DNA of 64,000 nucleotides, taken from positions 744,001 to 808,000 of the forward strand of contig NZ_JAGJBZ010000003.1 of assembly GCF_020010925.1 (NCBI RefSeq), given 5' to 3'. The notes below the pieces were generated by a model. The model saw only the letters and a list, made by a program, of their open reading frames with translations. It was not told where the DNA came from and did not search any database. The first letter of the stretch is position 1, and each line of letters begins with the position of its first letter. Origin of the DNA: Streptomyces griseiscabiei. Its GTDB lineage: Bacteria; Actinomycetota; Actinomycetes; Streptomycetales; Streptomycetaceae. Position numbers and translations under genes: made by a program. This document shows, in pieces, positions 1-64,000 of this stretch.

Positions 1-1
1 C

Positions 2-226
2 TATCCCAAATTCGTCGATCTTCCGGCCGCTGCCAGAGCGCTGGGGATCGCTAAATCCACCGCTTATCGGATGGTGAGAGCGGGATCCTTTCCCTGTCCG
101 GCCGCGCACGTGGGGCGCAGCTATCAGGTACCCACGAAGGCTCTGATGAATTCTCTATCCATTTCGGATTCTATCGTTCACCCGGATGATGTGAAAAATG
201 GGGCAGATCATGCCCACGGAAAGTGA
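2..226 (+). CDS. Excisionase-like HTH DNA-binding protein (5' end cut off by window)
   Basis: The frame is open from the window edge to TGA at 224-226 (74 residues seen). It reads as a winged-helix HTH_17/excisionase-type domain: a DLPAAARALGIAKSTAYRMV helix-turn-helix, then a basic wing with GRSYQVPTKAL. Such small proteins accompany integrases of actinomycete integrative elements, or act as small activators. The codons (CTA, AAA, ATT, TTT, AGA) and lower GC differ clearly from the genes to the right, which suggests horizontal origin. No integrase is visible downstream, so any partner must lie to the left. The family is fairly clear; the Xis role is inference. Confidence 0.6.
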   Translation, partial: YPKFVDLPAAARALGIAKSTAYRMVRAGSFPCPAAHVGRSYQVPTKALMNSLSISDSIVHPDDVKNGADHAHGK

Positions 227-314
227 TCTCTCGAATTCGCGAGTGCATTCTCCCATGATCTTCTCAAATGTGTGATGAATTCTTCTTCCCTCAGGAGCGA
301 TCCAGTCGAGAAGA

Positions 315-1358
315 TCAGCCGAAGGCAAGTGTGCGGAAGTGGTTGCGGATGTCTGCCAGGGATTGTCGGTCGCGGGTGTAGTAGAGCTTGTTGGTCAGCA
401 GCGCTGACCACCGCTGAAGCCGGGGTGATACCCACATGCCAGTTCCTGTGAAGCCGTAGTGGACCCAGATTTCGTCGCCGGGACCGGTGCCGGGGGCGGG
501 GTGCCAGAACAGGCCGCGTGGAGGGTTCAAGGAACTCGTTTGGATGGTGAGCGATGCCTCACTCCAGGCGCGCCCGAATCCTGCGCGTTCGGCGAAGGCG
601 TTGTTGTCCAGCATGTAGCGCAGGAAGCGGGCGAGGTCGTCGAGGACGGTGAAGGCGCCGGCGATACCGCATACGCCGCCGAGGAGGCGGGCGGAGAAAT
701 CGTGGGCGGTGCCCTTGAGGTGGGTGTTGGTGTCCGGGTCGAGTTCGGTGGGCGCGCATCTGGCGGCGGTCTCGGCGGGTAGGGGGCCGAAGCGGGTGGA
801 GTTCATGCCCAGGGGCTGCCAGGTCCGTTCCGTGGCGAGTTGGTCGAGGGGCTGGCCGGAGAGGTGTTCGGCGAGGTAGCCGAGGATGAGTGCGGCTCGG
901 TCGGTGTATTCGACGGCCTCCCCCGGTGGGCGGTGCAGGGCTTCGTGGAGCACGCCGTCGCGGATGTCCTGGGGGTCGGTGCCGTACAGGTTCTTCAGTT
1001 GGGCCCGTAGCGGGACCCCTGCGGTGTGGGTGAGGAGTTGGCGGGCGGTCACGGTCGCGAGCGGGTGGCCGTCGACTTCCAGCCAGAAATCCCCGAGGGG
1101 GGCGTCGAGGTCGAGTTTGCCTTCCTCCCATAGAGCGCCGATGGAGGACCAGACGGCGAGGATCTTGGTGAGGCTCGCGGCGTCGAAGACGGTGTCAGGG
1201 CGCATCGGAGCGTGCGGTTCGGTGGGGTCGAGGACGCCGGTGGTGCCATGGGCTTGGATGCCCGAGGCATCGCCGACGGCCCAGACGGCGCCGGGGTAGA
1301 CCTTGTTGCGGACACCTTCGTCGAGCAGGGTTTCGATGCGGTCGGTGCGGTACGTCAT
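315..1358 (-). CDS. Serine hydrolase, beta-lactamase/class C PBP family
   Basis: A 347-residue beta-lactamase-fold serine hydrolase. The SxxK motif is S62-L-T-K65, a YTD sits at the YxN position near residue 150, and HYGFTGTG near 298 takes the place of the KTG/HxG motif. There is no signal peptide, so it should be cytoplasmic: an esterase or amidase rather than an exported DD-peptidase. ATG 1358 is chosen over the ATG eight codons upstream because AGGGAG lies just before it. It is the last gene of the minus-strand operon, 100 bases after the glycosyltransferase. The family is solid; the substrate (possibly an ester or amide in the operon's product) is unknown. Confidence 0.82.
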   Translation of the reverse strand: MTYRTDRIETLLDEGVRNKVYPGAVWAVGDASGIQAHGTTGVLDPTEPHAPMRPDTVFDAASLTKILAVWSSIGALWEEGKLDLDAPLGDFWLEVDGHPLATVTARQLLTHTAGVPLRAQLKNLYGTDPQDIRDGVLHEALHRPPGEAVEYTDRAALILGYLAEHLSGQPLDQLATERTWQPLGMNSTRFGPLPAETAARCAPTELDPDTNTHLKGTAHDFSARLLGGVCGIAGAFTVLDDLARFLRYMLDNNAFAERAGFGRAWSEASLTIQTSSLNPPRGLFWHPAPGTGPGDEIWVHYGFTGTGMWVSPRLQRWSALLTNKLYYTRDRQSLADIRNHFRTLAFG

Positions 1359-1458
1359 GGTCTCCCTGTTCGCCGTGGGCATCCCGCTGGTCAGCGTAGT
1401 GACGGGGATGGATGGGGTGTGGCAATGGCGTGTCGGGCATCAGCCGGCCCGGGTCGTT

Positions 1459-2574
1459 CTAGGTGAGGTGACGGCCCAGGTCGGCCAGGGCCTGGGCGGT
1501 GGCGGAGAGCGGGTAGCGGGCGGCATTGGCGTGGCTGGCCTGGCGCAGGGCCGAGAGCAGGCCAGGTGTCGTGCGTAGCCGGTCCAGGTCGCGGGCGAGG
1601 GCGGCGGGGTTGGTGAAGTCGGTTGCCACTCCGGAGGCGGCGAGGGCTTCGCTGAGGCCGGGTACGGGTTGGTACAGGACGGGGAGGCCGCAGGCTTGGG
1701 CCTCGAGTGCGACCAGGCCCATGGCCTCCAGGGTGGTGGAGGGCATGACCAGTAGGTCGTGTTCGGTGAAGGTTTTCCACAGCTGTGGGCGGCGGAGCCA
1801 GCCGAGGTAGCGGGCTCGTATGCCGACTCGTTGCAGCAGCGGGGTCAGGGTGTGGAACTGGGCTTGTGGTGCGGCGACGCTCAGTTCGACGCCCGGTACC
1901 GAGGCCAGGCTCTTGACCAGAGAGGCGGCGCCCTTCTCGGCTGTGAGTCGGCCCGCGTACAACAGCCGTAGGTGGCTCGTTGAAGGTCGGGCAGGTCGGG
2001 CCGGCGGATCGGTGATCAGGTGGTCGGGGATGCCCCAGGGGATGTGGGTGATCTTGCGGCGGTTGACCAGTGGGACGAGTTTGCGGAGTTGGTCTGCCAT
2101 CGCGCTGGTGGGGACGACGATGGCGTCGGCCGCCTTGGTGGTCTCGTGTAGCACCTGGAGCTGGTCACGATGGGCCTCGGCGTAGAGCAGGTCGGTGCCG
2201 TGGACCAGGGCGATGCGGGGGTGTGCGGGAAGCGCGCGGATCAGCGCGGGGGTGGCGCCGAAGGTGAGGTGCTGGAGGTGCAGGACATCGATCCGGGTCG
2301 GGTCGATCGCGGCCGCCAGTGCCGAGCGCAGGGCGTCGATGTAACGGCTGAAGGCGGGGCCCTCCAGGCACTTCCCGGGGACTTGGAGGAGGTCGAGCCC
2401 GGCCGGGAGGTGAAGTCGCGGGCCGGTGGGAGCGAGCATGAATGCCCGCGCAGGGATGAGTGGTCGCTCGCCCGTGTAGAGGTCGAGGAAGAGTTCGACG
2501 CTGCCTCCCGGGCTTCCGGCAGGCAGGTCCAGCAGGGTGGCGGCCAGGGGCCCAGCGGTCGGTTCCGGGGTCAC
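1459..2574 (-). CDS. Glycosyltransferase family 4
   Basis: 371 residues with a GT-B fold of the GT4 type. The N-terminal half is an acceptor domain (HLQHLTFG, LVHGTD). The C-terminal half begins at LLYAGRLTAEKG and carries the EX7E nucleotide-sugar motif in LEAMGLVALE, about residue 285. The start is GTG at 2574, sharing GTGA with the stop of the preceding dCTP-deaminase-like gene, so the two are translationally coupled. Reading this gene from further upstream would run through the deaminase-like gene in the wrong frame. Retaining GTs of this kind transfer sugars from nucleotide donors. The acceptor is unknown; it could be the nucleoside-like or enolpyruvyl product of the operon. Confidence 0.85.
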   Translation of the reverse strand: MTPEPTAGPLAATLLDLPAGSPGGSVELFLDLYTGERPLIPARAFMLAPTGPRLHLPAGLDLLQVPGKCLEGPAFSRYIDALRSALAAAIDPTRIDVLHLQHLTFGATPALIRALPAHPRIALVHGTDLLYAEAHRDQLQVLHETTKAADAIVVPTSAMADQLRKLVPLVNRRKITHIPWGIPDHLITDPPARPARPSTSHLRLLYAGRLTAEKGAASLVKSLASVPGVELSVAAPQAQFHTLTPLLQRVGIRARYLGWLRRPQLWKTFTEHDLLVMPSTTLEAMGLVALEAQACGLPVLYQPVPGLSEALAASGVATDFTNPAALARDLDRLRTTPGLLSALRQASHANAARYPLSATAQALADLGRHLT

Positions 2575-3107
2575 CGGACTCCTCCGGGGTTCTCTTCGTA
2601 GAGGCGGGAGATGTCGATGCCGTTCGTCGCTGCGTACTTGGCGTTCTGTTCCTGGTAGCTGGCTGGCGTGCCGAAGGCGGTGAGGAAGACGAGCTTGCCG
2701 AAGGTCATGCCCGCGTAGATGCGCACCGGCCGGGCGGCGCGGATCTCCAGGGTCCAACGGATGGCGTGACCTTGGTGGCCGAGCGGGGCGGAGACGTGAA
2801 CCCAGATACCGAGCGCGCCGATGGTGCGGTCCCCGTTGAGTATCTGCGCGTAAGTCTCGGAGCCGGTCTTCTCCAGGGTGACGCCGAGGTAGAAGGCTCC
2901 GGGCTTCAGCACCAGGCCCGCAGCCGGGATGGTCTGCTCGGCGAACTCGGTGGGAACCGCTGCGTCCAGATCGCCGTCGCAGACTCGGATGGTGTCGCCG
3001 AGCCTCCAGTCGTAGGCGTTCGGGGAGAGGCGGGCGGGGTCGTACGGATCGATCGTGATCTCGCCCGCTTGAAGCGCGGCACTGATCGCAGGGCCGGTGA
3101 GGATCAC
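2571..3107 (-). CDS. dCTP deaminase-like protein, paralogue 2 (keeps Glu, loses RSS motif)
   Basis: 178 residues of the Dcd/dUTPase fold, alignable over its whole length with the preceding paralogue and with E. coli Dcd. The position of the catalytic Glu is kept (E121 in RWTLEI). The GRSSxxRL phosphate/substrate motif is replaced by GDRTIGAL (residues 92-99), and the family Asp is His111. It begins at GTG 3107 inside the GTGA shared with its neighbour and ends in the GTGA shared with the glycosyltransferase. Alone it is unlikely to be a normal dCTP deaminase. A heteromer with the neighbour, a new substrate, or a nucleotide sensor are all possible. Confidence 0.82.
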   Translation of the reverse strand: MILTGPAISAALQAGEITIDPYDPARLSPNAYDWRLGDTIRVCDGDLDAAVPTEFAEQTIPAAGLVLKPGAFYLGVTLEKTGSETYAQILNGDRTIGALGIWVHVSAPLGHQGHAIRWTLEIRAARPVRIYAGMTFGKLVFLTAFGTPASYQEQNAKYAATNGIDISRLYEENPGGVR

Positions 3108-3643
3108 GAGGCGACTGCCTTGAGGCGGGCCACGTCGCGCCAGTAGGCGGAGGGCTGCGCACCGATGGCCGCCTGGTACTTGCCCTGGTACAAGGCGATA
3201 GCGCCGGTGGACACGAAGAACATGATCTGCCCGATCCGCATGCCCGCGTACACCCGTAGTGGACGGATCGGGGAGAGCATCAGCGTCCACTGCCCGTGGA
3301 AGCCGATGTCCCCGATCGGGGCCGTGATCTCGACGAACAGCCCGAGCCTGCCGACGGAGGAGCGGCCGAACAGCAGCGGCACGAAGGAGTCGGAGCCGAC
3401 CTGTTCGACGGTGTGCCCGAGGTACAACTCGCCGGGTTGGAGCACGTATCCGTTCTCCCCGATCGTGACCTCGCGGGTGGGGTTGGGGCGGTGGGCGTCG
3501 ATCACGGTGTCGGTGTAGGTCAGCAGGGTGGGGCCGAGGCGGACGTTGTAGCTGTTGGGGTTGACCTGTTCCGGTTCGAAGGGGTCGATGGTCAGGCGCC
3601 CGTCGTGGGCAGCGGCGGTGATCTCGGGCCCGGTGAGGATCAT
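3104..3643 (-). CDS. dCTP deaminase-like protein, paralogue 1 (keeps RSS motif, Glu replaced by Met)
   Basis: 179 residues of the dCTP deaminase/dUTPase superfamily. It has the NSYNVRLG start of the jelly roll, the canonical GRSSVGRLGL (R94, S95, R99) and the GDIGFHG loop (D112). The residue aligned with the catalytic Glu of E. coli Dcd (E138) is Met122, in QWTLML; the codon is clearly ATG. It starts at ATG 3643, overlapping the phosphoesterase stop in ATGA, and its stop overlaps the next paralogue. Family knowledge predicts a trimer with interfacial active sites, so pairing with paralogue 2 is plausible. Loss of deamination by the homotrimer is inferred. Confidence 0.83.
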   Translation of the reverse strand: MILTGPEITAAAHDGRLTIDPFEPEQVNPNSYNVRLGPTLLTYTDTVIDAHRPNPTREVTIGENGYVLQPGELYLGHTVEQVGSDSFVPLLFGRSSVGRLGLFVEITAPIGDIGFHGQWTLMLSPIRPLRVYAGMRIGQIMFFVSTGAIALYQGKYQAAIGAQPSAYWRDVARLKAVAS

Positions 3644-4875
3644 TGCTTGCCTCCTGCCGTGGTGTCGGCAGCGCCCGCCAGGGGTGAGACCAGGACGCTT
3701 CGTACGGCTTGGCCGAGCCGTAGTCCGGCTTGATGTGTCCGTCCGCCGAGGTGGCTGTCGGCGAGATAGTCAGTCGTCAACACGCTCCTCGTCGCCGGGG
3801 ACAGAGGAGTTGGAGCGATGACCAGAGGACCGACGCGGTCGGCGACGTGGCCGAGCAACTGCTTGCGGTCCTGGGCGTGGTCGTCGGGGAGGCGGGCGTG
3901 GACGAGTTGATTGTCGAAGGGCTCGATCGTCAGCAGCTCGCCGAGGGTGAGTACTTCTCCGAGCGTCGTGGAGCGCAGGGCAGTCTCGTTGAGGACGACC
4001 GCGTCCGCGCCGAGGCCCGAGTGCAGTCGGCTGGCGACCTCTGTCAGCAACTGGCGGCGGTCCAAAGGGGTGTTGCGGTATGGCTCGTTCACGGTACCGA
4101 GCGGGCCCGCGAGCGTCCGGCCGACAAGCGCGATCTTGTCTCGCAGCGTGGCGAGGTCTTCGGGCAGCCCGTGCGAGTTGGGGAAGGTGCCCGTGCGGGC
4201 GGCCCAGCCGGTTCCGACGGGCTCTGCGGTGGCGTACCCGATGCCGAGTTCGCGTCCCTTGACCACGAGGGTGTCGCCGACGGCCACGGGGCCGTACGTG
4301 CTGCTGTGGCAGTGCCCGGAGAAGATGACGTCAACGAAGGGGAAGGCGGCGGCCAGCTTCAGGTCCTCGTCGAAGCCGGAGTGGGACAGCACGATCCAGG
4401 TGTCGGCGCGGTGGTGGTGTTCGAGCATCACCTCGCGCAGGGCCTGAGCAGGGTCGGTGACGTGGTGACCGATGCGTTCGCCGACGGGAATCGCGTCGAA
4501 CGCCCGGGCCCCGATCACTGCGGTGACGGCGGCGCGTCGGCCGGCGATCCGCTCTATGCGTACGCGGTCGAAGAGGGGTTTGCCAGCGTCGTCAATCGTG
4601 TTGGCGCACACGGTCATCGCGCGGAGCTCTGGCTCGAAGTGGTGCCGCCAGCCATGGTTCCCGGGGGCCAGCAAGTCGTACAGGCTGGTCAGGATCTCGC
4701 GCTCGATGTGGCCTTGGCCGAGACGGTAGAAGCCGGTGCCTTCGAAGAAGTCGCCGCAGTCCACGATCAGGCTTTCGGCCCTGGCGGCATGGATGTGGGC
4801 GAGCATCGGTGCGGGGGAGGCGAACGAGGAGTGGATGTCGGTCGTGGCGATGATCCGCCGTAACTGCCGGTTCAT
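3640..4875 (-). CDS. 5'-nucleotidase-like metallophosphoesterase
   Basis: 411 residues of the UshA/5'-nucleotidase family. Metal-binding motifs are in order: TTDIHSS (DxH), VDCGDFF (GD), PGNHGW (the GNH box, with Gly where D/E is usual), LSHSGF and FSGHCHS (GHxH). A 5'-nucleotidase C-terminal substrate domain follows (residues about 260-390). There is no signal peptide, unlike periplasmic UshA, so it should act on cytoplasmic nucleotides or nucleotide conjugates. ATG 4875 overlaps the MurA-like stop as ATGA. Codon 5 is TTA (4861-4863), which implies tRNA-Leu(UUA)/bldA dependence. The specific substrate is unknown. Confidence 0.82.
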   Translation of the reverse strand: MNRQLRRIIATTDIHSSFASPAPMLAHIHAARAESLIVDCGDFFEGTGFYRLGQGHIEREILTSLYDLLAPGNHGWRHHFEPELRAMTVCANTIDDAGKPLFDRVRIERIAGRRAAVTAVIGARAFDAIPVGERIGHHVTDPAQALREVMLEHHHRADTWIVLSHSGFDEDLKLAAAFPFVDVIFSGHCHSSTYGPVAVGDTLVVKGRELGIGYATAEPVGTGWAARTGTFPNSHGLPEDLATLRDKIALVGRTLAGPLGTVNEPYRNTPLDRRQLLTEVASRLHSGLGADAVVLNETALRSTTLGEVLTLGELLTIEPFDNQLVHARLPDDHAQDRKQLLGHVADRVGPLVIAPTPLSPATRSVLTTDYLADSHLGGRTHQAGLRLGQAVRSVLVSPLAGAADTTAGGKQ

Positions 4876-6191
4876 GGCGTGACCTCGCAGATGTCGGCGC
4901 CGAGGGCGTACAGCTTGGTAGGGAGGTCGGCGTGGCCCCGTCGGAGCTGGTCGAGGCCGCCCAGCGTGGTGACACCGTGCGCTGTCAGGCCGGCGATGAG
5001 CAGGGCGGAGCCGCTCCGGATGTCGGTGGCCTCTACTCCGGCGCCGGTCAACTGCTGCGGACCGGTGAGACGGCACTTGGTGGGGGACAGCTCGTGGATC
5101 GCGGCACCGAGACGGGCCAACTGCGGCAGCAGGTTGCCGTGGCGGCCGGGGTTGATCGTGTCGGAGAAGAGATGGGTGCCGGGGCGAGTGAGGGCCAAGG
5201 TCATCAGAGACGGTTCGAAATCGGCGTCCAGGCCACTGGGGGCGAGGGAAGCGATGGCTCGCAGAGACCGGCTCGTTGGACGGGCTTCTGTCGCTCGGAC
5301 CGTAAGCACTTCGTCCTCCGTATCGGCAGGAACCCCGAGCCATCGCAGGGCCCTGACCAAGGGGACGACGTCGTCAGCGCGTACGCCGCAGATACGCGCG
5401 TCGCCGCCTGTGACCGCGATCGCGCAGGCCAGAGTCCCGGCCTCGATCTTGTCGCCGGGCACCCGCCAGACGATGCTCTCTGGGGGAACGGACAAGGGCG
5501 GCGCGAGAACGAGAAGCGCCTCGCCCACTCGGCATTGCCAGCCAGCCGCCCGCAACGCTTCTACGACGGCGAGCACTTCCGGCGAAAGGTTGGGCATCCC
5601 CAGCCGCAGCGGCCGTCCGGCCACGACCGCGCGCAGGAGAGCGGCGATGGTCGCGCCTCGGGACCGGAAGGGCAGCATGATCGAGACGGTTCCGGCCCTG
5701 GGAGTGCTGGCGTCCACGACGTAGCCGCGGTCGTCGACGATCGTGCGGTCCTCGAAGCGTTCATAGACCTTGAAATGCTGCTCCATGCCGCGTTCCCCGA
5801 TCCGGCAGCCGCCCGGCCAGGGGAGCCGCGCCCGCCCGTACGCACCCAGCAGGGCGGGGACGAGGTAGTACGAGGCCCGGATACGGGCGGCAATGTCGAG
5901 GTCGGACCCGGCTTGGGGCTCGTCGCCCGGCAGGATCACCGCGGTCTGCGGGTCGCTGACGGGTCGGGCCGTGTGCCAGCCGGCCTGCTGGAGCAGGGCG
6001 AGCATCGTCTCGACGTCGGCGTTTGCCGGGACGTTGCCCAGGCGCACAGGGCGGTGCAGAGCCGCCGCGGCTGCCAGGAGCGGCAGGGCTGCGTTCTTGG
6101 ACCCGTCGACCGTCACGGAGCCGGTGAGAGGGCTCCCGGGTCGGATGGCCACCACTTCGGCGGCGACTGGAGGGATCCGTACGGCTTTCAA
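4872..6191 (-). CDS. MurA-family enolpyruvyl transferase (non-housekeeping context)
   Basis: 439 residues, full-length EPT/RTPC fold. It keeps DGSKNAALP (K32, N33), the mobile-loop cysteine C129 in PGGCRIGER (the fosfomycin target in MurA), GDKIEAGT, and ATDIRSGSALLIAG with the C-terminal RRGHADLPTKLYALGADI. The start is TTG 6191, with AAAGGAG seven bases upstream. MurA transfers enolpyruvate from PEP to UDP-GlcNAc. This copy sits with nucleotide enzymes rather than murein genes, so it may act on another nucleotide, as NikO-type enzymes do on UMP, or be a resistance or spare MurA. The catalytic residues argue that it is active. Confidence 0.85.
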   Translation of the reverse strand: MKAVRIPPVAAEVVAIRPGSPLTGSVTVDGSKNAALPLLAAAAALHRPVRLGNVPANADVETMLALLQQAGWHTARPVSDPQTAVILPGDEPQAGSDLDIAARIRASYYLVPALLGAYGRARLPWPGGCRIGERGMEQHFKVYERFEDRTIVDDRGYVVDASTPRAGTVSIMLPFRSRGATIAALLRAVVAGRPLRLGMPNLSPEVLAVVEALRAAGWQCRVGEALLVLAPPLSVPPESIVWRVPGDKIEAGTLACAIAVTGGDARICGVRADDVVPLVRALRWLGVPADTEDEVLTVRATEARPTSRSLRAIASLAPSGLDADFEPSLMTLALTRPGTHLFSDTINPGRHGNLLPQLARLGAAIHELSPTKCRLTGPQQLTGAGVEATDIRSGSALLIAGLTAHGVTTLGGLDQLRRGHADLPTKLYALGADICEVTP

Positions 6192-6194
6192 CCG

Positions 6195-6626
6195 TCAACT
6201 CCTTTGCAGAGGAACGTGTCGTGAGGGCTGGGCTGGGCCACCGACCTTGAACTCGGCCCAGCACCGTTTGCCGGACGGCAGCGGATCGACTCCGTGGCGA
6301 TCGGCTAGGGCGGCGACGAGGAACAGGCCGCGCCCGCCCTCTGCCTCCATGTCCGGCAGTCCGGCTCGTGGGACCTTGCGGTCGGCATCGGTCACCTCGA
6401 TCAGCAGACGCTCGCCGTTGAGGCGGGCGCCGGCTGAGATCGGGCCGTGGCCCGCGTGCCGTACCGCGTTCGTCAGCAGTTCGGCAGCGACCAGCTCTGC
6501 CGTGCTCAGCAGGTCCTGGTCGATGGAGGCGTCCCAGCCCCGTATCCCGTTCGCGAGCTGCTGCCGAGCGGAGCGCGCGGCGGCAGGTGTGCCGTGAACG
6601 GAGAATCGGATCTGGTGCGCTTCCAT
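6195..6626 (-). CDS. HATPase_c_2 ATP-binding protein (anti-sigma/RsbW-like)
   Basis: 143 residues of the GHKL fold used by Streptomyces anti-sigma-like regulators. The N box is ELLTNAVRHA, the G1 box is VTDADRKVP and the G2 box is GGRGLFLVAALADRHGV; no phospho-acceptor domain is present. ATG 6626 is preferred over an upstream ATG (6659) because AGGAGG lies seven bases before it. It ends three bases before the TTG of the MurA-like gene and so heads the operon. Family members bind sigma factors or anti-anti-sigma proteins, or are orphan ATPases. A regulatory role here is inferred from position. Confidence 0.8.
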   Translation of the reverse strand: MEAHQIRFSVHGTPAAARSARQQLANGIRGWDASIDQDLLSTAELVAAELLTNAVRHAGHGPISAGARLNGERLLIEVTDADRKVPRAGLPDMEAEGGRGLFLVAALADRHGVDPLPSGKRCWAEFKVGGPAQPSRHVPLQRS

Positions 6627-6741
6627 GAGCTGCCTCCTGGATCGGTGCGGCTGCTCCACGCAACCGCTCCGGAGGCCAGCGGGACTACGCCGTGTGCCGG
6701 GGCCGCATCACTTATGCAAGAGCCGCATCGCGGTGAATTGC

Positions 6742-6761
6742 CGCTCGGTTACGCTCGGTTG
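6742..6761. promoter_or_regulatory. Tandem direct repeat in divergent promoter region
   Basis: CGCTCGGTT occurs twice, exactly 10 bases (one helical turn) apart. The repeats lie in the 167-base gap between the divergent ATP-binding protein gene and the XRE gene. Two GCCGCATC copies flank the same region at about 6702 and 6722. This is the only obvious operator-like element there, and the neighbouring XRE protein is the natural candidate binder. The role is inference. Confidence 0.35.
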
Positions 6762-6793
6762 AGCAGGCAGGATCGGCGACGGCAGAGGGGGCC

Positions 6794-8089
6794 GTGGCAC
6801 AGATGGCCGAAGAACAGAGCGAGGCCAGACGGATCGGCGAAGTGATCCGTCAGGCACGTGTTTTACAGCGGCGCTCGCAGAAGGACGTGGCCGCCGCACT
6901 GGGGTATCACCAGTCAAAGGTGAGCCGCCTGGAGAGCGGCAGGGGCACCGAGGACGTGCGCACACTGCGCGAGATCGCGCAGGTGCTGGACATTCCACTG
7001 CACCGTCTCGGCCTCGCCGCCGCATCTGACACCGGCCCCGCCCCTGAGCCCGGAGCAGAGGACATGCACCGCCGTACCTTCCTTGCCGCGAGCGTGGCCG
7101 CGCTCGCGGCTCCGCCGTCACCATCGTCGTCGACCGCTGCGCATCACGACCTGATCCAGGTCCTGATGCCGGGCACGAGCCCCGCCGCCACCGGCCAAGC
7201 CTTGGGGACCAACGAGCTGCGGGACCGGGTGCGGGCAGTACGCCGGATGTTCTACGTGTGCGACTACGCGGAACTGGAGCAGGCCCTGCCGGGGCTGATC
7301 GCCGACCTGCGTCAGGCCGCTGGCGGAGGTTCCTCCGGCTCGGCGGAGGCGTCCGGGCTGCTCGCGACCGCGTACCAGACATCGGTGAGCCTGCTGCTGA
7401 AGCGAGCCGATCAGGGCAACGCCTGGCTTGCGGCCGGTCGGGCCATGGCCGAGGCGGAACGGTCCGGGGACCCGGTCGTCCTCGCCGCCAGCGTCCGCGT
7501 GCACGCCCATGTCCTGGTACGGGACAAGCACACCGCCCAGGCCGTGAACATGGTCCGCCACACCGCCGACCAGCTCACCGGCTCCTACGACCAGCGCTCG
7601 CCCCGGTACCTGGCGGCAGTCGGACTGCTCCTGCTGCGGGGAGCGACGGCCGCCAGCAGAAACGGCGATCGCGCCACCACCCAGGACTTCCTCACCGAGG
7701 CCAAGGAAGTGGCCCGCTTCGTCGCCTTCGACCAGCCGGACGCCTGGGCGAACTTCAGCCCCACCAACGTCGCCCTGCACGAGGTCAGCGCTGCCGTCTC
7801 CTTCGGCGACGCCGGCATAGCCCTACAGACCGCACGACCCCTCATGCGCCGACACATTCCCGTCCCCGAGCGCCGGGCCGCCCTCTGGGTGGAGACCGCC
7901 CGCGCCTACAGTCAGCAGGGCAGACTCGCCGACGGCTACCAGGCCCTGCGCATCGCCGAAAGCTGCGCGGCACAGGACATCCGCCGCCCGGCCGTACGCG
8001 AACTGGTCGCCGACATGGCAGCCCGCGACCGCCGCCGGGCCCTGCCCGAGTTGCACCACTTCAGCCGCCAACTGGGAGTGTCCGCGTGA
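6794..8089 (+). CDS. XRE-family transcriptional regulator with TPR-like C-terminal domain
   Basis: 431 residues. An N-terminal lambda-repressor HTH (about 14-70: QKDVAAALGYHQSKVSRLESGRG) is followed by a linker. A long helical TPR-type domain then follows, typical of Streptomyces XRE regulators paired with flavoproteins. The start is GTG 6794 with GAGGGGG upstream; ATG 6803 is an alternative. Leu24 is encoded by TTA (6863-6865), so translation should depend on bldA tRNA and be late or developmental. Its stop overlaps the GTG of the flavoprotein gene (GTGA). It is divergent from the left operon and is the likeliest local regulator of it. Confidence 0.83.
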   Translation: MAQMAEEQSEARRIGEVIRQARVLQRRSQKDVAAALGYHQSKVSRLESGRGTEDVRTLREIAQVLDIPLHRLGLAAASDTGPAPEPGAEDMHRRTFLAASVAALAAPPSPSSSTAAHHDLIQVLMPGTSPAATGQALGTNELRDRVRAVRRMFYVCDYAELEQALPGLIADLRQAAGGGSSGSAEASGLLATAYQTSVSLLLKRADQGNAWLAAGRAMAEAERSGDPVVLAASVRVHAHVLVRDKHTAQAVNMVRHTADQLTGSYDQRSPRYLAAVGLLLLRGATAASRNGDRATTQDFLTEAKEVARFVAFDQPDAWANFSPTNVALHEVSAAVSFGDAGIALQTARPLMRRHIPVPERRAALWVETARAYSQQGRLADGYQALRIAESCAAQDIRRPAVRELVADMAARDRRRALPELHHFSRQLGVSA

Positions 8090-8631
8090 GTGACCAGCCC
8101 GACAAGCCCCTCCTCCAGATCGTGGTCTGCGCGGCCGGAGTCGCCGGTGACGTCGGCAAACTGATCACCGCAGCGCACGAGCGGCAGTGGGACGTCGGTG
8201 TCGTCGCCACACCACAAGGGCTCGGCTTCCTCGACGTGGAGGCGGTGGAGAGCCAGATCGGACGCCCCATCCGCTCGGCCTGGCGCTCGGCGGGCGAGCC
8301 GCGCCCGACCCGGCCCGCCGACGCGATCACGGTCGCCCCGGCCAGCTTCAACACCGTCAACAAATGGGCCGCCGGAATCTCCGACAACCTCGCCCTCGGC
8401 ATCCTCTGCGAAGCTCCAGCCATGGACATCCCCATCGCCGTACTGCCGTACCTGAACTCCGCGCAGGCCGCTCACCCCGCATACCGCCGGAGTCTGGAGC
8501 AACTGCGCGAGATGGGGGTGCTCATCGGCTCGTACGAGCCTCATCGGCCGAAGGCGGGCGGAGGGGCCGGCCGCTACCGCTGGGAAGAAGTGCTGGAGTT
8601 GCTGGCCCCCAAGCTGTCCGCGCGGTCGTGA
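8086..8631 (+). CDS. Flavoprotein of the HFCD/CoaC-like family
   Basis: 181 residues starting at GTG 8086, coupled to the XRE gene by a GTGA overlap. The N-terminal LQIVVCAAGVAGDVGKLI strand-loop and the PASFNTVNKWAAGISDNLAL motif are the FMN-binding signatures of homo-oligomeric flavin-containing Cys decarboxylases (PPC decarboxylase, EpiD, UbiX-like). The Asn-rich PASFNTVNKW replaces the usual PA(T/S)ANT. Such XRE-flavoprotein pairs are common in Streptomyces without a defined function. It could oxidatively decarboxylate a substrate or act as a redox sensor for the regulator; this is not known. Confidence 0.8.
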   Translation: MSDQPDKPLLQIVVCAAGVAGDVGKLITAAHERQWDVGVVATPQGLGFLDVEAVESQIGRPIRSAWRSAGEPRPTRPADAITVAPASFNTVNKWAAGISDNLALGILCEAPAMDIPIAVLPYLNSAQAAHPAYRRSLEQLREMGVLIGSYEPHRPKAGGGAGRYRWEEVLELLAPKLSARS

Positions 8632-8717
8632 TCGGCCGCTGTGCTGGCGCTGGTCCCTGGGCGCGGGAATCGAGTGGCGCGCCCACACACTCGGCGGCCA
8701 CTCCCCACACATGACGG

Positions 8718-8741
8718 GGGCGGAGCCCAAAGGCTCCGCCC
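8718..8741. terminator. Bidirectional hairpin terminator
   Basis: GGGCGGAGCC and GGCTCCGCCC pair perfectly (10 bp) around a CAAA loop. The hairpin lies between the convergent flavoprotein and D/R-repeat protein genes. Confidence 0.75.
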
Positions 8742-8761
8742 GCAGGTCATGGGTCAGCGGC

Positions 8762-10060
8762 TCAGGGCCACACCAGGCAGTACGGCTGATGCCCCGCCTC
8801 GTGCAGGCGGTGGCTGAAGTCCTGCCATTCGTGGAGCAGTTGGTAGACGTTGAACGCGTCGCGGGGGCCGCCGCGGTCCGGGACCGTGGACCAGATGAAG
8901 GCCGCCGCGCCGACCGCTTCCTCGCCGATGCCTCGGAGGGGGTCGACGACGGTCATGGGGAGCTTCACGACGGCGTAGTCGGGGTGGAGGACGACCAGTT
9001 CGAGCGGGGGCACCTTGTGCAGGGGGACGCCTTCGATGCCGGTCAGCACCATCGCGGCCATGGTCTCCGGCTTGATCTTGGTGAACATGCCGTTCATGCC
9101 CAGCTCGTCGCCGCCGAGCTCCTCGGGGCGCATGGAGATCGGGACGCGGGCCGCGGTCGCGCCGTCGGGCGCGCCGAAGTATTTGTACGTCACCCCCACC
9201 CGACCACCATTCCTGCTCCCCGCCCGGAGCCGGTTGACCACGTGGTCCAGGCCGTCCACACGGTCCGCGCTCTCCACGCGGTCCGTACGGTCCGCACGGC
9301 TCCTGCGCTCCGCGCGACTCCTGCGATCCACCAGGTCAGGCCGGTCCATCCGGTCCGTCTGATCCATTCCGTCCACACGATTGACACGATCCACATGATC
9401 GGCGCGATCCATACGGTCCATACCGTCCATACGGCTGCGCCGCCCGATCCGCTCAGGCCCACCGCTCTGGATCCGGTCGGAACCACTGGACGGGACCCGG
9501 TCGGAACCGCTCGGAAGTCGGTCACCACCGGTCTCGGCCCGGCCGTCACCCGCTTCCGTACGGTCGGAGCGGTCGCTTCGGTCGGCCCGGTCGGCGACGC
9601 GGTCGGCGCGGTCCGTACGGTCGCCGCCGTCGCCGCGCGCGCCGTGTGAGTCGTGTGTGCCGTGTGCACCCTGCGGACCGTACACGCCTGGCCGACCCTG
9701 AGGGGAGTACGGGGGCTGTGACCCCGGCGACCCCACGGTGGGGGGCACGGCCGGAGCCGGCGGTACGGGGGGTACGGACGGCGCGGGCGGTCCCGGCGGC
9801 GGCGCCGGCGACGACCCCTGAGGACCCGGCGACGCGGAACCCGCCCCCGACCCGCTCAGCTCACCCGGCGCGCTCCGCTCGGTGGGCGCGCCCCGGTCCG
9901 GGGACCCGCCCCGGTCGGTCGACCCGCTCCGCTCCTGCCGGGTCTCCGCGGCCTCCTCCGCCTCGCGCCGGTGCCTGCCCCGCCGGGCACGACGAGGACC
10001 GAGGTCACCGGTCCCGTCACCCAGTCCGCCACCGCGATGCATATCTCCACCCGAACGCAT
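8762..10060 (-). CDS. Conserved Streptomyces protein with long Asp-Arg repeat region
   Basis: 432 residues. Residues 1-130 are Gly/Pro-rich and disordered. About 145-285 is a degenerate three-residue repeat dominated by DR (DRxDRxDR), strongly zwitterionic. The last 130 residues form an ordinary folded domain (VGVTYKYFGAPDGATAARVP to YCLVWP) that looks conserved. There is no signal peptide or membrane segment. It lies just upstream of and divergent from hemL. I do not recognise the fold. The repeat may be a tether or a phase-separating or polyelectrolyte segment. The coding assignment is supported by the conserved-looking C-terminus and codon bias. Confidence 0.7.
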   Translation of the reverse strand: MRSGGDMHRGGGLGDGTGDLGPRRARRGRHRREAEEAAETRQERSGSTDRGGSPDRGAPTERSAPGELSGSGAGSASPGPQGSSPAPPPGPPAPSVPPVPPAPAVPPTVGSPGSQPPYSPQGRPGVYGPQGAHGTHDSHGARGDGGDRTDRADRVADRADRSDRSDRTEAGDGRAETGGDRLPSGSDRVPSSGSDRIQSGGPERIGRRSRMDGMDRMDRADHVDRVNRVDGMDQTDRMDRPDLVDRRSRAERRSRADRTDRVESADRVDGLDHVVNRLRAGSRNGGRVGVTYKYFGAPDGATAARVPISMRPEELGGDELGMNGMFTKIKPETMAAMVLTGIEGVPLHKVPPLELVVLHPDYAVVKLPMTVVDPLRGIGEEAVGAAAFIWSTVPDRGGPRDAFNVYQLLHEWQDFSHRLHEAGHQPYCLVWP

Positions 10061-10181
10061 TTCTGGGCCGCGAGACCCCCGCCGCGCAACCCGATCATCG
10101 TGTCAGTGACCTCCCCCGCGACCGCCCGCCGAAACGTGCGCGCAAACACCAGTCGGCGGGAACTTCGGAGCCTCTGACACC

Positions 10182-11501
10182 ATGGCCTGTGTGAGCTATC
10201 CGTACGAAGCCCCAGTTTCGCAGACTCTTTTCGAGCGCGCGGCGGCCGTCACGCCCGGCGGCGTGAACTCTCCCGTGCGCGCCTTCCGCGCCGTGGGCGG
10301 TACGCCCCGGTTCATGGTGTCCGGTACCGGTCCGTATCTGACGGACGCCGACGGCCGCGAGTATGTAGATCTTGTGTGCTCGTGGGGTCCGATGATCCTC
10401 GGGCACTCCCGGCCCGAGGTGATCGCCGCCGTCCAGGAGGCCGTCTCGCGCGGCACCTCCTTCGGTACGCCCGGCGAGGGCGAGGTCGCGCTCGCCGAGG
10501 AGATGGTGGACCGCGTCGGGCCGCTGGAGCAGGTGCGGCTGGTGTCCAGCGGGACCGAGGCCACCATGTCCGCGATCCGGCTCGCCCGCGGGTTCACCGG
10601 CCGCGCCAAGGTGGTGAAGTTCGCCGGGTGTTACCACGGTCACGTCGACTCGCTCCTCGCGGCGGCGGGCAGTGGTGTCGCCACCTTCGCGCTGCCCGAC
10701 ACCCCGGGTGTCACCGGCGCCCAGGCCGGCGACACCATCGTGCTGCCCTACAACGACCTCGACGCCGTGCGCGCCGCCTTCGCCGCCCACCCCGGCGAGA
10801 TCGCCTGCGTGATCACCGAGGCGTCCCCGGGCAACATGGGCGTCGTCCCGCCGCTGCCGGGCTTCAACCAGGGCCTCAAGGACGTCTGCGCGGAGCACGG
10901 CGCCCTCTTCGTCTCCGACGAGGTGATGACCGGGTTCCGCACCAGCCGCGCCGGGTGGTTCGGGATCGACGGGGTCGAGCCGGACCTGATGACCTTCGGC
11001 AAGGTGATGGGCGGCGGCTTCCCCGCCGCGGCCTTCGGCGGCCGGGCCGACGTCATGGCCCGCCTCGCGCCCGCCGGGCCCGTCTACCAGGCCGGCACGC
11101 TCTCCGGGAACCCGGTCGCGACGGCCGCCGGGCTCGCGCAGCTGCGGCTGCTGGACGAGGCGGCGTACGGCGTCGTCGACGCGGTGTCCCGTCGGATCCA
11201 GGGGCTCGTCACCGACGCGCTCACCAAGGAAGGTGTCGCGCACACGCTGCAGCGCGCCTCCAACATGTTCTCCGTGTTCTTCACGGACACGCCCGTGCGG
11301 AACTACGAGGAGGCCAAGGCGCAGGAGTCGTTCCGCTTCAACGCCTTCTTCCACTCGATGCTGTCGCAGGGCGTCTACTTGCCGCCGTCGTCGTTCGAGT
11401 CGTGGTTCGTGTCGACCGCGCACGACGAGCGGGCGGTTCAGCGGATCGCCGACGCCCTTCCGGCGGCGGCGCGGGCAGCAGCGGAGGCTTCGGCAGCATG
11501 A
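10182..11501 (+). CDS. hemL: Glutamate-1-semialdehyde 2,1-aminomutase
   Basis: 439 residues, class III PLP aminotransferase fold. Seen are [32 protein letters not shown], the GCYHGH motif, SDEVMTGFR, and the PLP lysine in [17 protein letters not shown]. It converts glutamate-1-semialdehyde to 5-aminolevulinate in the C5 pathway of tetrapyrrole synthesis, in the cytosol. ATG 10182 is used; GTG 10191 is possible. Its stop overlaps the ATG of the phosphatase (ATGA), so they form an operon. The nearby cytochrome c maturation genes make a coherent haem neighbourhood. Confidence 0.97.
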
Positions 11502-12172
11502 GTGATTTGACGGTCGTCCACCTGATGCGGCACGGCGAGGTCGCCAACCCGGACGGGATCCTCTACGGCCGCCTCGGCGGGTACCACCTCTCCGATCTCG
11601 GGCGCCGGATGGCCGACCGGGTCGCCGAGCATCTGACGTCCCGGGACGTGACGTACGTCGTGGCCTCCCCGCTGGAGCGGGCCCAGGAGACGGCGACGCC
11701 GATCGCCAAGGCGCACGGCCTCGACCTCGCCACCGACGGGCGGCTGATCGAGGCGGACAACGTCTTCCAGGGCAAGACCTTCGGGGTCGGCGACGGCGCC
11801 CTGAAGCGCCCGGAGAACTGGAAGCATCTGGTCAACCCCTTCAAGCCGTCCTGGGGCGAGCCGTACGTCGACCAGGTCGTCCGGATGATGGGCGCGCTGG
11901 ACGCGGCGAAGGACGCGGCGCGCGGGCACGAGGCGGTGCTCGTCTCGCACCAGCTGCCGATCTGGATCGTGCGGTCGTACGTCGAGAAGCGGAAGCTGTG
12001 GCACGACCCGCGCCGGCGGCAGTGCACGCTCGCCTCGCTGACGACGTTCACGTACCAGGGGGACAGGATCGTGTCCGTGGGGTACAGCGAACCGGCGCGG
12101 GACCTGGTGCCGCCGCATCTGCTGGCGGGCGCCAAGCCGGTCAAGGGGAAAGACAAGGCCTTTGGTGCATAA
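11498..12172 (+). CDS. Histidine phosphatase family protein
   Basis: 224 residues of the phosphoglycerate-mutase/acid-phosphatase superfamily. The RHGE catalytic box is in [10 protein letters not shown], with [11 protein letters not shown] and the second His in [10 protein letters not shown]. Translation starts at ATG 11498 inside the hemL stop. Proteins of this type in Streptomyces lie constantly after hemL. The substrate is unknown; annotation as a mutase would be unsafe because most members are phosphatases. Confidence 0.9.
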
Positions 12173-12218
12173 GGGGGTTGGGGAACGGCGGGTCCGCCGG
12201 GCTGGTCGCGCCCGCGCG

Positions 12219-12246
12219 GCGGGGCCGCATATCGAGGCGGCCCCGC
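12219..12246 (+). terminator. Hairpin terminator after hemL-phosphatase operon
   Basis: GCGGGGCCGC pairs with GCGGCCCCGC (10 bp, loop ATATCGAG). It starts 46 bases after the phosphatase stop. A second weaker inverted repeat (CCGGTTCC/GGAACCGG) lies at 12262-12290, before the next gene. Confidence 0.6.
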
Positions 12247-12361
12247 GCCCCTGAACGTCATCCGGTTCCCCGGAGATCAAAAGGAACCGGAACGTCCTTT
12301 CGTCCCTCTCAGACGGTGTGCTTCACGTGAACCGATGCGTGAGCTGACCGAGGGGGATGCG

Positions 12362-13642
12362 ATGCCCGGAATTTCACGAAGGGGAATGCTCGGGCTCGGC
12401 GCGGGCGCGGCGGCGGTCGCGGGGCTGGGCCTGACGGGATGCGGTACGGGGCTCGGCGGCGAGCCGAGCGAGGCCGGTGGGTCCGGCGGCGCCGGGTCCG
12501 GCAAGGGCCCGGGGAAGAAGAAGCCGGGGAAGACCGCGAAGCCGCTGGGTGACGGGTCGACCTCGTACACGGGGAAGCAGCCGAACCAGCCGGAGAAGCC
12601 GCGTGCGCTGGCGCCCGGCGAGACGCCGCCGCAGTTCGTGGTGTTCTCCTGGGACGGGGCCGGGGATGTCGGGAACGGCCTTTTCGAGCGTTTCCTGAAG
12701 GCCGGGCAGGAGCACGGCGCCCATATGACGTTCTTCCTCTCCGGGATCTATCTCCTGCCGGAGTCGAAAAAGCGCGTGTACCTTCCGCCGAACAATGCGC
12801 CGGGCGCGTCCGACATCGGTTATCTGACGGACGAGCACATCAAGTCGACATTGGGACATGTGCGGACGGCGTGGCTCGACGGTCACGAGATAGGCACACA
12901 TTTCAACGGCCACTTCTGCGGCGGCAGCGGCTCCGTCGGGAACTGGACGCCCAAGCAGTGGCGCAGCGAGATCGACCAGGCGAAGTCGTTCGTGAAGGAA
13001 TGGAAGACCAACAGCGGCTGGACGGATGTCGAACCGCTGCCGTTCGACTACGACAAGGAGCTGATCGGCGGCCGTACGCCGTGTCTGCTGGGCCAGGAGA
13101 ACCTGCTGCCCACCGCGCGTGAGCTGGGCTGGCGCTACGACTCCTCCTCACCCGGCGGCCTCCAGGTCTGGCCCAAGAAGAAGGAGGGCATCTGGGATCT
13201 GCCGCTGCAGTCCGTGCCGTTCCCCGGCCGGAGCTTCGAGGTCCTGTCGATGGACTACAACATCATGTTCAACCAGTCGCAGAACTCCACCCAGGCGCCG
13301 CCCGCCAACTACCCGGCCTACCGCACCCAGGCCACCGGCGCGTACGTCGCCGGCTTCCAGCGCGCCTACGAGACCAACCGCGCGCCCCTGTTCATAGGCA
13401 ACCACTTCGAGGAGTGGAACGGCGGGGTCTACATGGACGCCGTCGAGGAGGCGCTGAAGCACATCGCGCGGGCCAAGGAGAAGGCCAAGGACGGGGAGAT
13501 ACGGATCGTCTCCTTCCGGCAGTTCGTGGACTGGATGGACGCCCAGTCGCCGGACGTCCTCGCCAAGCTCCAGACCCTCGGGGTGGGACAGGAGCCGACG
13601 GGGAGCTGGAAGGAGTTCCTGGGCGCCGGTTCGGCCGCCTGA
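12362..13642 (+). CDS. Tat-exported lipoprotein, polysaccharide deacetylase-like
   Basis: 426 residues from ATG 12362, preceded by GAGGGGG. The N-terminus has SRRGMLGLGAG (twin arginine) and a lipobox LTGC, so it should be a Tat lipoprotein on the outer face of the membrane. After a Gly/Lys-rich linker comes a NodB-like domain with the metal Asp in FSWDGAGD and the HxxxH in GTHFNGHF. It may deacetylate a cell-wall or exopolysaccharide sugar, although the catalytic loop is longer than in classic NodB enzymes. It is separated from hemL by a hairpin and lies upstream of the cytochrome c genes. Confidence 0.82.
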   Translation: MPGISRRGMLGLGAGAAAVAGLGLTGCGTGLGGEPSEAGGSGGAGSGKGPGKKKPGKTAKPLGDGSTSYTGKQPNQPEKPRALAPGETPPQFVVFSWDGAGDVGNGLFERFLKAGQEHGAHMTFFLSGIYLLPESKKRVYLPPNNAPGASDIGYLTDEHIKSTLGHVRTAWLDGHEIGTHFNGHFCGGSGSVGNWTPKQWRSEIDQAKSFVKEWKTNSGWTDVEPLPFDYDKELIGGRTPCLLGQENLLPTARELGWRYDSSSPGGLQVWPKKKEGIWDLPLQSVPFPGRSFEVLSMDYNIMFNQSQNSTQAPPANYPAYRTQATGAYVAGFQRAYETNRAPLFIGNHFEEWNGGVYMDAVEEALKHIARAKEKAKDGEIRIVSFRQFVDWMDAQSPDVLAKLQTLGVGQEPTGSWKEFLGAGSAA

Positions 13643-13707
13643 CCTGCGGATCAGGGGGTCGGCGACCCCGCCGTAAGCCCCCGAAACGGGCATGCGAAAC
13701 TTTTCAC

Positions 13708-14307
13708 ATGAGTGTCCGTACGAGCCGTGGTCGTGCCGCTTTGCTCTCCGCCGGGGCCGCCGCCCTGGCGCTGACGCTGTCCGCCTGTGCGGGCGGGGGC
13801 ATCGAGGGCGGCGGTGGTCAGACCGGCTTCATCACCGGCTCCGACGGGATCGCGACGGTGAAGAAGGGGGACCGGGACACCGCGCCCGATCTCTCCGGGA
13901 AGACCATCGACGGCGAGCAGCTCGACCTCTCCTCCTTCAAGGGCAAGATCATCGTCCTGAACGTGTGGGGCTCCTGGTGCGCGCCCTGCCGTGCCGAGGC
14001 CCCCAACCTGGTGAAGGTCTCCGAGGATCTCGCGGACCAGGGCGTGCAGTTCGTCGGCATCAACACCCGCGACACCAGCACCCGGCCCGCGGTCGCCTTC
14101 GAGGAGCGGTACGAGGTGAAGTACCCGAGCCTGTACGACCCCACGGGCAAGCTGCTGCTGCGCTTCGAGAAGGGCTCGCTCAATCCGCAGCTGATCCCCT
14201 CCACGCTGGTCGTCGACCGGGAGGGCAAGCTCGCGGCGCGCACCCAGCAGGCGCTGAGCGAGGAGAAGCTGCGCAAGATGCTCGAGCCGATCCTCGCGGA
14301 GAAGTGA
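13708..14307 (+). CDS. TlpA/ResA-like membrane-anchored thiol-disulfide oxidoreductase
   Basis: 199 residues. A lipoprotein signal (LTLSAC lipobox) is followed by a thioredoxin fold with the active site GSWCAPCRAE and the cis-Pro in LIPSTLV. Family members (ResA/CcsX) reduce the haem-binding cysteines of apocytochrome c outside the membrane. It is the first gene of a run: the ccdA start lies one base after its stop, followed by resB and ccsB, which supports that job. The start is ATG 13708. Confidence 0.92.
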   Translation: MSVRTSRGRAALLSAGAAALALTLSACAGGGIEGGGGQTGFITGSDGIATVKKGDRDTAPDLSGKTIDGEQLDLSSFKGKIIVLNVWGSWCAPCRAEAPNLVKVSEDLADQGVQFVGINTRDTSTRPAVAFEERYEVKYPSLYDPTGKLLLRFEKGSLNPQLIPSTLVVDREGKLAARTQQALSEEKLRKMLEPILAEK

Positions 14308-14308
14308 C

Positions 14309-15109
14309 GTGATGGTGTCGGGGATGTCCGATCCGGTCATGGCCGCCGCGCTGACCACGACCGCCGCCGAGCTGAACAGGACCGTGTTCGACGGCGCCCT
14401 GCTGCTCGCCCTGCCGATCGCCGTGCTCGGCGGGCTCGTCTCCTTCTTCTCGCCCTGTGTCCTGCCGCTCGTGCCCGGCTATCTGTCGTACGTCACCGGC
14501 GTCGGCGGAACCGATCTGGCCGAGGCCCGCAAAGGGCGGATGGCGGCCGGGGCCGGGCTGTTCGTGCTCGGGTTCACCTTCGTGTTCGTCTCCGGCGGCG
14601 CGCTCTTCGGGTACTTCGGGCAGACGCTGCTGGAGCACCAGAGCGTCCTGACCAAGGTGCTCGGCGGGCTCATGATCGCCATGGGGCTGTTCTTCATGGG
14701 CCTGATGCCCTGGTTCACCCAGCGCGAGTTCCGCTTCCACACCAAGCCCGCCACCGGTCTGGTGGGCGCCCCGATACTGGGCGCGCTCTTCGGCATCGGC
14801 TGGGTGCCCTGCATCGGCCCGACCCTGACCTCGGTCAACGCTCTCGCCCTCGACCAGGCCAGCGCCGGTCGCGGGGCGCTGCTGATGGTGGCGTACTGTC
14901 TGGGGCTGGGCCTGCCCTTCGTGCTCGCCGCGGTGGCCTTCCGCAAGGCGCTCGGCGCCTTCGCCTGGGTCAAGCGGCACTACGCGTGGGTGCTGCGCAT
15001 CGGCGGCGGAATGATGATCACGATCGGACTGCTCATGCTGACCGGCGCCTGGGACCGCATCATTCAGGAGATGCAGGTCTGGTCCGCCGGCTTCACCCCT
15101 GGGATCTGA
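14309..15109 (+). CDS. ccdA: CcdA-family cytochrome c biogenesis thiol-disulfide transporter
   Basis: 266 residues, six predicted membrane helices. The paired cysteines of the DsbD-beta/CcdA family are present: FFSPCVLPLVPGY in helix 1 and GIGWVPCIGPTL in helix 4. It carries reducing power from cytoplasmic thioredoxin to the extracytoplasmic TlpA-like protein. Translation starts at GTG 14309, with ATG 14312 or 14324 as alternatives. The resB start is three bases after its stop. Confidence 0.94.
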   Translation: MMVSGMSDPVMAAALTTTAAELNRTVFDGALLLALPIAVLGGLVSFFSPCVLPLVPGYLSYVTGVGGTDLAEARKGRMAAGAGLFVLGFTFVFVSGGALFGYFGQTLLEHQSVLTKVLGGLMIAMGLFFMGLMPWFTQREFRFHTKPATGLVGAPILGALFGIGWVPCIGPTLTSVNALALDQASAGRGALLMVAYCLGLGLPFVLAAVAFRKALGAFAWVKRHYAWVLRIGGGMMITIGLLMLTGAWDRIIQEMQVWSAGFTPGI

Positions 15110-15112
15110 GCG

Positions 15113-16906
15113 ATGACGACGACCGACTCCGGCAACCGCGAGAAGAACGCCGGCCCCCGTCCGCCGGGCGGCGACCGCGCGAACCCCGCCGGGCGTGGCG
15201 ACGCGGCCCCCGGCAGGAGCGACGACAACGACCTCGGGGCCGCCGGTTCGCAGCTCTCCACCGCCCCGCAGGAGGAGGCCCCGAACCTCCCCTCCCTGGG
15301 CGCGATCGGGTGGGCCCGCTGGTTCTGGCGGCAGCTGACGTCCATGCGGATCGCGCTGCTGCTGCTCTTCATGCTGTCGCTCGCGGCGATCCCCGGCTCC
15401 CTGATCCCGCAGTCCGGCCAGGACGAGACCAAGGTCGCCGACTTCATGGAGCGGCACGACACCCTGGGGCCGGTCTACGAGAAGCTCGGGCTGTTCCACG
15501 TCTACGGCTCGGTGTGGTTCTCCGCGATCTACATCCTGCTCTTCGTCTCGCTCATCGGCTGCATCGTGCCCCGCACCTGGCAGTTCGTCGGCCAGCTGCG
15601 CGGCCGTCCACCGGGCGCGCCCAAGCGGCTGACCCGGCTGCCCGCGTACACGACCTGGCGCACGGAGGCCACGCCGGAGCAGGTGCGCGAGGTCGCGCTG
15701 ACGACGCTGCGCAGGCGGCGGTTCCGCTCGCACCTCGTCGGGGACGCGGTCGCCGCCGAGAAGGGCTACCTCCGGGAGGCGGGCAACCTCGCCTTCCACA
15801 TCGCCCTGATCGTGATGCTCATCGCCTTCGCCTGGGGCCAGCTCTACCGCTCCGAGGGCAACAAACTGATCGTCGAGGGCGACGGCTTCTCCAATGTCCT
15901 GACGCAGTACGACGACTTCAAGTCCGGCAACCTCTTCACCGCCGAGGATCTCAACCCCTTCAGCTTCGACCTCAAGAACTTCCGCGGCACCTACGAGGTC
16001 AGCGGCCCGAACAAGGGCACCCCGCGGATCTACGAGGCCTCCGTCGACTACACGGTCGGCGCCCACGGCAAGGCGCGGTCGACCAAGATCGAGGTCAACA
16101 AGCCGCTGGAGATCGGCGACTCCAAGGTCTATCTCGTCAGCCACGGCTACGCGCCCGTGATCACCGTCCGGGACGCCAAGGGCAAGGTCGTCTTCAGCGA
16201 CGCCGCGCCGCTGCTGCCGCTGGACTCCAACGTCACCTCCTCCGGGGCGATCAAGGTCCTGGACGGCTACACGAACGCCGAGGGGCAGCGGGAGCAGCTC
16301 GGTTTCCAGGCGTTCTTCCTCCCCTCCTACGGTGGCAAGAACACGGCGGTGGTCTCGCAGTTCCCCGCGCTCCTGAACCCGGTGCTCAACCTGGAGCCGT
16401 ACCACGGTGACCTCGGGGTCGACTCGGGTGTGCCGCAGAGCGTGTACCGGCTGGAGAAGCGGAAGCTGAAGGCGTACAAGGACTCCAAGGGCGCTCAGGT
16501 CCGGGAGAACCTGAAGCCGGGGGAGACGATGACGCTGCCCGGCGGGAACGGCACGGTCACCTTCGACGGGGTGAAGGAGTGGGCCGGGTTCCAGGTCACC
16601 CAGCAGCCCGGGAGCGGGTGGGCGCTCGGTGGGGCGGTCACCGCGATCCTCGGTCTCGCCGGGTCGCTGTTCATCCAGCGGCGGCGGGTGTGGGTGCGGG
16701 CGGTGGCCGGGCCGGACGGGGTGACCGTCGTGGAGATGGCGGGGCTCGGGCGCAGTGAGTCGGCGAAGGTGCCGGAGGAACTGGGCGACCTGGCCGCGCT
16801 GGTGCACGAACAGGCCCCGACCGCCGCCGAGGCCGACCCCGAGAAGACCACCTCCACCCCGACCCCCCGAACCCCAGCCGCACCTTCCGAAGGGGCTGAC
16901 CAGTGA
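15113..16906 (+). CDS. resB: Cytochrome c biogenesis protein ResB/Ccs1
   Basis: 597 residues. A disordered N-terminal 60 residues precedes membrane helices at about 75-95, 125-150 and 220-245. A large extracytoplasmic domain (about 250-500) and a final helix (ALGGAVTAILGLAGSLFI) follow. The C-terminal 70 residues are cytoplasmic and Glu/Thr/Pro-rich. ResB with CcsB forms the system II haem lyase that attaches haem to apocytochrome c. Its stop overlaps the GTG of ccsB (GTGA), so they are coupled. Confidence 0.95.
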   Translation: MTTTDSGNREKNAGPRPPGGDRANPAGRGDAAPGRSDDNDLGAAGSQLSTAPQEEAPNLPSLGAIGWARWFWRQLTSMRIALLLLFMLSLAAIPGSLIPQSGQDETKVADFMERHDTLGPVYEKLGLFHVYGSVWFSAIYILLFVSLIGCIVPRTWQFVGQLRGRPPGAPKRLTRLPAYTTWRTEATPEQVREVALTTLRRRRFRSHLVGDAVAAEKGYLREAGNLAFHIALIVMLIAFAWGQLYRSEGNKLIVEGDGFSNVLTQYDDFKSGNLFTAEDLNPFSFDLKNFRGTYEVSGPNKGTPRIYEASVDYTVGAHGKARSTKIEVNKPLEIGDSKVYLVSHGYAPVITVRDAKGKVVFSDAAPLLPLDSNVTSSGAIKVLDGYTNAEGQREQLGFQAFFLPSYGGKNTAVVSQFPALLNPVLNLEPYHGDLGVDSGVPQSVYRLEKRKLKAYKDSKGAQVRENLKPGETMTLPGGNGTVTFDGVKEWAGFQVTQQPGSGWALGGAVTAILGLAGSLFIQRRRVWVRAVAGPDGVTVVEMAGLGRSESAKVPEELGDLAALVHEQAPTAAEADPEKTTSTPTPRTPAAPSEGADQ

Positions 16907-18030
16907 TTCTCGCCGCCGCGACGAATGAGAACCTCGCGAACATCAGCAACACGCTGATCTACTCCGCGATGGCCGTGTACACCCTGGCCTTCTTCGCCTA
17001 CATCGCCGAATGGCTCTTCGGGAGCCGGAGCAAGGTGGGCCGTACGGCCGCCGCGCTGACCGCCGGCCCGAAGGGCGCCGACAAGGGTGCCAAGCCGGAC
17101 GCTCCCGCGGTGACGGTGACGTCGGCCGGTGGGACGAGCGTGCTGGAGCGGCCGAAGGTGGTCGTGCGGGCCGCCGCCGGTGCCCGGGACGTGCCGGACG
17201 GGCCCGGCGCCCACGGCGGGGACGAGCAGGGCGACCTCTACGGCCGTATCGCCGTGTCCCTGACCGTGCTCGCGTTCCTCGTCGAGTTCGGCGGGGTGCT
17301 CACCCGGGCGCTCTCGGTGCAGCGGGCGCCGTGGGGCAACATGTACGAGTTCAACATCACCTTCTCCACCGTGGCCGTCGGCGTGTACCTGTCGCTGCTG
17401 GCGCTGAGGAAGAACATCCGCTGGCTCGGGCTGCCCCTCATCACGACGGTCCTCCTCGACCTCGGTCTCGCCGTCACCGTCCTGTACACCGCCAGCGACC
17501 AGCTGGTGCCCGCCCTCCACTCGTACTGGCTGTACATCCACGTCTCCACCGCGATCTTCTGCGGCGCGGTCTTCTACGTGGGCGCGGTCGGCACGATCCT
17601 GTACCTGTTCAAGGACTCCTACGAGAGCAAGCTCCAGAGCGGCGGCCGGCCCGGCCGGTTCGCGACCTCGGTCATGGAGCGGCTGCCCGCGTCGGCGTCC
17701 CTCGACAAGTTCTCGTACCGGGTCAACGCCGCCGTCTTCCCGCTGTGGACGTTCACGATCATCGCGGGCGCGATCTGGGCGGGCGACGCGTGGGGCCGCT
17801 ACTGGGGCTGGGACCCCAAGGAGACCTGGTCGTTCATCACCTGGGTCTGCTACGCCGCCTATCTGCACGCCCGTGCCACGGCCGGCTGGAAGGGCCGCAA
17901 GGCCGCGTACATCGCGCTCGCCGCGTTCGCCTGCTGGCTGTTCAACTACTACGGCGTCAACATCTTCGTCAGCGGCAAGCACTCCTACGCGGACGTCGGC
18001 CTGGCGGCGCTCCGGTCCGTGGGCGCCTGA
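16903..18030 (+). CDS. ccsB: Cytochrome c synthase subunit CcsB (CcsA family)
   Basis: 375 residues, multi-spanning. The WWD haem-handling signature is GRYWGWDPKETWSFITW at about residues 302-318, and conserved histidines flank it (HVSTAIF, YLHARATAGWKG, SGKHSYADVG). A variable Ala/Gly-rich cytoplasmic loop (about 40-100) follows the first helix. The start is GTG 16903, overlapping the resB stop. It completes the tlpA-ccdA-resB-ccsB operon. Confidence 0.96.
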   Translation: MILAAATNENLANISNTLIYSAMAVYTLAFFAYIAEWLFGSRSKVGRTAAALTAGPKGADKGAKPDAPAVTVTSAGGTSVLERPKVVVRAAAGARDVPDGPGAHGGDEQGDLYGRIAVSLTVLAFLVEFGGVLTRALSVQRAPWGNMYEFNITFSTVAVGVYLSLLALRKNIRWLGLPLITTVLLDLGLAVTVLYTASDQLVPALHSYWLYIHVSTAIFCGAVFYVGAVGTILYLFKDSYESKLQSGGRPGRFATSVMERLPASASLDKFSYRVNAAVFPLWTFTIIAGAIWAGDAWGRYWGWDPKETWSFITWVCYAAYLHARATAGWKGRKAAYIALAAFACWLFNYYGVNIFVSGKHSYADVGLAALRSVGA

Positions 18031-18046
18031 CCGGCCCCGGAAGGCC

Positions 18047-18070
18047 GCCCGGCACCCACGGGTGCCGGGC
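18047..18070. terminator. Strong hairpin between convergent ccsB and ABC permease genes
   Basis: GCCCGGCACC and GGTGCCGGGC form a perfect 10-bp stem around a four-base loop, 17 bases after the ccsB stop. It can serve both strands. Confidence 0.8.
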
Positions 18071-18084
18071 GGGGGCGTCGCGGC

Positions 18085-18828
18085 TCACGCCGTGCGCCTT
18101 CTGAACAGGAGTCCCGAGGCTCCCGCCGAGACCGCCAGGATGCCCGCGCACCAGGCCAGTGCCACCCAGGGCGTGGTTCCCACCGGCTGCCCGAGCAGCA
18201 GCCCCCGAAGGGTCTCGATCACCTTGGTCACCGGCTGGTGGGCCGCGAAGCCCTGGAGCCAGCCGGGCATCGTGTCGGTCGGGACGAAGGCGCTGCTGGG
18301 GTAGGGCAGGAAGCTGACGAAGAAGGTGAAGCCGCCCGCCGCCTCGGAGGACCTGACGAAGAGGCCGATCGCGGCCGACAGCCAGGACAGCGCGAGGATG
18401 TAGATCAGGAGGACGGCCGTCGCCGCGAGCCAGCCCGCGGGGGTGGCCGAGGGGCGGAAGCCGATGGCGAAGGCCAGGCCGAGGACCAGCGCGGTGGCCA
18501 GGGAGTTGCGGGCCGCCGATGCCAGGACGTGGCCGGTGAGGATCGGGGTGCCGCCGATGTCCAGGGAGCGGAAGCGGTCGATGATGCCGCTCCTGAGGTC
18601 CTCCGTCACCGCCATCGCCGTGTTCGCCGAGCCGAAGCCCGCGCAGAGCAGGAGAACACCGGGGACGACGTAGGTGACGTACCGCGTGCCGGTGTCGATC
18701 GCGCCGCCGAAGAAGTAGACGAAGATCAGCAGCATCATCACCGGCAGGGCCAGCGCGGTGATGAGGGCGTCGATGTTGCGGCGGCTCAGGCGCAGTGAAC
18801 GGCCGGTCATGATCAGGGCGTCAGACAT
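18085..18828 (-). CDS. ABC-2 type transporter permease (DrrB-like)
   Basis: 247 residues with six membrane helices and the ABC-2 signature region (FGSANTAMAVTEDLRSGIIDRFRSL). It pairs with the ATPase just upstream: ATG 18828 overlaps the ATPase stop by eight bases. DrrAB-type exporters expel drugs or lipids. The adjacent TetR gene and operator suggest substrate-induced efflux. No biosynthetic genes adjoin it, so a defence role against a foreign compound is as likely as self-resistance. Confidence 0.9.
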   Translation of the reverse strand: MSDALIMTGRSLRLSRRNIDALITALALPVMMLLIFVYFFGGAIDTGTRYVTYVVPGVLLLCAGFGSANTAMAVTEDLRSGIIDRFRSLDIGGTPILTGHVLASAARNSLATALVLGLAFAIGFRPSATPAGWLAATAVLLIYILALSWLSAAIGLFVRSSEAAGGFTFFVSFLPYPSSAFVPTDTMPGWLQGFAAHQPVTKVIETLRGLLLGQPVGTTPWVALAWCAGILAVSAGASGLLFRRRTA

Positions 18829-19798
18829 GGGCGGGCTCCGCGGCGGGGGATCGGGTGAGTGCGAGGAAGACGTCGTCGAGGGTCGCCGTGTGGACGGAGA
18901 AGCGCGAGACGGTGGTGCGGGTGGGGTCCAACTCGTCCAGCAGGGCGCGGATGTGGGCGGCCGAGCCGTCGGTGGGGATGCCCAGGGTGCGGGTGTCGGG
19001 GTCGCTGTGGGTGGCCCGGGGAGCCAGCCGCAGGAAGCTCGCCGAGTCGGCGAGGACCAGGTCGAGACGGTGGCCCGCGACGCGTCGCTTCAGTTCGGCC
19101 GGGGTGCCCTCGGCGGCCAGGACGCCCTGGTGGAGGACCGCGATACGGTCCGCCAACCGGTCGGCCTCTTCCAGGTACTGGGTGGTCAGGAAGACCGTGG
19201 TGCCCTGCGCCGACAGCTCCCGCACGACGTCCCAGAGAGCGGTGCGGCTGCGCGGGTCCAGGCCCGTGGTCGGCTCGTCGAGGAAGATCACCTCGGGGTC
19301 GCCGACCAGGGACGCGGCCAGGTCCAGGCGGCGGCGCATGCCTCCGGAGTACGTCTTCACCAGGCGGTCGGCCGCGCCGGTGAGGTCGAAGTGGTCGAGG
19401 AGTTCCGCCGCCCTCGCGCGGGCGGCCGACCGGTCGCGGCCCGCCAGCCGGGTCATCATGCGCAGGTTCTCGGTGCCCGTCTGCATCTCGTCGACCGCCG
19501 CGAACTGACCGGTCAGGCTGATCGCCCGGCGGACCCGGGAGCGCGCGGTGCGGATGTCGTGACCGGCCACCCGGACGGTGCCCGCGTCGGCGGTCGAGAG
19601 CGTGGCCAGGATGCGTACGGCGGTGGTCTTGCCCGCCCCGTTGGGGCCGAGCAGGGCGTGTACGGCGCCCCGCGGGACGGTGAGGTCCACGCCGCGCAGG
19701 ACCTGATGGTCGCCGTAGGACTTGGTCAGGCCGATCGCTTCGATGGCCGGTCGCGCGTGTGCGTCGGACGGGTGCGGGTCGGACGGGTGCTCTGGCAT
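18821..19798 (-). CDS. ABC transporter ATP-binding protein (DrrA-like)
   Basis: 325 residues. Walker A is GPNGAGKTTAV, the Q loop is ISLTGQFAAVDE, the signature is YSGGMRRRLDLA and Walker B is VIFLDEPTTGLD. The DrrA-type C-terminal domain follows (to EPAHV). The start is ATG 19798. It is translated ahead of, and coupled to, the permease. Its promoter lies in the gap with the divergent TetR gene and contains the paired palindromes at 19840-19877. Confidence 0.93.
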   Translation of the reverse strand: MPEHPSDPHPSDAHARPAIEAIGLTKSYGDHQVLRGVDLTVPRGAVHALLGPNGAGKTTAVRILATLSTADAGTVRVAGHDIRTARSRVRRAISLTGQFAAVDEMQTGTENLRMMTRLAGRDRSAARARAAELLDHFDLTGAADRLVKTYSGGMRRRLDLAASLVGDPEVIFLDEPTTGLDPRSRTALWDVVRELSAQGTTVFLTTQYLEEADRLADRIAVLHQGVLAAEGTPAELKRRVAGHRLDLVLADSASFLRLAPRATHSDPDTRTLGIPTDGSAAHIRALLDELDPTRTTVSRFSVHTATLDDVFLALTRSPAAEPAHV

Positions 19799-19839
19799 CG
19801 CCCCTCATTTCCGTGTCTCTGACGTCTCTGGCACTCAAC

Positions 19840-19877
19840 TGCGTAACCCTTACGCATTACTGTGTAAGGGTTACGCA
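19840..19877. promoter_or_regulatory. Paired TetR operators
   Basis: Two 17-base palindromes of the form 7-3-7 lie four bases apart: TGCGTAA-CCC-TTACGCA (19840-19856) and TGTGTAA-GGG-TTACGCA (19861-19877). Their centres are 21 bp apart, two helical turns. Together they also form a larger inverted repeat, because the CCC and GGG cores are mirror images. They lie 41 bases from the ABC ATPase start and 68 from the TetR start. Binding by the adjacent TetR is inferred. Confidence 0.8.
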
Positions 19878-19945
19878 GAAATAGGATGTGCGTCAAGCCG
19901 GAGGCGGGGGCCGGTGGGTGATGGGGGGCGACGAGGGAGGCGTAC

Positions 19946-20710
19946 GTGGCGGACGCGGAGAGCGGGACGGGGTTGCCCGTGAGTCTCGAAGTGGCCTGGG
20001 GCCTGCGTGAACGTCCCGCGAAGGGGCCGCGGCCCGGACTGAGCCTCGCCCGGATCGTGGACACGGCCGTGCGGATCGCGGGCGCCGAGGGGCTCGACGC
20101 GGTGTCCATGGGGCGGATCGCCAAGGAACTCGGCGTCTCGCCCATGTCGCTCTACCGCTACGTCGGAGCCAAGGACGAGCTCTATGTGCTGATGCTGGAG
20201 GCGGCCGTGGGGGTACCGCCCGAGGGGCCGCCGTCCGGGTCGGGGTGGCGCGAGTGCCTCGCGTGGTGGGCGCGGTCGCAGCGGGCGGTCTTCCGCCGGA
20301 ACCTGTGGGTGCTGCGCATCCCGACGTCGGGACCGCCCATCGGCCCCAACTCCCTGGCCTGGATGGAGGCGGCGCTCGCCGGCCTGGACGGCACCGGCCT
20401 GCGCGAGGAGGAGAAGCTCTCCGTGCTGATGCTGGTGGGCGGCTACGTACGCAACGACTCCGTGCTGACGTCCGACCTGGAGGCCGGGATGCGGGCGAGC
20501 GGGGTCGGGCCCGACGAGTCGATGCGGCGCTACGCGGCGGCGCTCGGGGCGCTCACCGACGCCGAGCGGCACCCCGCCATCGCGCGGCTCCTCGGCTCGG
20601 GTGTGTTCGAGCACGGGGACGAGCACGCGGGCGACACCGACTTCGACTTCGACTTCGGGCTCGACCGGGTGCTCGACGGCATCGAGGCCCTGGTCGAGTC
20701 GCGTCGCTGA
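19946..20710 (+). CDS. TetR-family repressor (TetR_C_1 type)
   Basis: 254 residues. The HTH (about 32-78: IVDTAVRIAGAEGLDAVSMGRIAKELGVSPMSLYRYVGAKDEL) is preceded by a 30-residue arm with the GPRPGLS element of classic TetR relatives. The C-terminal ligand domain is long, ending in a DFDFDFG repeat. Start GTG 19946. It is divergent from the DrrAB-like exporter and is the obvious regulator of the paired operator between them. Confidence 0.9.
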   Translation: MADAESGTGLPVSLEVAWGLRERPAKGPRPGLSLARIVDTAVRIAGAEGLDAVSMGRIAKELGVSPMSLYRYVGAKDELYVLMLEAAVGVPPEGPPSGSGWRECLAWWARSQRAVFRRNLWVLRIPTSGPPIGPNSLAWMEAALAGLDGTGLREEEKLSVLMLVGGYVRNDSVLTSDLEAGMRASGVGPDESMRRYAAALGALTDAERHPAIARLLGSGVFEHGDEHAGDTDFDFDFGLDRVLDGIEALVESRR

Positions 20711-20865
20711 TCGCCGCTCCCCCACCCCTACAACTCCGGTATCACTCAACCCCGTTGTGTCATTCCCAGGGGGGACGGAAGATGCTGCCCGACGGAGGAT
20801 CCGCAGGGGGGCGGGTTCTTGAATGATCTTTCCTGTCCGAACGTGTGACCGGAAGGATCGATTTC

Positions 20866-22515
20866 GTGCGCAGACGACGTCTCATGCCGCTGTTAGCCGT
20901 GAGTGTCACGGCGACGCTGGCTCCCGCGCTCGCCACCTCGACGGCCTCCGCCGCTCCGGCGACCTCTCTGCCGACCGCCTCCTCGTCGACCGCCGCCCAG
21001 GGCGCGCTGGACCGGTACGCGAAGCAGAAGCCGAAGTGGAAGCGGTGCGACGCCGACGCTCCCGCGGCGTTCCAGTGCGCCACCGTCAAGGTCCCGCTGG
21101 ACTACCGGGCCCCCGGCGGCAAACGGATCGACCTGGCCATATCCCGGCTCAAGAGCACCGCGCCCGACCAGCGTCGCGGTGTCCTGTTCTCCAACCCCGG
21201 AGGCCCCGGGGGCTCGGGGCTCTACATGCCGCTGAGCATGCAGGAGGCGCTTCCCAAGGCCGCCCAGCGCAAGTACGACCTCATCGGCTTCGACCCGCGC
21301 GGTGTGGGACAGAGCAGCCCGGTCACCTGCGGTCTGAATCCGAAGGAGGAGGACTGGCTGCGGCCCTACAAGAAGATGACGTTCGCCAAGGACGTCGTCT
21401 GGGCGCGCGTCGTCGCGAACAAGTGCCAGAAGAAGGCGGGCGGCACACTCCCCCACATCACCACGCGCAACACCGCGCGTGACATGGATCTGATCCGGGC
21501 GATCCTCGGTGAGAAGAAGATCTCGTACGTGGGCTACTCGTACGGCACCTACCTCGGCGCCGTCTACACCCAGCTCTTCCCCGGCCGGGCCGACCGGTTC
21601 GTGCTGGACAGCGCCGTCGATCCGGACCGTGCCTGGCGCGGGATGATCCAGTGGTGGGCGGAGGGCGCCGAGCCCGCGTTCGACCGGTGGACCGAGTGGG
21701 CCGCCGCGCGTTCGGCGACCTACGGCCTCGGTGACACCCCGGAGAAGGTCGACCGCACCTTCTGGGACCTGGTCGCGCGGGCCGAGAAGAAGCCCATCGA
21801 TGTGGACGGGCAGCCGACCACCGCCGATGACATCCGGATGGGTATGCGCGGGGCGGTCTTCAGCCCGCAGTACGCCTCCGAGGCCCTGGTGGAGCTGAAG
21901 AAGGCCGCGGACGGCAAGCCCGCCTCCGCGAAGAGGCTCGCGGCGTTCACCGGCTCCGAGAGGACCCGGACGGCGGGCGCAGGCGCCGCCGCCGTCGAGG
22001 AGCCCGCCGACAACATGACGGCGAGCTTCTGGGCCGTGGTGTGCGGCGACAACTCGGCCGCGTGGTCCCGCGATCCCGAGAGCTACCGACGGGACGCCAT
22101 CGCGGACAAGCGCCGCTATCCCCTCTTCGGTGACTTCGCGTCCAGCATCAAACCCTGTGCGTTCTGGGGCAAGTCCGTGGAACCGGCGACCAAGGTGAAC
22201 AACGAGGTCGGCTCCCTGGTCGTCCAGAACGAGTGGGACTCACAGACCCCGCTGCCCAGCGCTCAGGCCCTGCACGTGGACCTGAAGGGCTCGAGGATGG
22301 TCACCGTCCACGGCGGCGAGGGCCACGGCGTCTATCCGAACGGCAACGCCTGCTCGGACGGCGCGGTCAACGGCTACCTGCTCACCGGAAAGCTCCCGGC
22401 GAAGGACGTGACCTGCGAGGCGACGACCGGCTCGAACGCGGAGGCCCGGAAGAACCAGAAGCGGGACACGCTCCCCGGTTCCCCGCTCCCGCAGCGCGCC
22501 CCGGACCGCTTCTGA
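20866..22515 (+). CDS. Secreted alpha/beta hydrolase, S33 tripeptidyl aminopeptidase family
   Basis: 549 residues from GTG 20866, with GGAAGG nine bases upstream. A basic signal peptide (RRRRLMPLLAVSVTATLAPA, cleavage near ASA-AP) directs secretion. The hydrolase core has the nucleophile in GYSYGTYLG, the Asp in NEWDSQTPL and the His in GEGHGVYPNG, and a TAP-like C-terminal domain. Streptomyces Tap/Slp enzymes remove N-terminal tripeptides from secreted proteins. Codon 10 is TTA (20893-20895), suggesting bldA-dependent, late expression. A GTG at 20845 would add seven residues. Confidence 0.9.
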   Translation: MRRRRLMPLLAVSVTATLAPALATSTASAAPATSLPTASSSTAAQGALDRYAKQKPKWKRCDADAPAAFQCATVKVPLDYRAPGGKRIDLAISRLKSTAPDQRRGVLFSNPGGPGGSGLYMPLSMQEALPKAAQRKYDLIGFDPRGVGQSSPVTCGLNPKEEDWLRPYKKMTFAKDVVWARVVANKCQKKAGGTLPHITTRNTARDMDLIRAILGEKKISYVGYSYGTYLGAVYTQLFPGRADRFVLDSAVDPDRAWRGMIQWWAEGAEPAFDRWTEWAAARSATYGLGDTPEKVDRTFWDLVARAEKKPIDVDGQPTTADDIRMGMRGAVFSPQYASEALVELKKAADGKPASAKRLAAFTGSERTRTAGAGAAAVEEPADNMTASFWAVVCGDNSAAWSRDPESYRRDAIADKRRYPLFGDFASSIKPCAFWGKSVEPATKVNNEVGSLVVQNEWDSQTPLPSAQALHVDLKGSRMVTVHGGEGHGVYPNGNACSDGAVNGYLLTGKLPAKDVTCEATTGSNAEARKNQKRDTLPGSPLPQRAPDRF

Positions 22516-22541
22516 GTCCGGTCGCATGACCCACTGAAGGT

Positions 22542-22571
22542 GGGGCGGAACCTCGTGGTGAGGTCCGCCCC
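22542..22571. terminator. Hairpin between convergent peptidase and ATPase genes
   Basis: GGGGCGGA-a-CCTC pairs with GAGG-TCCGCCCC around a five-base loop, with a single bulged A. It starts 26 bases after the peptidase stop. Confidence 0.65.
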
Positions 22572-22587
22572 TCCGGGCGGTCTCCGG

Positions 22588-24579
22588 TCATCCCACGCGC
22601 AGGGGGCGGCCCGCGAGCGCGTCGTCCGGCCACTCCCTCGACGCCCGCCGCAGGAGGGCGTCGGCGTCCGGGCGGCCGGCGGAGAGCTGTTCCAGCTCCC
22701 GGCGCAGACCGTCGGCGACCGCCGGGTCCGGCAGGACGAGGGGATCCGTCAGCTGCCACACCGCGTGCAGCAGCCGGCGCACGCGCGCGTGGAGGGCCGG
22801 GTCCGGGCGGCCGAGTGCCACCGTGCCCCGGTCGTCGTCCCGGCCGTCGGCGTCGTACGGGGCCGACGCGATGAAGGCCAGGGACCGCAGCCAGCTGCGG
22901 GGGTCCGCCCCGTGGAACGTGGCGCCGAGGTGGGCCACCGCGAAGTCCGTTTCCCCCAGGGCGAGTTCGTGGTGGGCCCGGTAGGTCGCGCGGTCCGGAC
23001 CGCAGTGGTCGGCCAGGGCGCGGTGGACCGCCCGGCCGCACTCCCCGTCCGGGTCCCGGTGGCGCAGCCGGAGCAGGAGCAGGGTCCGCAGGAAGGGGTC
23101 GCCCACGAAGTGACCGGGCGCCGGGGCGTGGCCCTCCCGGGCGAGGCGTTCCTCCAGCGCCAGTACGGCCGACTCGCCGAAGCCGTCCGGGAGCCGGGAC
23201 CCGGCGAGGGCGAGGGCGAGCGCGGAGTCACGGTCGTGGGCGGCGGCGAGAACGGCCAGCTCGTCGAGGTGGCTCTCGTCCGGGAGGAGACGGGCGAGCA
23301 GGACCCGGTACGTGGGCCGTCCACCGTGTTCCTCGTGTTCCTCGTGTTCCTCATGGTGCTTGTCGTGCACGACCATGGCGGCCGACAGCAACCCGGGGAG
23401 GGTGGTGATCCCTCGGGGCAGGTTCTGGCGGGCCGACTCGGCGATCAGGGCCGTGCCGAGCGGGCTGCCGCCGGTCAACCGGTGTGTCGCGTCAGGGAGT
23501 CGGGGAGGGACCGGCACGCCCGCACAGGCCGCGCCGATGACGTGGAGCGTCTCCTCGGGGGAGAGCGGGGGGAGCGGGATCAGCAGGGCTCGGGACGACG
23601 GCGTGGCGCCCGGTGTCCAGCCGCTGGTGCGGGTCGCCTCCGGCAGGGTGCGGCGGGCCGCGTTCCGCAGCGCCGGGTGGCCCTGGCCGCGCAGCCCGGC
23701 GAAGAACGCCACCTGGTCGGCCCGGCCGTCCGCCCGGTCCCGCAGCACCGACTCCAGCAGCCGCCGCCCGGCCGCCTCCTGCACGTTGTCGAGCAGGATC
23801 ACCGGCCGCCCGGCCCGCTGCGTACGCGGTACGACCCCGGCGACCCCCGAGTACGCGTCGTCCAGGTCCGCCAGCAGCGCCCGTACGAGGTGGTGTTCGG
23901 CGTGGGTGCGCGCGTCGCCGCCCGCCCTGAAGTGCCGGGAGAGGAGGACCAGGCCGAGCTTCGGGTTCCCGGCGGCGTTCGGGTGGTCGCGGTACCAGAC
24001 GGCACCCCGGCGCAGCCGCCGGTGCGAGGACGACATCCCCTCGCTGAACGCCTCCAGTGCCGTCTCGATGGTCGCCTCGACCACCGGGCCCTGGTCCGAC
24101 ATCGACGACACCAGCCGGGCCACGGTCTTCCCCACCCACCGCCCCGCCAGCCAGCCGCCCGCGTCGCTCAGCAGCAGGACGCGTTCCGCCTCCGCGCAGA
24201 TCCGCGACAGCGCGCGGTCGCCCCAGCCACCGGCCGCGACGGCGAGCAGCCCGCACGCCAGCCGGGGGAACGTGATCCGCCCGGCCCCGGCTCCGGCCAC
24301 GGGCTCGCCGAGCTGCTCCGCGATCGCCGACAGCGCCTCGTACACGGGCGACCAGGTCTCCGGGGGCCGGCCCGGGGGAGGTCGGTCGAACCGCGTCTCC
24401 TCGCCGTCGATCAGCGCGACGGGCGTACGACTCCGGTACGCCTCCCACAGCCCCCGCAACGCGACGCTCTTGCCGAGCCCCCGGCCTCCGGCGAGCACGA
24501 TGAAAGGGGGGCCCTCCGGGGGGTGGAACGCGGTGGGTATGCCGAAGAGGGCGTGGGTCTGCGTCGTCGCCGTAGTCAT
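22588..24579 (-). CDS. Large P-loop ATP-binding protein (STAND/AAA-like)
   Basis: 663 residues. Walker A is GGRGLGKSVALRGL (about 30-43 from the chosen start) and the Walker B-like strand is RPVILLDNVQEAAG. After it comes a helical region with a short KHHEEHEEHEEHGG tract encoded by a 9-base tandem repeat at about 23328-23360. Leu-rich helical repeats fill the C-terminus. ATG 24579 is chosen; a TTG six codons upstream is in frame, and neither has a clear Shine-Dalgarno. It lies next to DUF397 and XRE genes, a frequent Streptomyces set. The function is unknown; signalling ATPases of this architecture often sense stress or invaders. Confidence 0.72.
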   Translation of the reverse strand: MTTATTQTHALFGIPTAFHPPEGPPFIVLAGGRGLGKSVALRGLWEAYRSRTPVALIDGEETRFDRPPPGRPPETWSPVYEALSAIAEQLGEPVAGAGAGRITFPRLACGLLAVAAGGWGDRALSRICAEAERVLLLSDAGGWLAGRWVGKTVARLVSSMSDQGPVVEATIETALEAFSEGMSSSHRRLRRGAVWYRDHPNAAGNPKLGLVLLSRHFRAGGDARTHAEHHLVRALLADLDDAYSGVAGVVPRTQRAGRPVILLDNVQEAAGRRLLESVLRDRADGRADQVAFFAGLRGQGHPALRNAARRTLPEATRTSGWTPGATPSSRALLIPLPPLSPEETLHVIGAACAGVPVPPRLPDATHRLTGGSPLGTALIAESARQNLPRGITTLPGLLSAAMVVHDKHHEEHEEHEEHGGRPTYRVLLARLLPDESHLDELAVLAAAHDRDSALALALAGSRLPDGFGESAVLALEERLAREGHAPAPGHFVGDPFLRTLLLLRLRHRDPDGECGRAVHRALADHCGPDRATYRAHHELALGETDFAVAHLGATFHGADPRSWLRSLAFIASAPYDADGRDDDRGTVALGRPDPALHARVRRLLHAVWQLTDPLVLPDPAVADGLRRELEQLSAGRPDADALLRRASREWPDDALAGRPLRVG

Positions 24580-24638
24580 AGCTGCTGTGGTTATCAACAG
24601 CTGGGGAGACAGGGGCGGTTGTTTCGGAGTAGGGCGAA

Positions 24639-24836
24639 CTATGACCGAACAGTGCCTATGAAGGAGAGCCAGGCGGTTCGGCTGATGACCAATACGGGGC
24701 CGTCAGGGTTCTTGCTGTCGCGAACGGGGACGAGGGTGGCGTGGGTAGCGGGGGCGACTTCGACGCAGTCGCCGCCGTCCTCCCCGCTGTGACTGCTCTT
24801 GATCCAGATCGCCGCGCTCAGCTGGCACCTGTCCAT
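24639..24836 (-). CDS. DUF397 protein
   Basis: 65 residues with the full DUF397 signature: IWIKSSHSGEDGGDCVEVAP, VPVRDSKNPDGPVL and a closing W-x2-F. DUF397 proteins are nearly always partnered with the XRE/DUF5753 protein encoded just upstream and probably act as its antagonist or partner. The gene starts inside the 3' end of the XRE gene; the two frames overlap by 134 bases, far more than usual. Confidence 0.9.
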   Translation of the reverse strand: MDRCQLSAAIWIKSSHSGEDGGDCVEVAPATHATLVPVRDSKNPDGPVLVISRTAWLSFIGTVRS

Positions 24837-25662
24837 GCTGCTCGTACCCCTCCATCACGTTGCTGATCAGGGCAGCAGACTCACGGGCTGATGGGATGTC
24901 CGCCCTGAGCACATCATAAATCCGGCTGCCGTTGGCGTAGAGCTCCGGATCGTTGATGAAGTGGCCACGGCCCTGCGATTCCGAGTAGATCCACCGCTCA
25001 TCAGGCAGTTCGATCAGGGACATGGAGACCCTGGGGCGGACGAGCCCATAGGCGCCTGTGGGCGCCACCTGGATACGGATGTTGGGGCGCTGCCCGGCAC
25101 TGAGGAGATGCGCGCACTGCTCACGCATGATCTCCGGACTCCCGACCGGATTGCGTAGACAGCTCTCGTCCAGGATCACGACATACAAAGGGCCGCCGTC
25201 GTCCAGAAAGCGTGGCTGGCGGCTCATCCTCGCCCGGACTCGTTCCTCCAGCTCGTCACCGGTCGCGACCAGGGAGAACAACGCGCGTGCGTAGCCCGGA
25301 GTTTGCAACAGGCCGGGGATGAGCTGCTCGTGATACGCCCGCAGCGCCACCGCCTGCTCATCCAACTCGACCCTGCGCGCGAACCAATCGGGATGCTGGA
25401 CCTCCGGATACCAGTCGATCTTCTCCCACATACGGGCCAACACCCCACCCGTGTCCAGCACTTCATCGCACCGTTTCGCGAACTGATCGCTCGGGACCCT
25501 CGTGCCCGCCTCGATCTTCGCGACCTGCGACCGATCGCACGGGATCTGCCTCGCCAGCGCCTCCTGCGTCAGGAGCGCACCCTCGCGGTAGTGGCGCAAC
25601 ACCTCGCCGAACAGTGCCGCGTTGCTCGCCCCGCCGGGAGCCCCCTCCGCGTTCCGTCGCAT
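24703..25662 (-). CDS. XRE regulator with DUF5753 (Scr1-type) domain
   Basis: 319 residues from ATG 25662, with GAGGGGG nine bases upstream. The HTH (about 19-75: LTQEALARQIPCDRSQVAKIEAGTRVPS) is followed by the DUF5753 domain (LIPGLLQTPGYARALF to SRIYDVLRADIPSARESAALI). The usual end MEGYE is reached about 40 residues before the stop. The extra Arg-rich tail is simply the read-through over the DUF397 gene in another frame. Members form pairs with DUF397 proteins and affect differentiation and antibiotic output. Confidence 0.9.
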   Translation of the reverse strand: MRRNAEGAPGGASNAALFGEVLRHYREGALLTQEALARQIPCDRSQVAKIEAGTRVPSDQFAKRCDEVLDTGGVLARMWEKIDWYPEVQHPDWFARRVELDEQAVALRAYHEQLIPGLLQTPGYARALFSLVATGDELEERVRARMSRQPRFLDDGGPLYVVILDESCLRNPVGSPEIMREQCAHLLSAGQRPNIRIQVAPTGAYGLVRPRVSMSLIELPDERWIYSESQGRGHFINDPELYANGSRIYDVLRADIPSARESAALISNVMEGYEQHGQVPAERGDLDQEQSQRGGRRRLRRSRPRYPRHPRPRSRQQEP

Positions 25663-25786
25663 GGTCACGTCCCCCTCGGATGTCCACGTGCCAAAGCCCA
25701 GTGCCACACGTCCCGCATTGATTGCGAGCGTTCCCTTCGGCAACGCTGTGTATACCCAGAGTGACAGAGATGGCTGTGGAGTGCGC

Positions 25787-25996
25787 GTGGAACCAGAAGG
25801 GCAGCTTGTCTACGATCCGCGGACGCGGCGCGTGGGTGAGTACCGGGACAGGGTCGGGCCGTACGCGATGCTGCGACCGGTGGGCGGCGGCCGGGAGTGG
25901 GAGGCCGACCCGGCGGCGCTGCGGCCGGCGACCCCGGCCGAGCGGATCGGGGCACAGCTCCGGGCGGCCAACCGCCGTACGAAGAGGAGGGTGTGA
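25787..25996 (+). CDS. Small conserved Streptomyces protein
   Basis: 69 residues, charged: EGQLVYDPRTRRVGEYRDRVGPYAMLRPVGGGREWEADPAALRPATPAERIGAQLRAANRR in pattern. It resembles the short proteins that often sit next to XRE/DUF397 genes in Streptomyces. GTG 25787 is chosen because GGAG lies just upstream; GTG 25781 is also possible. Its TGA overlaps the GTG of the next gene, so they are coupled. The function is unknown. Confidence 0.6.
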   Translation: MEPEGQLVYDPRTRRVGEYRDRVGPYAMLRPVGGGREWEADPAALRPATPAERIGAQLRAANRRTKRRV

Positions 25997-26418
25997 CGTT
26001 GCGTCAACTTGAGCCCCTGGGTCCGCCGCCCGTTCCGGTGACCGGATGCACCGCGTGCGCGGAGCTGGCCGTACGGCGGGACGAGGCGCGGGCCCGGTAC
26101 GACCGGAGCGCGGAGACGGACGCGAACGTGCTGCTCCGTCACCATCAGCGACGGGAGCACACCGTCGGGGGTGCCCGCCGTGTGTTCCGGTACGTGCCGT
26201 ACGTCATCGCGCAGGACGCGACGGCGGAGCCGGAGTACGAGGCGCGGTGTGTCTCGGGCGACGAGACGGAGTGCGGGGCGGAGTCGGGTGTGCACCACGA
26301 TCCGGCGGGCGTGGAGGAGTGGCAGCGGCGGCACACACAGGAGACCCGGCATCTGCGCTACCGGCGGAGCTTCGGGGACTACTCGGTGCTGGAGCCGTTG
26401 GAGGAGGTGCCGTTGTGA
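25993..26418 (+). CDS. Conserved hypothetical protein with Cys pairs (DUF7848-like)
   Basis: 141 residues starting at GTG 25993, coupled to the preceding small gene through a GTGA overlap. An N-terminal segment has TGCTACAEL (CxxC). The C-terminal part, YVIAQDATAEPEYEARC-x2-GDETECGAESG with an HTQETRH segment, looks like a small zinc-ribbon-type domain common in Streptomyces. I infer a metal site from the Cys and His spacing; no enzymatic function is evident. Confidence 0.6.
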   Translation: MTLRQLEPLGPPPVPVTGCTACAELAVRRDEARARYDRSAETDANVLLRHHQRREHTVGGARRVFRYVPYVIAQDATAEPEYEARCVSGDETECGAESGVHHDPAGVEEWQRRHTQETRHLRYRRSFGDYSVLEPLEEVPL

Positions 26419-26485
26419 ACGTGGCGGCCGGGAACGTGGCCGTTTCGGCGCTTGCCCGTGCGGGCCGGTTCGACAGAATGATCAT

Positions 26486-26716
26486 ATGGCGAACGATGAG
26501 AGTGGAGCGGGTTCCGGGGGCCAGCCGGAGGCGGCATCCGTCGCCGTCGGTCTGTCCGTCGGCATGCTGACCGGCACCGCGGTCGGGATCGCGCTGGGGG
26601 TGGCCGTCTTCGACAACCTGGCGACCGGGCTGGCGATGGGCATCGGTGTGGGTGTGGCGATGGGCAGCGGTGCGGGTGTGGCGCTCGGTGTGGCGTTCCG
26701 GAACCGGCGGGACTGA
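26486..26716 (+). CDS. Small Gly-rich membrane protein
   Basis: 76 residues: a polar N-terminus (ANDESGAGSGGQPEAA), then two glycine-zipper hydrophobic segments (VGLSVGMLTGTAVGIALGVA and the GLAMGIGVGVAMGSGAGVAL stretch) ending in FRNRRD. The GxxxG spacing suggests helix packing or oligomerisation in the membrane. ATG 26486 has no clear ribosome site. It resembles small stress or holin-like proteins, but no family is certain. Confidence 0.55.
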   Translation: MANDESGAGSGGQPEAASVAVGLSVGMLTGTAVGIALGVAVFDNLATGLAMGIGVGVAMGSGAGVALGVAFRNRRD

Positions 26717-26910
26717 GGCGCGTGTGCGGCACGTGCGGTGTATGCCGCATGTGCTCAACTTGCCTATAGGCCAAGCAAGTTGGCTTTTGCGGAAAGAAAT
26801 CCTCCGGTCACCGAACCTCCTCCGGGCATCGCGCATCTTCAGTCGCGTAAGCCGCGTAGGCACGCACCGACCTCGCGTGCCGGCCGTATCCGAGGGGAAC
26901 CCGACACACC

Positions 26911-27441
26911 ATGAAGAGCAAGCTCACCGCCGTGGCCCTGGCCGCTGTCGTCGTCGCCGGCACCGCCGCCACCGCCGTCCCGGCGTCGGCCGCCGCGCCG
27001 ACCCGCTGCCACACCGCCGACCTGAAGGCCGGCTTCGCGACGGGCGAGGACGCGGCGCCGGAGATGGGCCAGACGGAGAACCAGACCCAGGCGTACATCT
27101 GGTTCACCAACAAGAGCGCGCGCACCTGCACCCTGTCCGGCTTCGCCGGTGTCGACATGGTCGGCGCGCAGACGACCGACGGCACGTGGTCGCTGGTGCG
27201 CTCCTCCAAGGCGCCGGTGAAGTTCACCCTGGAGCAGGGCGACACGGTGGACTTCAGCATCACCCTGCTGCCGGTGGCCAAGTCCACGCCGAAGGCGGAG
27301 AAGTTCGTCCCGTCGAAGTTCGTCGTCACCCCGCCGAACGAGACGACGTCCTTCACGCTGGCGTGGCCGTTCGGCGGCCAGATCCTCAAGCAGGACGCCG
27401 CCACCCACCCGGCCACCTACCTCAACCCGATCGGGTTCTGA
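26911..27441 (+). CDS. Secreted DUF4232 protein
   Basis: 176 residues with a Sec signal peptide (MKSKLTAVALAAVVVAGTAA, cleavage near ASA-AA). A DUF4232 beta-sandwich follows, with two cysteines (RCHTAD and TCTLSGFAGVD) likely to form the family disulfide. The 194 bases upstream hold its promoter. Function is unknown across the family; many members are abundant extracellular proteins of Streptomyces. Confidence 0.8.
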   Translation: MKSKLTAVALAAVVVAGTAATAVPASAAAPTRCHTADLKAGFATGEDAAPEMGQTENQTQAYIWFTNKSARTCTLSGFAGVDMVGAQTTDGTWSLVRSSKAPVKFTLEQGDTVDFSITLLPVAKSTPKAEKFVPSKFVVTPPNETTSFTLAWPFGGQILKQDAATHPATYLNPIGF

Positions 27442-27465
27442 CCGGAGGCCGCGAGTCTCACGGGC

Positions 27466-27852
27466 TCACGGCCGGTCCGGGCCCAGGGCGTCGCGCACCG
27501 CGGTCAGAATGGCCTCGGTGTCGGCGCCCAGCGCGCGGGCGGAGGACGTGAAGTCACGGGCGAGGGTGGCGAGTTGGACGGTGTGCGGGCGGGCGGGGCC
27601 GGTCCGGGGCGCGGCGACCCGGGTGCCGGCGCCCCGGCGGGTGCGGACCAGCTCGCCGGCCTCCAGCTCGCGGTAGGCGCGGGCCACCGTACCCGGCGCG
27701 AGACCGAGGTCCGTGGCCAACTGGCGTACGGTCGGCAGCCGTTCGCCCTCGGCCAGCCGGCCGGTGACGATCAGCGCGGCGAGCTGCGCGCGGATCTGCT
27801 CGTACGGCGGGACCTGGCTCGTGGTGTCGACCCGGACGGCGGGGTCACTCAT
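27466..27852 (-). CDS. GntR-family regulator, YtrA subfamily
   Basis: 128 residues: winged helix (YEQIRAQLAALIVTGRLAEGERLPTVRQLATDLGLAPGTVARAYRELEAGELV) and a short two-helix effector tail, as in YtrA repressors that control linked membrane genes. ATG 27852 overlaps the stop of the membrane protein gene by eight bases, so it is translated second in that operon. The paired palindromes at 28658-28732 are its likely autoregulatory target. Confidence 0.9.
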   Translation of the reverse strand: MSDPAVRVDTTSQVPPYEQIRAQLAALIVTGRLAEGERLPTVRQLATDLGLAPGTVARAYRELEAGELVRTRRGAGTRVAAPRTGPARPHTVQLATLARDFTSSARALGADTEAILTAVRDALGPDRP

Positions 27853-28639
27853 CGTCCGGTGCTCCGCCCTCGGTCGCCTCGTTCTCGACCGCGCGAGGGG
27901 CCACGACCGTGACCAGGGACCAGACGACGGTGAACAGGTTCAGCAGGGCCAAGGGGTAGAACACCCAGAACGTGAGCGCGCCCAGCACCCCGGCGCAGCC
28001 CGTCTCCGTCAGCGAGACGGAGATCATCAGCACGGCGTACAGCTGCTGGCTCGACACCAGCAGGCCCCAGGCCCCGGTGACCGCCCACGCGCGGTCGCGG
28101 CGCTGCTGCTCCCCGCCCGGCCCGTGGGCGATACGGCGCAGGGCCCAGACGCAGGTCGGGGTCGCTATGGCGAGCGCGCCGAACATCGGGAGGCTGTAGT
28201 ACAGCCCGGGCCAGGGGCCGAGGGTCGCGCGCATCCCGTTGCAGGTGACGGCGACGACCTTGCCGGTGCTGAGAATCCGGTCGGGGTCGACGGTCGCCGT
28301 GGCGGCCGTGATCACCAGCAGGACGGCGAGGGAGACCCCCTGGAGGACGATCAACGGGCCCATGTGCGGCGGCACATGGTCTCTGACCAGGCGCGGGGCC
28401 AGACTCGCCGTGCGGACCGCGTCCTGCGGGCGCAGGGTGAGCGCGTCGGCGAGCAGGACACCGGCGACCGCGCACAGGCCGAAGGCCGTGAGGCAGAACA
28501 CCACGCGCTGCTCGAACTCGACGTGCCCCAGCGTGGACAGCGCCTGCGCGGCGATGAGTCCGACGGCCAGCCCGGACCAGCGCGCGTAGTGGTCGGCGTG
28601 GTCGAGCAGCCGGTGCTGGAGCGGGGCCGTGTCGAGCAT
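27845..28639 (-). CDS. Multi-spanning membrane protein co-operonic with GntR regulator
   Basis: 264 residues with about seven hydrophobic helices and no recognised domain. ATG 28639, with GGGGGG eight bases upstream, is preferred. An in-frame ATG at 28660 falls inside the first palindromic operator and would be an odd translational start. YtrA-type operons usually encode transporters, but no ATPase is present here. The function is unknown. Confidence 0.7.
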   Translation of the reverse strand: MLDTAPLQHRLLDHADHYARWSGLAVGLIAAQALSTLGHVEFEQRVVFCLTAFGLCAVAGVLLADALTLRPQDAVRTASLAPRLVRDHVPPHMGPLIVLQGVSLAVLLVITAATATVDPDRILSTGKVVAVTCNGMRATLGPWPGLYYSLPMFGALAIATPTCVWALRRIAHGPGGEQQRRDRAWAVTGAWGLLVSSQQLYAVLMISVSLTETGCAGVLGALTFWVFYPLALLNLFTVVWSLVTVVAPRAVENEATEGGAPDDE

Positions 28640-28657
28640 GCGGAGATCCCCCCGGAT

Positions 28658-28732
28658 CATCTTGTATCAAGCGGTGAGTACAAGATGCCGTGAGCCCTCA
28701 TCTTGTGTCAAACACTCGGTACAAGATGAGGG
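28658..28732. promoter_or_regulatory. Two GntR-type operators upstream of membrane protein-gntR operon
   Basis: Two near-identical inverted repeats: CATCTTGTAT-N9-GTACAAGATG (28658-28687) and the longer CCCTCATCTTGTG...GTACAAGATGAGGG (28695-28732). Their centres are 41 bp apart, close to four helical turns. They lie immediately upstream of the chosen start. The GntR of the same operon is the likely ligand-responsive binder. The outer one, with 12-bp arms, could also end transcription from the right. Confidence 0.75.
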
Positions 28733-28768
28733 CTGAGGGCTGAGGACCGCCGGTCAGTCGACCGCCGG

Positions 28769-29773
28769 TCAGTCGACCGTGATCGAGTCCAGCTGTGCCC
28801 GCAGGTACACGTGGGAGTCCACCGGCGGGTGCGCCACGCGGCCGACCGGCGCCGGGACCGACTCCACGATCGTGCCCGGGGTGCACTCGCCGAAGTAGAC
28901 CAGCGACATCAGCTCCTCGGCGGGCTCGTCGGCCGGGGGCGGCAGAACGCGGTGGCGGCCGGAACGCCAGCGGTCACCGGTCCAACGGGCCATCAGATCA
29001 CCGATGTTGATGGTGAAGGCGTCCGGGTCGAACGGGGCGTCCTCCCAGCCGCCGTCGTCCGTGTACACCTGCAGCCCGCCCTTCCCGGCCTGCCGGTCCA
29101 GGATCGTGACCGTGCCGAAGTCGGTGTGCGGGCCGATCCGGAACTGGCCCGGCTCCGGGTCACCGATGATCTCCGTACCCGGGTACCAGTTGATGTTGAA
29201 GCCGTAGGTGGGGTGGCTCATGTGCCGGGAGAAGAAGTCCGGTTCGAGGCCGAGGGCCTCACCGAGGAGGGAGAGCAGCAGGTTCTCCAGCTCGCCCATG
29301 CGGGCCAGGTACTCCTCGCAGAGGGCGCGGAGGTCCGGCACCTCGGTCGGCCAGACGTTCGGCCGGTACCACTCCGCGTTCACCACCGGGTCGTCGAACG
29401 GCTCGTGCGTCGCGAACGTCAGCGACTCCTTGAGGTCCGGCGGGGTCTCCGTACCCTCCGCGTACCCGTTCGCCTCGGCCCCCGGCCCGAGCCAGCCGCG
29501 TCCGCCGACCTTCACCTCGTACGCCTGCTTGGCCGCCACGGGCAGTACGAAGAAGGCGCGCGCGGCCTCCCGGATGCGCGTCCGGAGCGCCGGATCGACG
29601 CCATGGCCGGTGACCAGCAGGAAACCGGCGCTCTGGAGCGCCTCGTCGACGGTCCGGGCGATCCGGGCACGGTCCTCGGGGCCGCCGTCGGCCCAGGGGC
29701 GCAGATCGATGGTGGGGATACGGGGGCGGGGGCCGCCGGGGGTCTCGGGTGTCGTCGTCACAGGGTCACTCAC
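28769..29773 (-). CDS. 2-oxoglutarate/Fe(II) oxygenase, isopenicillin N synthase-like family
   Basis: 334 residues. An N-terminal DIOX_N domain (IPTIDLRPW, GFLLVTGHGVD) precedes the catalytic jelly roll with iron ligands HTD (PHTDFGTVTIL) and HRV (SGRHRVLPPP). The usual RxS that binds 2OG is not evident; ELMSLVYF stands there. Start GTG 29773 overlaps the cytosine deaminase stop by eight bases. The 3' end is tandemly duplicated (28745-28774), including the stop codon. The substrate is unknown; there are no nearby NRPS genes. Confidence 0.85.
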   Translation of the reverse strand: MSDPVTTTPETPGGPRPRIPTIDLRPWADGGPEDRARIARTVDEALQSAGFLLVTGHGVDPALRTRIREAARAFFVLPVAAKQAYEVKVGGRGWLGPGAEANGYAEGTETPPDLKESLTFATHEPFDDPVVNAEWYRPNVWPTEVPDLRALCEEYLARMGELENLLLSLLGEALGLEPDFFSRHMSHPTYGFNINWYPGTEIIGDPEPGQFRIGPHTDFGTVTILDRQAGKGGLQVYTDDGGWEDAPFDPDAFTINIGDLMARWTGDRWRSGRHRVLPPPADEPAEELMSLVYFGECTPGTIVESVPAPVGRVAHPPVDSHVYLRAQLDSITVD

Positions 29774-30227
29774 CGATGTCCTCGTTCCACAGAGCCGGTT
29801 CGCGCTGGATGAAGTCGCGCATCAGGGCCACGCACTCCGGATCGTCCAGCACCAGGACCTCCACACCGTGCTCGGCCAGCCAGTCGTGCCCGCCGTGGAA
29901 GGTCGTGGCCTCCCCGACCACCACCCGTGAGATCCCGAACTGCCGCACCAGCCCGGAGCAGTACCAGCACGGCGAGAGCGTCGTCACCATCGTCGTACCG
30001 CGATACGTCCGCTGCCGTCCCGCCGCGCGGAACGCGGCCGTCTCCGCGTGCGTGGACGGATCGCCGTCCTGGACACGGCGGTTGTGCCCGCGCCCGAGCA
30101 GGGTCCCGTCCGGCCCGTAGAGCGCGGCCCCGATCGGGACACCGCCCTCCGCGAGCCCGGCCCGCGCCTCCTCGACGGCGGTGACGAGCCATGCGCGTGC
30201 CTGTGCCTGGTCCTGTGCCTGGTCCAT
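29766..30227 (-). CDS. Fungal-type cytosine deaminase (FCY1-like zinc deaminase)
   Basis: 153 residues from ATG 30227. The zinc site is HAETAA and SPCWYCSGLV. Regions EGGVPIGAAL, LGRGHNRRVQ and the C-terminal WNEDIGE closely follow yeast Fcy1 (which ends FEDIGE), rather than bacterial CodA or guanine deaminase. It should convert cytosine to uracil in pyrimidine salvage. GTG 30260, overlapping the gvpK stop, is an alternative start. It sits between gvpK and the oxygenase and may be read from the gas-vesicle promoter. Confidence 0.85.
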   Translation of the reverse strand: MDQAQDQAQARAWLVTAVEEARAGLAEGGVPIGAALYGPDGTLLGRGHNRRVQDGDPSTHAETAAFRAAGRQRTYRGTTMVTTLSPCWYCSGLVRQFGISRVVVGEATTFHGGHDWLAEHGVEVLVLDDPECVALMRDFIQREPALWNEDIGE

Positions 30228-30256
30228 GGCGACACACTGCCCGAGACGCGCCGGGA

Positions 30257-30712
30257 TCACGTGCGCGGCGCCGGATCGGCCGGGAGGAGGGTGCCCAGAG
30301 GGCCGAGGTCGAGGTTGAGGTCGTCGAGGGTGAGGCCGTAGCGGTCGCAGAGCTCCGTCATGCGGTCGTGCAGGACCATCAGGGTCATGCCGAGCCGCTC
30401 CTCCTGGTCCTCGGTGAGATTGCCCTGGTCGACGCGGTGCAGGGCCTGGCGCTCCATCAGCTGGCGGAGCAACTCGACGATGGTGAGGACGAGCCGGACG
30501 AGGTCCCGCTCGACCGTGTCGGGGTCGGTGCGCAGCCGGCGGGCCACGCCGCCGGTGCCGGACCGGCCGGGGGCGGGCGGCGGGGAGACGTCCTCCGGCC
30601 GGGCGGGCAGCAGGGAGAACGCGCGGGTGGCGGCTTCACCGACCTCGCGGAGGCGGTCGGCAGGGGGGCCGCTGTCAGACCGGGGGGTCCGGGGGGCCCG
30701 GGGGGTCGTCAT
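30257..30712 (-). CDS. gvpK: Gas vesicle protein GvpK
   Basis: 151 residues. The GvpK core (ERDLVRLVLTIVELLRQLMERQALHRVDQGNLTEDQEERLGMTLMVLHDRMTELC in pattern) occupies about 70-135. ATG 30712 lies 38 bases inside the 3' end of the preceding gene. It is the last structural or accessory gene of the cluster. GvpK is required for vesicle assembly in haloarchaea. In streptomycetes the clusters are widespread but flotation is not documented. Confidence 0.9.
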   Translation of the reverse strand: MTTPRAPRTPRSDSGPPADRLREVGEAATRAFSLLPARPEDVSPPPAPGRSGTGGVARRLRTDPDTVERDLVRLVLTIVELLRQLMERQALHRVDQGNLTEDQEERLGMTLMVLHDRMTELCDRYGLTLDDLNLDLGPLGTLLPADPAPRT

Positions 30713-30989
30713 GTGCGCCGCCTCCTTCCAAGGGCGTCCGCTCCGGCAGGTCCAACGCCCACTGCTCGTCCATCTGTTCGCGTACGGCGACGATGACCGC
30801 GCGCAGCGACACCCGCACCAGGTCGATGTCCGCGACGCTGAGGACCAGGTCCCCGGTGAGGACGACACCGCCGCTGAGGAGCCGGTCGAGCAGGTCGATC
30901 AGCGCGACCTGCCGTCCGCTGATGGGGCGGTCGTAGTCGTCGTGGACGTCGTAGGCGGAGGCGGCGTCGTGGTCGCCGTACGCGCTCAT
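30675..30989 (-). CDS. gvpS: GvpS-like gas vesicle protein (GvpA/J/M/S family)
   Basis: 104 residues. The GvpA-family core (ALIDLLDRLLSGGVVLTGDLVLSVADIDLVRVSLRAVIVAV) is recognisable, with short acidic ends. The C-terminus overlaps gvpK by 38 bases in another frame. It follows gvpJ after only 15 bases, the position where gvpL would be expected between J and S in other Streptomyces clusters. Confidence 0.85.
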   Translation of the reverse strand: MSAYGDHDAASAYDVHDDYDRPISGRQVALIDLLDRLLSGGVVLTGDLVLSVADIDLVRVSLRAVIVAVREQMDEQWALDLPERTPLEGGGAHDDPPGPPDPPV

Positions 30990-31004
30990 CGTCGGCGGCC
31001 CCTC

Positions 31005-31604
31005 TCAGCGCCGGTCCTCGTCGGTGTCGGTGTCGTCGGCTTCCTCGGCTTCGACGACCTCGGCGTCCTCGATGTCGTCGATGTCGTCGTCCTTCACCGG
31101 CCTGCGGCGTTTGGGGCGGGGCTCGGCAGGCCGGGAGCGCGGACGGCTCTCCTTGCGGCGCTCGGGCGCACGGCGCTCGGCGGTGCGGCGCTCGGCCGTG
31201 CGGGGCTCTTTCGGGCGGCTCCGGGACAGCTCCGGCGGGGGCTCCTCGACGCGTTCGCGCAGTTCCCTGACCTCGGCGCGCAGCCGCTCGTTCTCGTCGG
31301 CGAGGGAGCGGCGGCCGTCGGAGCGGGTCGCGCGGGAGGAGAGGGCCGGGTCGTGCTCCCACCAGTCGATGCCGATCTCCTTGGCCTTGTCGACGGAGGC
31401 CACCAGGAGGCGGAGCTTGATGGTGAGCAGCTCGATGTCGAGCAGATTGATCTTGATGTCACCGACGATGACGATGCCCTTGTCGAGGACCCGTTCGAGG
31501 ATGTCGGCGAGGTTGGCGCTGGAGCCCTGACCGCCGCCGTACGGGTACGGGCTCCGCGTCGGTGAGGTGGAGGGAACGGGGGAGTCGGACGGGGTCGGGG
31601 TCAC
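31005..31604 (-). CDS. gvpJ: GvpJ-like gas vesicle protein with long charged tail
   Basis: 199 residues. The GvpA/J core (ANLADILERVLDKGIVIVGDIKINLLDIELLTIKLRLLVASVDKAKEIG) is at about 30-80. A coiled-coil segment follows (ENERLRAEVRELRERVEE), then a basic RTAERR repeat and an acidic end. Start GTG or ATG at 31604 overlaps the gvpZ stop. GvpJ-type proteins help nucleate vesicles; the tail is far longer than in cyanobacteria. Confidence 0.86.
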   Translation of the reverse strand: MTPTPSDSPVPSTSPTRSPYPYGGGQGSSANLADILERVLDKGIVIVGDIKINLLDIELLTIKLRLLVASVDKAKEIGIDWWEHDPALSSRATRSDGRRSLADENERLRAEVRELRERVEEPPPELSRSRPKEPRTAERRTAERRAPERRKESRPRSRPAEPRPKRRRPVKDDDIDDIEDAEVVEAEEADDTDTDEDRR

Positions 31605-32770
31605 GGCTCACTCGACCTCGCCTTCCCCCGCCCTTCGTCGTCGTCCTCGTCCTCGTACGCGCCCTCCTCGTCCTCCTCCTCGTACTCGCCCTCGGGTTCC
31701 TCGTCCTCCTCGTACTCGTCCTCGGCGGTCTCGTCGTCGTCAGAGCCGGCGGAGTCGTCATCGGTGTCGTCGCGGTCGTCCTCGTACTCGTCCGTGGCCT
31801 CTCCCTCGTCGTCCTCCCACTCACCGTCCTTGTCGTCGTCGTCGTCGTCGGCTTCGGCCTCGGCGGTCTCGTCGTCGTCCTCCTCCGGTTCCTGGACCTC
31901 GCCGTCGCGGATCTCGCCGCGCCAGCCGCCGGTGGCCTCGCCGCGCATCATGACGAACGTGCGGTAGAGCTTCAGATCGAGGCGGGCGCGGCGGCCCTGG
32001 GCCCGGAACAGCCCGCCGACCTTCTCGAAGAGCCCCTTGGGGAAGTACTCCAGGACGAGCAGCACCTTGGTGAGGTTGTCGCCGAGCGGGTGGAAGGTGA
32101 CGACACCCCTGGTGGTCGCCTTCTCGCCCTCGGACGTCCACGCGATGCGCTCGTCGGGCACCTGTTCGGTGATGCTGCCGCGCCAGTGCCGGTTCGACTT
32201 GGCGACCTTGACGTGCCACTGGGTGGTGACCTCGTCCTTCTGCTCGACGCCGACCACGCCCTTGGCGAAGCGCTGGAACTCCTGGAACTGCGTCCACTGG
32301 TCGTACGCCTCGCGCACCGGCACACCCACGTCGATGTCCTCGATGATGGTGTGCCCCTTGCCGCTGCCGCCCGAGGGGTCCTTGCCGTGCCCCTTGCCGA
32401 CGGCGTCCTTCACCGTCTCCGTGACCTTCTCGGTGACCTTGCCCGTGACATCCCCGGCCTTGTCGCCGACGGCGTCCTTCGCCTTGCCCGTGACGCCCTT
32501 CGTGACGCCCTTCGCCTTGTCGACCAGCGCGTCCTTGGCGTGCGAGGCGGTCGCCGTCAGGGCCCCCGTGCTCATGTCGCCCAGCTTGCGCGCGCCTTCG
32601 CCGAGCCCGTGGCCCACGCCCTGGAGCATCAGCTGCAGCCGGGCCTCGATGTAGTCCTCCAGCTCCTCCTTCAGCCGGGACGTGCCCGACCCCGCGTGCC
32701 CGTCGGACTCGTCGCGCGTTCTGCTGAGGGTGCCCGCCGAGCCGCCTTTCGCCGTTCCGCCCTCAGCCAT
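31601..32770 (-). CDS. gvpZ: SRPBCC-domain gas vesicle accessory protein (GvpZ-like)
   Basis: 389 residues. The N-terminal part is Ala/Lys/Val-rich with KAKGVTKGVTGKAKDAV-like 11-residue amphipathic repeats (about 75-135), reminiscent of LEA proteins. A START/SRPBCC cyclase-type domain follows at about 145-290 (DIDVGVPVREAYDQWTQFQEF to VLEYFPKGLFEKVGGLF). An extremely acidic D/E tail of about 95 residues ends it. ATG 32770 overlaps the preceding gene's stop by eight bases. This gene position is typical of Streptomyces gvp clusters; its job is unknown. Confidence 0.8.
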   Translation of the reverse strand: MAEGGTAKGGSAGTLSRTRDESDGHAGSGTSRLKEELEDYIEARLQLMLQGVGHGLGEGARKLGDMSTGALTATASHAKDALVDKAKGVTKGVTGKAKDAVGDKAGDVTGKVTEKVTETVKDAVGKGHGKDPSGGSGKGHTIIEDIDVGVPVREAYDQWTQFQEFQRFAKGVVGVEQKDEVTTQWHVKVAKSNRHWRGSITEQVPDERIAWTSEGEKATTRGVVTFHPLGDNLTKVLLVLEYFPKGLFEKVGGLFRAQGRRARLDLKLYRTFVMMRGEATGGWRGEIRDGEVQEPEEDDDETAEAEADDDDDDKDGEWEDDEGEATDEYEDDRDDTDDDSAGSDDDETAEDEYEEDEEPEGEYEEEDEEGAYEDEDDDEGRGKARSSEP

Positions 32771-33311
32771 CGTCCTGCCTCCTCGACCGGGTGCCGCTGC
32801 CGCTGCCGCTGCCAGTGCGGCTGCCACCGCTGCCGCTGCCGCTCTTGGCGCGGCTCGTGGTGGCGGTCTTCTTCGGGCGCGTGGTGCTCTTCGACTGCGG
32901 TGCGCTCTTCGAGCGGGGCGCGCCCTTCGCCTGCGACGTGCTCTTCCGGTCCGAGCCCGAGCCCGAACTGCCGCGCCGCGCCGACCCATCGTTGTCGCCC
33001 TCGTCCTCCTCGTCGTTCTCCTCGGCCCGTCCCCGCAGCCCGGCGGTGCGTTCGTGCAGGGTGCCGGCCAGGCTGTCGGCCTTCGATGACAGGACGGAGG
33101 TCGCCGCCGCCTTGCCCGCGTCCGTCAGTTCGCTGCGTATCTGTCTGGTGAGGTCACCGAGGAACGGGGCGTCCACCGCCTTGCCCAGCTGCCCGGGTCT
33201 GACCTGGGAACCGGCCAGCAACGCGCCGAGGCCGAGGGCGAGTTTGGCCTTCTTCGTCCGCCCCAGCAGATATCCGCCGAGGACGGCCGCGCCGATCGTG
33301 GCGTTGTTCAT
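32763..33311 (-). CDS. gvpY: Gas vesicle cluster protein GvpY-like
   Basis: 182 residues. A hydrophobic Gly-rich N-terminus (ATIGAAVLGGYLLGRTKKAKLALGLGALLAG) leads to a helical segment, then a Lys/Arg/Ser-rich low-complexity tail (SKSAPQSKSTTRPKKTATT) ending in Gly-Ser repeats. ATG 33311 overlaps the gvpG stop as ATGA. The cationic tail is opposite in charge to the acidic tail of the next gene's product, which may favour their association (inference). Confidence 0.75.
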   Translation of the reverse strand: MNNATIGAAVLGGYLLGRTKKAKLALGLGALLAGSQVRPGQLGKAVDAPFLGDLTRQIRSELTDAGKAAATSVLSSKADSLAGTLHERTAGLRGRAEENDEEDEGDNDGSARRGSSGSGSDRKSTSQAKGAPRSKSAPQSKSTTRPKKTATTSRAKSGSGSGGSRTGSGSGSGTRSRRQDDG

Positions 33312-33574
33312 GACTCTGTCTCCCTCTGCCGCTGGAGCCGGTAGGCGCTGATCTCCTCCAGCCGATGCAGCAACTCCTCCTCGCGCCGCGCGAACTCCTC
33401 CTCGCCGACCTGTCCCTCGGTCCGCGCCCGCTCCAGCCTCACCAGCTCCTCCTGGACGGGTGCCGGGTCGTAGTACTCCTCCTCGGCGGCCTGGCGCACC
33501 TTGTCGACCACCCACCCGACGCCCCGCACGGGAGCGACCGGCAACGTCAGAATGGTCCCGATCAGTCCCACCAC
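33308..33574 (-). CDS. gvpG: Gas vesicle protein GvpG
   Basis: 88 residues from GTG 33574, with GGAGG upstream. A hydrophobic LIGTILTLPVAPVRGVGWVVDKV start and a coiled-coil EEELLHRLEEISAYRLQRQ end are the GvpG pattern. A longer in-frame start at 33610 lacks a ribosome site. Its stop overlaps the ATG of the next gene. Confidence 0.88.
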   Translation of the reverse strand: MVGLIGTILTLPVAPVRGVGWVVDKVRQAAEEEYYDPAPVQEELVRLERARTEGQVGEEEFARREEELLHRLEEISAYRLQRQRETES

Positions 33575-33613
33575 ATCGCCTCCTCGGTCCAACGCATCGG
33601 TCCGACGCATCGG

Positions 33614-34339
33614 TCATACGAAGCTGTACGGCGGCAGCGGTCCGCGCAGCCGCAGTTCGACCCCCTCTCCCAGGGCCTCGGCCAGCTCCCCGCCGGCCTC
33701 GGAGAACTCCTCGGACCTCTCGCCGTCCACCAGGAAGGAGGCGTTCACGAAGTACTGCTCCGACGCCGGGGAGAGCTGCTCGGCCAGGGCGTACGGCCGC
33801 AGCGCGGCGAGGGCGGCCTGGCCCATCGCCTCCTGCCGGCCGTGCACCTCCTGGGCCACCAGTTCGCCGAGGGCGAGACGGTCCTCGTACGTCCCGCCGC
33901 CCTCGCGGATCGCGTCGTTCAGCTCGCGCGCCCGCGCGGAGTCGGCCAGGACGGCGCGCAACAGGGCGTCCTCGTCCTGCACGCCCTTGACGTTGAACTC
34001 CGCGCAGCCGGTCAGCTCGTCCAGGCGCCGGGAGAACGCCTCGGCCCGCTCCTGGAGCAGTGCCTCCACGGAGGCCTCGTCCTCGGCGACGAACCCGAAG
34101 CTCATCGGCAGGATGGCGCCCTCGGCCCACAGCTGCTCCTGGACGGTGTGGTGGGCCTCGACGTCCCGGCGGCTGACCGTCAGCACCTCGGGGGCCTCGC
34201 TGACGACGGCGCTGAGTCCGCCGTTGCTGACGGCGTGCAGCTCGGCCGGGTCCTCGCCGACGCCCTTGACGTCGTCCAGGCCCAGCGGATGCGCCGCCTT
34301 GGTGATCGCGTAGACGTACACGGACATCGCTTCGCTCAC
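33614..34339 (-). CDS. gvpF: Gas vesicle protein GvpF/GvpL
   Basis: 241 residues of the GvpL/GvpF family: [20 protein letters not shown] at the start, [27 protein letters not shown] and [20 protein letters not shown] in the middle, [12 protein letters not shown] near the end. These proteins contact GvpA and assist nucleation. Start GTG 34339 overlaps the gvpA stop. It is the only F/L-type gene in this cluster. Confidence 0.92.
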
Positions 34340-34839
34340 TCCTCACGGTCCCCGTCGTCACGGTCGCCGTCGTCGTCGCGCTGCCGGGAGGAACGACGGC
34401 TCGTGCCGCTGCGCGCCCCGGAGCGCACGCGTCGCTTCTCGCGCCCGTCGCGCTCGGACTCGCGCTCGTCGTCGTCCCCGCGCCCCTTCAGCGATTCGGT
34501 GACGGCCTCCACCGCGCCCGTGAGGGCCCCCTTGCTCTTGCCCTTGGCGCCCGACTCGGTGGTCTCGCCGACGATGTCCGTCAGCTGGGCGGGGGCCTTG
34601 CGCCCCGACTCCAGGTCCAGCCGGTTGCACGCCTCCGCGAAACGCAGATACGTGTCGACGCTGGCCACTACCACCCGGGCGTCGATCTTCAGGATCTCGA
34701 TGCCCACCAGGGAGACCCGTACGAACGCGTCGATGACCAGTCCCCGGTCGAGGACGAGTTCCAGCACGTCGTAGAGGTTTCCCGAGCCACCGCCACGGGC
34801 GGCCACGGCGCCGCCCTCGCCCTGCGGCACCACAGTCAC
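34336..34839 (-). CDS. gvpA: Gas vesicle structural protein GvpA with extended tail
   Basis: 167 residues. The GvpA core ([55 protein letters not shown] in pattern, about 21-75) forms the rib monolayer of the vesicle wall. A tail of about 90 residues, mixed acidic and basic ([14 protein letters not shown] at the end), is much longer than in cyanobacterial GvpA of about 70 residues. It starts at 34839, 104 bases after gvpO. Confidence 0.92.
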
Positions 34840-34943
34840 GATCTCTTCCCTTCCGATACGGGAAGCCGTACGTCAGGGGGCCGTGAACCGGTTCCGCGGC
34901 AGCGGGCGCCGGGCCTCTCGGCGACGGCCGCGGCCTCGTCGGC

Positions 34944-35291
34944 TCAGCGGGTGCCCCGGTCGACCTGCGCGCGCGTGTACCGGCGACCGCGCTCGTACGC
35001 CAGCAGCTTGCCCGCGGGATCCAGAACGACCCGGTAGCCGGCCATCACACTGGTCGTCTGCGGGACGCGCTCCAGCTCCAGGACCTCGACCTGGGCCTCC
35101 CAGCCCTCGTCGGTCGGCTTCAGCGCGGAAACGGACTCGGGAGCGCGGCCCAGCAACTCGGTGAGCTGCTCCAGCGCGCTCCGCATGGCCTCGGGCGCGG
35201 AGACCCGTTCCTCGGCGGCGTCGTCGTCATCGGCGTGCCGCCGCGACGAGGAACGGCGCTTCTCGGACTCGCGGCCGTTCGTCATCATCAC
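34944..35291 (-). CDS. gvpO: Gas vesicle protein GvpO
   Basis: 115 residues with the GvpO pattern: an acidic N-terminus, then EAMRSALEQLTELLGRAPESVSALKPTDEGWEAQVEVLELERVPQTTSVMAGYRV in pattern, ending YERGRRYTRAQVDRG. Three in-frame starts are adjacent (GTG 35291, ATG 35288, ATG 35285). The GTG shares GTGA with the stop of the MerR-like gene upstream, and AGAAG precedes all three. Confidence 0.9.
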   Translation of the reverse strand: MMMTNGRESEKRRSSSRRHADDDDAAEERVSAPEAMRSALEQLTELLGRAPESVSALKPTDEGWEAQVEVLELERVPQTTSVMAGYRVVLDPAGKLLAYERGRRYTRAQVDRGTR

Positions 35292-36094
35292 CTTCTTACC
35301 CTTTGTCCATCATCGTCCTCATGTGCGGCATATGCCACCCCCTGGGGTGGCGCCAGGTAGGTGTGCAGGTGGCCGGCCCCCTCCAGCATCGCCGCCGTGC
35401 GGGCGGTCAGCGTGGCGTGGCGGGTGGTGACGGCACTGCGCAGGGCCTCGGTGCCGCCCTCGCGGCGGAGGTCGTCGAGGACGGGACGGATGTCGTCGAG
35501 GAGGTAGTGGGAGCGGCGCAGGGCGAGGACGAAGCGGGCGTCGCGCACCTCGTCGGGGGCGTAGTGGCGGTAGCCGGTGCCGCGTTCGCGGCGCGGGGAG
35601 AGCAGTCCGGCGGCCTCCCAGACGCGCAGTGTCGACGTCCGCACCCCGAGCAGCGCGGCGACCTCGCCGATCAGCAGGTCGGTGCCGGGCACGTCGTCCT
35701 CGGGCGGCTCCCCGGCCAGCGTGCGCAGCGCCTCGCTCGTCGCCCGCAAGGACACGCGCTCCGCGTGCAGCGCCGCGTGCGCCGCGTCCACCAGCGCGAG
35801 CGCCCCCGGTACGTCCCCCTCGTGCACGGTCCGCATGATCCGCGTGGCCGCCACCGCCCCGTACCCCTTGGACAGTGCCCGGTAGGTCAGCAGCGCCCGG
35901 CGGTGCGCGTCCTTGAAGACGCGGTACCCCGAGGCCGTACGCGGCACGGGCGGCAGCACCCCGGCCTCCTCGTAGTTGCGGATCTGCTGGGTGGAGACCC
36001 CGGCGAGCCGGGCGAGATCGACGGGCCGCAGCCGGGTGGGGGCGGGAACCGGGGCGCGGGCGGGGGTGGGGGCGGGTTGTTCGGGTGGGCGCAT
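35288..36094 (-). CDS. Tandem double-MerR transcriptional regulator
   Basis: 268 residues with two MerR-type HTH domains in one chain. The first is at about 22-65 (RPVDLARLAGVSTQQIRNYEEAGVLPP with GYRVF). The second is at about 140-195 (LLIGEVAALLGVRTSTLRVWEAAGLL with GYRHYAPDEV). Each is followed by a helical linker, and no ligand-binding domain is seen. Its stop overlaps the gvpO start, so it heads the gas-vesicle operon and may control it. A pre-assembled dimer in one polypeptide is the simplest reading. Confidence 0.85.
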   Translation of the reverse strand: MRPPEQPAPTPARAPVPAPTRLRPVDLARLAGVSTQQIRNYEEAGVLPPVPRTASGYRVFKDAHRRALLTYRALSKGYGAVAATRIMRTVHEGDVPGALALVDAAHAALHAERVSLRATSEALRTLAGEPPEDDVPGTDLLIGEVAALLGVRTSTLRVWEAAGLLSPRRERGTGYRHYAPDEVRDARFVLALRRSHYLLDDIRPVLDDLRREGGTEALRSAVTTRHATLTARTAAMLEGAGHLHTYLAPPQGVAYAAHEDDDGQRVRR

Positions 36095-36190
36095 CGGGTT
36101 GAAGGTTAGGGCGGTCCGGCGGGGGAGGGGGCCGCTTCCTGTGTGACCGGGGCCACAGGGACGGCCGGTGCCGGGCGGACAGGGGAGTGC

Positions 36191-36949
36191 GTGGAACTTT
36201 CATTGCGGGCACGCGTACGGGACGGCGATCCGGAAGCGTTCGGCCGGCTCTTCCGGGAGCACGCGCAGGCCGTCTACGGCCATGCCGCACGGCTGACGGC
36301 CGACCGGAACACGGCGGAGGACGTCGTCTCCCTGACCTTCCTGGAGGCCTGGCGGCTGCGCGGGAAGCTGCTGTCGGACGGCGAACTGGCCGAGAACGCC
36401 GGGTGCGACCCCGGGGAGGGCGGTGCGGGGGAGAGCGGTCCCGGGGAGGGCGGCCCCGGGGACAGCAGTCTGCGGGCCTGGCTGTTCGGGATCGCCACGA
36501 ACGTGCTGCGCAACACGCGCCGCGCCGCGCGCCGGCACAGCGCCGCCCTCGCCCGGCTCCCGGAACGCCCCGCCGAACGCCAGACCGTGCCCGACTTCGC
36601 CGACGCGCTGGTGGGGCGGATGGAGGACGCCGACCGGCTCGCCGCCGCGCGGGCGGCTCTCGCGGGGCTGCGCCGCCGTGAGCGCGAGGTGTTCGCGCTG
36701 TGCGTGTGGTCGGGGCTGAGCTACGCGGCCGCCGCCGAGGCCCTGGACGTGCCCGTCAGCACCGTACGGTCGCGACTGGCCCGCGCCCGGCAGCGCCTGC
36801 GCGGCCTCGCTGAGGCGGAACTCGCGCGGCAGCCCGTACGGCGCGAGAAACCGAGACCTCTCCCCGGCGGCGGACAGACACCGGGTGGCCGCACCGACGC
36901 GGCCGGGTCGGCACAGACGCAGGCACAGGCACAGGAGAGGGCCCGATGA
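36191..36949 (+). CDS. ECF-type RNA polymerase sigma factor
   Basis: 252 residues from GTG 36191, with GGGGAG just upstream. Sigma-2 is at about 15-65 (AFGRLFREHAQAVYGHAARLTADRNTAEDVVSLTFLEAWR). A Gly/Glu insert of about 25 residues (GEGGAGESGPGEGGPG) is followed by sigma-4 (LRRREREVFALCVWSGLSYAAAAEALDVPVSTVRSRLARARQRL) and a Gln-rich tail. It is coupled to the next gene by ATGA. The insert is unusual but may be just a flexible linker. Confidence 0.88.
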   Translation: MELSLRARVRDGDPEAFGRLFREHAQAVYGHAARLTADRNTAEDVVSLTFLEAWRLRGKLLSDGELAENAGCDPGEGGAGESGPGEGGPGDSSLRAWLFGIATNVLRNTRRAARRHSAALARLPERPAERQTVPDFADALVGRMEDADRLAAARAALAGLRRREREVFALCVWSGLSYAAAAEALDVPVSTVRSRLARARQRLRGLAEAELARQPVRREKPRPLPGGGQTPGGRTDAAGSAQTQAQAQERAR

Positions 36950-37998
36950 ACCCCGTGGAAGCAGAACGCGAAGAACTGGCCGGGCTGCTGCCCAGCCCGG
37001 GCGACCCGCTGCTGCCGGACGACCGGCTGGCCCGGCTGGGCGACCACCTCCATCAGGAGATCACCGGCGAGGCCACCGTCCGCATCACCGGGGCGCGCGC
37101 CGGTGATGCGGCCCCCGGAGCCCACTGGTCGCGGCTCTCCCGCCCGTGGCGCCGGTTCGCCCTGGTCGCCCTGCCGCTCGGGGTGGCCGCCGCGGTCCTC
37201 GCGACGGTGCTCACGACCGACGCGGTCACCGGCGGACCCGCCGTCGACGACGAGGCGGCCGGACTGCTCAAGCGCATCGCCACGGTCGCCACGGACGGGG
37301 AACCCACGCCCGTGCGCGAGGACCAGTTCCTCTACATCAGGACCCAGGGCAAGGCGACGGCCGGCGTCACGGCCGAGGCGTTCGAGGGCGCGCGGGACTC
37401 GAAGGACGCGGCGGACGCCGAGAGCGCGCGGGACGCGCGGAAGGACTACCCGTTCCGGCGCACCGACTGGATCTCCGCCGACGGCGAGCGGAAGGGCCTC
37501 GCCAGGACCACCTGGCCCGAGGGCCAGCCGATTCCGGAGGGGATGGAGGACGAGGATCTTCTGAGGCGGACGCAGGCGAAGGAGGAGGAGATGACGCTCT
37601 CCCCCGACCCGGAGCACAGCTACTACGGCGGACTGCGGGAGCTGCCCACGGACCCCGACAAGCTCTACGACGAGGTGTGGGCCGTCACCGCCGGCCAGGG
37701 CCCGACCCACGAGGAGGCCGCGCTGGAGTACATCAGCACGATGCTCGACGGGGCCCAGCTGCTGCCCGAACTGAACGGCGCCCTCTACCGGGTCGCCGCC
37801 CGTATCCCGGGTGTGCGGGTCGTCGGGGCGGCGCGGGACGCCGTCGGCCGCGAGGGCGTCGGCCTGGCCTTCGGCGAGGGCCACGACCGCGCCGTGTGGG
37901 TCTTCGACCGGGACAGCCTGGAGTACCTGGGCTCGGACCGCCTGGCCCTGCTGGAGGTCGGCGTCGTCGACAAGGTGGGGGAGACACCGGCCGGTTGA
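36946..37998 (+). CDS. CU044_5270-family membrane protein, sigma-factor partner
   Basis: 350 residues. A cytoplasmic N-terminus of about 65 residues precedes one membrane helix (FALVALPLGVAAAVLATVLTT, about 66-86) and a large outer domain (DQFLYIRTQG to VGVVDKVGE). This family is regularly encoded directly after ECF sigma factors in actinomycetes, and its topology suits a sensor/anti-sigma, although no zinc motif is visible. ATG 36946 overlaps the sigma stop. The last codons and the stop lie in a 16-base repeat amplified three times. Confidence 0.85.
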   Translation: MNPVEAEREELAGLLPSPGDPLLPDDRLARLGDHLHQEITGEATVRITGARAGDAAPGAHWSRLSRPWRRFALVALPLGVAAAVLATVLTTDAVTGGPAVDDEAAGLLKRIATVATDGEPTPVREDQFLYIRTQGKATAGVTAEAFEGARDSKDAADAESARDARKDYPFRRTDWISADGERKGLARTTWPEGQPIPEGMEDEDLLRRTQAKEEEMTLSPDPEHSYYGGLRELPTDPDKLYDEVWAVTAGQGPTHEEAALEYISTMLDGAQLLPELNGALYRVAARIPGVRVVGAARDAVGREGVGLAFGEGHDRAVWVFDRDSLEYLGSDRLALLEVGVVDKVGETPAG

Positions 37999-38040
37999 GA
38001 CGCCGGCCGGTTGAGACGCCGGCCGGTCGAGACCCGGCGG
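37981..38040. repeat. 16-base tandem repeat covering a stop codon
   Basis: GAGACACCGGCCGGTT, GAGACGCCGGCCGGTT and GAGACGCCGGCCGGTC follow each other at 37981, 37997 and 38013, then a decayed fourth unit. The first unit supplies the TGA stop of the membrane protein; the second contains it again in another frame. The CCGGCCGG cores are self-complementary, so the array may also act as the terminator between the convergent genes. Confidence 0.8.
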
Positions 38041-38043
38041 GCG

Positions 38044-38484
38044 TCAGTCCTGGCCGTCCTTCTTGCCCGTGCCCTTGCCGTCGCCCTGGTCGCCGTTGCC
38101 GGGCTTGTTCGGGCGGTCCTCCTCCTGGCGCTTCAGCTCCTCCTCGCGGCGGCGGAGGTCGGCCTCCCAGCTCTTGAGGAGGGACTCGTCCTTCTTGTTG
38201 TCCTCGGCGAGGGACTTCAGGAACTCGGGGTTGTCGTCGGGGGCGACGTACTCGGTGCGGTGGCTGCGGTGCCACTCGGAGGGCGTGCGTCCGCCCTCGG
38301 GGACGTTCCGCAGCTTGCCGGCGGCGAGCCAGGCGATCGGCCCGACGATCCAGAAGAGCAGGATGATGAAGACCCAGGCGATCTTCGGCAGGTGCTTCGC
38401 CTCGTCCTCGGGGGTGTTCAGGCAGTCGATGAACGCGTAGATCGTCAGCGCCAGCGGCACGAGGTACATCAACACCCTGAGCAT
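38044..38484 (-). CDS. PLDc_N-type small membrane protein
   Basis: 146 residues from ATG 38484, with AGGGGG upstream. Two membrane helices (MLRVLMYLVPLALTIYAFIDCL and IAWVFIILLFWIVGPIAWLAAG) match the phospholipase D N-terminal (PLDc_N) module. A charged coiled-coil cytoplasmic tail (EADLRRREEELKRQEEDR) follows, ending in a Gly/Lys/Asp stretch. No catalytic domain is present. This gene commonly lies upstream of the menaquinone UbiD-like gene in Streptomyces; its function is unknown. Confidence 0.8.
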   Translation of the reverse strand: MLRVLMYLVPLALTIYAFIDCLNTPEDEAKHLPKIAWVFIILLFWIVGPIAWLAAGKLRNVPEGGRTPSEWHRSHRTEYVAPDDNPEFLKSLAEDNKKDESLLKSWEADLRRREEELKRQEEDRPNKPGNGDQGDGKGTGKKDGQD

Positions 38485-38589
38485 GGAACAGCCCCCTGGA
38501 AGCGGTGGCGGGCCGTGTGTGCCGGCCCTCGGAAGTGACATCGGGGCCGTGCTCGGGGCCCCGTGACGGGGTCAGGGTAGCCCCTCGGG

Positions 38590-38595
38590 GATACT
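38590..38595 (+). promoter_or_regulatory. Likely -10 box of a leaderless promoter
   Basis: GATACT ends seven bases before ATG 38603, so transcription would start at or next to the start codon. No Shine-Dalgarno is present. No good -35 box is seen. Confidence 0.45.
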
Positions 38596-38602
38596 TGGCC
38601 CC

Positions 38603-40060
38603 ATGGCTTACGACGATCTTCGCTCCCTGCTCCGCGCACTGGAGCGCGAGGGCGATCTCAAGCGCATCAAGGCCGAAGTCGATCCCTACCTGGAGGTCGG
38701 GGAGATCGTCGACCGGGTCAACAAGGCCGGCGGCCCCGCCCTGCTCTTCGAGAACGTGAAGGGCTCCTCGATGCCCCTCGCGATGAACGTCTTCGGCACC
38801 GACCGCCGCCTGCTGAAGGCCCTCGGCCTCAAGTCGTACGGCGAGATCAGCGAGAAGATCGGCGGCCTGCTCAAGCCGGAGCTGCCGCAGGGCTTCGTGG
38901 GGGTGCGCGAGGCGTTCGGGAAGCTCGGCGCGATGGCGCACATCCCGCCGAAGAAGGTGAAGCCGGACAGCGCGCCCGTCCAGGAGGTGGTCCTCCAGGG
39001 TGACGACGTGGACCTGGACCTGCTCCCGGCCCTCTTCACCTGGCCCAAGGACGGCGGCTCCTTCTTCAACCTCGGGCTCACCCACACCAAGCACCCCGAG
39101 ACGGGCATCCGCAACCTCGGCCTCTACCGCCTCCAGCGCCACGACAGGCGCACCATCGGCATGCACTGGCAGATCCACAAGGACAGCCGCAACCACTACG
39201 CGGTGGCGGCGAAGAGGGGCGAGCGGCTGCCGGTCGCCATCGCCTTCGGCTGCCCGCCCGCCGTGACCTACGCCTCCACCGCCCCGCTCCCCGGTGACAT
39301 CGACGAGTACCTGTTCGCCGGGTTCGTCTCGGGCAAGCGGATCGAGATGGTCGACTGCAAGACGGTGCCGCTGCAGGTGCCGGCGCAGGCGGAGGTCGTG
39401 ATCGAGGGCTGGCTGGAGCCCGGCGAGATGCTCCCCGAGGGCCCGTTCGGCGACCACACCGGCTTCTACACCCCGCAGGAACCGTTCCCCGCACTGAAGA
39501 TCGACTGTGTGACGATGCGGAAGCGACCGCTGCTCCAGTCGATCGTCGTCGGCCGCCCGCCGACGGAGGACGGGCCGCTGGGCCGGGCCACGGAGCGCTT
39601 CTTCCTGCCCCTCCTCAAGATCATCGTGCCGGACATCGTGGACTACCACCTCCCCGAGGCGGGCGGCTTCCACAACTGCGCGATCATCTCGATCGACAAG
39701 AAGTACCCCAAGCACGCGCAGAAGGTCATGCACGCGATCTGGGGCGCCCACATGATGTCCCTGACCAAGCTGATCGTGGTCGTCGACTCCGACTGCGACG
39801 TCCACGACCTCCACGAGGTCGCCTGGCGGGCCCTCGGCAACACGGACTACTCCCGCGACCTCTCGATCGTCGAGGGCCCGGTGGACCATCTCGACCACGC
39901 CTCCTACCAGCAGTTCTGGGGCGGCAAGGCGGGCATCGACGCCACGAAGAAGTGGATCGAGGAGGGCTACACCCGCGACGGCGGCTGGCCGGACATGGTC
40001 GAGTCGGACCCGGCCACGGCCGCGCTGGTCGACCGCCGCTGGAAGGAGTACGGGCTGTGA
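38603..40060 (+). CDS. mqnL: UbiD-family decarboxylase of futalosine menaquinone pathway
   Basis: 485 residues of the UbiD family, with the prenylated-FMN/metal regions recognisable: NLGLYRLQRHDRRTIGMHWQIHK, the catalytic E-x-(10)-D region EGPFGDHTG, and NCAIISIDKKYPKHAQKVMHAIWG. In Streptomyces this gene, the prenyltransferase and the UbiX-like gene convert 1,4-dihydroxy-6-naphthoate towards menaquinone. Its TGA overlaps the GTG of the prenyltransferase (GTGA). The gene name follows the futalosine-pathway convention. Confidence 0.9.
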   Translation: MAYDDLRSLLRALEREGDLKRIKAEVDPYLEVGEIVDRVNKAGGPALLFENVKGSSMPLAMNVFGTDRRLLKALGLKSYGEISEKIGGLLKPELPQGFVGVREAFGKLGAMAHIPPKKVKPDSAPVQEVVLQGDDVDLDLLPALFTWPKDGGSFFNLGLTHTKHPETGIRNLGLYRLQRHDRRTIGMHWQIHKDSRNHYAVAAKRGERLPVAIAFGCPPAVTYASTAPLPGDIDEYLFAGFVSGKRIEMVDCKTVPLQVPAQAEVVIEGWLEPGEMLPEGPFGDHTGFYTPQEPFPALKIDCVTMRKRPLLQSIVVGRPPTEDGPLGRATERFFLPLLKIIVPDIVDYHLPEAGGFHNCAIISIDKKYPKHAQKVMHAIWGAHMMSLTKLIVVVDSDCDVHDLHEVAWRALGNTDYSRDLSIVEGPVDHLDHASYQQFWGGKAGIDATKKWIEEGYTRDGGWPDMVESDPATAALVDRRWKEYGL

Positions 40061-40962
40061 GCAGCGCGTCGGCGGCGATTCCGCAGCAGCCCGGCCGCAC
40101 CAAGGCCTTCCTCCGCCTCGTGATGATCGAGCACTCGATCTTCGCGCTGCCCTTCGCGTACATCGCCGCGCTCACCGCCATGTTCCAGCTGGACGGCAAC
40201 GTCCACTGGGTCCGGCTGCTCCTCGTCACCATCTGCATGGTGGGGCTGCGCACGTTCGCGATGGCGGTCAACCGGATCATCGACCGCGAGATCGACGCCC
40301 GGAACCCGCGTACGGCCCACCGTGAGCTGGTGACCGGCGCGATGTCGGTGCGCCACGCCTGGACCGGCGCGCTGATCGCGGTCGTGGTCTTCCTCGGCTC
40401 GGCGGCGCTGCTGAACCCGCTCTGTCTGGCGCTCGCCCCCGTCGCGGTGATCCCGATGGTGGTCTACCCCTACGGCAAACGCTTCACGAACTACCCCCAG
40501 GCCATCCTGGGCCTCGCCCAGGCCATGGGGCCGGTGGGCGGGTGGCTCGCGATCACCGGTACCTGGTCCTGGGACGCGGTCGTCCTCGGTCTGGCCGTCG
40601 GCATCTGGATCGGCGGCTTCGACCTCATCTACGCCTGCCAGGACATCGACTCCGACCGTGAGTCCGGCGTCCTGTCGGTCCCGGCGCGCTTCGGCGTCCC
40701 GGCGGCGGTGTGGGCGGCGCGGGTCTGTCACGCCCTGACCACGGGGCTGTTCATCTGGTACGCCGTCCTCACCGACGCGGGTGCGTTCCTGTGGCTGGGG
40801 CTCGCGATCGTGGCGGGTGCGTTCGTGTACGAGCACAGCATCGTCCGGCCGCACGATCTGTCCCGTCTGAACCGGGCGTTCTTCTCGGTCAACGGGTTCA
40901 TCGGGATCGCGTTGTTCGTGTGTGCGTTGCTGGATCTGGTGGTGCGGGGGTTGACGTTCTAG
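40057..40962 (+). CDS. mqnP: Menaquinone prenyltransferase MqnP (UbiA family)
   Basis: 301 residues, about eight helices. The two Asp-rich prenyl diphosphate motifs are present: NRIIDREIDARN (about 72-83) and DIDSDRESG (about 196-204). It attaches the polyprenyl chain to the naphthoate ring at the membrane. Start GTG 40057 is coupled to the UbiD-like gene. A structured repeat follows it at once and may end the transcript. Confidence 0.92.
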   Translation: MSSASAAIPQQPGRTKAFLRLVMIEHSIFALPFAYIAALTAMFQLDGNVHWVRLLLVTICMVGLRTFAMAVNRIIDREIDARNPRTAHRELVTGAMSVRHAWTGALIAVVVFLGSAALLNPLCLALAPVAVIPMVVYPYGKRFTNYPQAILGLAQAMGPVGGWLAITGTWSWDAVVLGLAVGIWIGGFDLIYACQDIDSDRESGVLSVPARFGVPAAVWAARVCHALTTGLFIWYAVLTDAGAFLWLGLAIVAGAFVYEHSIVRPHDLSRLNRAFFSVNGFIGIALFVCALLDLVVRGLTF

Positions 40963-41000
40963 GTGCGCCTCGGGGGGTGGGGGTGCGGGTCTCGTCGGCG

Positions 41001-41142
41001 GGTGCGGCCCGGTGGGGCTTCTCGCGCAGTTCCCCGCGCCCCTTAAAAGACCAGGCCCCTGCGGGCCTGAAAGCACGGGGCGCAGCCCCTGCTTTTCAGG
41101 GGCGCGGGGAACTGCGCGACCAGCCCCCACCCACCCGCACCC
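41001..41142. repeat. Structured intergenic repeat, copy A
   Basis: Left arm TCGCGCAGTTCCCCGCGCCC (from 41022) and right arm GGGCGCGGGGAACTGCGCGA (to 41119) are perfect complements. Outside them GGTGCGG-x-GGTGGGGCT pairs with AGCCCCCACC-x-CCGCACC. Inside are two hairpins: AGGCCC/GGGCCT and AAGCAcGGGGC-GCA-GCCCCtGCTT. The predicted shape is a long stem with two arms. It lies between convergent mqnP and the rhomboid gene and could terminate both. Confidence 0.8.
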
Positions 41143-41181
41143 GACGACGTACCCGACAACGCACCCCGTCCGGCAGAGCCC

Positions 41182-41796
41182 TCACGCGGGTGTGGTGACC
41201 CGGCGTCGGAACAGGAACGCCGCCACCACTCCCGTCACCAGCCCGATCAGATGGCCCTGCCAGCTGATGCCGGTCTCGGTGGGGGCGATGCCGCCGAGGA
41301 TCGCCCCGCCCCAGACCGCGGCGACCAGCACACCCACCGCCACCCCGAGCAGCCGCCGCTCGACGAAGCCGGTGACGACGAGGAAGCCGAAGAGGCCGAA
41401 GACGACACCCGACGCCCCCGCCGTGTTCGTGTTGTCCGGGGAGATCAGCCACACCCCCAGCCCGTCGGCCACGATGATCAGCGCACAGACGGCGACGAAC
41501 CGCCGCAGCCCGCCCAGCGCCGCGAGGAACCCCAGCACCAGCAGCGGCACGCTGTTCGCCGCGACATGGCCGAACCCGAAGTGGATGAACGAGGCCGGCA
41601 CGACATCGACCAGCTCCGGCACCGAACGCGGCACGATCCCGAACTCGTCCAGGGAGTGCCCCGTCGCCACGTCGATCACTTCGAGCAGCCACAGCAACGC
41701 CACCCAGCCCACCATCAGCTTGGCCGCGGCCTTCGCACGGTCCCCGCGCGACCACTCACGCTCCGGGCTCAGTGCCCCTCTTACCCCACCAGCCAT
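41182..41796 (-). CDS. Rhomboid-family intramembrane serine protease
   Basis: 204 residues from ATG 41796 (GTG 41820 would add eight). Six helices; the catalytic Ser is in GASGVVFGLFGF and the His in SWQGHLIGLVTG, with the oxyanion-side HVAANSVP. It should cleave transmembrane substrates within the bilayer. It is divergent from the UbiX-like gene, with the shared promoter gap under 100 bases. The substrate is unknown. Confidence 0.9.
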   Translation of the reverse strand: MAGGVRGALSPEREWSRGDRAKAAAKLMVGWVALLWLLEVIDVATGHSLDEFGIVPRSVPELVDVVPASFIHFGFGHVAANSVPLLVLGFLAALGGLRRFVAVCALIIVADGLGVWLISPDNTNTAGASGVVFGLFGFLVVTGFVERRLLGVAVGVLVAAVWGGAILGGIAPTETGISWQGHLIGLVTGVVAAFLFRRRVTTPA

Positions 41797-41878
41797 GTCG
41801 AACCCCCGTCCGGACCTCACTCGTCCCTCCAGGAAACGGCCGGGCCCCCTTGACCGGTTCCCGTCGCGCGTCGCCGGA

Positions 41879-41884
41879 TAGGCT
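41879..41884 (+). promoter_or_regulatory. Likely -10 box of a leaderless promoter
   Basis: TAGGCT ends seven bases before GTG 41892, and no Shine-Dalgarno is seen. A TTGACC lies upstream at 41850, but at a 23-base spacing, which is too long for a standard -35. Confidence 0.45.
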
Positions 41885-41891
41885 CGGTGTC

Positions 41892-42599
41892 GTGAACCCA
41901 GTCAAGCCAGGAGAGACGCCGCGTACGCCTTGGATCGTAGGGGTGTCCGGCGCATCCGGCACCCCATACGCCGCGGCGGTGCTCCGCGCGCTCCTCGCCG
42001 CCGGTGAGAGCGTCGACCTCGTGGTGTCCCGGGCCTCGCGGCTGACCCTGCTGGACGAGACGGGTATCTCCTTCCGCGACGCCCACTGGCGCGACGACCT
42101 GCGCGCATGGCTGACCCTCGGCGCCGACGGCAAGCCCGGCACGTTCACCGTCGATGTCGAGGGCGACCGGGGTGACCGGGTACGGCACTGGAGCGCGGGC
42201 GACCTGGCCGCCGGACCGTCCTCGGGCTCGTACCCCGTCAAGGGGATGCTGATCGTCCCCGCGTCGACGGCGTGTGTCGCGGGCGTGGCCCTCGGACTGA
42301 GCAAGGACCTGCTCCAGCGGGCGGCGAGCGTGACCCTCAAGGAGGGGCGGCGCCTGGTGGTCGCCGTACGCGAGACGCCGTTGAACGGCCAGACCCTGCG
42401 CCATCTGGTCACCCTCGACGACGCGGGCGCGACCGTACTGCCCGCGTCCCCGGCCTTCTACGCGGGCGCCACGCACATCCAGGACCTGGTGGACTTCGTC
42501 GCCGGACGGGCGCTGGACGCGGCGGGCGTCCCGCACACCCTGTACCGGCGCTGGGAGGGCGACATGGGCGGCGCCCGCGCCGCCCAAGGCACCGACTGA
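41892..42599 (+). CDS. mqnM: UbiX-like flavin prenyltransferase
   Basis: 235 residues from GTG 41892. The FMN-binding fold begins WIVGVSGASGTPYAAAVLRALL, with IVPASTACVAGVALGLSKDLLQRAASVTLKEGRRLVVAVRETP and LPASPAFY as in UbiX. It supplies prenylated FMN to the UbiD-like decarboxylase. A stretch of about 35 residues (RAWLTLGADGKPGTFTVDVEGD) after the second strand is longer than in E. coli UbiX. Expression seems leaderless. Confidence 0.88.
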   Translation: MNPVKPGETPRTPWIVGVSGASGTPYAAAVLRALLAAGESVDLVVSRASRLTLLDETGISFRDAHWRDDLRAWLTLGADGKPGTFTVDVEGDRGDRVRHWSAGDLAAGPSSGSYPVKGMLIVPASTACVAGVALGLSKDLLQRAASVTLKEGRRLVVAVRETPLNGQTLRHLVTLDDAGATVLPASPAFYAGATHIQDLVDFVAGRALDAAGVPHTLYRRWEGDMGGARAAQGTD

Positions 42600-42688
42600 G
42601 GCGATCGAGTCGGCCGTACCCACATACGGTCGACCCCCACCACCCCCCCACGTACCACCCCCCCGCACCACTGACTTCACTCACTGCA

Positions 42689-42718
42689 CAACGCAACGCA
42701 ATGCAACGCAACGCAACT
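42689..42718. repeat. Pentanucleotide tandem repeat upstream of lrp gene
   Basis: Six units of CAACG in a row (one CAATG, the last CAACT) occupy 30 bases, 25 bases before the AsnC/Lrp start. This is the only perfect short-unit microsatellite noticed in the window and lies in the leader or promoter of the gene. Confidence 0.8.
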
Positions 42719-42742
42719 CTTCAGCGGAAGGCAACCGATCGC

Positions 42743-43198
42743 ATGGACGCGGTGGACAGGCAGCTCATCCAGGCCCTGAGGGAGAACGGCCGGGCCTCCT
42801 ACGCGGAGCTGGGGCGCCTCGTCGGTCTGTCGGGACCCAGTGTCACCGACCGCATCAACCGGCTGGAGGCGGCCGGTGTCATCACCGGCTATCGCGCCAC
42901 CGTCAACGCGGCCTCGCTCGGCCTCGGAGTGACGGCGCTCATCGGTATCTCCCTCTCCGACGCCGCCGACCACGAGGACGTGGCGAGCCGGCTGCGGGAG
43001 CTGGCCGAGATCGAGGACTGCTGGTTCATCGCGGGCGACGACTCGTACATGCTCAAGGTGCGCGCCCCCGACGTCGACGGCCTGGAGAAGACCATCCGCC
43101 GGCTCTCCGGCACGAAGGGCGTCTCCCGGACCCGTACGACGATCATCCTCTCCACGAAGTGGGAGAACCGGGTGGGTGAGCTGCCGGAGGAGGAGTAG
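42743..43198 (+). CDS. Lrp/AsnC-family transcriptional regulator
   Basis: 151 residues: HTH (VDRQLIQALRENGRASYAELGRLVGLSGPSVTDRINRLEAAGVI) and the RAM ligand-binding domain (ALIGISLSDAADHEDVASRLRELAEIEDCWFIAGDDSYMLKVRAPDVDGL in pattern). ATG 42743. It lies in the same direction between the UbiX-like and mqnE genes, so it may sense an amino acid and adjust this group, but no operator is obvious. Confidence 0.92.
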   Translation: MDAVDRQLIQALRENGRASYAELGRLVGLSGPSVTDRINRLEAAGVITGYRATVNAASLGLGVTALIGISLSDAADHEDVASRLRELAEIEDCWFIAGDDSYMLKVRAPDVDGLEKTIRRLSGTKGVSRTRTTIILSTKWENRVGELPEEE

Positions 43199-43257
43199 GG
43201 CGGTAGGCGTACGGTTGGTGAGGTCGTAGAGGCGGTTGATCGGTGAAGGGTGTGGGC

Positions 43258-44421
43258 ATGGACGTCGGGCTCAAGCGCGAGCTGGAGGAGAAGGTCCGCT
43301 CCGGTGAGCGGCTGACCCGTGAGGACGGCATCGCGCTGTACGAGTCGGACGACCTGGCCTGGCTGGGCGGTCTGGCGCACGAGGTGCGGACGCGGAAGAA
43401 CGGCGACGTCGTCCACTTCAACGTCAACCGCCACCTCAACATGACCAATGTGTGCACGGCCTCCTGCGCGTACTGCTCCTTCCAGCGCAAGCCGGGGGAG
43501 AAGGACGCGTACACGATGCGGATCGAGGAGGCGGTGAAGCTCGCCAAGGCGATGGAGGGCGAGAACCTCACCGAGCTGCACATCGTCAACGGCCTGCACC
43601 CGAACCTCCCGTGGCGCTACTACCCGCGCTCGCTCAAGGAGCTGAAGGCCGCCCTGCCGAACGTCTCGCTGAAGGCGTTCACGGCCACGGAGATCCACCA
43701 CTTCGAGACGATCAGCGGGCTGTCGGCATCGGAGATCCTGGACGAGCTGATCGACGCGGGCCTGGAGTCCCTCACCGGCGGCGGCGCGGAGATCTTCGAC
43801 TGGGAGGTCCGGCAGCACATCGTCGACCACCGCACCCACTGGGAGGACTGGTCGCGGATCCACCGCCTGGCGCACGAGAAGGGGCTCAAGACCCCCTGCA
43901 CCATGCTCTACGGCCACATCGAGGAGCCGCGCCACCGCGTCGACCACGTCCTGCGCCTGCGTGAACTGCAGGACGAGACCGGCGGCTTCCAGGTCTTCAT
44001 CCCCCTGCGCTACCAGCACGACTTCGTCGACGTGCAGGACGGCAAGGTGCGCAACCGCCTCCAGGCCCGCACCCGGATGGCCACGGGGGCCGAGGCCCTG
44101 AAGACCTTCGCGGTCTCCCGGCTGCTCTTCGACAACGTCCCGCACGTCAAGGTCTTCTGGGTCATGCACGGCGTCCAGACCGCCCAACTCGCCCTGCAGC
44201 ACGGCGCGGACGACATGGACGGCTCGGTCGTCGAGTACAAGATCACCCACGACGCGGACAACTACGGCACGCCGAACAAACTCACCCGCGAGGACCTGCT
44301 CGACCTCATCCGCGACGCCGGCTTCCGCCCGGTCGAACGGAACACGAGGTACGAGATCATCCGCGAGTACGAGGCCCCGGACCCGGCCCGCCGCGAGTCC
44401 CCGCAGCCGATGCGGGTCTGA
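43258..44421 (+). CDS. mqnE: Aminofutalosine synthase (radical SAM)
   Basis: 387 residues. The 4Fe-4S SAM motif is C66TASCAYC73, followed by the TIM-barrel motifs HIVNGLHPNLPW, FTATEIHHFE, GGGAEIF and HGHIEEP-like TMLYGHIEEPRHRVDH. It joins the enolpyruvyl benzoate product of MqnA to SAM to give aminofutalosine. ATG 43258 with GAAGGG upstream is preferred; GTG 43243 is in frame. Confidence 0.94.
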   Translation: MDVGLKRELEEKVRSGERLTREDGIALYESDDLAWLGGLAHEVRTRKNGDVVHFNVNRHLNMTNVCTASCAYCSFQRKPGEKDAYTMRIEEAVKLAKAMEGENLTELHIVNGLHPNLPWRYYPRSLKELKAALPNVSLKAFTATEIHHFETISGLSASEILDELIDAGLESLTGGGAEIFDWEVRQHIVDHRTHWEDWSRIHRLAHEKGLKTPCTMLYGHIEEPRHRVDHVLRLRELQDETGGFQVFIPLRYQHDFVDVQDGKVRNRLQARTRMATGAEALKTFAVSRLLFDNVPHVKVFWVMHGVQTAQLALQHGADDMDGSVVEYKITHDADNYGTPNKLTREDLLDLIRDAGFRPVERNTRYEIIREYEAPDPARRESPQPMRV

Positions 44422-44440
44422 GGCCGTCCGGTTGTTCGCG

Positions 44441-44570
44441 TGTGGGTGCGTGGAGCTTCTCGCGCAGTTCCCCGTGGCTCTGAATGGCGACGGGAGGCGC
44501 CCCTGAAAAGCAGCGGGCGCAGCCCCTGCTTGTCAGGGGCGCGGGGAACTGCGCGACCGGCCCCCACCGG
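44441..44570. repeat. Structured intergenic repeat, copy B
   Basis: Left arm CGCGCAGTTCCCCGTGGCTC (from 44461) and right arm GGGCGCGGGGAACTGCGCG (to 44555). The first 15 bases of the left arm match copy A, then it diverges. The internal hairpin is AAAAGCAGCGGGC-GCA-GCCCCTGCTTGT. Located after mqnE. Its stem is less perfect than in copies A and E, so it seems to be decaying. Confidence 0.7.
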
Positions 44571-44588
44571 ACGGACGCCTGGGGGTCA

Positions 44589-44605
44589 AAGGGGCGCGGC
44601 CCCTT
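44589..44605 (+). terminator. Short hairpin after repeat copy B
   Basis: AAGGGGC pairs with GCCCCTT around GCG. Isolated small stem-loop upstream of the GNAT gene; it may help end mqnE transcription. Confidence 0.4.
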
Positions 44606-44682
44606 GAAGGGATGGGACGGGTAGGGGCGGCGGGGGCGAATCCCTCTTGAGGCGAGCCGCACGTAATGACTACGGTCACCCC

Positions 44683-45207
44683 ATGCCCCTTACGTTCCAC
44701 CTGGACCCACCCCTCACCCCCACCCTCCACGACGGCATCCTCACCCTCTGGGCGGACGTCTCCAACGCCGGCGGAGCGGTGGGCTTCGTCCCCCCGGTCA
44801 CCCCGGAGGAGATCCGTCCGGAACTCCTCAAGCACCTCACGGCCATGGCGGAGGGCAGACACCGCCTCCTCCTCGGCCTGGACGCCACCGGCACACCCGC
44901 CGCCACCGCCTTCTTCAGCTTCAACACCCACCGCCTGATGACCCACTGGGTCTGGCTCTACACGGTCATGGTCCACCCGGACCACCAGGGCAAGGGATAC
45001 GGCCGCGCCCTCATGGCCGCCGCCGAGACCGCGGCCCGAGGCTTCGACGGCATAGACGCCGTCCGCCTGGGCTGCCGAGGCGGCCATGGCCTCGAACACT
45101 TCTACGCCTCCTGTGGCTACAAGGAGGTCGGCCGCGTCCCCGGCGCGATACGCGTCGCCCCCGGCGACCACCGCGACGACATCACGATGCTCCTGCCCCT
45201 GACCTGA
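44683..45207 (+). CDS. GNAT-family N-acetyltransferase
   Basis: 174 residues with the GNAT core: YTVMVHPDHQGKGYGRALMAAAETAARGFDGIDAVRLGCRGGHGLEHFYASCGYKEVGR in pattern. The acetyl-CoA pyrophosphate loop QGKGYG is complete. TACGGT (44671-44676) ends six bases before ATG 44683, so a leaderless transcript is likely. The substrate is unknown. Confidence 0.88.
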   Translation: MPLTFHLDPPLTPTLHDGILTLWADVSNAGGAVGFVPPVTPEEIRPELLKHLTAMAEGRHRLLLGLDATGTPAATAFFSFNTHRLMTHWVWLYTVMVHPDHQGKGYGRALMAAAETAARGFDGIDAVRLGCRGGHGLEHFYASCGYKEVGRVPGAIRVAPGDHRDDITMLLPLT

Positions 45208-45336
45208 GCCCCGCCCGGGACCGCACCGCGCGGCCCGCACCCCCCTGCAAGATCGCCCGCCGACCGTGCTTCACTGGACGATGCCCCGCGAACGCCGGGG
45301 GCGCTGTCCGGAACGGGTACGGAAGACTGGATTGAG

Positions 45337-45726
45337 ATGCTCCGCTACACACTGATGCGCCTCGGTATCTTCGTGGGCTGCTTCGTGGTCGTCTGGGCCC
45401 TCGTCTACTCCGGGATCGCCCCGCGCGGCCTCGGCGCCTCCAACGGCATGTGGGTGGTCGTCCTCGCCCTCCTGATCTCCGCGCCGATCAGTTTCGTGGC
45501 GCTCCGCAAGGAGCGCGACCGGGCCTCCGTCCAGATCGCCCCCCGCCTCGACCGCTCCATCGGCCGCGTCAAGTCCAACCTCGCGGCCAACCGCAGCCAG
45601 GAGGACGAGGCGGACGACGAGGCGCGGACGGAGACCTCGGAGGGGACCGCGGAGCCGGTCGAGGCCGCCGCGACCGACGAGGCCACCACGTCCGGCAAGG
45701 CCACCACGTCCGGCAAGGCCTCCTAG
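45337..45726 (+). CDS. DUF4229 membrane protein
   Basis: 129 residues: two N-terminal helices (LGIFVGCFVVVWALVYSGI and GMWVVVLALLISAPISFVAL) in the DUF4229 pattern, then a basic segment and an acidic tail. The last codons encode TTSGKATTSGKAS from an exact 18-base tandem duplication (45685-45702 and 45703-45720) just before the stop. It occurs in many actinomycetes near menaquinone genes; its function is unknown. Confidence 0.85.
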   Translation: MLRYTLMRLGIFVGCFVVVWALVYSGIAPRGLGASNGMWVVVLALLISAPISFVALRKERDRASVQIAPRLDRSIGRVKSNLAANRSQEDEADDEARTETSEGTAEPVEAAATDEATTSGKATTSGKAS

Positions 45727-45787
45727 CGCGTCACCGCACGCCGTCGCGGCCCTCCGTCCGCGACGCCGGAACCGTACGCTTGCCCGC

Positions 45788-46444
45788 ATGGGTGCTGTGA
45801 AGAGCAAACGGATGCCCCGCGCGGTGCGGGAACAGCAGATGCTGGACGCGGCGGTACGGACGTTCGGGCAGCGTGGCTACCGGGCCGCGTCGATGGACGA
45901 GATCGCCGAACTGGCGGGCGTGTCCAAGCCGTTGGTGTATCTGTACCTGAACTCCAAGGAAGACCTCTTCACGGCCTGCATCCGCCGCGAGGCCAAGGCG
46001 CTCACCACCGCCGTACGCGCGGGCGTGGACCCCGAGCTGCCCGCCGACCGTCAACTCTGGGAAGGGCTGCGGGCGTTCTTCACGCACACCGCGCGCAATC
46101 CGGACGCCTGGGCGGTGCTGCACCTCCAGGCGCGGACGCACGGGGAGCCGTTCGCCGCCGAAGTGGCGGCGATGCGGGAGGAGATGGTCGCGTTCGTGAC
46201 GGGGCTGATCCTGGTCGCGGCGCGGCAGGCCCGGAGCGATCCGTCGCTGCCGGAGGGGGAGGTCGCGGGGCTCGCCGAGGCGCTCGTCGGAGCGGCGGAG
46301 TCGCTGGCCGCTTGGGCGAACGTGACGCCCGGCATCACGGCGCGTCAGACCGCGGCGACGTTGATGAACTTCGCGTGGGCGGGTCTGGGCGACCTCATGG
46401 AAGGCCGGGCCTGGACGTCGCCCCCGGGACCGGGCGCCAAGTAG
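45788..46444 (+). CDS. TetR-family transcriptional regulator
   Basis: 218 residues: HTH at about 10-57 (REQQMLDAAVRTFGQRGYRAASMDEIAELAGVSKPLVYLYLNSKEDLF) and a TetR C-terminal domain. TACGCT (45775-45780) ends seven bases before ATG 45788, and no Shine-Dalgarno is present, which suggests leaderless expression. No divergent target gene adjoins it, so its regulon is unclear. Confidence 0.9.
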   Translation: MGAVKSKRMPRAVREQQMLDAAVRTFGQRGYRAASMDEIAELAGVSKPLVYLYLNSKEDLFTACIRREAKALTTAVRAGVDPELPADRQLWEGLRAFFTHTARNPDAWAVLHLQARTHGEPFAAEVAAMREEMVAFVTGLILVAARQARSDPSLPEGEVAGLAEALVGAAESLAAWANVTPGITARQTAATLMNFAWAGLGDLMEGRAWTSPPGPGAK

Positions 46445-46466
46445 CCCGGGGGTACGGGTTCGTGGG

Positions 46467-46543
46467 CGGGTGCGGCTCCGGTGGGGCTTCTCGCGCAGTT
46501 CCCCGCGCCCCTGAAAGACCAGCCCCCACCGGACCCGCACCCG
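46467..46543. repeat. Structured intergenic repeat, copy C (internally deleted)
   Basis: Keeps the outer stem (GGGTGCGG..CCGGTGGGGCT with AGCCCCCACCGG..CCGCACCC) and the left arm TCGCGCAGTTCCCCGCGCCC, but lacks the right arm and both inner hairpins. It lies between the convergent TetR and DUF6716 genes. Confidence 0.75.
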
Positions 46544-46568
46544 GCAACGCACCCCCGCCCCCCACCCC

Positions 46569-47870
46569 CTACGCCGCCCCCCACCTCCGCAACGTAGGTG
46601 CCACCCTCTGCCGCCCCACCCGGTACAACGACTTCGCCCCGCTCCGAGCCACCCGCCGCACCACCCCCTTGACCCGCCCGGAATCACCCCCACCGAGCGC
46701 GGCCGGCACGGCCCGGCCGGACTCGTCGAGCCCGTGCCGCCGAAGGAGATCGCCGAGGTACAGACTCGCGCGCTGGGGCGTGTAGTAGGGGCGCAGCGGC
46801 GGCAGCACGACCCCGTCCGAGCGCAGCGCGGCGAGACGGGCCCGCGCGGCGGCGTACGGGTCGGACTTGCCGATGCCCTGCGCCGCCGACCAGGCCGGAT
46901 CCGGCTGCGGCAGCGCCCCCGCGTCGAGGTCGTCCCAGGAGGCGAGGCACCCGGAGTGGAGGAAGTAATGGTTGCCGTGCGCCTCCCGGACCCCGAAGTC
47001 GGTGAGGATCGCGGTCGGGATGCCCCGGTGCATCGACTCCAGCGCGGCGGTGGAGCTGACCGTCACCAGCAGGTCGGTGCGGTCGAGCACCTCGCCCATG
47101 TTGCCGTAGACCAGCCGGAGGTTGGCGGGCGCGGCCTCGGCCAGTTCCTCGACGAGGAGCTGGTACGGGTCGGCCTCGACATGGGTGGTCGCCTCACCGG
47201 GCATGCTGCGCAGCTTGATCAGCACCTCCCGGTCGGGACGCAGGCGGGCGTGCGCGGCGGCCCGTTCGAGCAGCGCCAGCCGCGCGGTCTTGCCCTTCGG
47301 CACGGACGGCTGCACGGCGAAGGTGAGCGTGAACGGCCGCTCCCCGGGCACCGGCGGGAGATACGGTTCGCCCCCGAGGAACGGCAGCGCGCACTCCACG
47401 ACCGTGTCCGGGTCGACGCCCACGCTGGTGAACGCCCGCCGGAAGCGGCCCGCGTCGTACGCCGAGTTGGCGAGGACGAGATCGCTGCCGGCCCGGGTCA
47501 TCAGCCCGTCGACCATCTTCTCGTAGACGACACCGACGTACCCGGCGACGGTGACCGGCCGCCGCTCCCGCCCCTCCCAGGCCAGCCCCAGGCTGTGGGT
47601 GAGCGTGAGGACCGTGCCGCCGAGCAGTGCCATCACCACGATGTCGGCGGCGGCCAGCTCCTCGTCGTCGACCAGGTCGGCGGCGGTCACCTCCCGCCGG
47701 GTGTCGGGCACGATCCCGATCTCGGCGAGCTGCCGCTCGGTCGGCGTCGACCGGCCGCTCAGGAAGTACGCGTCGAGCGCGTGTCCGGGCGCGAGCTGCT
47801 GAGCCACGGCCGCGCCCCACTTCCAGCGGGTGTCCGAGTCGGCGAGTACGGCGATGCGTCTGGGAGGCAT
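46569..47870 (-). CDS. DUF6716 putative glycosyltransferase
   Basis: 433 residues beginning RRIAVLADSDTRWKWGAAVAQQLAPG, the characteristic start of this actinobacterial family. A GT-B-like second half has GNMGEVLDRTDLLVTVSSTAALESMHRGIPTAILTDFGVREAHGNHYF, like capsule and polysialic-acid-type transferases. A basic C-terminal tail (KGVVRRVARSGAKSLYRVGRQRV) may bind membrane. It probably adds sugar to a surface polymer. The 248 bases upstream hold its promoter and nothing else I can identify. Confidence 0.8.
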   Translation of the reverse strand: MPPRRIAVLADSDTRWKWGAAVAQQLAPGHALDAYFLSGRSTPTERQLAEIGIVPDTRREVTAADLVDDEELAAADIVVMALLGGTVLTLTHSLGLAWEGRERRPVTVAGYVGVVYEKMVDGLMTRAGSDLVLANSAYDAGRFRRAFTSVGVDPDTVVECALPFLGGEPYLPPVPGERPFTLTFAVQPSVPKGKTARLALLERAAAHARLRPDREVLIKLRSMPGEATTHVEADPYQLLVEELAEAAPANLRLVYGNMGEVLDRTDLLVTVSSTAALESMHRGIPTAILTDFGVREAHGNHYFLHSGCLASWDDLDAGALPQPDPAWSAAQGIGKSDPYAAARARLAALRSDGVVLPPLRPYYTPQRASLYLGDLLRRHGLDESGRAVPAALGGGDSGRVKGVVRRVARSGAKSLYRVGRQRVAPTLRRWGAA

Positions 47871-48118
47871 GGCTCAGGGCCCTTCCTGGCGTGAATCGTC
47901 CGGCGCGCGCCCCGGTTCGGCATGTTCGCGCGGTGCGGAGAGATTAAGAAGGATTCCTGAGTGTCGTATGAGCATTTACTGCCGGAGCCGAGGCGGAGGC
48001 GGTGCGTCCGTGGTGCCGGACGCCTCAACTGCACTGCTTTTCAAGCGACTTGCCCGACCTGCCCGTCGGTCCGCAGCGCCCGCCCGCCATGAAGAGTTTC
48101 TGTGATGTTCACGTGTGC

Positions 48119-49099
48119 TCAGGCAACGAGCGGGTACACGTCGCCCCTCACATGGACCCTCGTTCCGGCCCGCAGTTCGAAGGCGCCCCACGTCTGTCCG
48201 TCGGCCGCGTAGGTGACCGTGCCGGGCAGCGGTACCGGCGCCCGGAACTCCGCGCGGACGAGGGTCGCCGGGGGTGTGCCGTGCTCGGCGAGGCAGCGGG
48301 CCACGGTCCACATGCCGTGCGCGATCGGCCGGGGGAAACCGAACAGCCGCGCGGCGAGCGGGTGCAGATGGATCGGATTGCGGTCCCCCGACACCGCTCC
48401 GTACCGCCGCCCGACATCCCCGCCGAGCCGCCACTCGGCGACGCCGGGCAACGGCTCCGGTCCACCACCGGCCTCGTCGCGCGCGCCCTGCACGCCCGGC
48501 GTGCCTGGCGTGTCCCGCGCGCCCTCGCCCCGCCGGTGCCGTGCGAGATAGGTGCTCCGCGACTCCCACGCGACCGCGACCCCGCTTCCGTCCGCGCCCC
48601 CGCCCGTGCCCCCGTCCGCGCGTTCCCGTCCGTCCCGCACCTCCGTCACCACCGTCGCCTCCGTGCCCCGCCGGTGGGGTGCCAGCCCGGCGACGTACAC
48701 GGTGATCTCGTAGGTCCCGGTGGCCGGCAGCTGGCGCCGCCGGGTGATCTCGATCGAGGTGTGCACGAGCCCGAGGAGTGGCAGCGGGAAGTCCCGGCCG
48801 GACATGAGCCGCATGGCGAGCGGAAAGCCGAGCACGTGCGGATACGTCGGCGGTACGGCGTCCTCCCCGGTCGGGAACCCGCAGACGCGCTCGTACGCGG
48901 CGAGCCGCGCGAGGTCGATCCGGACGCCGGGGAGGACGAGCCGGGGGAGGCGGAGGGGAGCCAGGGGGCCGGTGTCCGCGCCGGGGTCGTGACGGGCCGC
49001 CGCGCGGGGGAGCCGGAGGCTCTTGCCCGGCGAGCCGAGCGCGCCCCGGGCGAGGAGGGGCGCGAGGGCGGGTGCGTCGGCGAGGGTGAGCGTGCGCAT
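48119..49099 (-). CDS. MaoC-like dehydratase (double hot-dog) protein
   Basis: 326 residues. The C-terminal hot-dog has the hydratase 2 motif: YGAVSGDRNPIHLHPLAARLFGFPRPIAHGMWT (D and H catalytic). The N-terminal half is a second, non-catalytic hot-dog. A Gly-rich low-complexity loop (GGTGGGADGSG and ARDTPGTPGVQGARDEAGG) separates them. It should hydrate trans-2-enoyl thioesters. It is divergent from an acyl-CoA synthetase gene, consistent with fatty-acid metabolism. Confidence 0.87.
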   Translation of the reverse strand: MRTLTLADAPALAPLLARGALGSPGKSLRLPRAAARHDPGADTGPLAPLRLPRLVLPGVRIDLARLAAYERVCGFPTGEDAVPPTYPHVLGFPLAMRLMSGRDFPLPLLGLVHTSIEITRRRQLPATGTYEITVYVAGLAPHRRGTEATVVTEVRDGRERADGGTGGGADGSGVAVAWESRSTYLARHRRGEGARDTPGTPGVQGARDEAGGGPEPLPGVAEWRLGGDVGRRYGAVSGDRNPIHLHPLAARLFGFPRPIAHGMWTVARCLAEHGTPPATLVRAEFRAPVPLPGTVTYAADGQTWGAFELRAGTRVHVRGDVYPLVA

Positions 49100-49154
49100 C
49101 GTTCCTCTTCTCTCTCTTTCCTCTTCGCGCTTCCTCTGCTTTCTTACTCGAAAG

Positions 49155-49176
49155 TCAGGTTACCCAAGGTAAGTGA
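49155..49176. promoter_or_regulatory. Palindrome between divergent MaoC and acyl-CoA synthetase genes
   Basis: GTCAGGTTACC-CAA-GGTAAGTGAC contains a perfect 5-3-5 core, TTACC-CAA-GGTAA (49160-49172), with flanking GTCA/TGAC. A related half-site AGGTAACTTGG lies near 49218. It is a good candidate operator for a fatty-acid-responsive regulator; the identity is unknown. Confidence 0.45.
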
Positions 49177-49381
49177 CGGTCAGGCCTTATGCCCGACCCA
49201 GGAAATGAACGACCCTCAGGTAACTTGGCGCGCCCTTGACCTGCGCATGAGCCGTGCGCGGGCGGTCGGCGACACTGCACATGCCCGGCCCCGTTCCATC
49301 TCCGTACCATCGCCACACTCACACGAACCTCACACACCAACCCCGTACGATCCGGACACGCCGAACGCCCAGGAGCCGCCC

Positions 49382-51313
49382 GTGTCCAGCCTCGAACACA
49401 CCCAACCCGCCCTGGTGGAACCCGAGTTGAAGCGGCTGGACGGAACCGTCCGAGAGGCGTACGTACCGGCGCTCGTCTCGCCCGCGGCCTACGGCTCGCT
49501 CGCGGACATCCCGTTCGACAACGCGGCCCACGCGCCCGACTCGGTCGTCCTCAGCCGTAAGCACGGGGGCGGGGGCGGCAGCGAGGGCGAGGACGGGGAG
49601 GACGACGGCCGGTGGCGGGACGTCACCGCGGCCGAGTTCGCCGCCGAGGTGCTCGCGCTGGCGAAGGGGCTGATCGCCGAGGGTCTGATGCCGGGCGACC
49701 GGATCGCGATCATGGCGCGGACGACGTACGCGTGGACGCTCCTGGACTTCGCGGCCTGGGCGGCGGGCCTGGTGACGGTCCCCGTCTACCCGACCTCCTC
49801 CGTCTTCCAGACCCGCTGGATCCTCCAGGACTCGGGCGCGGTGGCGCTGGCCGTGGAGACGGCGGGCCAGGCCGCCGCCCTCGGCCCGGAACTCGACCGC
49901 ATCCCCGACCTGCGCCATCTGTGGGTCTTCGAGAAGGACCACCTGGACCGGCTGGCCGGGCGGGGCCGGGACGTGTCGGACCAGGAGGTGGCCGTACGGC
50001 GCGGGGTGCTCGGCCCCGACACCCTCGCGACGCTGATCTACACCTCGGGCACGACCGGCCGCCCCAAGGGCTGCGCCCTCACCCACGGCAACTTCTGCGC
50101 CGAGGTCGACAACGCGATCGACCTCCTCTACCCCATCTTCCGCGCGCGGACCGACGAGGAGGCCTCCACCCTGCTCTTCCTCCCGCTCGCCCATGTCTTC
50201 GGCCGCATGGTGGCGATCGCCTGTATGCGGGCACGGATCCGCGTCGGCCACTCGCCGAGCTTCCGCACGGAGGATCTCCTCGCCGACCTCAAGTCCTTCC
50301 GCCCGACGTTCCTGCTGCTGATCCCCTACGTCCTCGAGAAGGTCTTCAACACGGCCCGCGCCTCCGCCGAACGCATGGGCCGCGCCGCCTCGTACGACCG
50401 TGCCGCCGCCGTCGCCCGCCGCTACGGCGAGGCCCTGGAAGCCGAACAGCACGGCACCGGCCCCGGCCCGTCCGCCTTCCTCAAGGCGGCCCGCACCTTC
50501 TACGACCCGCTGGTCTACCGCCGTATCCGCAAGGCGCTGGGCGGCCGGGTCCGTTACGTCATCTGCGGGGGCAGCCCTCTCGGCCGCCGGCTCGCCGCCT
50601 TCTACGCGGGCGCGGGCATCGACGTCTTCGAGGGCTACGGCATGACGGAGACGACCGCGGCCGTGACCGTCACCCCGCCCAACCGCCCCCGCCTCGGCAC
50701 GGTCGGCCGGCCCCTCCCGGGCACCCGTGTCCGTATCGCCGCCGACGGCGAGATCCTGCTGCACGGCGGCCAGATCTTCCGCGGCTACTGGGACCCGCAG
50801 GCCGGCGGGGTCGTCCCGGCGGGCCCCGACGGCTGGTTCGCGACCGGGGACATCGGGCGGCTCGACGACGAGGGGTACCTCACGATCACCGGACGCAAGA
50901 AGGAGATCCTGGTCACCGACAGCGGCAAGAACGTGGCCCCCGCCCCGCTGGAGAACTGGCTCCGCTCCCACCCCTTGATCGCCCACGCCATGGTGATCGG
51001 CGACCGCCGCCCCTATGTCACGGCCCTGCTGACACTGGACCCCGAGGGCATCACCCACTGGACCCTGATGAACGCCAAGCAGGGCGCGTCCCTCGCCCGG
51101 ATCGCCACGGACCCGGACCTCCGCGCCGTCCTCCAGCGCGCGATCGACGAGGCCAACCGCCTGGTCTCCCGCCCCGAATCCATCCGCGCCTTCACCGTCC
51201 TGCCCACCGGCCTCACGGAGGAGGAGGGCCACCTGACCCCGTCGATGAAGCTGCGCCGGGAGGTCGTGGAGCGGTCCTTCACGACGGAGATCGAGGCCCT
51301 GTACGAGAAATAG
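49382..51313 (+). CDS. Long-chain acyl-CoA synthetase (AMP-binding)
   Basis: 643 residues from GTG 49382, with AGGAG six bases upstream. The P-loop is LIYTSGTTGRPKGCALTHGNF, followed by EGYGMTETTAAVTV, ATGDIGRLDDEGYLTITGRKKEILVTDSGKNVAPAPLENW and a fatty-acid-ligase C-terminus. It activates long-chain fatty acids. The open frame continues upstream to 48002 without a start signal and overlaps the MaoC gene, so that extension is rejected. Its 3' end, stop included, is triplicated as 20-base units. Confidence 0.93.
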   Translation: MSSLEHTQPALVEPELKRLDGTVREAYVPALVSPAAYGSLADIPFDNAAHAPDSVVLSRKHGGGGGSEGEDGEDDGRWRDVTAAEFAAEVLALAKGLIAEGLMPGDRIAIMARTTYAWTLLDFAAWAAGLVTVPVYPTSSVFQTRWILQDSGAVALAVETAGQAAALGPELDRIPDLRHLWVFEKDHLDRLAGRGRDVSDQEVAVRRGVLGPDTLATLIYTSGTTGRPKGCALTHGNFCAEVDNAIDLLYPIFRARTDEEASTLLFLPLAHVFGRMVAIACMRARIRVGHSPSFRTEDLLADLKSFRPTFLLLIPYVLEKVFNTARASAERMGRAASYDRAAAVARRYGEALEAEQHGTGPGPSAFLKAARTFYDPLVYRRIRKALGGRVRYVICGGSPLGRRLAAFYAGAGIDVFEGYGMTETTAAVTVTPPNRPRLGTVGRPLPGTRVRIAADGEILLHGGQIFRGYWDPQAGGVVPAGPDGWFATGDIGRLDDEGYLTITGRKKEILVTDSGKNVAPAPLENWLRSHPLIAHAMVIGDRRPYVTALLTLDPEGITHWTLMNAKQGASLARIATDPDLRAVLQRAIDEANRLVSRPESIRAFTVLPTGLTEEEGHLTPSMKLRREVVERSFTTEIEALYEK

Positions 51314-51352
51314 AGGCCCCGGACGAGAAGCAGCGGCCCTGTACGAGAAGTA
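51293..51352. repeat. Three 20-base tandem units spanning a stop codon
   Basis: Units start at 51293, 51313 and 51333 (GAGGCCCTGTACGAGAAATA, then two variants differing at a few positions). The first unit contains the last codons and most of the TAG of the acyl-CoA synthetase gene. Confidence 0.85.
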
Positions 51353-51381
51353 GCCGCCCCCTCCCCGCGTCCCCGCCGTCC

Positions 51382-51705
51382 CTACATCCCGGCCGCCGGA
51401 TCACCCTCCCCCAGCGCGACCCACCAGTACCCGTCGTCCTTGACCAGCAGCAACTCCTGCTCCTGACCGGTCCCGGCGTAGCTGAGCCGCACAGGGTTGA
51501 AGTACCCGACGCTCCCCTCCAGCACGGTGACGTCGACAGGCCCGCGCGCCCCCTCGCCGAACTCCCGCACCTGCTCGTAGGCGGCGACCCGGGGCGCGTC
51601 GTACGCGGGCCCGGCGAGGTCCACGAGCCCGTCCACATCGCCGGCCCGGAGCCGCTGCACGTACACCCGCACGACGGTGTCGACGTCCTCGGCCGTCTCC
51701 GCCAC
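51382..51705 (-). CDS. Small conserved protein, NTF2/SnoaL-like size
   Basis: 107 residues: DVDTVVRVYVQRLRAGDVDGLVDLAGP at the start and QELLLVKDDGYWWVALGEGDPAAGM at the end give the helix-then-sheet pattern of small NTF2-like proteins. GTG 51705. It has no partner gene: both neighbours run in the opposite direction. Function is unknown. Confidence 0.6.
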   Translation of the reverse strand: MAETAEDVDTVVRVYVQRLRAGDVDGLVDLAGPAYDAPRVAAYEQVREFGEGARGPVDVTVLEGSVGYFNPVRLSYAGTGQEQELLLVKDDGYWWVALGEGDPAAGM

Positions 51706-51819
51706 ATCGGGATACCTGGATGGAGCGTCATTTCAGCCGGCCCCGGTTGTACACGTCACCGAACTTCCCAGGCCAACGGCCCACGACGCTCATGGGCGAG
51801 GCCGATACCGTACGGCCGC

Positions 51820-52311
51820 ATGATGCGAAGACGTCTGACACGGTTGCTGTCCACGAAGTGGGGCAGGCTCTGCACGGCCTGCATGGTTGTGGCCGTCCTG
51901 CTGTGGGGCTGGTCCGCCGTCCTGACGCTCGGATCGCTGGGCCGGGACCACGACACCGCGGACCGGCTCGCCTCCGCGGCGCTGGTCCTGACCGTGCTGG
52001 AGCTCCTCCTTCTCGGCCTTCACGAGGCGCACCTGCGGCACCTGCGCGGAGAGGCCGATGCCCTCGACGTACGGCAGGTGCTCGACCACATACGCTCCCT
52101 GCGCACCTCGGCCAACGGGTGGATCACCATGGTGCTGGTCGCCCTCGGCGTCGCGGCCTGGGCCTATGTGTGGGTGGCCGTGCGGTGGCTGGGCCTGGAC
52201 GTACCGGGGGTGCCGGACGCGGACGACGGCGGACTGGTCATGGCGGCCGGCACGCTCAGTTGCGCGGCGGCCGGGATCTTCGCGGTGACGCACTTCAAGG
52301 AACGCCGCTGA
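51820..52311 (+). CDS. Small membrane protein of unknown function
   Basis: 163 residues with three to four helices (LCTACMVVAVLLWGWSAVLTLGS, LASAALVLTVLELLLLGLHEAHL, ITMVLVALGVAAWAYVWVAVRWLGL, LVMAAGTLSCAAAGIFAV). A GATACCGT element ends eight bases before ATG 51820, so the transcript may be leaderless. No domain is recognised. Confidence 0.65.
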   Translation: MMRRRLTRLLSTKWGRLCTACMVVAVLLWGWSAVLTLGSLGRDHDTADRLASAALVLTVLELLLLGLHEAHLRHLRGEADALDVRQVLDHIRSLRTSANGWITMVLVALGVAAWAYVWVAVRWLGLDVPGVPDADDGGLVMAAGTLSCAAAGIFAVTHFKERR

Positions 52312-52710
52312 GCCGCCGCCCTGACGATATTTTGGCGTGACGCCGCTTCCCGGGCGGTGTCGAAAAGGCCGTAGCGAAAAAGGTCCGGCACTCGGATTTC
52401 CCGTCGGTCCTCGGGATTTCCACATTCCGCGCGTCATTTCTCTGCATCGACTTCTTCTCGCTCCTCTTCCGTCCCTGGTGAAACTCGGGCCTCCGTACGT
52501 AAATACGAGCAAGCCGAATTCACGTCAAGAGAAGCAATCGGCGGTTTCAGGACTTTGCCAGCGGCAAGGGTCCACGAAATCGATTCTGCATATCTACGAT
52601 TTCGAACCAGGACCGACACCCCACGGGACCACCCACGCAAGAAGATCCTGGTCATGGGCGCGGGCATCGCCGGCCTCGCGCCGGTCCCGGACTCCGAAAG
52701 GGAAGAGGAA
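52312..52710. other. 399-base low-GC gap with Rossmann-motif remnant
   Basis: No intact gene. The region is AT-richer than its surroundings. At 52639-52680, in frame with the downstream gene, it encodes KKILVMGAGIAGLA, the dinucleotide-binding start of an FAD monooxygenase. After it the sequence runs straight into the ribosome site GGAAGAGGAA of the PixA-like gene. It looks like the 5' stub of a lost flavoprotein gene, or a deletion scar. The rest is presumably the promoter region of the PixA-like gene. Confidence 0.5.
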
Positions 52711-53220
52711 ATGGCTGACATCAATGTGATGATCGCGTTCGACGCGGCCACGATCGTCGAACAGAACCCCAACGCGTCGAGGAATCCGGACGCCCCGACC
52801 TACGCCGACCAGAGCCTCATCTACATGACGACGCGCCACGACCACATCGTCGGCACGTCGGGGGCGGAACTGAACGTCCGCGCCGAACCCGGGGACACCA
52901 TCAAATGGCGGGAGACCACACTGTCGCTCGGCAGTGAGTACAAGGCCTTACTGTACAAGTACGTGAGCAGCGACCCCGGCCACCAGCTCATCAGGACACC
53001 GGAGATCGAGGTCGTCGACGGCGTCTATCCGATGCCGAAGGAAGGCTCCGAAGGGCGCCCGGAATTCGTGACCCAGACCTACGAGGACCACTACTGGCGC
53101 ACGACCGTCAAGAAGCCCGGCAAGGTCGTCTACCACTTCTCCTTCCAGATCCTCGACCGCCACCGCCAGCTGAAGGGCTACTTCCAGTGGGACCCCTTCA
53201 TCACCATCGAGAACCCCTGA
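52711..53220 (+). CDS. PixA/AidA-family inclusion-body-type protein
   Basis: 169 residues: INVMIAFDAATIVEQNPNASRNPDAPTYADQSLIYM and ELNVRAEPGDTIKWRETTLSLGSEYKALLYKYV follow the AidA/PixA family, whose members form crystalline inclusions in Xenorhabdus and Photorhabdus. ATG 52711 has a strong GGAAGAGGAA. Codon 80 is TTA (52948-52950), so it is probably bldA-dependent. It ends 17 bases from the convergent LAL regulator. The family is known mainly from insect and plant associates; its role here is unknown. Confidence 0.78.
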   Translation: MADINVMIAFDAATIVEQNPNASRNPDAPTYADQSLIYMTTRHDHIVGTSGAELNVRAEPGDTIKWRETTLSLGSEYKALLYKYVSSDPGHQLIRTPEIEVVDGVYPMPKEGSEGRPEFVTQTYEDHYWRTTVKKPGKVVYHFSFQILDRHRQLKGYFQWDPFITIENP

Positions 53221-53237
53221 CGGCACCGTCGGGCGAC

Positions 53238-56045
53238 TCAGTCCACCAGGTCGGCGGCCGTCAGCAGCCGGGTGAGGTCCGTACGCGACCGGACGTGCAA
53301 CTTCCGGTAGATGCGGGTGAGATGGGCCTCCACGGTCTTGCGGGAGACGAAGAGTGAGGCCGCCGCCTCGGTGTTGTTGAGGCCGCGGGCGACGGCGCGG
53401 GACACCTGGAACTCCTGGGGCGTCAGCTGGTTCAGGGCCGCCCCGCCCAGGCCCCCCGCCGTCGACCGGTCGGCGCCCGACATGCCCCCCGCCGCGGCGA
53501 GTTCGCTCGCCGCGCGGCGGGCCCAGGGGACCGCGCCGAGCCGTTCGAAGCAGGCCAGGGCGGAGGCGAGCGGTGCGCGCGCGGCCCCCGGGCGGCGGTA
53601 GCGCCGCAACACCTCCGCCTCGCACAGCTGGGTCCGGGCCCAGTCGAAGGGCCCCGTCGTCCGCTGGTGGGCCTCGGACGCCGCCGCGAAGTGCGCCTCC
53701 GCCTCCTCCGGCGTCCCCGCCAGCAGCCCCCGCACCCGCGCCGCCGCGGCCTCGGCCGACGCGAGCCCCGTCTCCCGGGCCCGCTCCTCCAGCCAGGCGA
53801 CCACCTCACCGGCCCGCGCCGCGTTCCCCGCCCGGACATGCGCCTCGGCCAGGTCCGCCGCGAAGGGGACCACCTCCGGATTGCCGATGCCCTGCTCCAC
53901 GGCCAGTGACAACGTTAGCTCCAACTGGTCGGCGGCGGCGTCGTGATCGCCGTGGGCGAGGGCCGACAGCCCCAGCACGGCTGTCATATGGAACTCCTGG
54001 CAGCCGATCCCGTACGCCCCGCACTCCCGCCGCGCCCGCGCCACATGCTCCTCGCACTCGACCCGCTCGCCCCGCAGCGCTTCGAGCCGCGCCAGGCAGT
54101 ACAGGGCGTAACTCACACAGGTCAGCTGGCCCAGCTCCTCCGCCCAGCGCAGCGCCTCCGTCAAGTCCCCCCGCGCGGACGCCCATTGACCGATCCGGGT
54201 CTCCAACTCGCCCCGTACGGCGAGGGTGAAGCCCAGCACCCCCACCGCGCTGTGCCGCCGGGCCGACTCCACGGCCGTGTTGAGCAGCCGGCGCCCGTGC
54301 GCGAACTCCTCCACACGGCTCCACGCCTGCCCGGCGATCGCGTAGACCTGCTGGTCACGGACGGGGTCGCCGCCGGTGCCGTGCCGGTCGGCGGCCTCCA
54401 GCATCGCGCGCCCCTCGGCCGTACGGCCGGACATGACGAGGGCGCCGCCCAGGAGGGTGAGGCTGTACCAGCGTTCGGGACCGGACTCCGAGGCCAGGGC
54501 GAGGGACTCCTCGGCCACCTGGACCGCCGCCGGGACATGCCCGTCGAGGCGCGCCGCGGCCGTCGCCTCCGCGAGCAGCAGACACGCGCGGGTGCGGTCG
54601 GTGCCGCGTACGGCGTCGGCGGCGTCCACCAGCAGGCCGTACGCCTGCGCGGTCTCGCCCTTCCAGGTGTACATCCGGCCCAACAGGCCCTGGATCGCCG
54701 CGCGTACGGCCGGATCGGGGGTGATCCGCAGCGCCTCCTCGCACCACTGCGGGCCCGCCGAGGAGCCGCTGAGCAGGGCGTCGGCGGCGGCGTGGTGGAG
54801 ACGGTCGGCGCGGGGCGCGGGGTCGGGGGTGAGTTCGGCGGCGCGCCGCCAGGCGAGGGCCGACTCGCCGAACGCGCTGCGGCGGCGGGCCTCCCGCGCG
54901 GCCTCCGCGAGCGCCGCGGCGGCCTCCTCGTCGGGGCCGGGGGTCGCCGACGCCCGGTACCAGGCGTGCAGCGGGCCCGTGCTCACCTCGGCCAGCGCCT
55001 GGAACGCGGCGTAGCGATGCGCGAGGGGGGCCCGGCCCAGCACCAGCGCCCGCAGCACCGGGTGGTGGAAGTCCAGCCCGTCCGCCGTAGCCGTGATCAG
55101 GCCGTCCTGCTCGGCGGGGGAGAGCGCGTCGAGGGACAGCCCGGCGGCCTCCAGCGCCTTGCGCAGCGGACCGGCCGCCGTCGAACGGCCGGCCGCCAGC
55201 ACCACCAGCGCGCGGCGGGCGGGGTCCGGCAGCCCGTCGATCCGGGTCGCCCAGGCACGCTCCAGATGGCTGCCGAGGGACGGCGGGTCCAGCAACGGCC
55301 GCTCCCCGCGCGCCTGTTCGTCCGTCAGGCCGCCCGCGATCTCCCGCAGGGCGAGCGGATTGCCGCCGCTGATGCGGACGAGGTCGGCGAGCACATTGGG
55401 GGTGACCCGGCCGGCCGGCAGCGCGGGATCGTCGAGCAGGGCGGCGCACTCCTCCGGCGTCAGCCCGCCCACCTGCACCGCCGGGATGCTGCGGCGGTCG
55501 CCCGACTCGCCGTGGTCCTCGCGCGAGCCGAGCGCCAGGGCGACCCGTTCACTGGAGAGCCGGCGGGCGACGAAGAGCAGGACGCGCTGGGAGGAGGGGT
55601 CCACCCAGTGCAGATCGTCGACGAGGACGACCACCGGACGCTCGTCGCCGAGCGCCGCGAGGACGTTCAGGGCACCCATGCAGGCCGCGTACGGATTGCC
55701 CGGCGGGTCCGCCGGGTCGCCGCTCAGGGCGAGACATGACTCCAGGGCCGAGCGCTGGGCTCCGGGGAGTTCCCTGAAAAGGGATGAATGGGGCATCAGC
55801 AGGTCGCCCAGGGTGGCGAAGGGGAGCACGGTCTCGGTCTCGATGCCCCGGGCGCGCAGGACCGTGGCCGGGGCCGCGCCGGAGGATCCGGCCGCCGCCC
55901 GCTGCGCCGCGTAGTCCAGCAGGGCGGTCTTCCCGATGCCGGGTTCGCCCCACAGCAACAGCGCCGCCCCGCCCGCCCCACCTGCCACGAGCAGGTCGTC
56001 CATCAGCCGGCGTTCCCGCTCCCGACCGACGAGTCCCCGTAACAA
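53238..56045 (-). CDS. LAL-type LuxR-family regulator (AAA + HTH)
   Basis: 935 residues. Walker A is GEPGIGKTALLDYAAQ (about 34-49) and Walker B is VVVLVDDLHWVDPSS. A long TPR-like middle follows, and the C-terminal LuxR HTH is LTPQEFQVSRAVARGLNNTEAAASLFVSRKTVEAHLTRIYRKL. The start is TTG 56045, and the second codon is TTA (56040-56042), so translation would depend on bldA tRNA. LAL regulators usually control secondary-metabolite or sugar genes, but no large cluster is near. The PixA-like gene is the nearest candidate target. Confidence 0.88.
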   Translation of the reverse strand: MLRGLVGRERERRLMDDLLVAGGAGGAALLLWGEPGIGKTALLDYAAQRAAAGSSGAAPATVLRARGIETETVLPFATLGDLLMPHSSLFRELPGAQRSALESCLALSGDPADPPGNPYAACMGALNVLAALGDERPVVVLVDDLHWVDPSSQRVLLFVARRLSSERVALALGSREDHGESGDRRSIPAVQVGGLTPEECAALLDDPALPAGRVTPNVLADLVRISGGNPLALREIAGGLTDEQARGERPLLDPPSLGSHLERAWATRIDGLPDPARRALVVLAAGRSTAAGPLRKALEAAGLSLDALSPAEQDGLITATADGLDFHHPVLRALVLGRAPLAHRYAAFQALAEVSTGPLHAWYRASATPGPDEEAAAALAEAAREARRRSAFGESALAWRRAAELTPDPAPRADRLHHAAADALLSGSSAGPQWCEEALRITPDPAVRAAIQGLLGRMYTWKGETAQAYGLLVDAADAVRGTDRTRACLLLAEATAAARLDGHVPAAVQVAEESLALASESGPERWYSLTLLGGALVMSGRTAEGRAMLEAADRHGTGGDPVRDQQVYAIAGQAWSRVEEFAHGRRLLNTAVESARRHSAVGVLGFTLAVRGELETRIGQWASARGDLTEALRWAEELGQLTCVSYALYCLARLEALRGERVECEEHVARARRECGAYGIGCQEFHMTAVLGLSALAHGDHDAAADQLELTLSLAVEQGIGNPEVVPFAADLAEAHVRAGNAARAGEVVAWLEERARETGLASAEAAAARVRGLLAGTPEEAEAHFAAASEAHQRTTGPFDWARTQLCEAEVLRRYRRPGAARAPLASALACFERLGAVPWARRAASELAAAGGMSGADRSTAGGLGGAALNQLTPQEFQVSRAVARGLNNTEAAASLFVSRKTVEAHLTRIYRKLHVRSRTDLTRLLTAADLVD

Positions 56046-56178
56046 TGCGCCACCCCCTGGTGCCCGCCTGCGTCCGGCCCCGCGCGTCCATCATGCCCCC
56101 AGGGGGTGTTCCCGGGGGAGATGTAGGGACTTCCCGGAAGCGAGGGGGACCGCCCCCGGCCTTCAATGGTCTCGGAAC

Positions 56179-56290
56179 AGCACGACAGGCACGGCGGAAC
56201 GGCGCGACAGGCACGACGGGGGACCGCCGCCACGGGGGACGGCGCCACCGGCACGGGGGATCGCACCACCAGTACGGGGGATCGCACCAC
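56179..56290. repeat. Iteron-like direct repeats between LAL and CYTH-like genes
   Basis: ACGGGGGA-N5/6-CCAC occurs at 56216, 56232, 56253 and 56274, the last three exactly 21 bases apart; the last two share a 17-base identical core. Two GACAGGCACG copies lie at 56184 and 56206. The array sits in the 272-base gap between divergent starts. The 21-base period equals two helical turns but is also seven codons, so a coding origin (HHQYGGSH-like) cannot be excluded. Confidence 0.7.
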
Positions 56291-56317
56291 ACGGGAAAAC
56301 CAAGGGATACAGAGCAC

Positions 56318-57157
56318 ATGAACCAGGTCGCGGAACTAGGGGGACGGCCCATGCCGGCATCCGTGGGACGCGGGGATCTCGCCTCGGGATCCGACCGGCT
56401 GGACTCGGTCGAGATCAAGGTGACGTTCTCGGGTGCGGGCGCGGCCGCCGCGACTTGGGCGCTGGCGCCGGACACCGGGGGAGCCCGGCGCCGCGTCTAC
56501 TTCTGTGAGGACCTCGCCCGCTCCACGGCGCCAGGACAGCTGCCGCTTCTGGATGCGGGACTGATTCTGCGCCTACGGGCGGGGAGCGGGCGGGGCGGGG
56601 CAGCGACAGCGGAATTGCGGCCCTGCCGCCGGTCCCGGCTCTCGGAACGTTGGCTGCGCTTCCGGGAGCAGGGACCGGACTCCTTCCACCTGGCGGGCGC
56701 CTGGTCGGGCGACCGCCGGGTGCTCTCCGCGGCCCTCGTCTCCGAGTGCGGGCGTACGGCCGTGGAGGCCGCCGCCACCGGCACCGCGCCGCTGGACCTG
56801 GTCTTCTCCGACAGCCAGCGCGCCTTTCTCGCCGACTGCGCCGACATCGACGTCGGCCTCGGCTCGCTCGACGTCCTCGGTCCCGTCGACACGGTCCGCT
56901 GGCGCGGCGTGCGTCTCGACCATCACGAAGTGACCCTGGAGCACTGCACGCTGGCCGCCGACCGGCCGCTGGAGTGGCTGGAGGTCTCCAAGCGAGTCGC
57001 CCCCGAGGGCGCGGAGGTGGTCCAGGCCTCCCTGGCCGCACTCCTGAGGGGCAAGGGACTCGAACCGGACCTGGGACGCGGGATCCGGCTGCGCCGGGTG
57101 CTGGAGGAACTGGTACGGCTCCGCCGCGGCCGGTCGCCCAGCTCCCCGCGCCCCTGA
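56318..57157 (+). CDS. CYTH-domain-like protein
   Basis: 279 residues from ATG 56318. SVEIKVTF at about 26 resembles the ExExK start of CYTH (triphosphate tunnel) proteins. It is followed by RRRVYFCEDL, LILRLRAG and a final helical half. The first Glu of ExExK is missing, so activity is doubtful. The last residues (RSPSSPRP) are encoded by the arm of a repeat-family element, so the natural C-terminus has been altered. Family assignment is moderate. Confidence 0.6.
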   Translation: MNQVAELGGRPMPASVGRGDLASGSDRLDSVEIKVTFSGAGAAAATWALAPDTGGARRRVYFCEDLARSTAPGQLPLLDAGLILRLRAGSGRGGAATAELRPCRRSRLSERWLRFREQGPDSFHLAGAWSGDRRVLSAALVSECGRTAVEAAATGTAPLDLVFSDSQRAFLADCADIDVGLGSLDVLGPVDTVRWRGVRLDHHEVTLEHCTLAADRPLEWLEVSKRVAPEGAEVVQASLAALLRGKGLEPDLGRGIRLRRVLEELVRLRRGRSPSSPRP

Positions 57158-57160
57158 AGC
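57131..57160. repeat. Repeat-family fragment D at a gene 3' end
   Basis: CGCCCAGCTCCCCGCGCCCCTGAA resembles the left arm of the structured repeat (CGCGCAGTTCCCCGCGCCCCTGAA in copy C). It supplies the last codons and the TGA of the CYTH-like gene. No right arm is present. Confidence 0.5.
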
Positions 57161-57168
57161 CACCCGGG

Positions 57169-57489
57169 CTACCCGACCCCCAGCACCCGCAACGCCGCCG
57201 CGGTCACCGCCGCCCCGAGCACCACCACCGCGAACGGGGCGCCACGCCACGCCAGCACCCCACCCACCAGCACTCCGGCGGGCCGCGCCCAGCCGGCGAA
57301 ACCGCCGTCCTCGGTCAGCGCGCCCGTGGCCAGCAGCGCGACCAGCAGCACCACGGCGGCCCCGGCCAGCAACTCCCGCACCCGTACGGGGATCTCGACC
57401 CGGCCGTGCAGCAGGGGCCCGGTGAGCCGGAGGGCGTACGTCCCCACGGCGAGCAGCAGCATGGCGACGACGACCCCCTCGCCCCTCAC
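57169..57489 (-). CDS. azlD: Branched-chain amino acid exporter subunit AzlD
   Basis: 106 residues, three to four helices. LLLAVGTYALRLTGPLLHGRVEIPVRVRELLAGAAVVLLVALLA in pattern is the AzlD family. The start is GTG 57489, sharing GTGA with the azlC stop. With AzlC it exports branched-chain amino acids or their analogues. Confidence 0.88.
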   Translation of the reverse strand: MRGEGVVVAMLLLAVGTYALRLTGPLLHGRVEIPVRVRELLAGAAVVLLVALLATGALTEDGGFAGWARPAGVLVGGVLAWRGAPFAVVVLGAAVTAAALRVLGVG

Positions 57490-58163
57490 GACGCCCGCCA
57501 CACGACGAGACCGGCCAGCGCCAGCAGGACCGGAACCCCGGCCGGTGTCACCGGAGCCGCCGCCAGCGCGACCGCCGCGCCCAGCAGCGCGGCCCGGCGT
57601 ACCGGCGCGCGCTCCCGCAGGGCGGGCAGGACCAGGGCGACGAGCACGGCGGGGAAGGCGGCGTCGAGGCCGTACGCGGCGGTGTCGCCGAGCGCGGTGC
57701 CGGCGAGGGCCCCGGCCAGGACGCACACGTTCCACACCGCGAAGAGGCCGAGCCCCGACACCCAGAACGCCACCCGGCGCCGTACCGGATCGTGCTGGGC
57801 CAGGGCGAAGGCCGCCGTCTCGTCGGTCACGAGGTGCGCGCCCGCGAACCGGGCGAGCCGCCCCGGTCCCAGGACGTCGGCGACCGCCAGGCTGAACGCC
57901 GCGTTGCGGGTGTTGAGCAGCAGCCCCGTGGCCGCCGCCGCGAGCGGCCCGCCCCCGGCCAGCAGGATGCCGACCGCGCTGAACTGCGCCGCCCCCGCGT
58001 ACACGACCAGCGACATCGCCACCGGCACCCACACCGGCAGCCCGCCCGCGACCGAGATCGCGCCGAAGGAGACCCCGACGACACCCCCGGCGGCACAGAC
58101 GAGGGCGACGTCCCGGAGCAGCGCGGGGTCACGGGCATACGGTGTTCGGAGCAGCGAACGCAT
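57486..58163 (-). CDS. azlC: AzlC-family branched-chain amino acid exporter
   Basis: 225 residues, AzlC signature: VVGVSFGAISVAGGLPVWVPVAMSLVVYAGAAQFSAVGIL near the N-terminus, RNAAFSLAV, and LVTDETAAFALAQ. Start ATG 58163. It is divergent from an XRE-cupin regulator; one of two matching inverted repeats lies directly upstream of its start codon (58144-58159, overlapping the first codons). Confidence 0.92.
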   Translation of the reverse strand: MRSLLRTPYARDPALLRDVALVCAAGGVVGVSFGAISVAGGLPVWVPVAMSLVVYAGAAQFSAVGILLAGGGPLAAAATGLLLNTRNAAFSLAVADVLGPGRLARFAGAHLVTDETAAFALAQHDPVRRRVAFWVSGLGLFAVWNVCVLAGALAGTALGDTAAYGLDAAFPAVLVALVLPALRERAPVRRAALLGAAVALAAAPVTPAGVPVLLALAGLVVWRAS

Positions 58164-58207
58164 GTTCTCTACAGTGGACAGCGGCCACCCTGTTCGTCAA
58201 GGCGAAC
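58144..58207. promoter_or_regulatory. Two GTTCG-N6-CGAAC operators between azlCD and XRE-cupin gene
   Basis: Identical 5-6-5 inverted repeats occur at 58144-58159 (at the azlC start) and 58192-58207. Their centres are 48 bp apart. An extra CGAAC half-site lies just before the XRE-cupin start. The spacing and position fit autoregulation and azlCD repression by the XRE-cupin protein. Confidence 0.7.
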
Positions 58208-58231
58208 GATCGTACTTCTGGAGCGAACGAC

Positions 58232-58816
58232 ATGTCCGACACCACCCCCGAGGCCGCCAAGGCGCCCTCCCGGCTTCCCCTCGACTGGATCGCCGCCTCC
58301 CTCCGTCGGGAGCGCACGCGCGCCGGGCTCTCCCTGTCCGAGCTGGCCAAGCGCGCGGGGATCGCCAAGTCCACGCTGTCCCAGCTGGAGTCGGCGAGCG
58401 GCAATCCGGGCATGGAGACGCTCTGGGCGCTGGGTGTGGCGCTCGGGGTGCCGTTCAGTGCGCTGATCGAGCCGCCGGTGCCGTCGGTGCAGGTCGTCCG
58501 GGCGGGGGAGGGGCCGACCGTCCACTCCGAGCACTCCAGCTACACGGCGGTCCTGCTGTCCGCGAGCCCGCCCGGCGCGCGCCGCGACATCTACCGGACC
58601 CGGCTCGAACCCGGTTCGGTACGGGAGTCGGAGCCGCACATTCCGGGAACGGTGGAGCATCTCACCGTGAGCACGGGCCGGGTGAAGGCGGGCCCGAGCG
58701 GCGAGGAGGTCGAGCTGGGCCCCGGGGACTACATGGCGTTCCGGGGCGACGTACCGCATTCGTACGAGGCACTGGCGCCCGGCACGACGTTCGTTCTGGT
58801 GATGCAGCACATCTGA
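58232..58816 (+). CDS. XRE-cupin transcriptional regulator
   Basis: 194 residues: XRE HTH at about 20-75 (IAASLRRERTRAGLSLSELAKRAGIAKSTLSQLESASGNPGMETLWALGVALGV) and a cupin C-terminal domain (LEPGSVRESEPHIPGTVEHLTVSTGRV, ELGPGDYMAFRGDVPHSYEAL). The cupin probably binds a small effector such as a branched-chain amino acid. ATG 58232. Divergent from azlCD, the usual arrangement for this exporter. Confidence 0.92.
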   Translation: MSDTTPEAAKAPSRLPLDWIAASLRRERTRAGLSLSELAKRAGIAKSTLSQLESASGNPGMETLWALGVALGVPFSALIEPPVPSVQVVRAGEGPTVHSEHSSYTAVLLSASPPGARRDIYRTRLEPGSVRESEPHIPGTVEHLTVSTGRVKAGPSGEEVELGPGDYMAFRGDVPHSYEALAPGTTFVLVMQHI

Positions 58817-58966
58817 ATACGCCGGAAACGGGGTAGGGGCAGCCGTCGGAAGTCCGGACGTACGGAAGCGGGGAAAAGGCAGGAGCCCCCGCGCCGCGAG
58901 CGGCTGGGGGCTCCTTGGGTACTGCTCTCAGACGTCGTCAGAGGGGCATCCCTCGGATCGAACGGA

Positions 58967-59170
58967 TCAGACGGGGGTGACGTTCTCCGCCTGCGGACCC
59001 TTCGGGCCCTGCGTCACGTCGAAGGAGACCTGCTGGTTCTCCTCCAGCGAACGGAAGCCGCTCGCGTTGATGGCGGAGTAGTGGACGAAGACGTCGGGGC
59101 CGCCGCCTTCCTGGGCGATGAAGCCAAAGCCCTTTTCGGCGTTGAACCACTTCACGGTTCCGGTAGCCAT
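58967..59170 (-). CDS. CspA-type cold shock protein
   Basis: 67 residues with both RNA-binding motifs KGFGFI and VFVHYSAI and the full five-strand pattern from [20 protein letters not shown] onward. ATG 59170 is preceded by AAGGAGG. It acts as an RNA chaperone. A leader of about 155 bases lies between the proposed promoter (59331-59358) and the gene, as in cold-shock mRNAs. Confidence 0.95.
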
Positions 59171-59330
59171 AAGCCCTCCTTGGGCCCAAAGGGTTGCCCT
59201 GCTCCAGAACCCTGCAAGTGTGAAAACAAGATGCCGCACAACTGCATACGTCTGAAAACGACGAGAGCCCGCGGTCACATGCTCCGCAGGCTCTGTACTG
59301 CAAGGGAAACCAAACTGCAACTTGCGGGCG

Positions 59331-59358
59331 AGCCTAGCACGCGGGCAGGGGAATGCAA
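59331..59358 (-). promoter_or_regulatory. Vegetative-type promoter of the cold-shock gene
   Basis: On the minus strand TTGCAT (-35, 59358-59353) and TAGGCT (-10, 59336-59331) are separated by 16 bases, close to the Streptomyces HrdB pattern. Transcription would start near 59324. Confidence 0.55.
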
Positions 59359-59538
59359 TAGAGGGCAAGATCACGTCACCCGGATGTTTGAGCGGCTCGG
59401 TTCGCGGGTTGACGTATCGCCTCTTCTGCACCACCGGCCTCACTGAGGACACGCCGTCGAAAGCATTGACAGGGGGTGTGCGTCCGGTTTATCGGGCCCC
59501 TCCAGGCCCCCGGAGCCCGCACCGTACCCCATGAGGGC

Positions 59539-60396
<858 letters not shown>

Positions 60397-60580
60397 ACAT
60401 TTCCCCGGGAAGCCACGCCGAACTTCCCGGAATTTCGTTTGACGAATTCGGCGTTCTGTGGGATCGGCCCGGAGCGCCCGGCCGCGGATCGGTCGGGGAC
60501 CGACCGCGGATCGGCAGCCGACGTTCGCATTCCCATTCGGGCGTACGGCACTACGCTGCTGGGGAGTCGTGCGCCGGGGA

Positions 60581-60620
60581 GAGTTCGTACGGCAGAGTTC
60601 GTACGGGGGAGCTCGTACGG
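60581..60620 (+). repeat. Tandem GTTCGTACGG units in kinase leader
   Basis: GAGTTCGTACGG occurs at 60581 and 60595, and GCTCGTACGG at 60611, all with the palindrome CGTACG. They lie 15-54 bases before the kinase start and downstream of a possible -10 box (TACGCT, near 60552). Confidence 0.6.
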
Positions 60621-60634
60621 GGGAGGTGTCGGCC

Positions 60635-62335
60635 ATGCAACCGCTCGACGTCGGCGAGCCCACGGCCGTGGGGCCCTACCGGCTGCTCGGCCGGCTCGGG
60701 TCCGGCGGGATGGGCCGCGTCTATCTGGGGCGCAGCGCGGGCGGCCGGACCGTCGCCGTCAAGGTCGTGCACCCGCACTTCGCGCTGGACGAGGAGTTCC
60801 GCGCCCGCTTCCGGCGCGAGGTCGACGCGGCCCGCCGCGTGGGCGGTTCCTGGACCGCGCCCGTCCTGGACGCGGACCCGGAGGCGTCCGTCCCCTGGGT
60901 GGCGACGGGCTACGCGGCCGGTCCCTCCCTCGCGGCGGCGATCGCCGACGGCGGCCGGCTGCCCGCCCACTCGGTACGCGTCCTCGGCGCGGGTCTCGCC
61001 GAAGCCCTCTCCGCGGTGCACGCGCTGGGCCTGGTCCACCGGGACGTGAAGCCGTCGAACGTGCTGCTCACGGTCGACGGCCCGCTCCTCATCGACTTCG
61101 GCATCGCCCGCGCCACGGACGGCACGGCCTCCCTCACCTCCACCGGCGTCTCCATCGGCTCGCCCGGCTACATGTCCCCCGAGCAGATCCTCGGCAAGGG
61201 CATCACCGGCGCGGCGGACGTCTTCTCCCTCGGCGCGGTCCTCGCGTACGCCGCGACGGGGCAGTCCCCGTTCCCCGGCGACTCCTCCGCCTCCCTCCTC
61301 TACAAGGTCGTCCACGAACAGCCCGAACTGGACGGTCTGGAGGGCGACCTCCGCGACCTGGTCGAGCACTGCCTCGGCAAGGACCCCGCCGCCCGCCCGT
61401 CCCCCGACGACATCGCCCGCACCCTGGCCCCCCAGGGCGCGGCCCGCCTCGTCGCGGCGGGCTGGCTGCCGGGCCCCCTGGTGGAACAGGTCGGCCGCAG
61501 CGCCGTTCAACTGCTCAACCTGGAGGCGGCGGAGCAGGTCCCGTCCGGGCCGGTGGAGTTCAGCAGCCCCTCGGTGGGAGCGGCGGTGGACGCGCGGGTC
61601 CCGTCCGGGAGCGGGGTGTTCGGGCCGCCTCCGGTGATGTCACCGCAGGCGGGGCCCGCGACGCACGTACCGGGGCAGCGAACCGAAGCGGCGGTGGCGG
61701 ACACGGCACCACCGGCGCCGGACTCACCGCCGGGCAAGCTGTCCGTGAGCGTGGCCGCCAGCTCCACGACCGCGGCGAACGGGCGGGGCCGACGGGTGAG
61801 TTGCTCGGTCGCCCTGGCCGTCGCGGGGGCGTGCGCGACGGTGGGCGTCGGCGTCCTCTTCGGACTCGGCATCCTGAAGGGCGACGGCGACAACGCCCGT
61901 GACACGGCCGGCACGTCACCGTCGGCGAGCAGCAGCGCGAGCGACCATGCCCAGGACTCCGAACCGCAGGACGGGGCGGGCGAACTCCCCGACGCCTACC
62001 TCGGCACCTGGAAGGGCGACGGCTACGCCCTCGACGGCAACCTTCCCGCCGGCACCTTCACGGTCACCCTCGAACAGGGCGCCGTGGGCGACCGGTTGGG
62101 CACCTTCCGCTCCGTCGACCTCCTCGGCGGCGCCTGCGACGACACGTTCGTCCTCAAGCAGGTCACCGAGGACCACATCCTCGTCACCAGCATCGCCGAC
62201 ACCAAGAACAACCCCAAGACCTGCACCAGCAACACCCACGAGGTCACCCTCACCCTCGTGGGCTCCGAACTCCGCTACACCGCCGACAACGCGGACGCGG
62301 GCGACCCGACGGCCCGCCTGGAGAAGGTGAAGTAA
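60635..62335 (+). CDS. Receptor-type serine/threonine protein kinase
   Basis: 566 residues from ATG 60635. The kinase domain (about 13-270) has LGSGGMGRVY, K43 in VAVKVV, HRDVKPSN, IDFGIA and the GSPGYMSPEQ activation end. A Pro/Ser-rich juxtamembrane linker precedes one membrane helix (about 390-415, CSVALAVAGACATVGVGVLFGLGIL). An outer domain (LGTWKGDGYALDGNLPAG to RLEKVK) with two Cys looks like a lipocalin-size sensor. It may sense an extracellular ligand; targets are unknown. Confidence 0.93.
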   Translation: MQPLDVGEPTAVGPYRLLGRLGSGGMGRVYLGRSAGGRTVAVKVVHPHFALDEEFRARFRREVDAARRVGGSWTAPVLDADPEASVPWVATGYAAGPSLAAAIADGGRLPAHSVRVLGAGLAEALSAVHALGLVHRDVKPSNVLLTVDGPLLIDFGIARATDGTASLTSTGVSIGSPGYMSPEQILGKGITGAADVFSLGAVLAYAATGQSPFPGDSSASLLYKVVHEQPELDGLEGDLRDLVEHCLGKDPAARPSPDDIARTLAPQGAARLVAAGWLPGPLVEQVGRSAVQLLNLEAAEQVPSGPVEFSSPSVGAAVDARVPSGSGVFGPPPVMSPQAGPATHVPGQRTEAAVADTAPPAPDSPPGKLSVSVAASSTTAANGRGRRVSCSVALAVAGACATVGVGVLFGLGILKGDGDNARDTAGTSPSASSSASDHAQDSEPQDGAGELPDAYLGTWKGDGYALDGNLPAGTFTVTLEQGAVGDRLGTFRSVDLLGGACDDTFVLKQVTEDHILVTSIADTKNNPKTCTSNTHEVTLTLVGSELRYTADNADAGDPTARLEKVK

Positions 62336-62350
62336 GGGGCCGGTTGTTCG

Positions 62351-62494
62351 GCTGCGGGTCCGGTGGGGGCTCGTCGCGCAGTTTCCCGCGCCCCTCAAGG
62401 GCCTACGGTCCTTCCGGGCCGAAAAAGCAGGGCGCAGCCCGCTTTTTCAGGGGCGTGGGGAACTGCGCGAGAAGCCCCCACTCACCCGCACCCG
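62351..62494. repeat. Structured intergenic repeat, copy E
   Basis: Left arm CGCGCAGTTTCCCGCGCCCCT (from 62375) and right arm AGGGGCGTGGGGAACTGCGCG (to 62469). Outer stem GGGTCCGGTGGGGGCT with AGCCCCCACTCACCC. Inner hairpin AAAAAGCAGGGC-GCA-GCCCGCTTTTT has its own complementary bases, different from copy A. It follows the kinase gene. Confidence 0.8.
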
Positions 62495-62520
62495 ACAACG
62501 CCACCTCATACTCTGACCCC

Positions 62521-63273
62521 GTGGCCCTCGACCCCTGGCTGACCGCCCTCACCCTCGCCGCAGCCCTCTGGGGCGCGGCCACGGGCACCCTCCTCCCCCG
62601 CCCCGCCTACCGCTTCACCGTCGACGAGGACCACCCCTGGCGGCGCGAGTGCCCCGCCGGCCACCCCCTCACCGGCACCGCGAACGGCTGGCTCGGCCCG
62701 GCCCGCTGCCAGGAACCCCCCGCCTGCGCCTACGGCCCCCACACCCCGGCCGTCGCCACCACCACCGCCCTCGTCTGCGCGGCCCTCGCCCTCGCCACCG
62801 GCACCCGCCCCGAACTCGCCGTCTGGCTGCTCCTCGCCCCGCTGGGCGTGCTCCTCACCCTGGTCGACCTGCGGGCACAACGCCTTCCCGACCCCCTGAC
62901 CCTCCCCTTCGCCGGTCTGGCCCTCACCCTCCTGGGCGCGGTCGCGTTCGTCCCCGAGCACGCGGGCCAGTGGCGCACCGCCGTGTACGGCGCGCTCGCC
63001 CTCGGCGGCCTCTACTTCCTCTTCTTCCTGATCAGACCCGCGGCCCTCGGCTTCGGCGACGTGAAGCTGGCCCTCGGCCTCGGCGCCGTCCTCGGCTGGT
63101 ACGGCTGGGGCGCCCTATACCTCGGCACCTTCGCCGGCGCGCTCATCGGCAGCGTGTACACGCTGGTCCTGGCGGCCCGGGGCCGCGCCGTCCGCGGACA
63201 GCTGATCGCCCTGGGCCCGTTCATGATCACGGGCGCGTTCACCGGCCTGCTGCTGGAGGCGTACGCGGCCTGA
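62521..63273 (+). CDS. Prepilin peptidase / A24 family aspartic protease
   Basis: 250 residues, multi-spanning. The catalytic Asp pair is seen in LVDLRAQRLPDPLTLP and GFGDVKLALGLGAVLGWYG (the GxGD motif). The short N-terminal region has three Cys and lacks the usual methylase domain. GTG 62521. It would process prepilin-like signal sequences; no pilin genes are in the window. Confidence 0.88.
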   Translation: MALDPWLTALTLAAALWGAATGTLLPRPAYRFTVDEDHPWRRECPAGHPLTGTANGWLGPARCQEPPACAYGPHTPAVATTTALVCAALALATGTRPELAVWLLLAPLGVLLTLVDLRAQRLPDPLTLPFAGLALTLLGAVAFVPEHAGQWRTAVYGALALGGLYFLFFLIRPAALGFGDVKLALGLGAVLGWYGWGALYLGTFAGALIGSVYTLVLAARGRAVRGQLIALGPFMITGAFTGLLLEAYAA

Positions 63274-63388
63274 GTCACACGCCCTCCGCCCGGGTCGACC
63301 ACCGGCGGACAGGCTGACGTCGGCCGTCGCAGGGCGCTGGCGTAGGCTGGGCTGGTCCGTTCAACCCTTACGAAAGGGACGCTCCCGG

Positions 63389-64000
63389 TGACCGAGAAGG
63401 CCGACCTCCAGTCCGTTCTCGACCGTGCCGCAGAGGGTGGGCGGATCACTCCGGAGGAGGCGCTCGACCTCTACCGCGACGCCCCGCTGCACGCGCTCGG
63501 CTCCGCCGCCGACGCCGTCCGCAGGCGGCGCTACGCGGGTACGGAGCACATCGCGACGTACATCATCGAGCGGAACATCAACTACACGAACGTGTGCGTC
63601 ACGGCGTGCAAGTTCTGCGCGTTCTACGCCCCGCCGAAGGCCAAGGACAAGGGCTGGACGCGCGACCTCGACGACATCCTGCGCCGCTGCGCGGAGACCG
63701 TCGAACTGGGCGGTACGCAGATCATGTTCCAGGGCGGCCACCACCCGGACTACGGGGTGGAGTACTACGAGACGCACTTCGCCGCCATCAAGAAGGCGTT
63801 CCCGCAGCTGGTCATCCACTCCCTCGGCGCGTCCGAGGTCGAGCACATGGCCAGGATCTCCAAGGTGACCGTCGAGGAAGCCATCCAGCGCATCAACGCC
63901 GCCGGCCTCGACTCCTTCGCGGGCGCCGGCGCGGAACTGCTCCCCGAGCGCCCCCGCAAGGCCATCGCGCCGCTGAAGGAGTCCGGCGAGCGCTGGCTGG
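63389..64000 (+). CDS. mqnC: Cyclic dehypoxanthinyl futalosine synthase MqnC (3' end beyond window)
   Basis: The first 204 codons are present and the frame is open to the window end. The radical SAM motif is C70VTACKFC77, then GWTRDLDDILRR, QGGHHPDYG and FAGAGAELLPERPRK. It closes the carbocycle of dehypoxanthine futalosine. Start GTG 63389, with GAAAGGG upstream. TAGGCT at 63343 may be its -10 box, giving a leader of about 35-40 bases. Confidence 0.94.

Follow-up and report, generated by a model that had tools for sequence, protein, structure and literature searches.

In the dCTP deaminase of Escherichia coli (Dcd), motifs II and III of one active site are contributed by different subunits, and the variants R115A and E138Q are reportedly dead. 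Enzymes of this kind are also used in known defence. In the MurA/EPSP transferases, catalytic roles fall to Lys22, Cys115, Arg120, Asp305, Arg371 and Arg397 (E. coli numbering), and the nucleoside supply of tunicamycin (TunN/TunG) leads from NTP to NMP and on to the nucleoside, accompanied by a glycosyltransferase and a deacetylase. Deaminase and dUTPase activities are combined in bifunctional DCD-DUT enzymes, such as Rv0321 of M. tuberculosis and 1ogh of M. jannaschii. Homotrimers with active sites in the inter-subunit clefts are described in PMC4827122, and PMC3360063 names Ser102, Asp119 (equivalent to E. coli Asp128) and Gln148 as indispensable for dUTP hydrolysis, with the catalytic water positioned by Asp119. 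A precedent for a MurA-family enzyme in a cluster with a phosphatase is given by NikO/PolA with PolH and PolJ (PMC5365060).

The locus compared here lies in a 64,000-nucleotide stretch of Streptomyces griseiscabiei DNA (contig NZ_JAGJBZ010000003.1, positions 744,001 to 808,000; hereafter the window) and consists of the following genes and codons:

315..1358, minus strand: serine hydrolase with beta-lactamase/class C fold (Pfam Beta-lactamase, 6.6e-49; ATG at 1358)
1459..2574, minus strand: GT4-type glycosyltransferase (Pfam Glycos_transf_1, 9.3e-18)
2571..3107, minus strand: DCD2, putative beta subunit (Pfam DCD, 5.5e-25)
2745..2747, minus strand: codon of DCD2 Glu121, at the position of E. 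coli Dcd Glu138
3104..3643, minus strand: DCD1, putative alpha subunit (Pfam DCD, 2.6e-43)
3278..3280, minus strand: codon of DCD1 Met122, at the position of E. coli Dcd Glu138
3640..4875, minus strand: phosphoesterase (PPase) with UshA/5'-nucleotidase outline (Pfam Metallophos, 6.9e-8)
4872..6191, minus strand: MurA-like enolpyruvyl transferase (Pfam EPSP_synthase, 1.3e-33)
6195..6626, minus strand: HATPase, the first gene of the operon (Pfam HATPase_c_2, 1.3e-13; weak match to an RsbA-type anti-sigma family)
6794..8089, plus strand: divergent XRE regulator with a TPR-like part (Pfam HTH_3, 9.8e-10; NsdA-family match below cut-off)
8086..8631, plus strand: flavoprotein of a CoaC/Dfp-like family (Pfam Flavoprotein, 8.4e-12)

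On the minus strand, the genes for the MurA-like protein, the phosphoesterase, DCD1, DCD2 and GT4 are joined by four 4-base overlaps (4872-4875, 3640-3643, 3104-3107 and 2571-2574), as a preliminary description of the locus had reported; its coordinates were right, and its gene names are backed by Pfam. It had also correctly placed the HATPase gene ahead of the MurA-like gene, but had not named it among the linked genes. Since the HATPase gene stops only 3 bases before the MurA-like start, we count it as an operon member. The XRE and flavoprotein genes, which overlap by 4 bases, are indeed divergent from the operon.

The gene order is not strain-specific: dozens of Streptomyces species share it, and Promicromonospora has it as a core of six genes. 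The search with the MurA-like protein gave 74 loci, among them one ordinary distant relative (L077), and the block is present in about 32/295 Streptomyces genomes. Where the flank was sufficient, the loci contained PPase (70/71), DCD1 (68/70), DCD2 (68/70), GT4 (66/68), the serine hydrolase (63/65), the HATPase (68/72), XRE (69/71) and the flavoprotein (69/71). The 4-base overlaps were kept in 67/72 (MurA/PPase), 51/69 (PPase/DCD1), 65/70 (DCD1/DCD2) and 51/68 (DCD2/GT4) of the MurA-like loci; therefore, the operon linkage exceeds chance. Of the 61 loci displayed, 25 have a 3-base gap between HATPase and MurA-like gene and 20 have a 2-base gap. The top-ranked matches in the openly licensed PMC literature described neither this gene set nor a heteromeric DCD, in line with the earlier statement that the set lacks a described counterpart, and as far as could be found this widely shared Streptomyces gene set is apparently undescribed.

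The two DCD proteins differ from both described enzyme types in how their catalytic residues are distributed. DCD1 keeps Ser95, Arg99, Asp112 and Gln139 but has Met122 in place of the deaminase Glu, and DCD2 keeps Glu121 but carries H111 for the Asp, R94 and A98 for S111 and R115 of motif II, and K138 for the dUTPase Gln. The dCTP deaminase set S111, R115 and Glu138 is found in neither single protein (S/R/M in DCD1, R/A/E in DCD2), and the dUTPase residues Ser102, Asp119 and Gln148 (M. tuberculosis numbering) are all present in DCD1, with none in DCD2. Against TIGR02274 (cut-off 92.8), DCD1 scored above (107.2 bits) and DCD2 below (68.0 bits). The best PDB match of DCD1 was 4xjc (7e-24) of B. 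halodurans, which we take to be a bifunctional enzyme. The pair resembles the bifunctional DCD-DUT enzymes in fold and motifs, in the Ser/Asp/Gln of dUTP hydrolysis kept by alpha and in the lack of an Arg at the E. coli R126 position; however, the key residues of the two activities are here split over two genes, and the window beta retains only the Glu among the residues checked. Likewise, E. coli Dcd shares its Glu138 with beta and its Arg115 and Ser111 with alpha, but R115 and E138 occur together in neither window protein. PDB entries 1xs4 (sequence identical in 1xs6 and 2j4q) and 2v9x are E. coli Dcd altered at Glu138. The AlphaFold model of the DCD2 monomer (20 rows) was poor.

This pattern is exceptionless, i.e. 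108/108 distinct DCD pairs, 101 of them adjacent and spread over about seven gene contexts, show the (D+,E-)/(D-,E+) state: in alpha, the Asp that serves dUTP hydrolysis (E. coli D128) is retained, with Met or Gln replacing the deaminase Glu E138, and beta keeps the Glu and has lost the Asp. Ser, Asp and Gln are each kept in 75/75 alphas with E to M, and in 25/25, 25/25 and 24/25, respectively, of those with E to Q; the beta Glu is kept in 106/106 distinct sequences. Both D and E are present in 32 distinct Dcds, including that of E. coli, and none of these belongs to such a pair; the loci scanned contained no intact solo Dcd in any state other than (D+,E+).

The count started from 123 loci with 105 pairs and reached 108 after further loci were added, near-identical pairs being counted once. 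Nine loci were dropped for want of an intact pair: in L026, L201, L210 and L189 one partner lay beyond the stretch or contig, L018, L070 and L043 were broken or shortened, and L146 and L147 were solo. Six DCD matches could not be placed in a class, being pieces in L018, L043 and L070 and an antisense frame in L025, and a sixth, weak DCD match of the strain's own genome (L083) was below the score cut. The DCD scan left out L090-L132 (PPase matches with short flanks), L001-L003, L077, L079-L082 and L085-L089. The reciprocal loss was absent from the preliminary description.

That each DCD copy has lost a catalytic residue kept by the other suggests a single mixed enzyme. On balance, the conserved block probably encodes a nucleoside-type biosynthetic pathway that builds a small molecule from a pyrimidine nucleotide and a sugar, with DCD1 and DCD2 at its core as a mixed alpha/beta trimer that divides the bifunctional activities; its steps, their order, the substrate and the product are proposed here from gene content and residue pattern. 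Deamination of a cytosine NTP would take place where alpha supplies motif II/IV (Ser, Arg, Gln) and beta supplies motif III (Glu); at a site where alpha supplies both motif II/IV and motif III (Asp), the uracil NTP so formed would be hydrolysed, giving NMP plus pyrophosphate. This NMP, or a nucleotide formed further along, might next be the substrate of the UshA-like phosphoesterase. The MurA-like enzyme could place the enolpyruvyl group of PEP on some nucleotide or nucleotide-sugar that is not UDP-GlcNAc, much as NikO/PolA use UMP; GT4 would attach a sugar, and the serine hydrolase would trim an acyl or ester group or transfer it. The earlier proposal of nucleotide or nucleotide-sugar modification fits the gene content and the related DCD-pair operons. 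By description, the scheme follows the same logic as the tunicamycin-type supply (for the deacetylase, compare type B), but has a DCD pair where tunicamycin has a NUDIX enzyme.

It is tempting to speculate further, though only tentatively, that small-molecule pathways of actinobacteria and some other bacteria form a family that runs on a split, obligately heteromeric deaminase/diphosphatase, which in the window would be an alpha2-beta trimer with three unlike sites, turning cytosine NTP into uracil NMP for a re-tuned MurA. These sites would be a deaminase (alpha motif II with beta Glu), a diphosphatase (alpha motif II with alpha Asp) and a dead one. If true, a bifunctional single protein was split into two subunits that depend on each other, and several different biosynthetic operons took them up; the signature of reciprocal residues would offer a genome-mining handle for a seemingly unexplored class of nucleotide-derived products, and the pair would allow composite active sites of the dUTPase superfamily to be tested cleanly.

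Paired-type DCD matches occur in 61/392 Streptomyces genomes. In support of the mixed-enzyme reading, phosphatase, GT4 and tailoring genes accompany the pair in operons of several kinds, also without MurA, where TauD, PIG-L, WbqC, AurF, PhyH, P450, GNAT, aaRS-like and MFS genes are found; one kind combines an MFS transporter with AurF and PhyH. The window's own block has no exporter gene. By protein name, the best 120 of 1723 beta relatives include Saccharibacteria, Patescibacteria, Arthrobacter, Rathayibacter and Nitrospirota, and the beta signature was seen by eye in 8/8 relatives retrieved from these 120. In the unmasked tree, type A alphas cluster with full Dcds (93/78), which would mean that the Glu was lost twice; a single clade of all alphas was not rejected by the AU test (p-AU 0.154), and two separate losses are therefore not claimed. 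The joining of type A beta with type E beta may be long-branch attraction.

These widely differing gene contexts would also suit a DCD heteromer with a new reaction other than cytosine deamination, e.g. on a CDP-linked or modified nucleotide, in which Glu and Asp have taken new roles. Beta lacks the Asp (3'-OH contact, water position) and alpha the Glu; two positions ahead of the Asp, the pairs have Ile, Leu or Val in place of the Phe seen in 30/32 Dcds that carry both Asp and Glu. Nevertheless, we consider a new reaction fairly improbable, as the known deaminase and dUTPase residues are kept, i.e. the Glu by every beta and Ser/Asp/Gln by all alphas or almost all of them. Somewhat less probable again is a regulatory role without catalysis, in which at least one of the DCD proteins controls the operon enzymes as a nucleotide sensor or scaffold, as phage dUTPases do for Stl: each window DCD is missing either R115 or E138, which E. 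coli Dcd reportedly cannot do without, and dUTPase-family proteins with a signalling role are described in PMC5593958, but sensors need no complementary catalytic residues, and the complementarity is without exception here.

The composite-enzyme reading also draws on the MurA-like protein, which is not the strain's housekeeping MurA. It reached 237.9 bits against the MurA equivalog TIGR01072 (cut-off 392.7), and a separate protein of the same genome scored 437.9 bits, which disposes of the possibility that it is the sole MurA. The equivalents of catalytic K22, N23, R91, C115 and R120 are kept in 72/72 family sequences, and window K32, C129, R134, D324, R392 and R418, which correspond to E. coli Lys22, Cys115, Arg120, Asp305, Arg371 and Arg397, in 70-72/72. 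The nucleotide-pocket residues P121/V122/K160/V161/V163 are instead G/M/F/R/R in 72/72. The structure model had a pLDDT of 88.6. If the proposed scheme is right, this would be an enolpyruvyl transferase whose substrate is new. NikO/PolA, the UMP 3'-enolpyruvyl transferase of nikkomycin/polyoxin, is a candidate for how it works, being likewise a MurA-family protein clustered with a phosphatase, although the window protein is nearer to MurA in sequence and fold; Pfam and NCBIfam gave no radical SAM family, i.e. no PolH-type partner, among the block's nine genes.

A cell-envelope operon would have UDP-GlcNAc-enolpyruvate formed by the MurA-like enzyme and transferred by GT4, with the serine hydrolase as an enzyme of peptidoglycan type, and would account for the MurA fold and catalytic residues and for the beta-lactamase/DD-peptidase-type gene. 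We regard it as quite improbable given the missed equivalog cut-off, the changed pocket and the strain's own MurA; moreover, neither a signal peptide nor a membrane gene was noticed by eye in the block, and this reading gives no account of the DCD pair, which other loci have without a MurA. A defence role, also offered in the preliminary description, is unlikely, and a nucleotide-depleting or nucleotide-modifying anti-phage system very improbable: GT4 weakly matches GT4-conflict (7.2e-7), but PADLOC gave no match for 8/9 proteins (XRE matches HTH_VI and RmrA in its HTH part only), neither window DCD has the full catalytic set, the block's Pfam matches include no nuclease or toxin family, and 63-70 of 65-72 relatives share its synteny.

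The phosphoesterase has a two-part outline, i.e. a metallophosphatase part and a C-terminal part with a PFDNQLV motif (the latter by eye). It resembles UshA-type 5'-nucleotidases in its metallophosphatase motifs, this 5'-nucleotidase-like C-terminal motif and its PDB matches, which are SoxB and nucleotidases at 7.5e-8 and weaker; however, it has no signal peptide by eye, similarity is low, and the NCBIfam UshA_like and SoxB matches are weak and below cut-off. Relatives of it occur without the DCD pair in L139 (45% identical, adjoining a radical SAM gene) and L135, so the phosphoesterase is not diagnostic. The metallophosphoesterase of Rhizobium L143 could not be aligned with it.

GT4 (1459..2574) reached no NCBIfam cut-off. 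Downstream of it, the serine hydrolase closes the block as its last gene; it lay within the coordinates of the preliminary description but was unnamed there, has its SxxK motif as SLTK, and is as conserved as the other genes.

On the minus strand, the genes, coordinates and four 4-base stop/start overlaps of the preliminary description (MurA-like, UshA-like phosphoesterase [PPase], DCD1, DCD2 and GT4) were all found in the sequence, and its family names were backed by Pfam and NCBIfam. The block is completed by two further genes, which are conserved to the same degree as the others:

6195-6626, minus strand: HATPase gene, with its stop 3 bases ahead of the MurA-like start
315-1358, minus strand: serine hydrolase gene (beta-lactamase fold), downstream of GT4

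The two DCD proteins show a reciprocal loss of catalytic residues. In DCD1 (alpha, D+E-), the Ser, Arg, Asp and Gln are kept and Met stands where Glu is expected, while DCD2 (beta, D-E+) keeps the Glu and has His for the Asp, Arg for Ser111, Ala for Arg115 and Lys for the Gln. Escherichia coli Dcd altered at this Glu (E138) is represented in the PDB by 1xs4 and 2v9x, and the Asp (E. coli D128, M. tuberculosis D119) is described as acting in concert with Ser102 and Gln148 when dUTP is hydrolysed, and as placing the catalytic water (PMC3360063). The same reciprocity was seen in all 108 distinct pairs with both genes intact (105/105 before the last four loci were added), taken from the window's own genome, plasmid records and further genomes. 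By the residue replacing Glu in alpha, 83 pairs are of the M kind (type A plus three type F, see below) and 25 of the Q kind. In 101 pairs the two genes are neighbours; in the other seven they are separated by 4-11 kb, one of these seven (L148, Embleya) being doubtful due to a third DCD on its record.

Counted as distinct sequences, alpha has Met for Glu in 75 and Gln for Glu in 25, with Ser and Arg kept in 100/100 each and the catalytic Gln in 99/100. Beta keeps the Glu in 106/106, and at the Asp position every one has His, Asn or Gln; 86 of these betas (types A, E and F) have also lost motif II and the Gln, which the remaining 20 keep. None of the 32 distinct Dcd sequences carrying Asp and Glu together belongs to a reciprocal pair; they include E. 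coli Dcd, the housekeeping Dcd of the window's genome and two Paenibacillaceae solo genes. Two residues ahead of the Asp, monofunctional E. coli Dcd has an Arg, whereas alpha has Leu, Ile or Val, so that the obstacle to hydrolysis which PMC3360063 describes is absent.

Some DCD matches were irregular. At L043 (type A, about 10552-11204), DCD1 matched over 124 and DCD2 over 93 residues, as if the middle had been deleted; at L018 and L227 (type A, probably the same genome), DCD2 matched partially or as two overlapping pieces. The window's genome has another weak DCD-family match (L083, C2:1069617-1069886, 3.3e-10), which is in no pair.

In a tree of 50 rows with the trait residues masked, beta formed a single clade (98/90), as did alpha of the M kind (100/99), and alpha of the Q kind a single weak one (55/1); a single clade of all alphas was not rejected (p-AU 0.154). 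The reciprocal pattern therefore has one or a few origins, with retention since; the pairs are not independent events. Pair-level matches occurred in 5/394 sampled genomes of the class, all five of the window's genus. Among 392 Streptomyces genomes, 61 matched at E values up to 1e-27, 59 of them at least twice; of the two single-match genomes, one has its locus (L201) at a contig edge and in the other (L227) the beta gene was matched as two overlapping pieces.

The pair occurs in several gene contexts, and the window's genome itself harbours a second, different pair at L084:

Type A: the window's operon
Type B (L084, L133, L134, L136-L138, L220, plasmid L141): rRNA-adenine-dimethylase-like methyltransferase (MTase), PPase, TauD, beta, alpha, PIG-L, WbqC, GT4, ProRS-like
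Type C (plasmids L142, L144, L145, L150-L152; L218; variant L217): P-loop protein, beta, alpha; most also have a cytidine-deaminase-like gene, MTase, nucleotidyltransferase or epimerase, a gene matching radical SAM below threshold or Gfo/Idh, GT4 and HAD hydrolase
Type D (Rhizobium plasmids L143, L149): beta, alpha, MTase, an additional gene (deaminase-like in L143), NUDIX; metallophosphoesterase genes nearby
Type E (L213-L216, L221): about 8-10 kb between the alpha and beta portions, alpha being fused to a PPDK_N part in L213
Type F (L222-L224): DCD1, DCD2 and GT4 closely resembling those of the window, without MurA or PPase; AurF, PhyH, GNAT, HAD and MFS each in at least one of the three loci
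Further type (L211, L219): beta, alpha, class II aaRS-like, MTases, PLP decarboxylase; P450 in L211

At L084 (4829-12727, near the end of contig C2), the rRNA-adenine-dimethylase-like gene comes first and the ProRS-like gene last, and these could serve self-resistance or aminoacyl transfer. The L213 fusion (5634-8267) is an 877 aa open frame joining an alpha-type DCD to PPDK_N/PEP-utiliser; its beta-type DCD, about 10 kb away, adjoins a P-loop protein, with DUF6001 and a type I phosphodiesterase/nucleotide-pyrophosphatase-like gene in between. In the Rhizobium plasmid locus L143, the pair is preceded, a few kb upstream, by genes for the His-Xaa-Ser maturases (hxsB/hxsC; 4929-7417).

A search for the type A gene order in other genomes, as suggested in the preliminary description, gave 73 related loci with the block largely unchanged. 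The MurA-like query had matched 74 loci in genome contigs, nearly throughout in Streptomyces and also in Actinacidiphila and Promicromonospora; L077 (metagenome bin, 27 % identity) was set aside as an ordinary distant relative. Among loci with sufficiently long flanks, PPase was present in 70/71, DCD1 and DCD2 in 68/70 each, GT4 in 66/68, the serine hydrolase in 63/65, HATPase in 68/72, and XRE and flavoprotein, which are divergent from the block, in 69/71 each. The absences at L008, L065, L067 and L075 belong to truncated or decayed loci, the Promicromonospora locus L069 is reduced to the six core genes, lacking HATPase, XRE and flavoprotein, and at L064 and L066 the HATPase lies elsewhere on the opposite strand. 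The exact 4-base overlap was found for MurA/PPase in 67/72, PPase/DCD1 in 51/69, DCD1/DCD2 in 65/70 and DCD2/GT4 in 51/68 loci. Two loci each are present in S. ipomoeae (L005/L058), S. hokutonensis (L033/L039) and Streptomyces sp. MBT53 (L010/L038), and Streptomyces sp. NBC_00161 has a copy on a plasmid.

PPase relatives were found in 39 of 295 sampled Streptomyces genomes, 33 of them close (E <1e-130, read off the list), and one of these 33 (G206) lacks the DCD pair. At its locus L139 (7344-10546), the PPase relative (45 %) directly adjoins a radical SAM gene, reminiscent of the phosphatase and radical SAM pair of polyoxin; DCD genes were not found at this locus.

In dUTPases, each site combines motif II/IV of one subunit with motif III of a different one. 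The active sites of the DCD-family trimer are described as lying in clefts between subunits (PMC4827122). Judging from the residues, we infer that the window's pair may form an alpha2-beta trimer, in which the residues would fit without remainder if the motifs come from different subunits. The Glu of beta (motif III), the sole catalytic residue that beta retains of those checked, would then build the deaminase site with Ser and Arg of alpha, while alpha-alpha contacts (Ser, Asp, Gln) would form the diphosphatase site and the third site would be dead. Such a trimer would account for type A beta losing four catalytic residues with the Glu always kept. Nucleotidase, enolpyruvyl transfer, glycosylation and serine hydrolase steps may follow, by analogy with the enzyme families and with polyoxin, for which 3'-enolpyruvyl-UMP is described as made by NikO/PolA and the phosphatase PolJ as working after the radical SAM enzyme PolH (PMC5365060). 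The enzymes are members of known superfamilies; literature searches of CC-licensed PMC papers showed, among the papers listed, no description of the split DCD pair or of operons built on it.

Near the block, a 432-residue ORF (8762-10060, minus strand) had no Pfam match; its middle is of low complexity and rich in Asp/Arg (18-27 base repeats), and its C-terminal part has an ordinary composition. At the left edge of the window (1-225) lies the 3' end of a gene that by eye looks like an excisionase/HTH gene.
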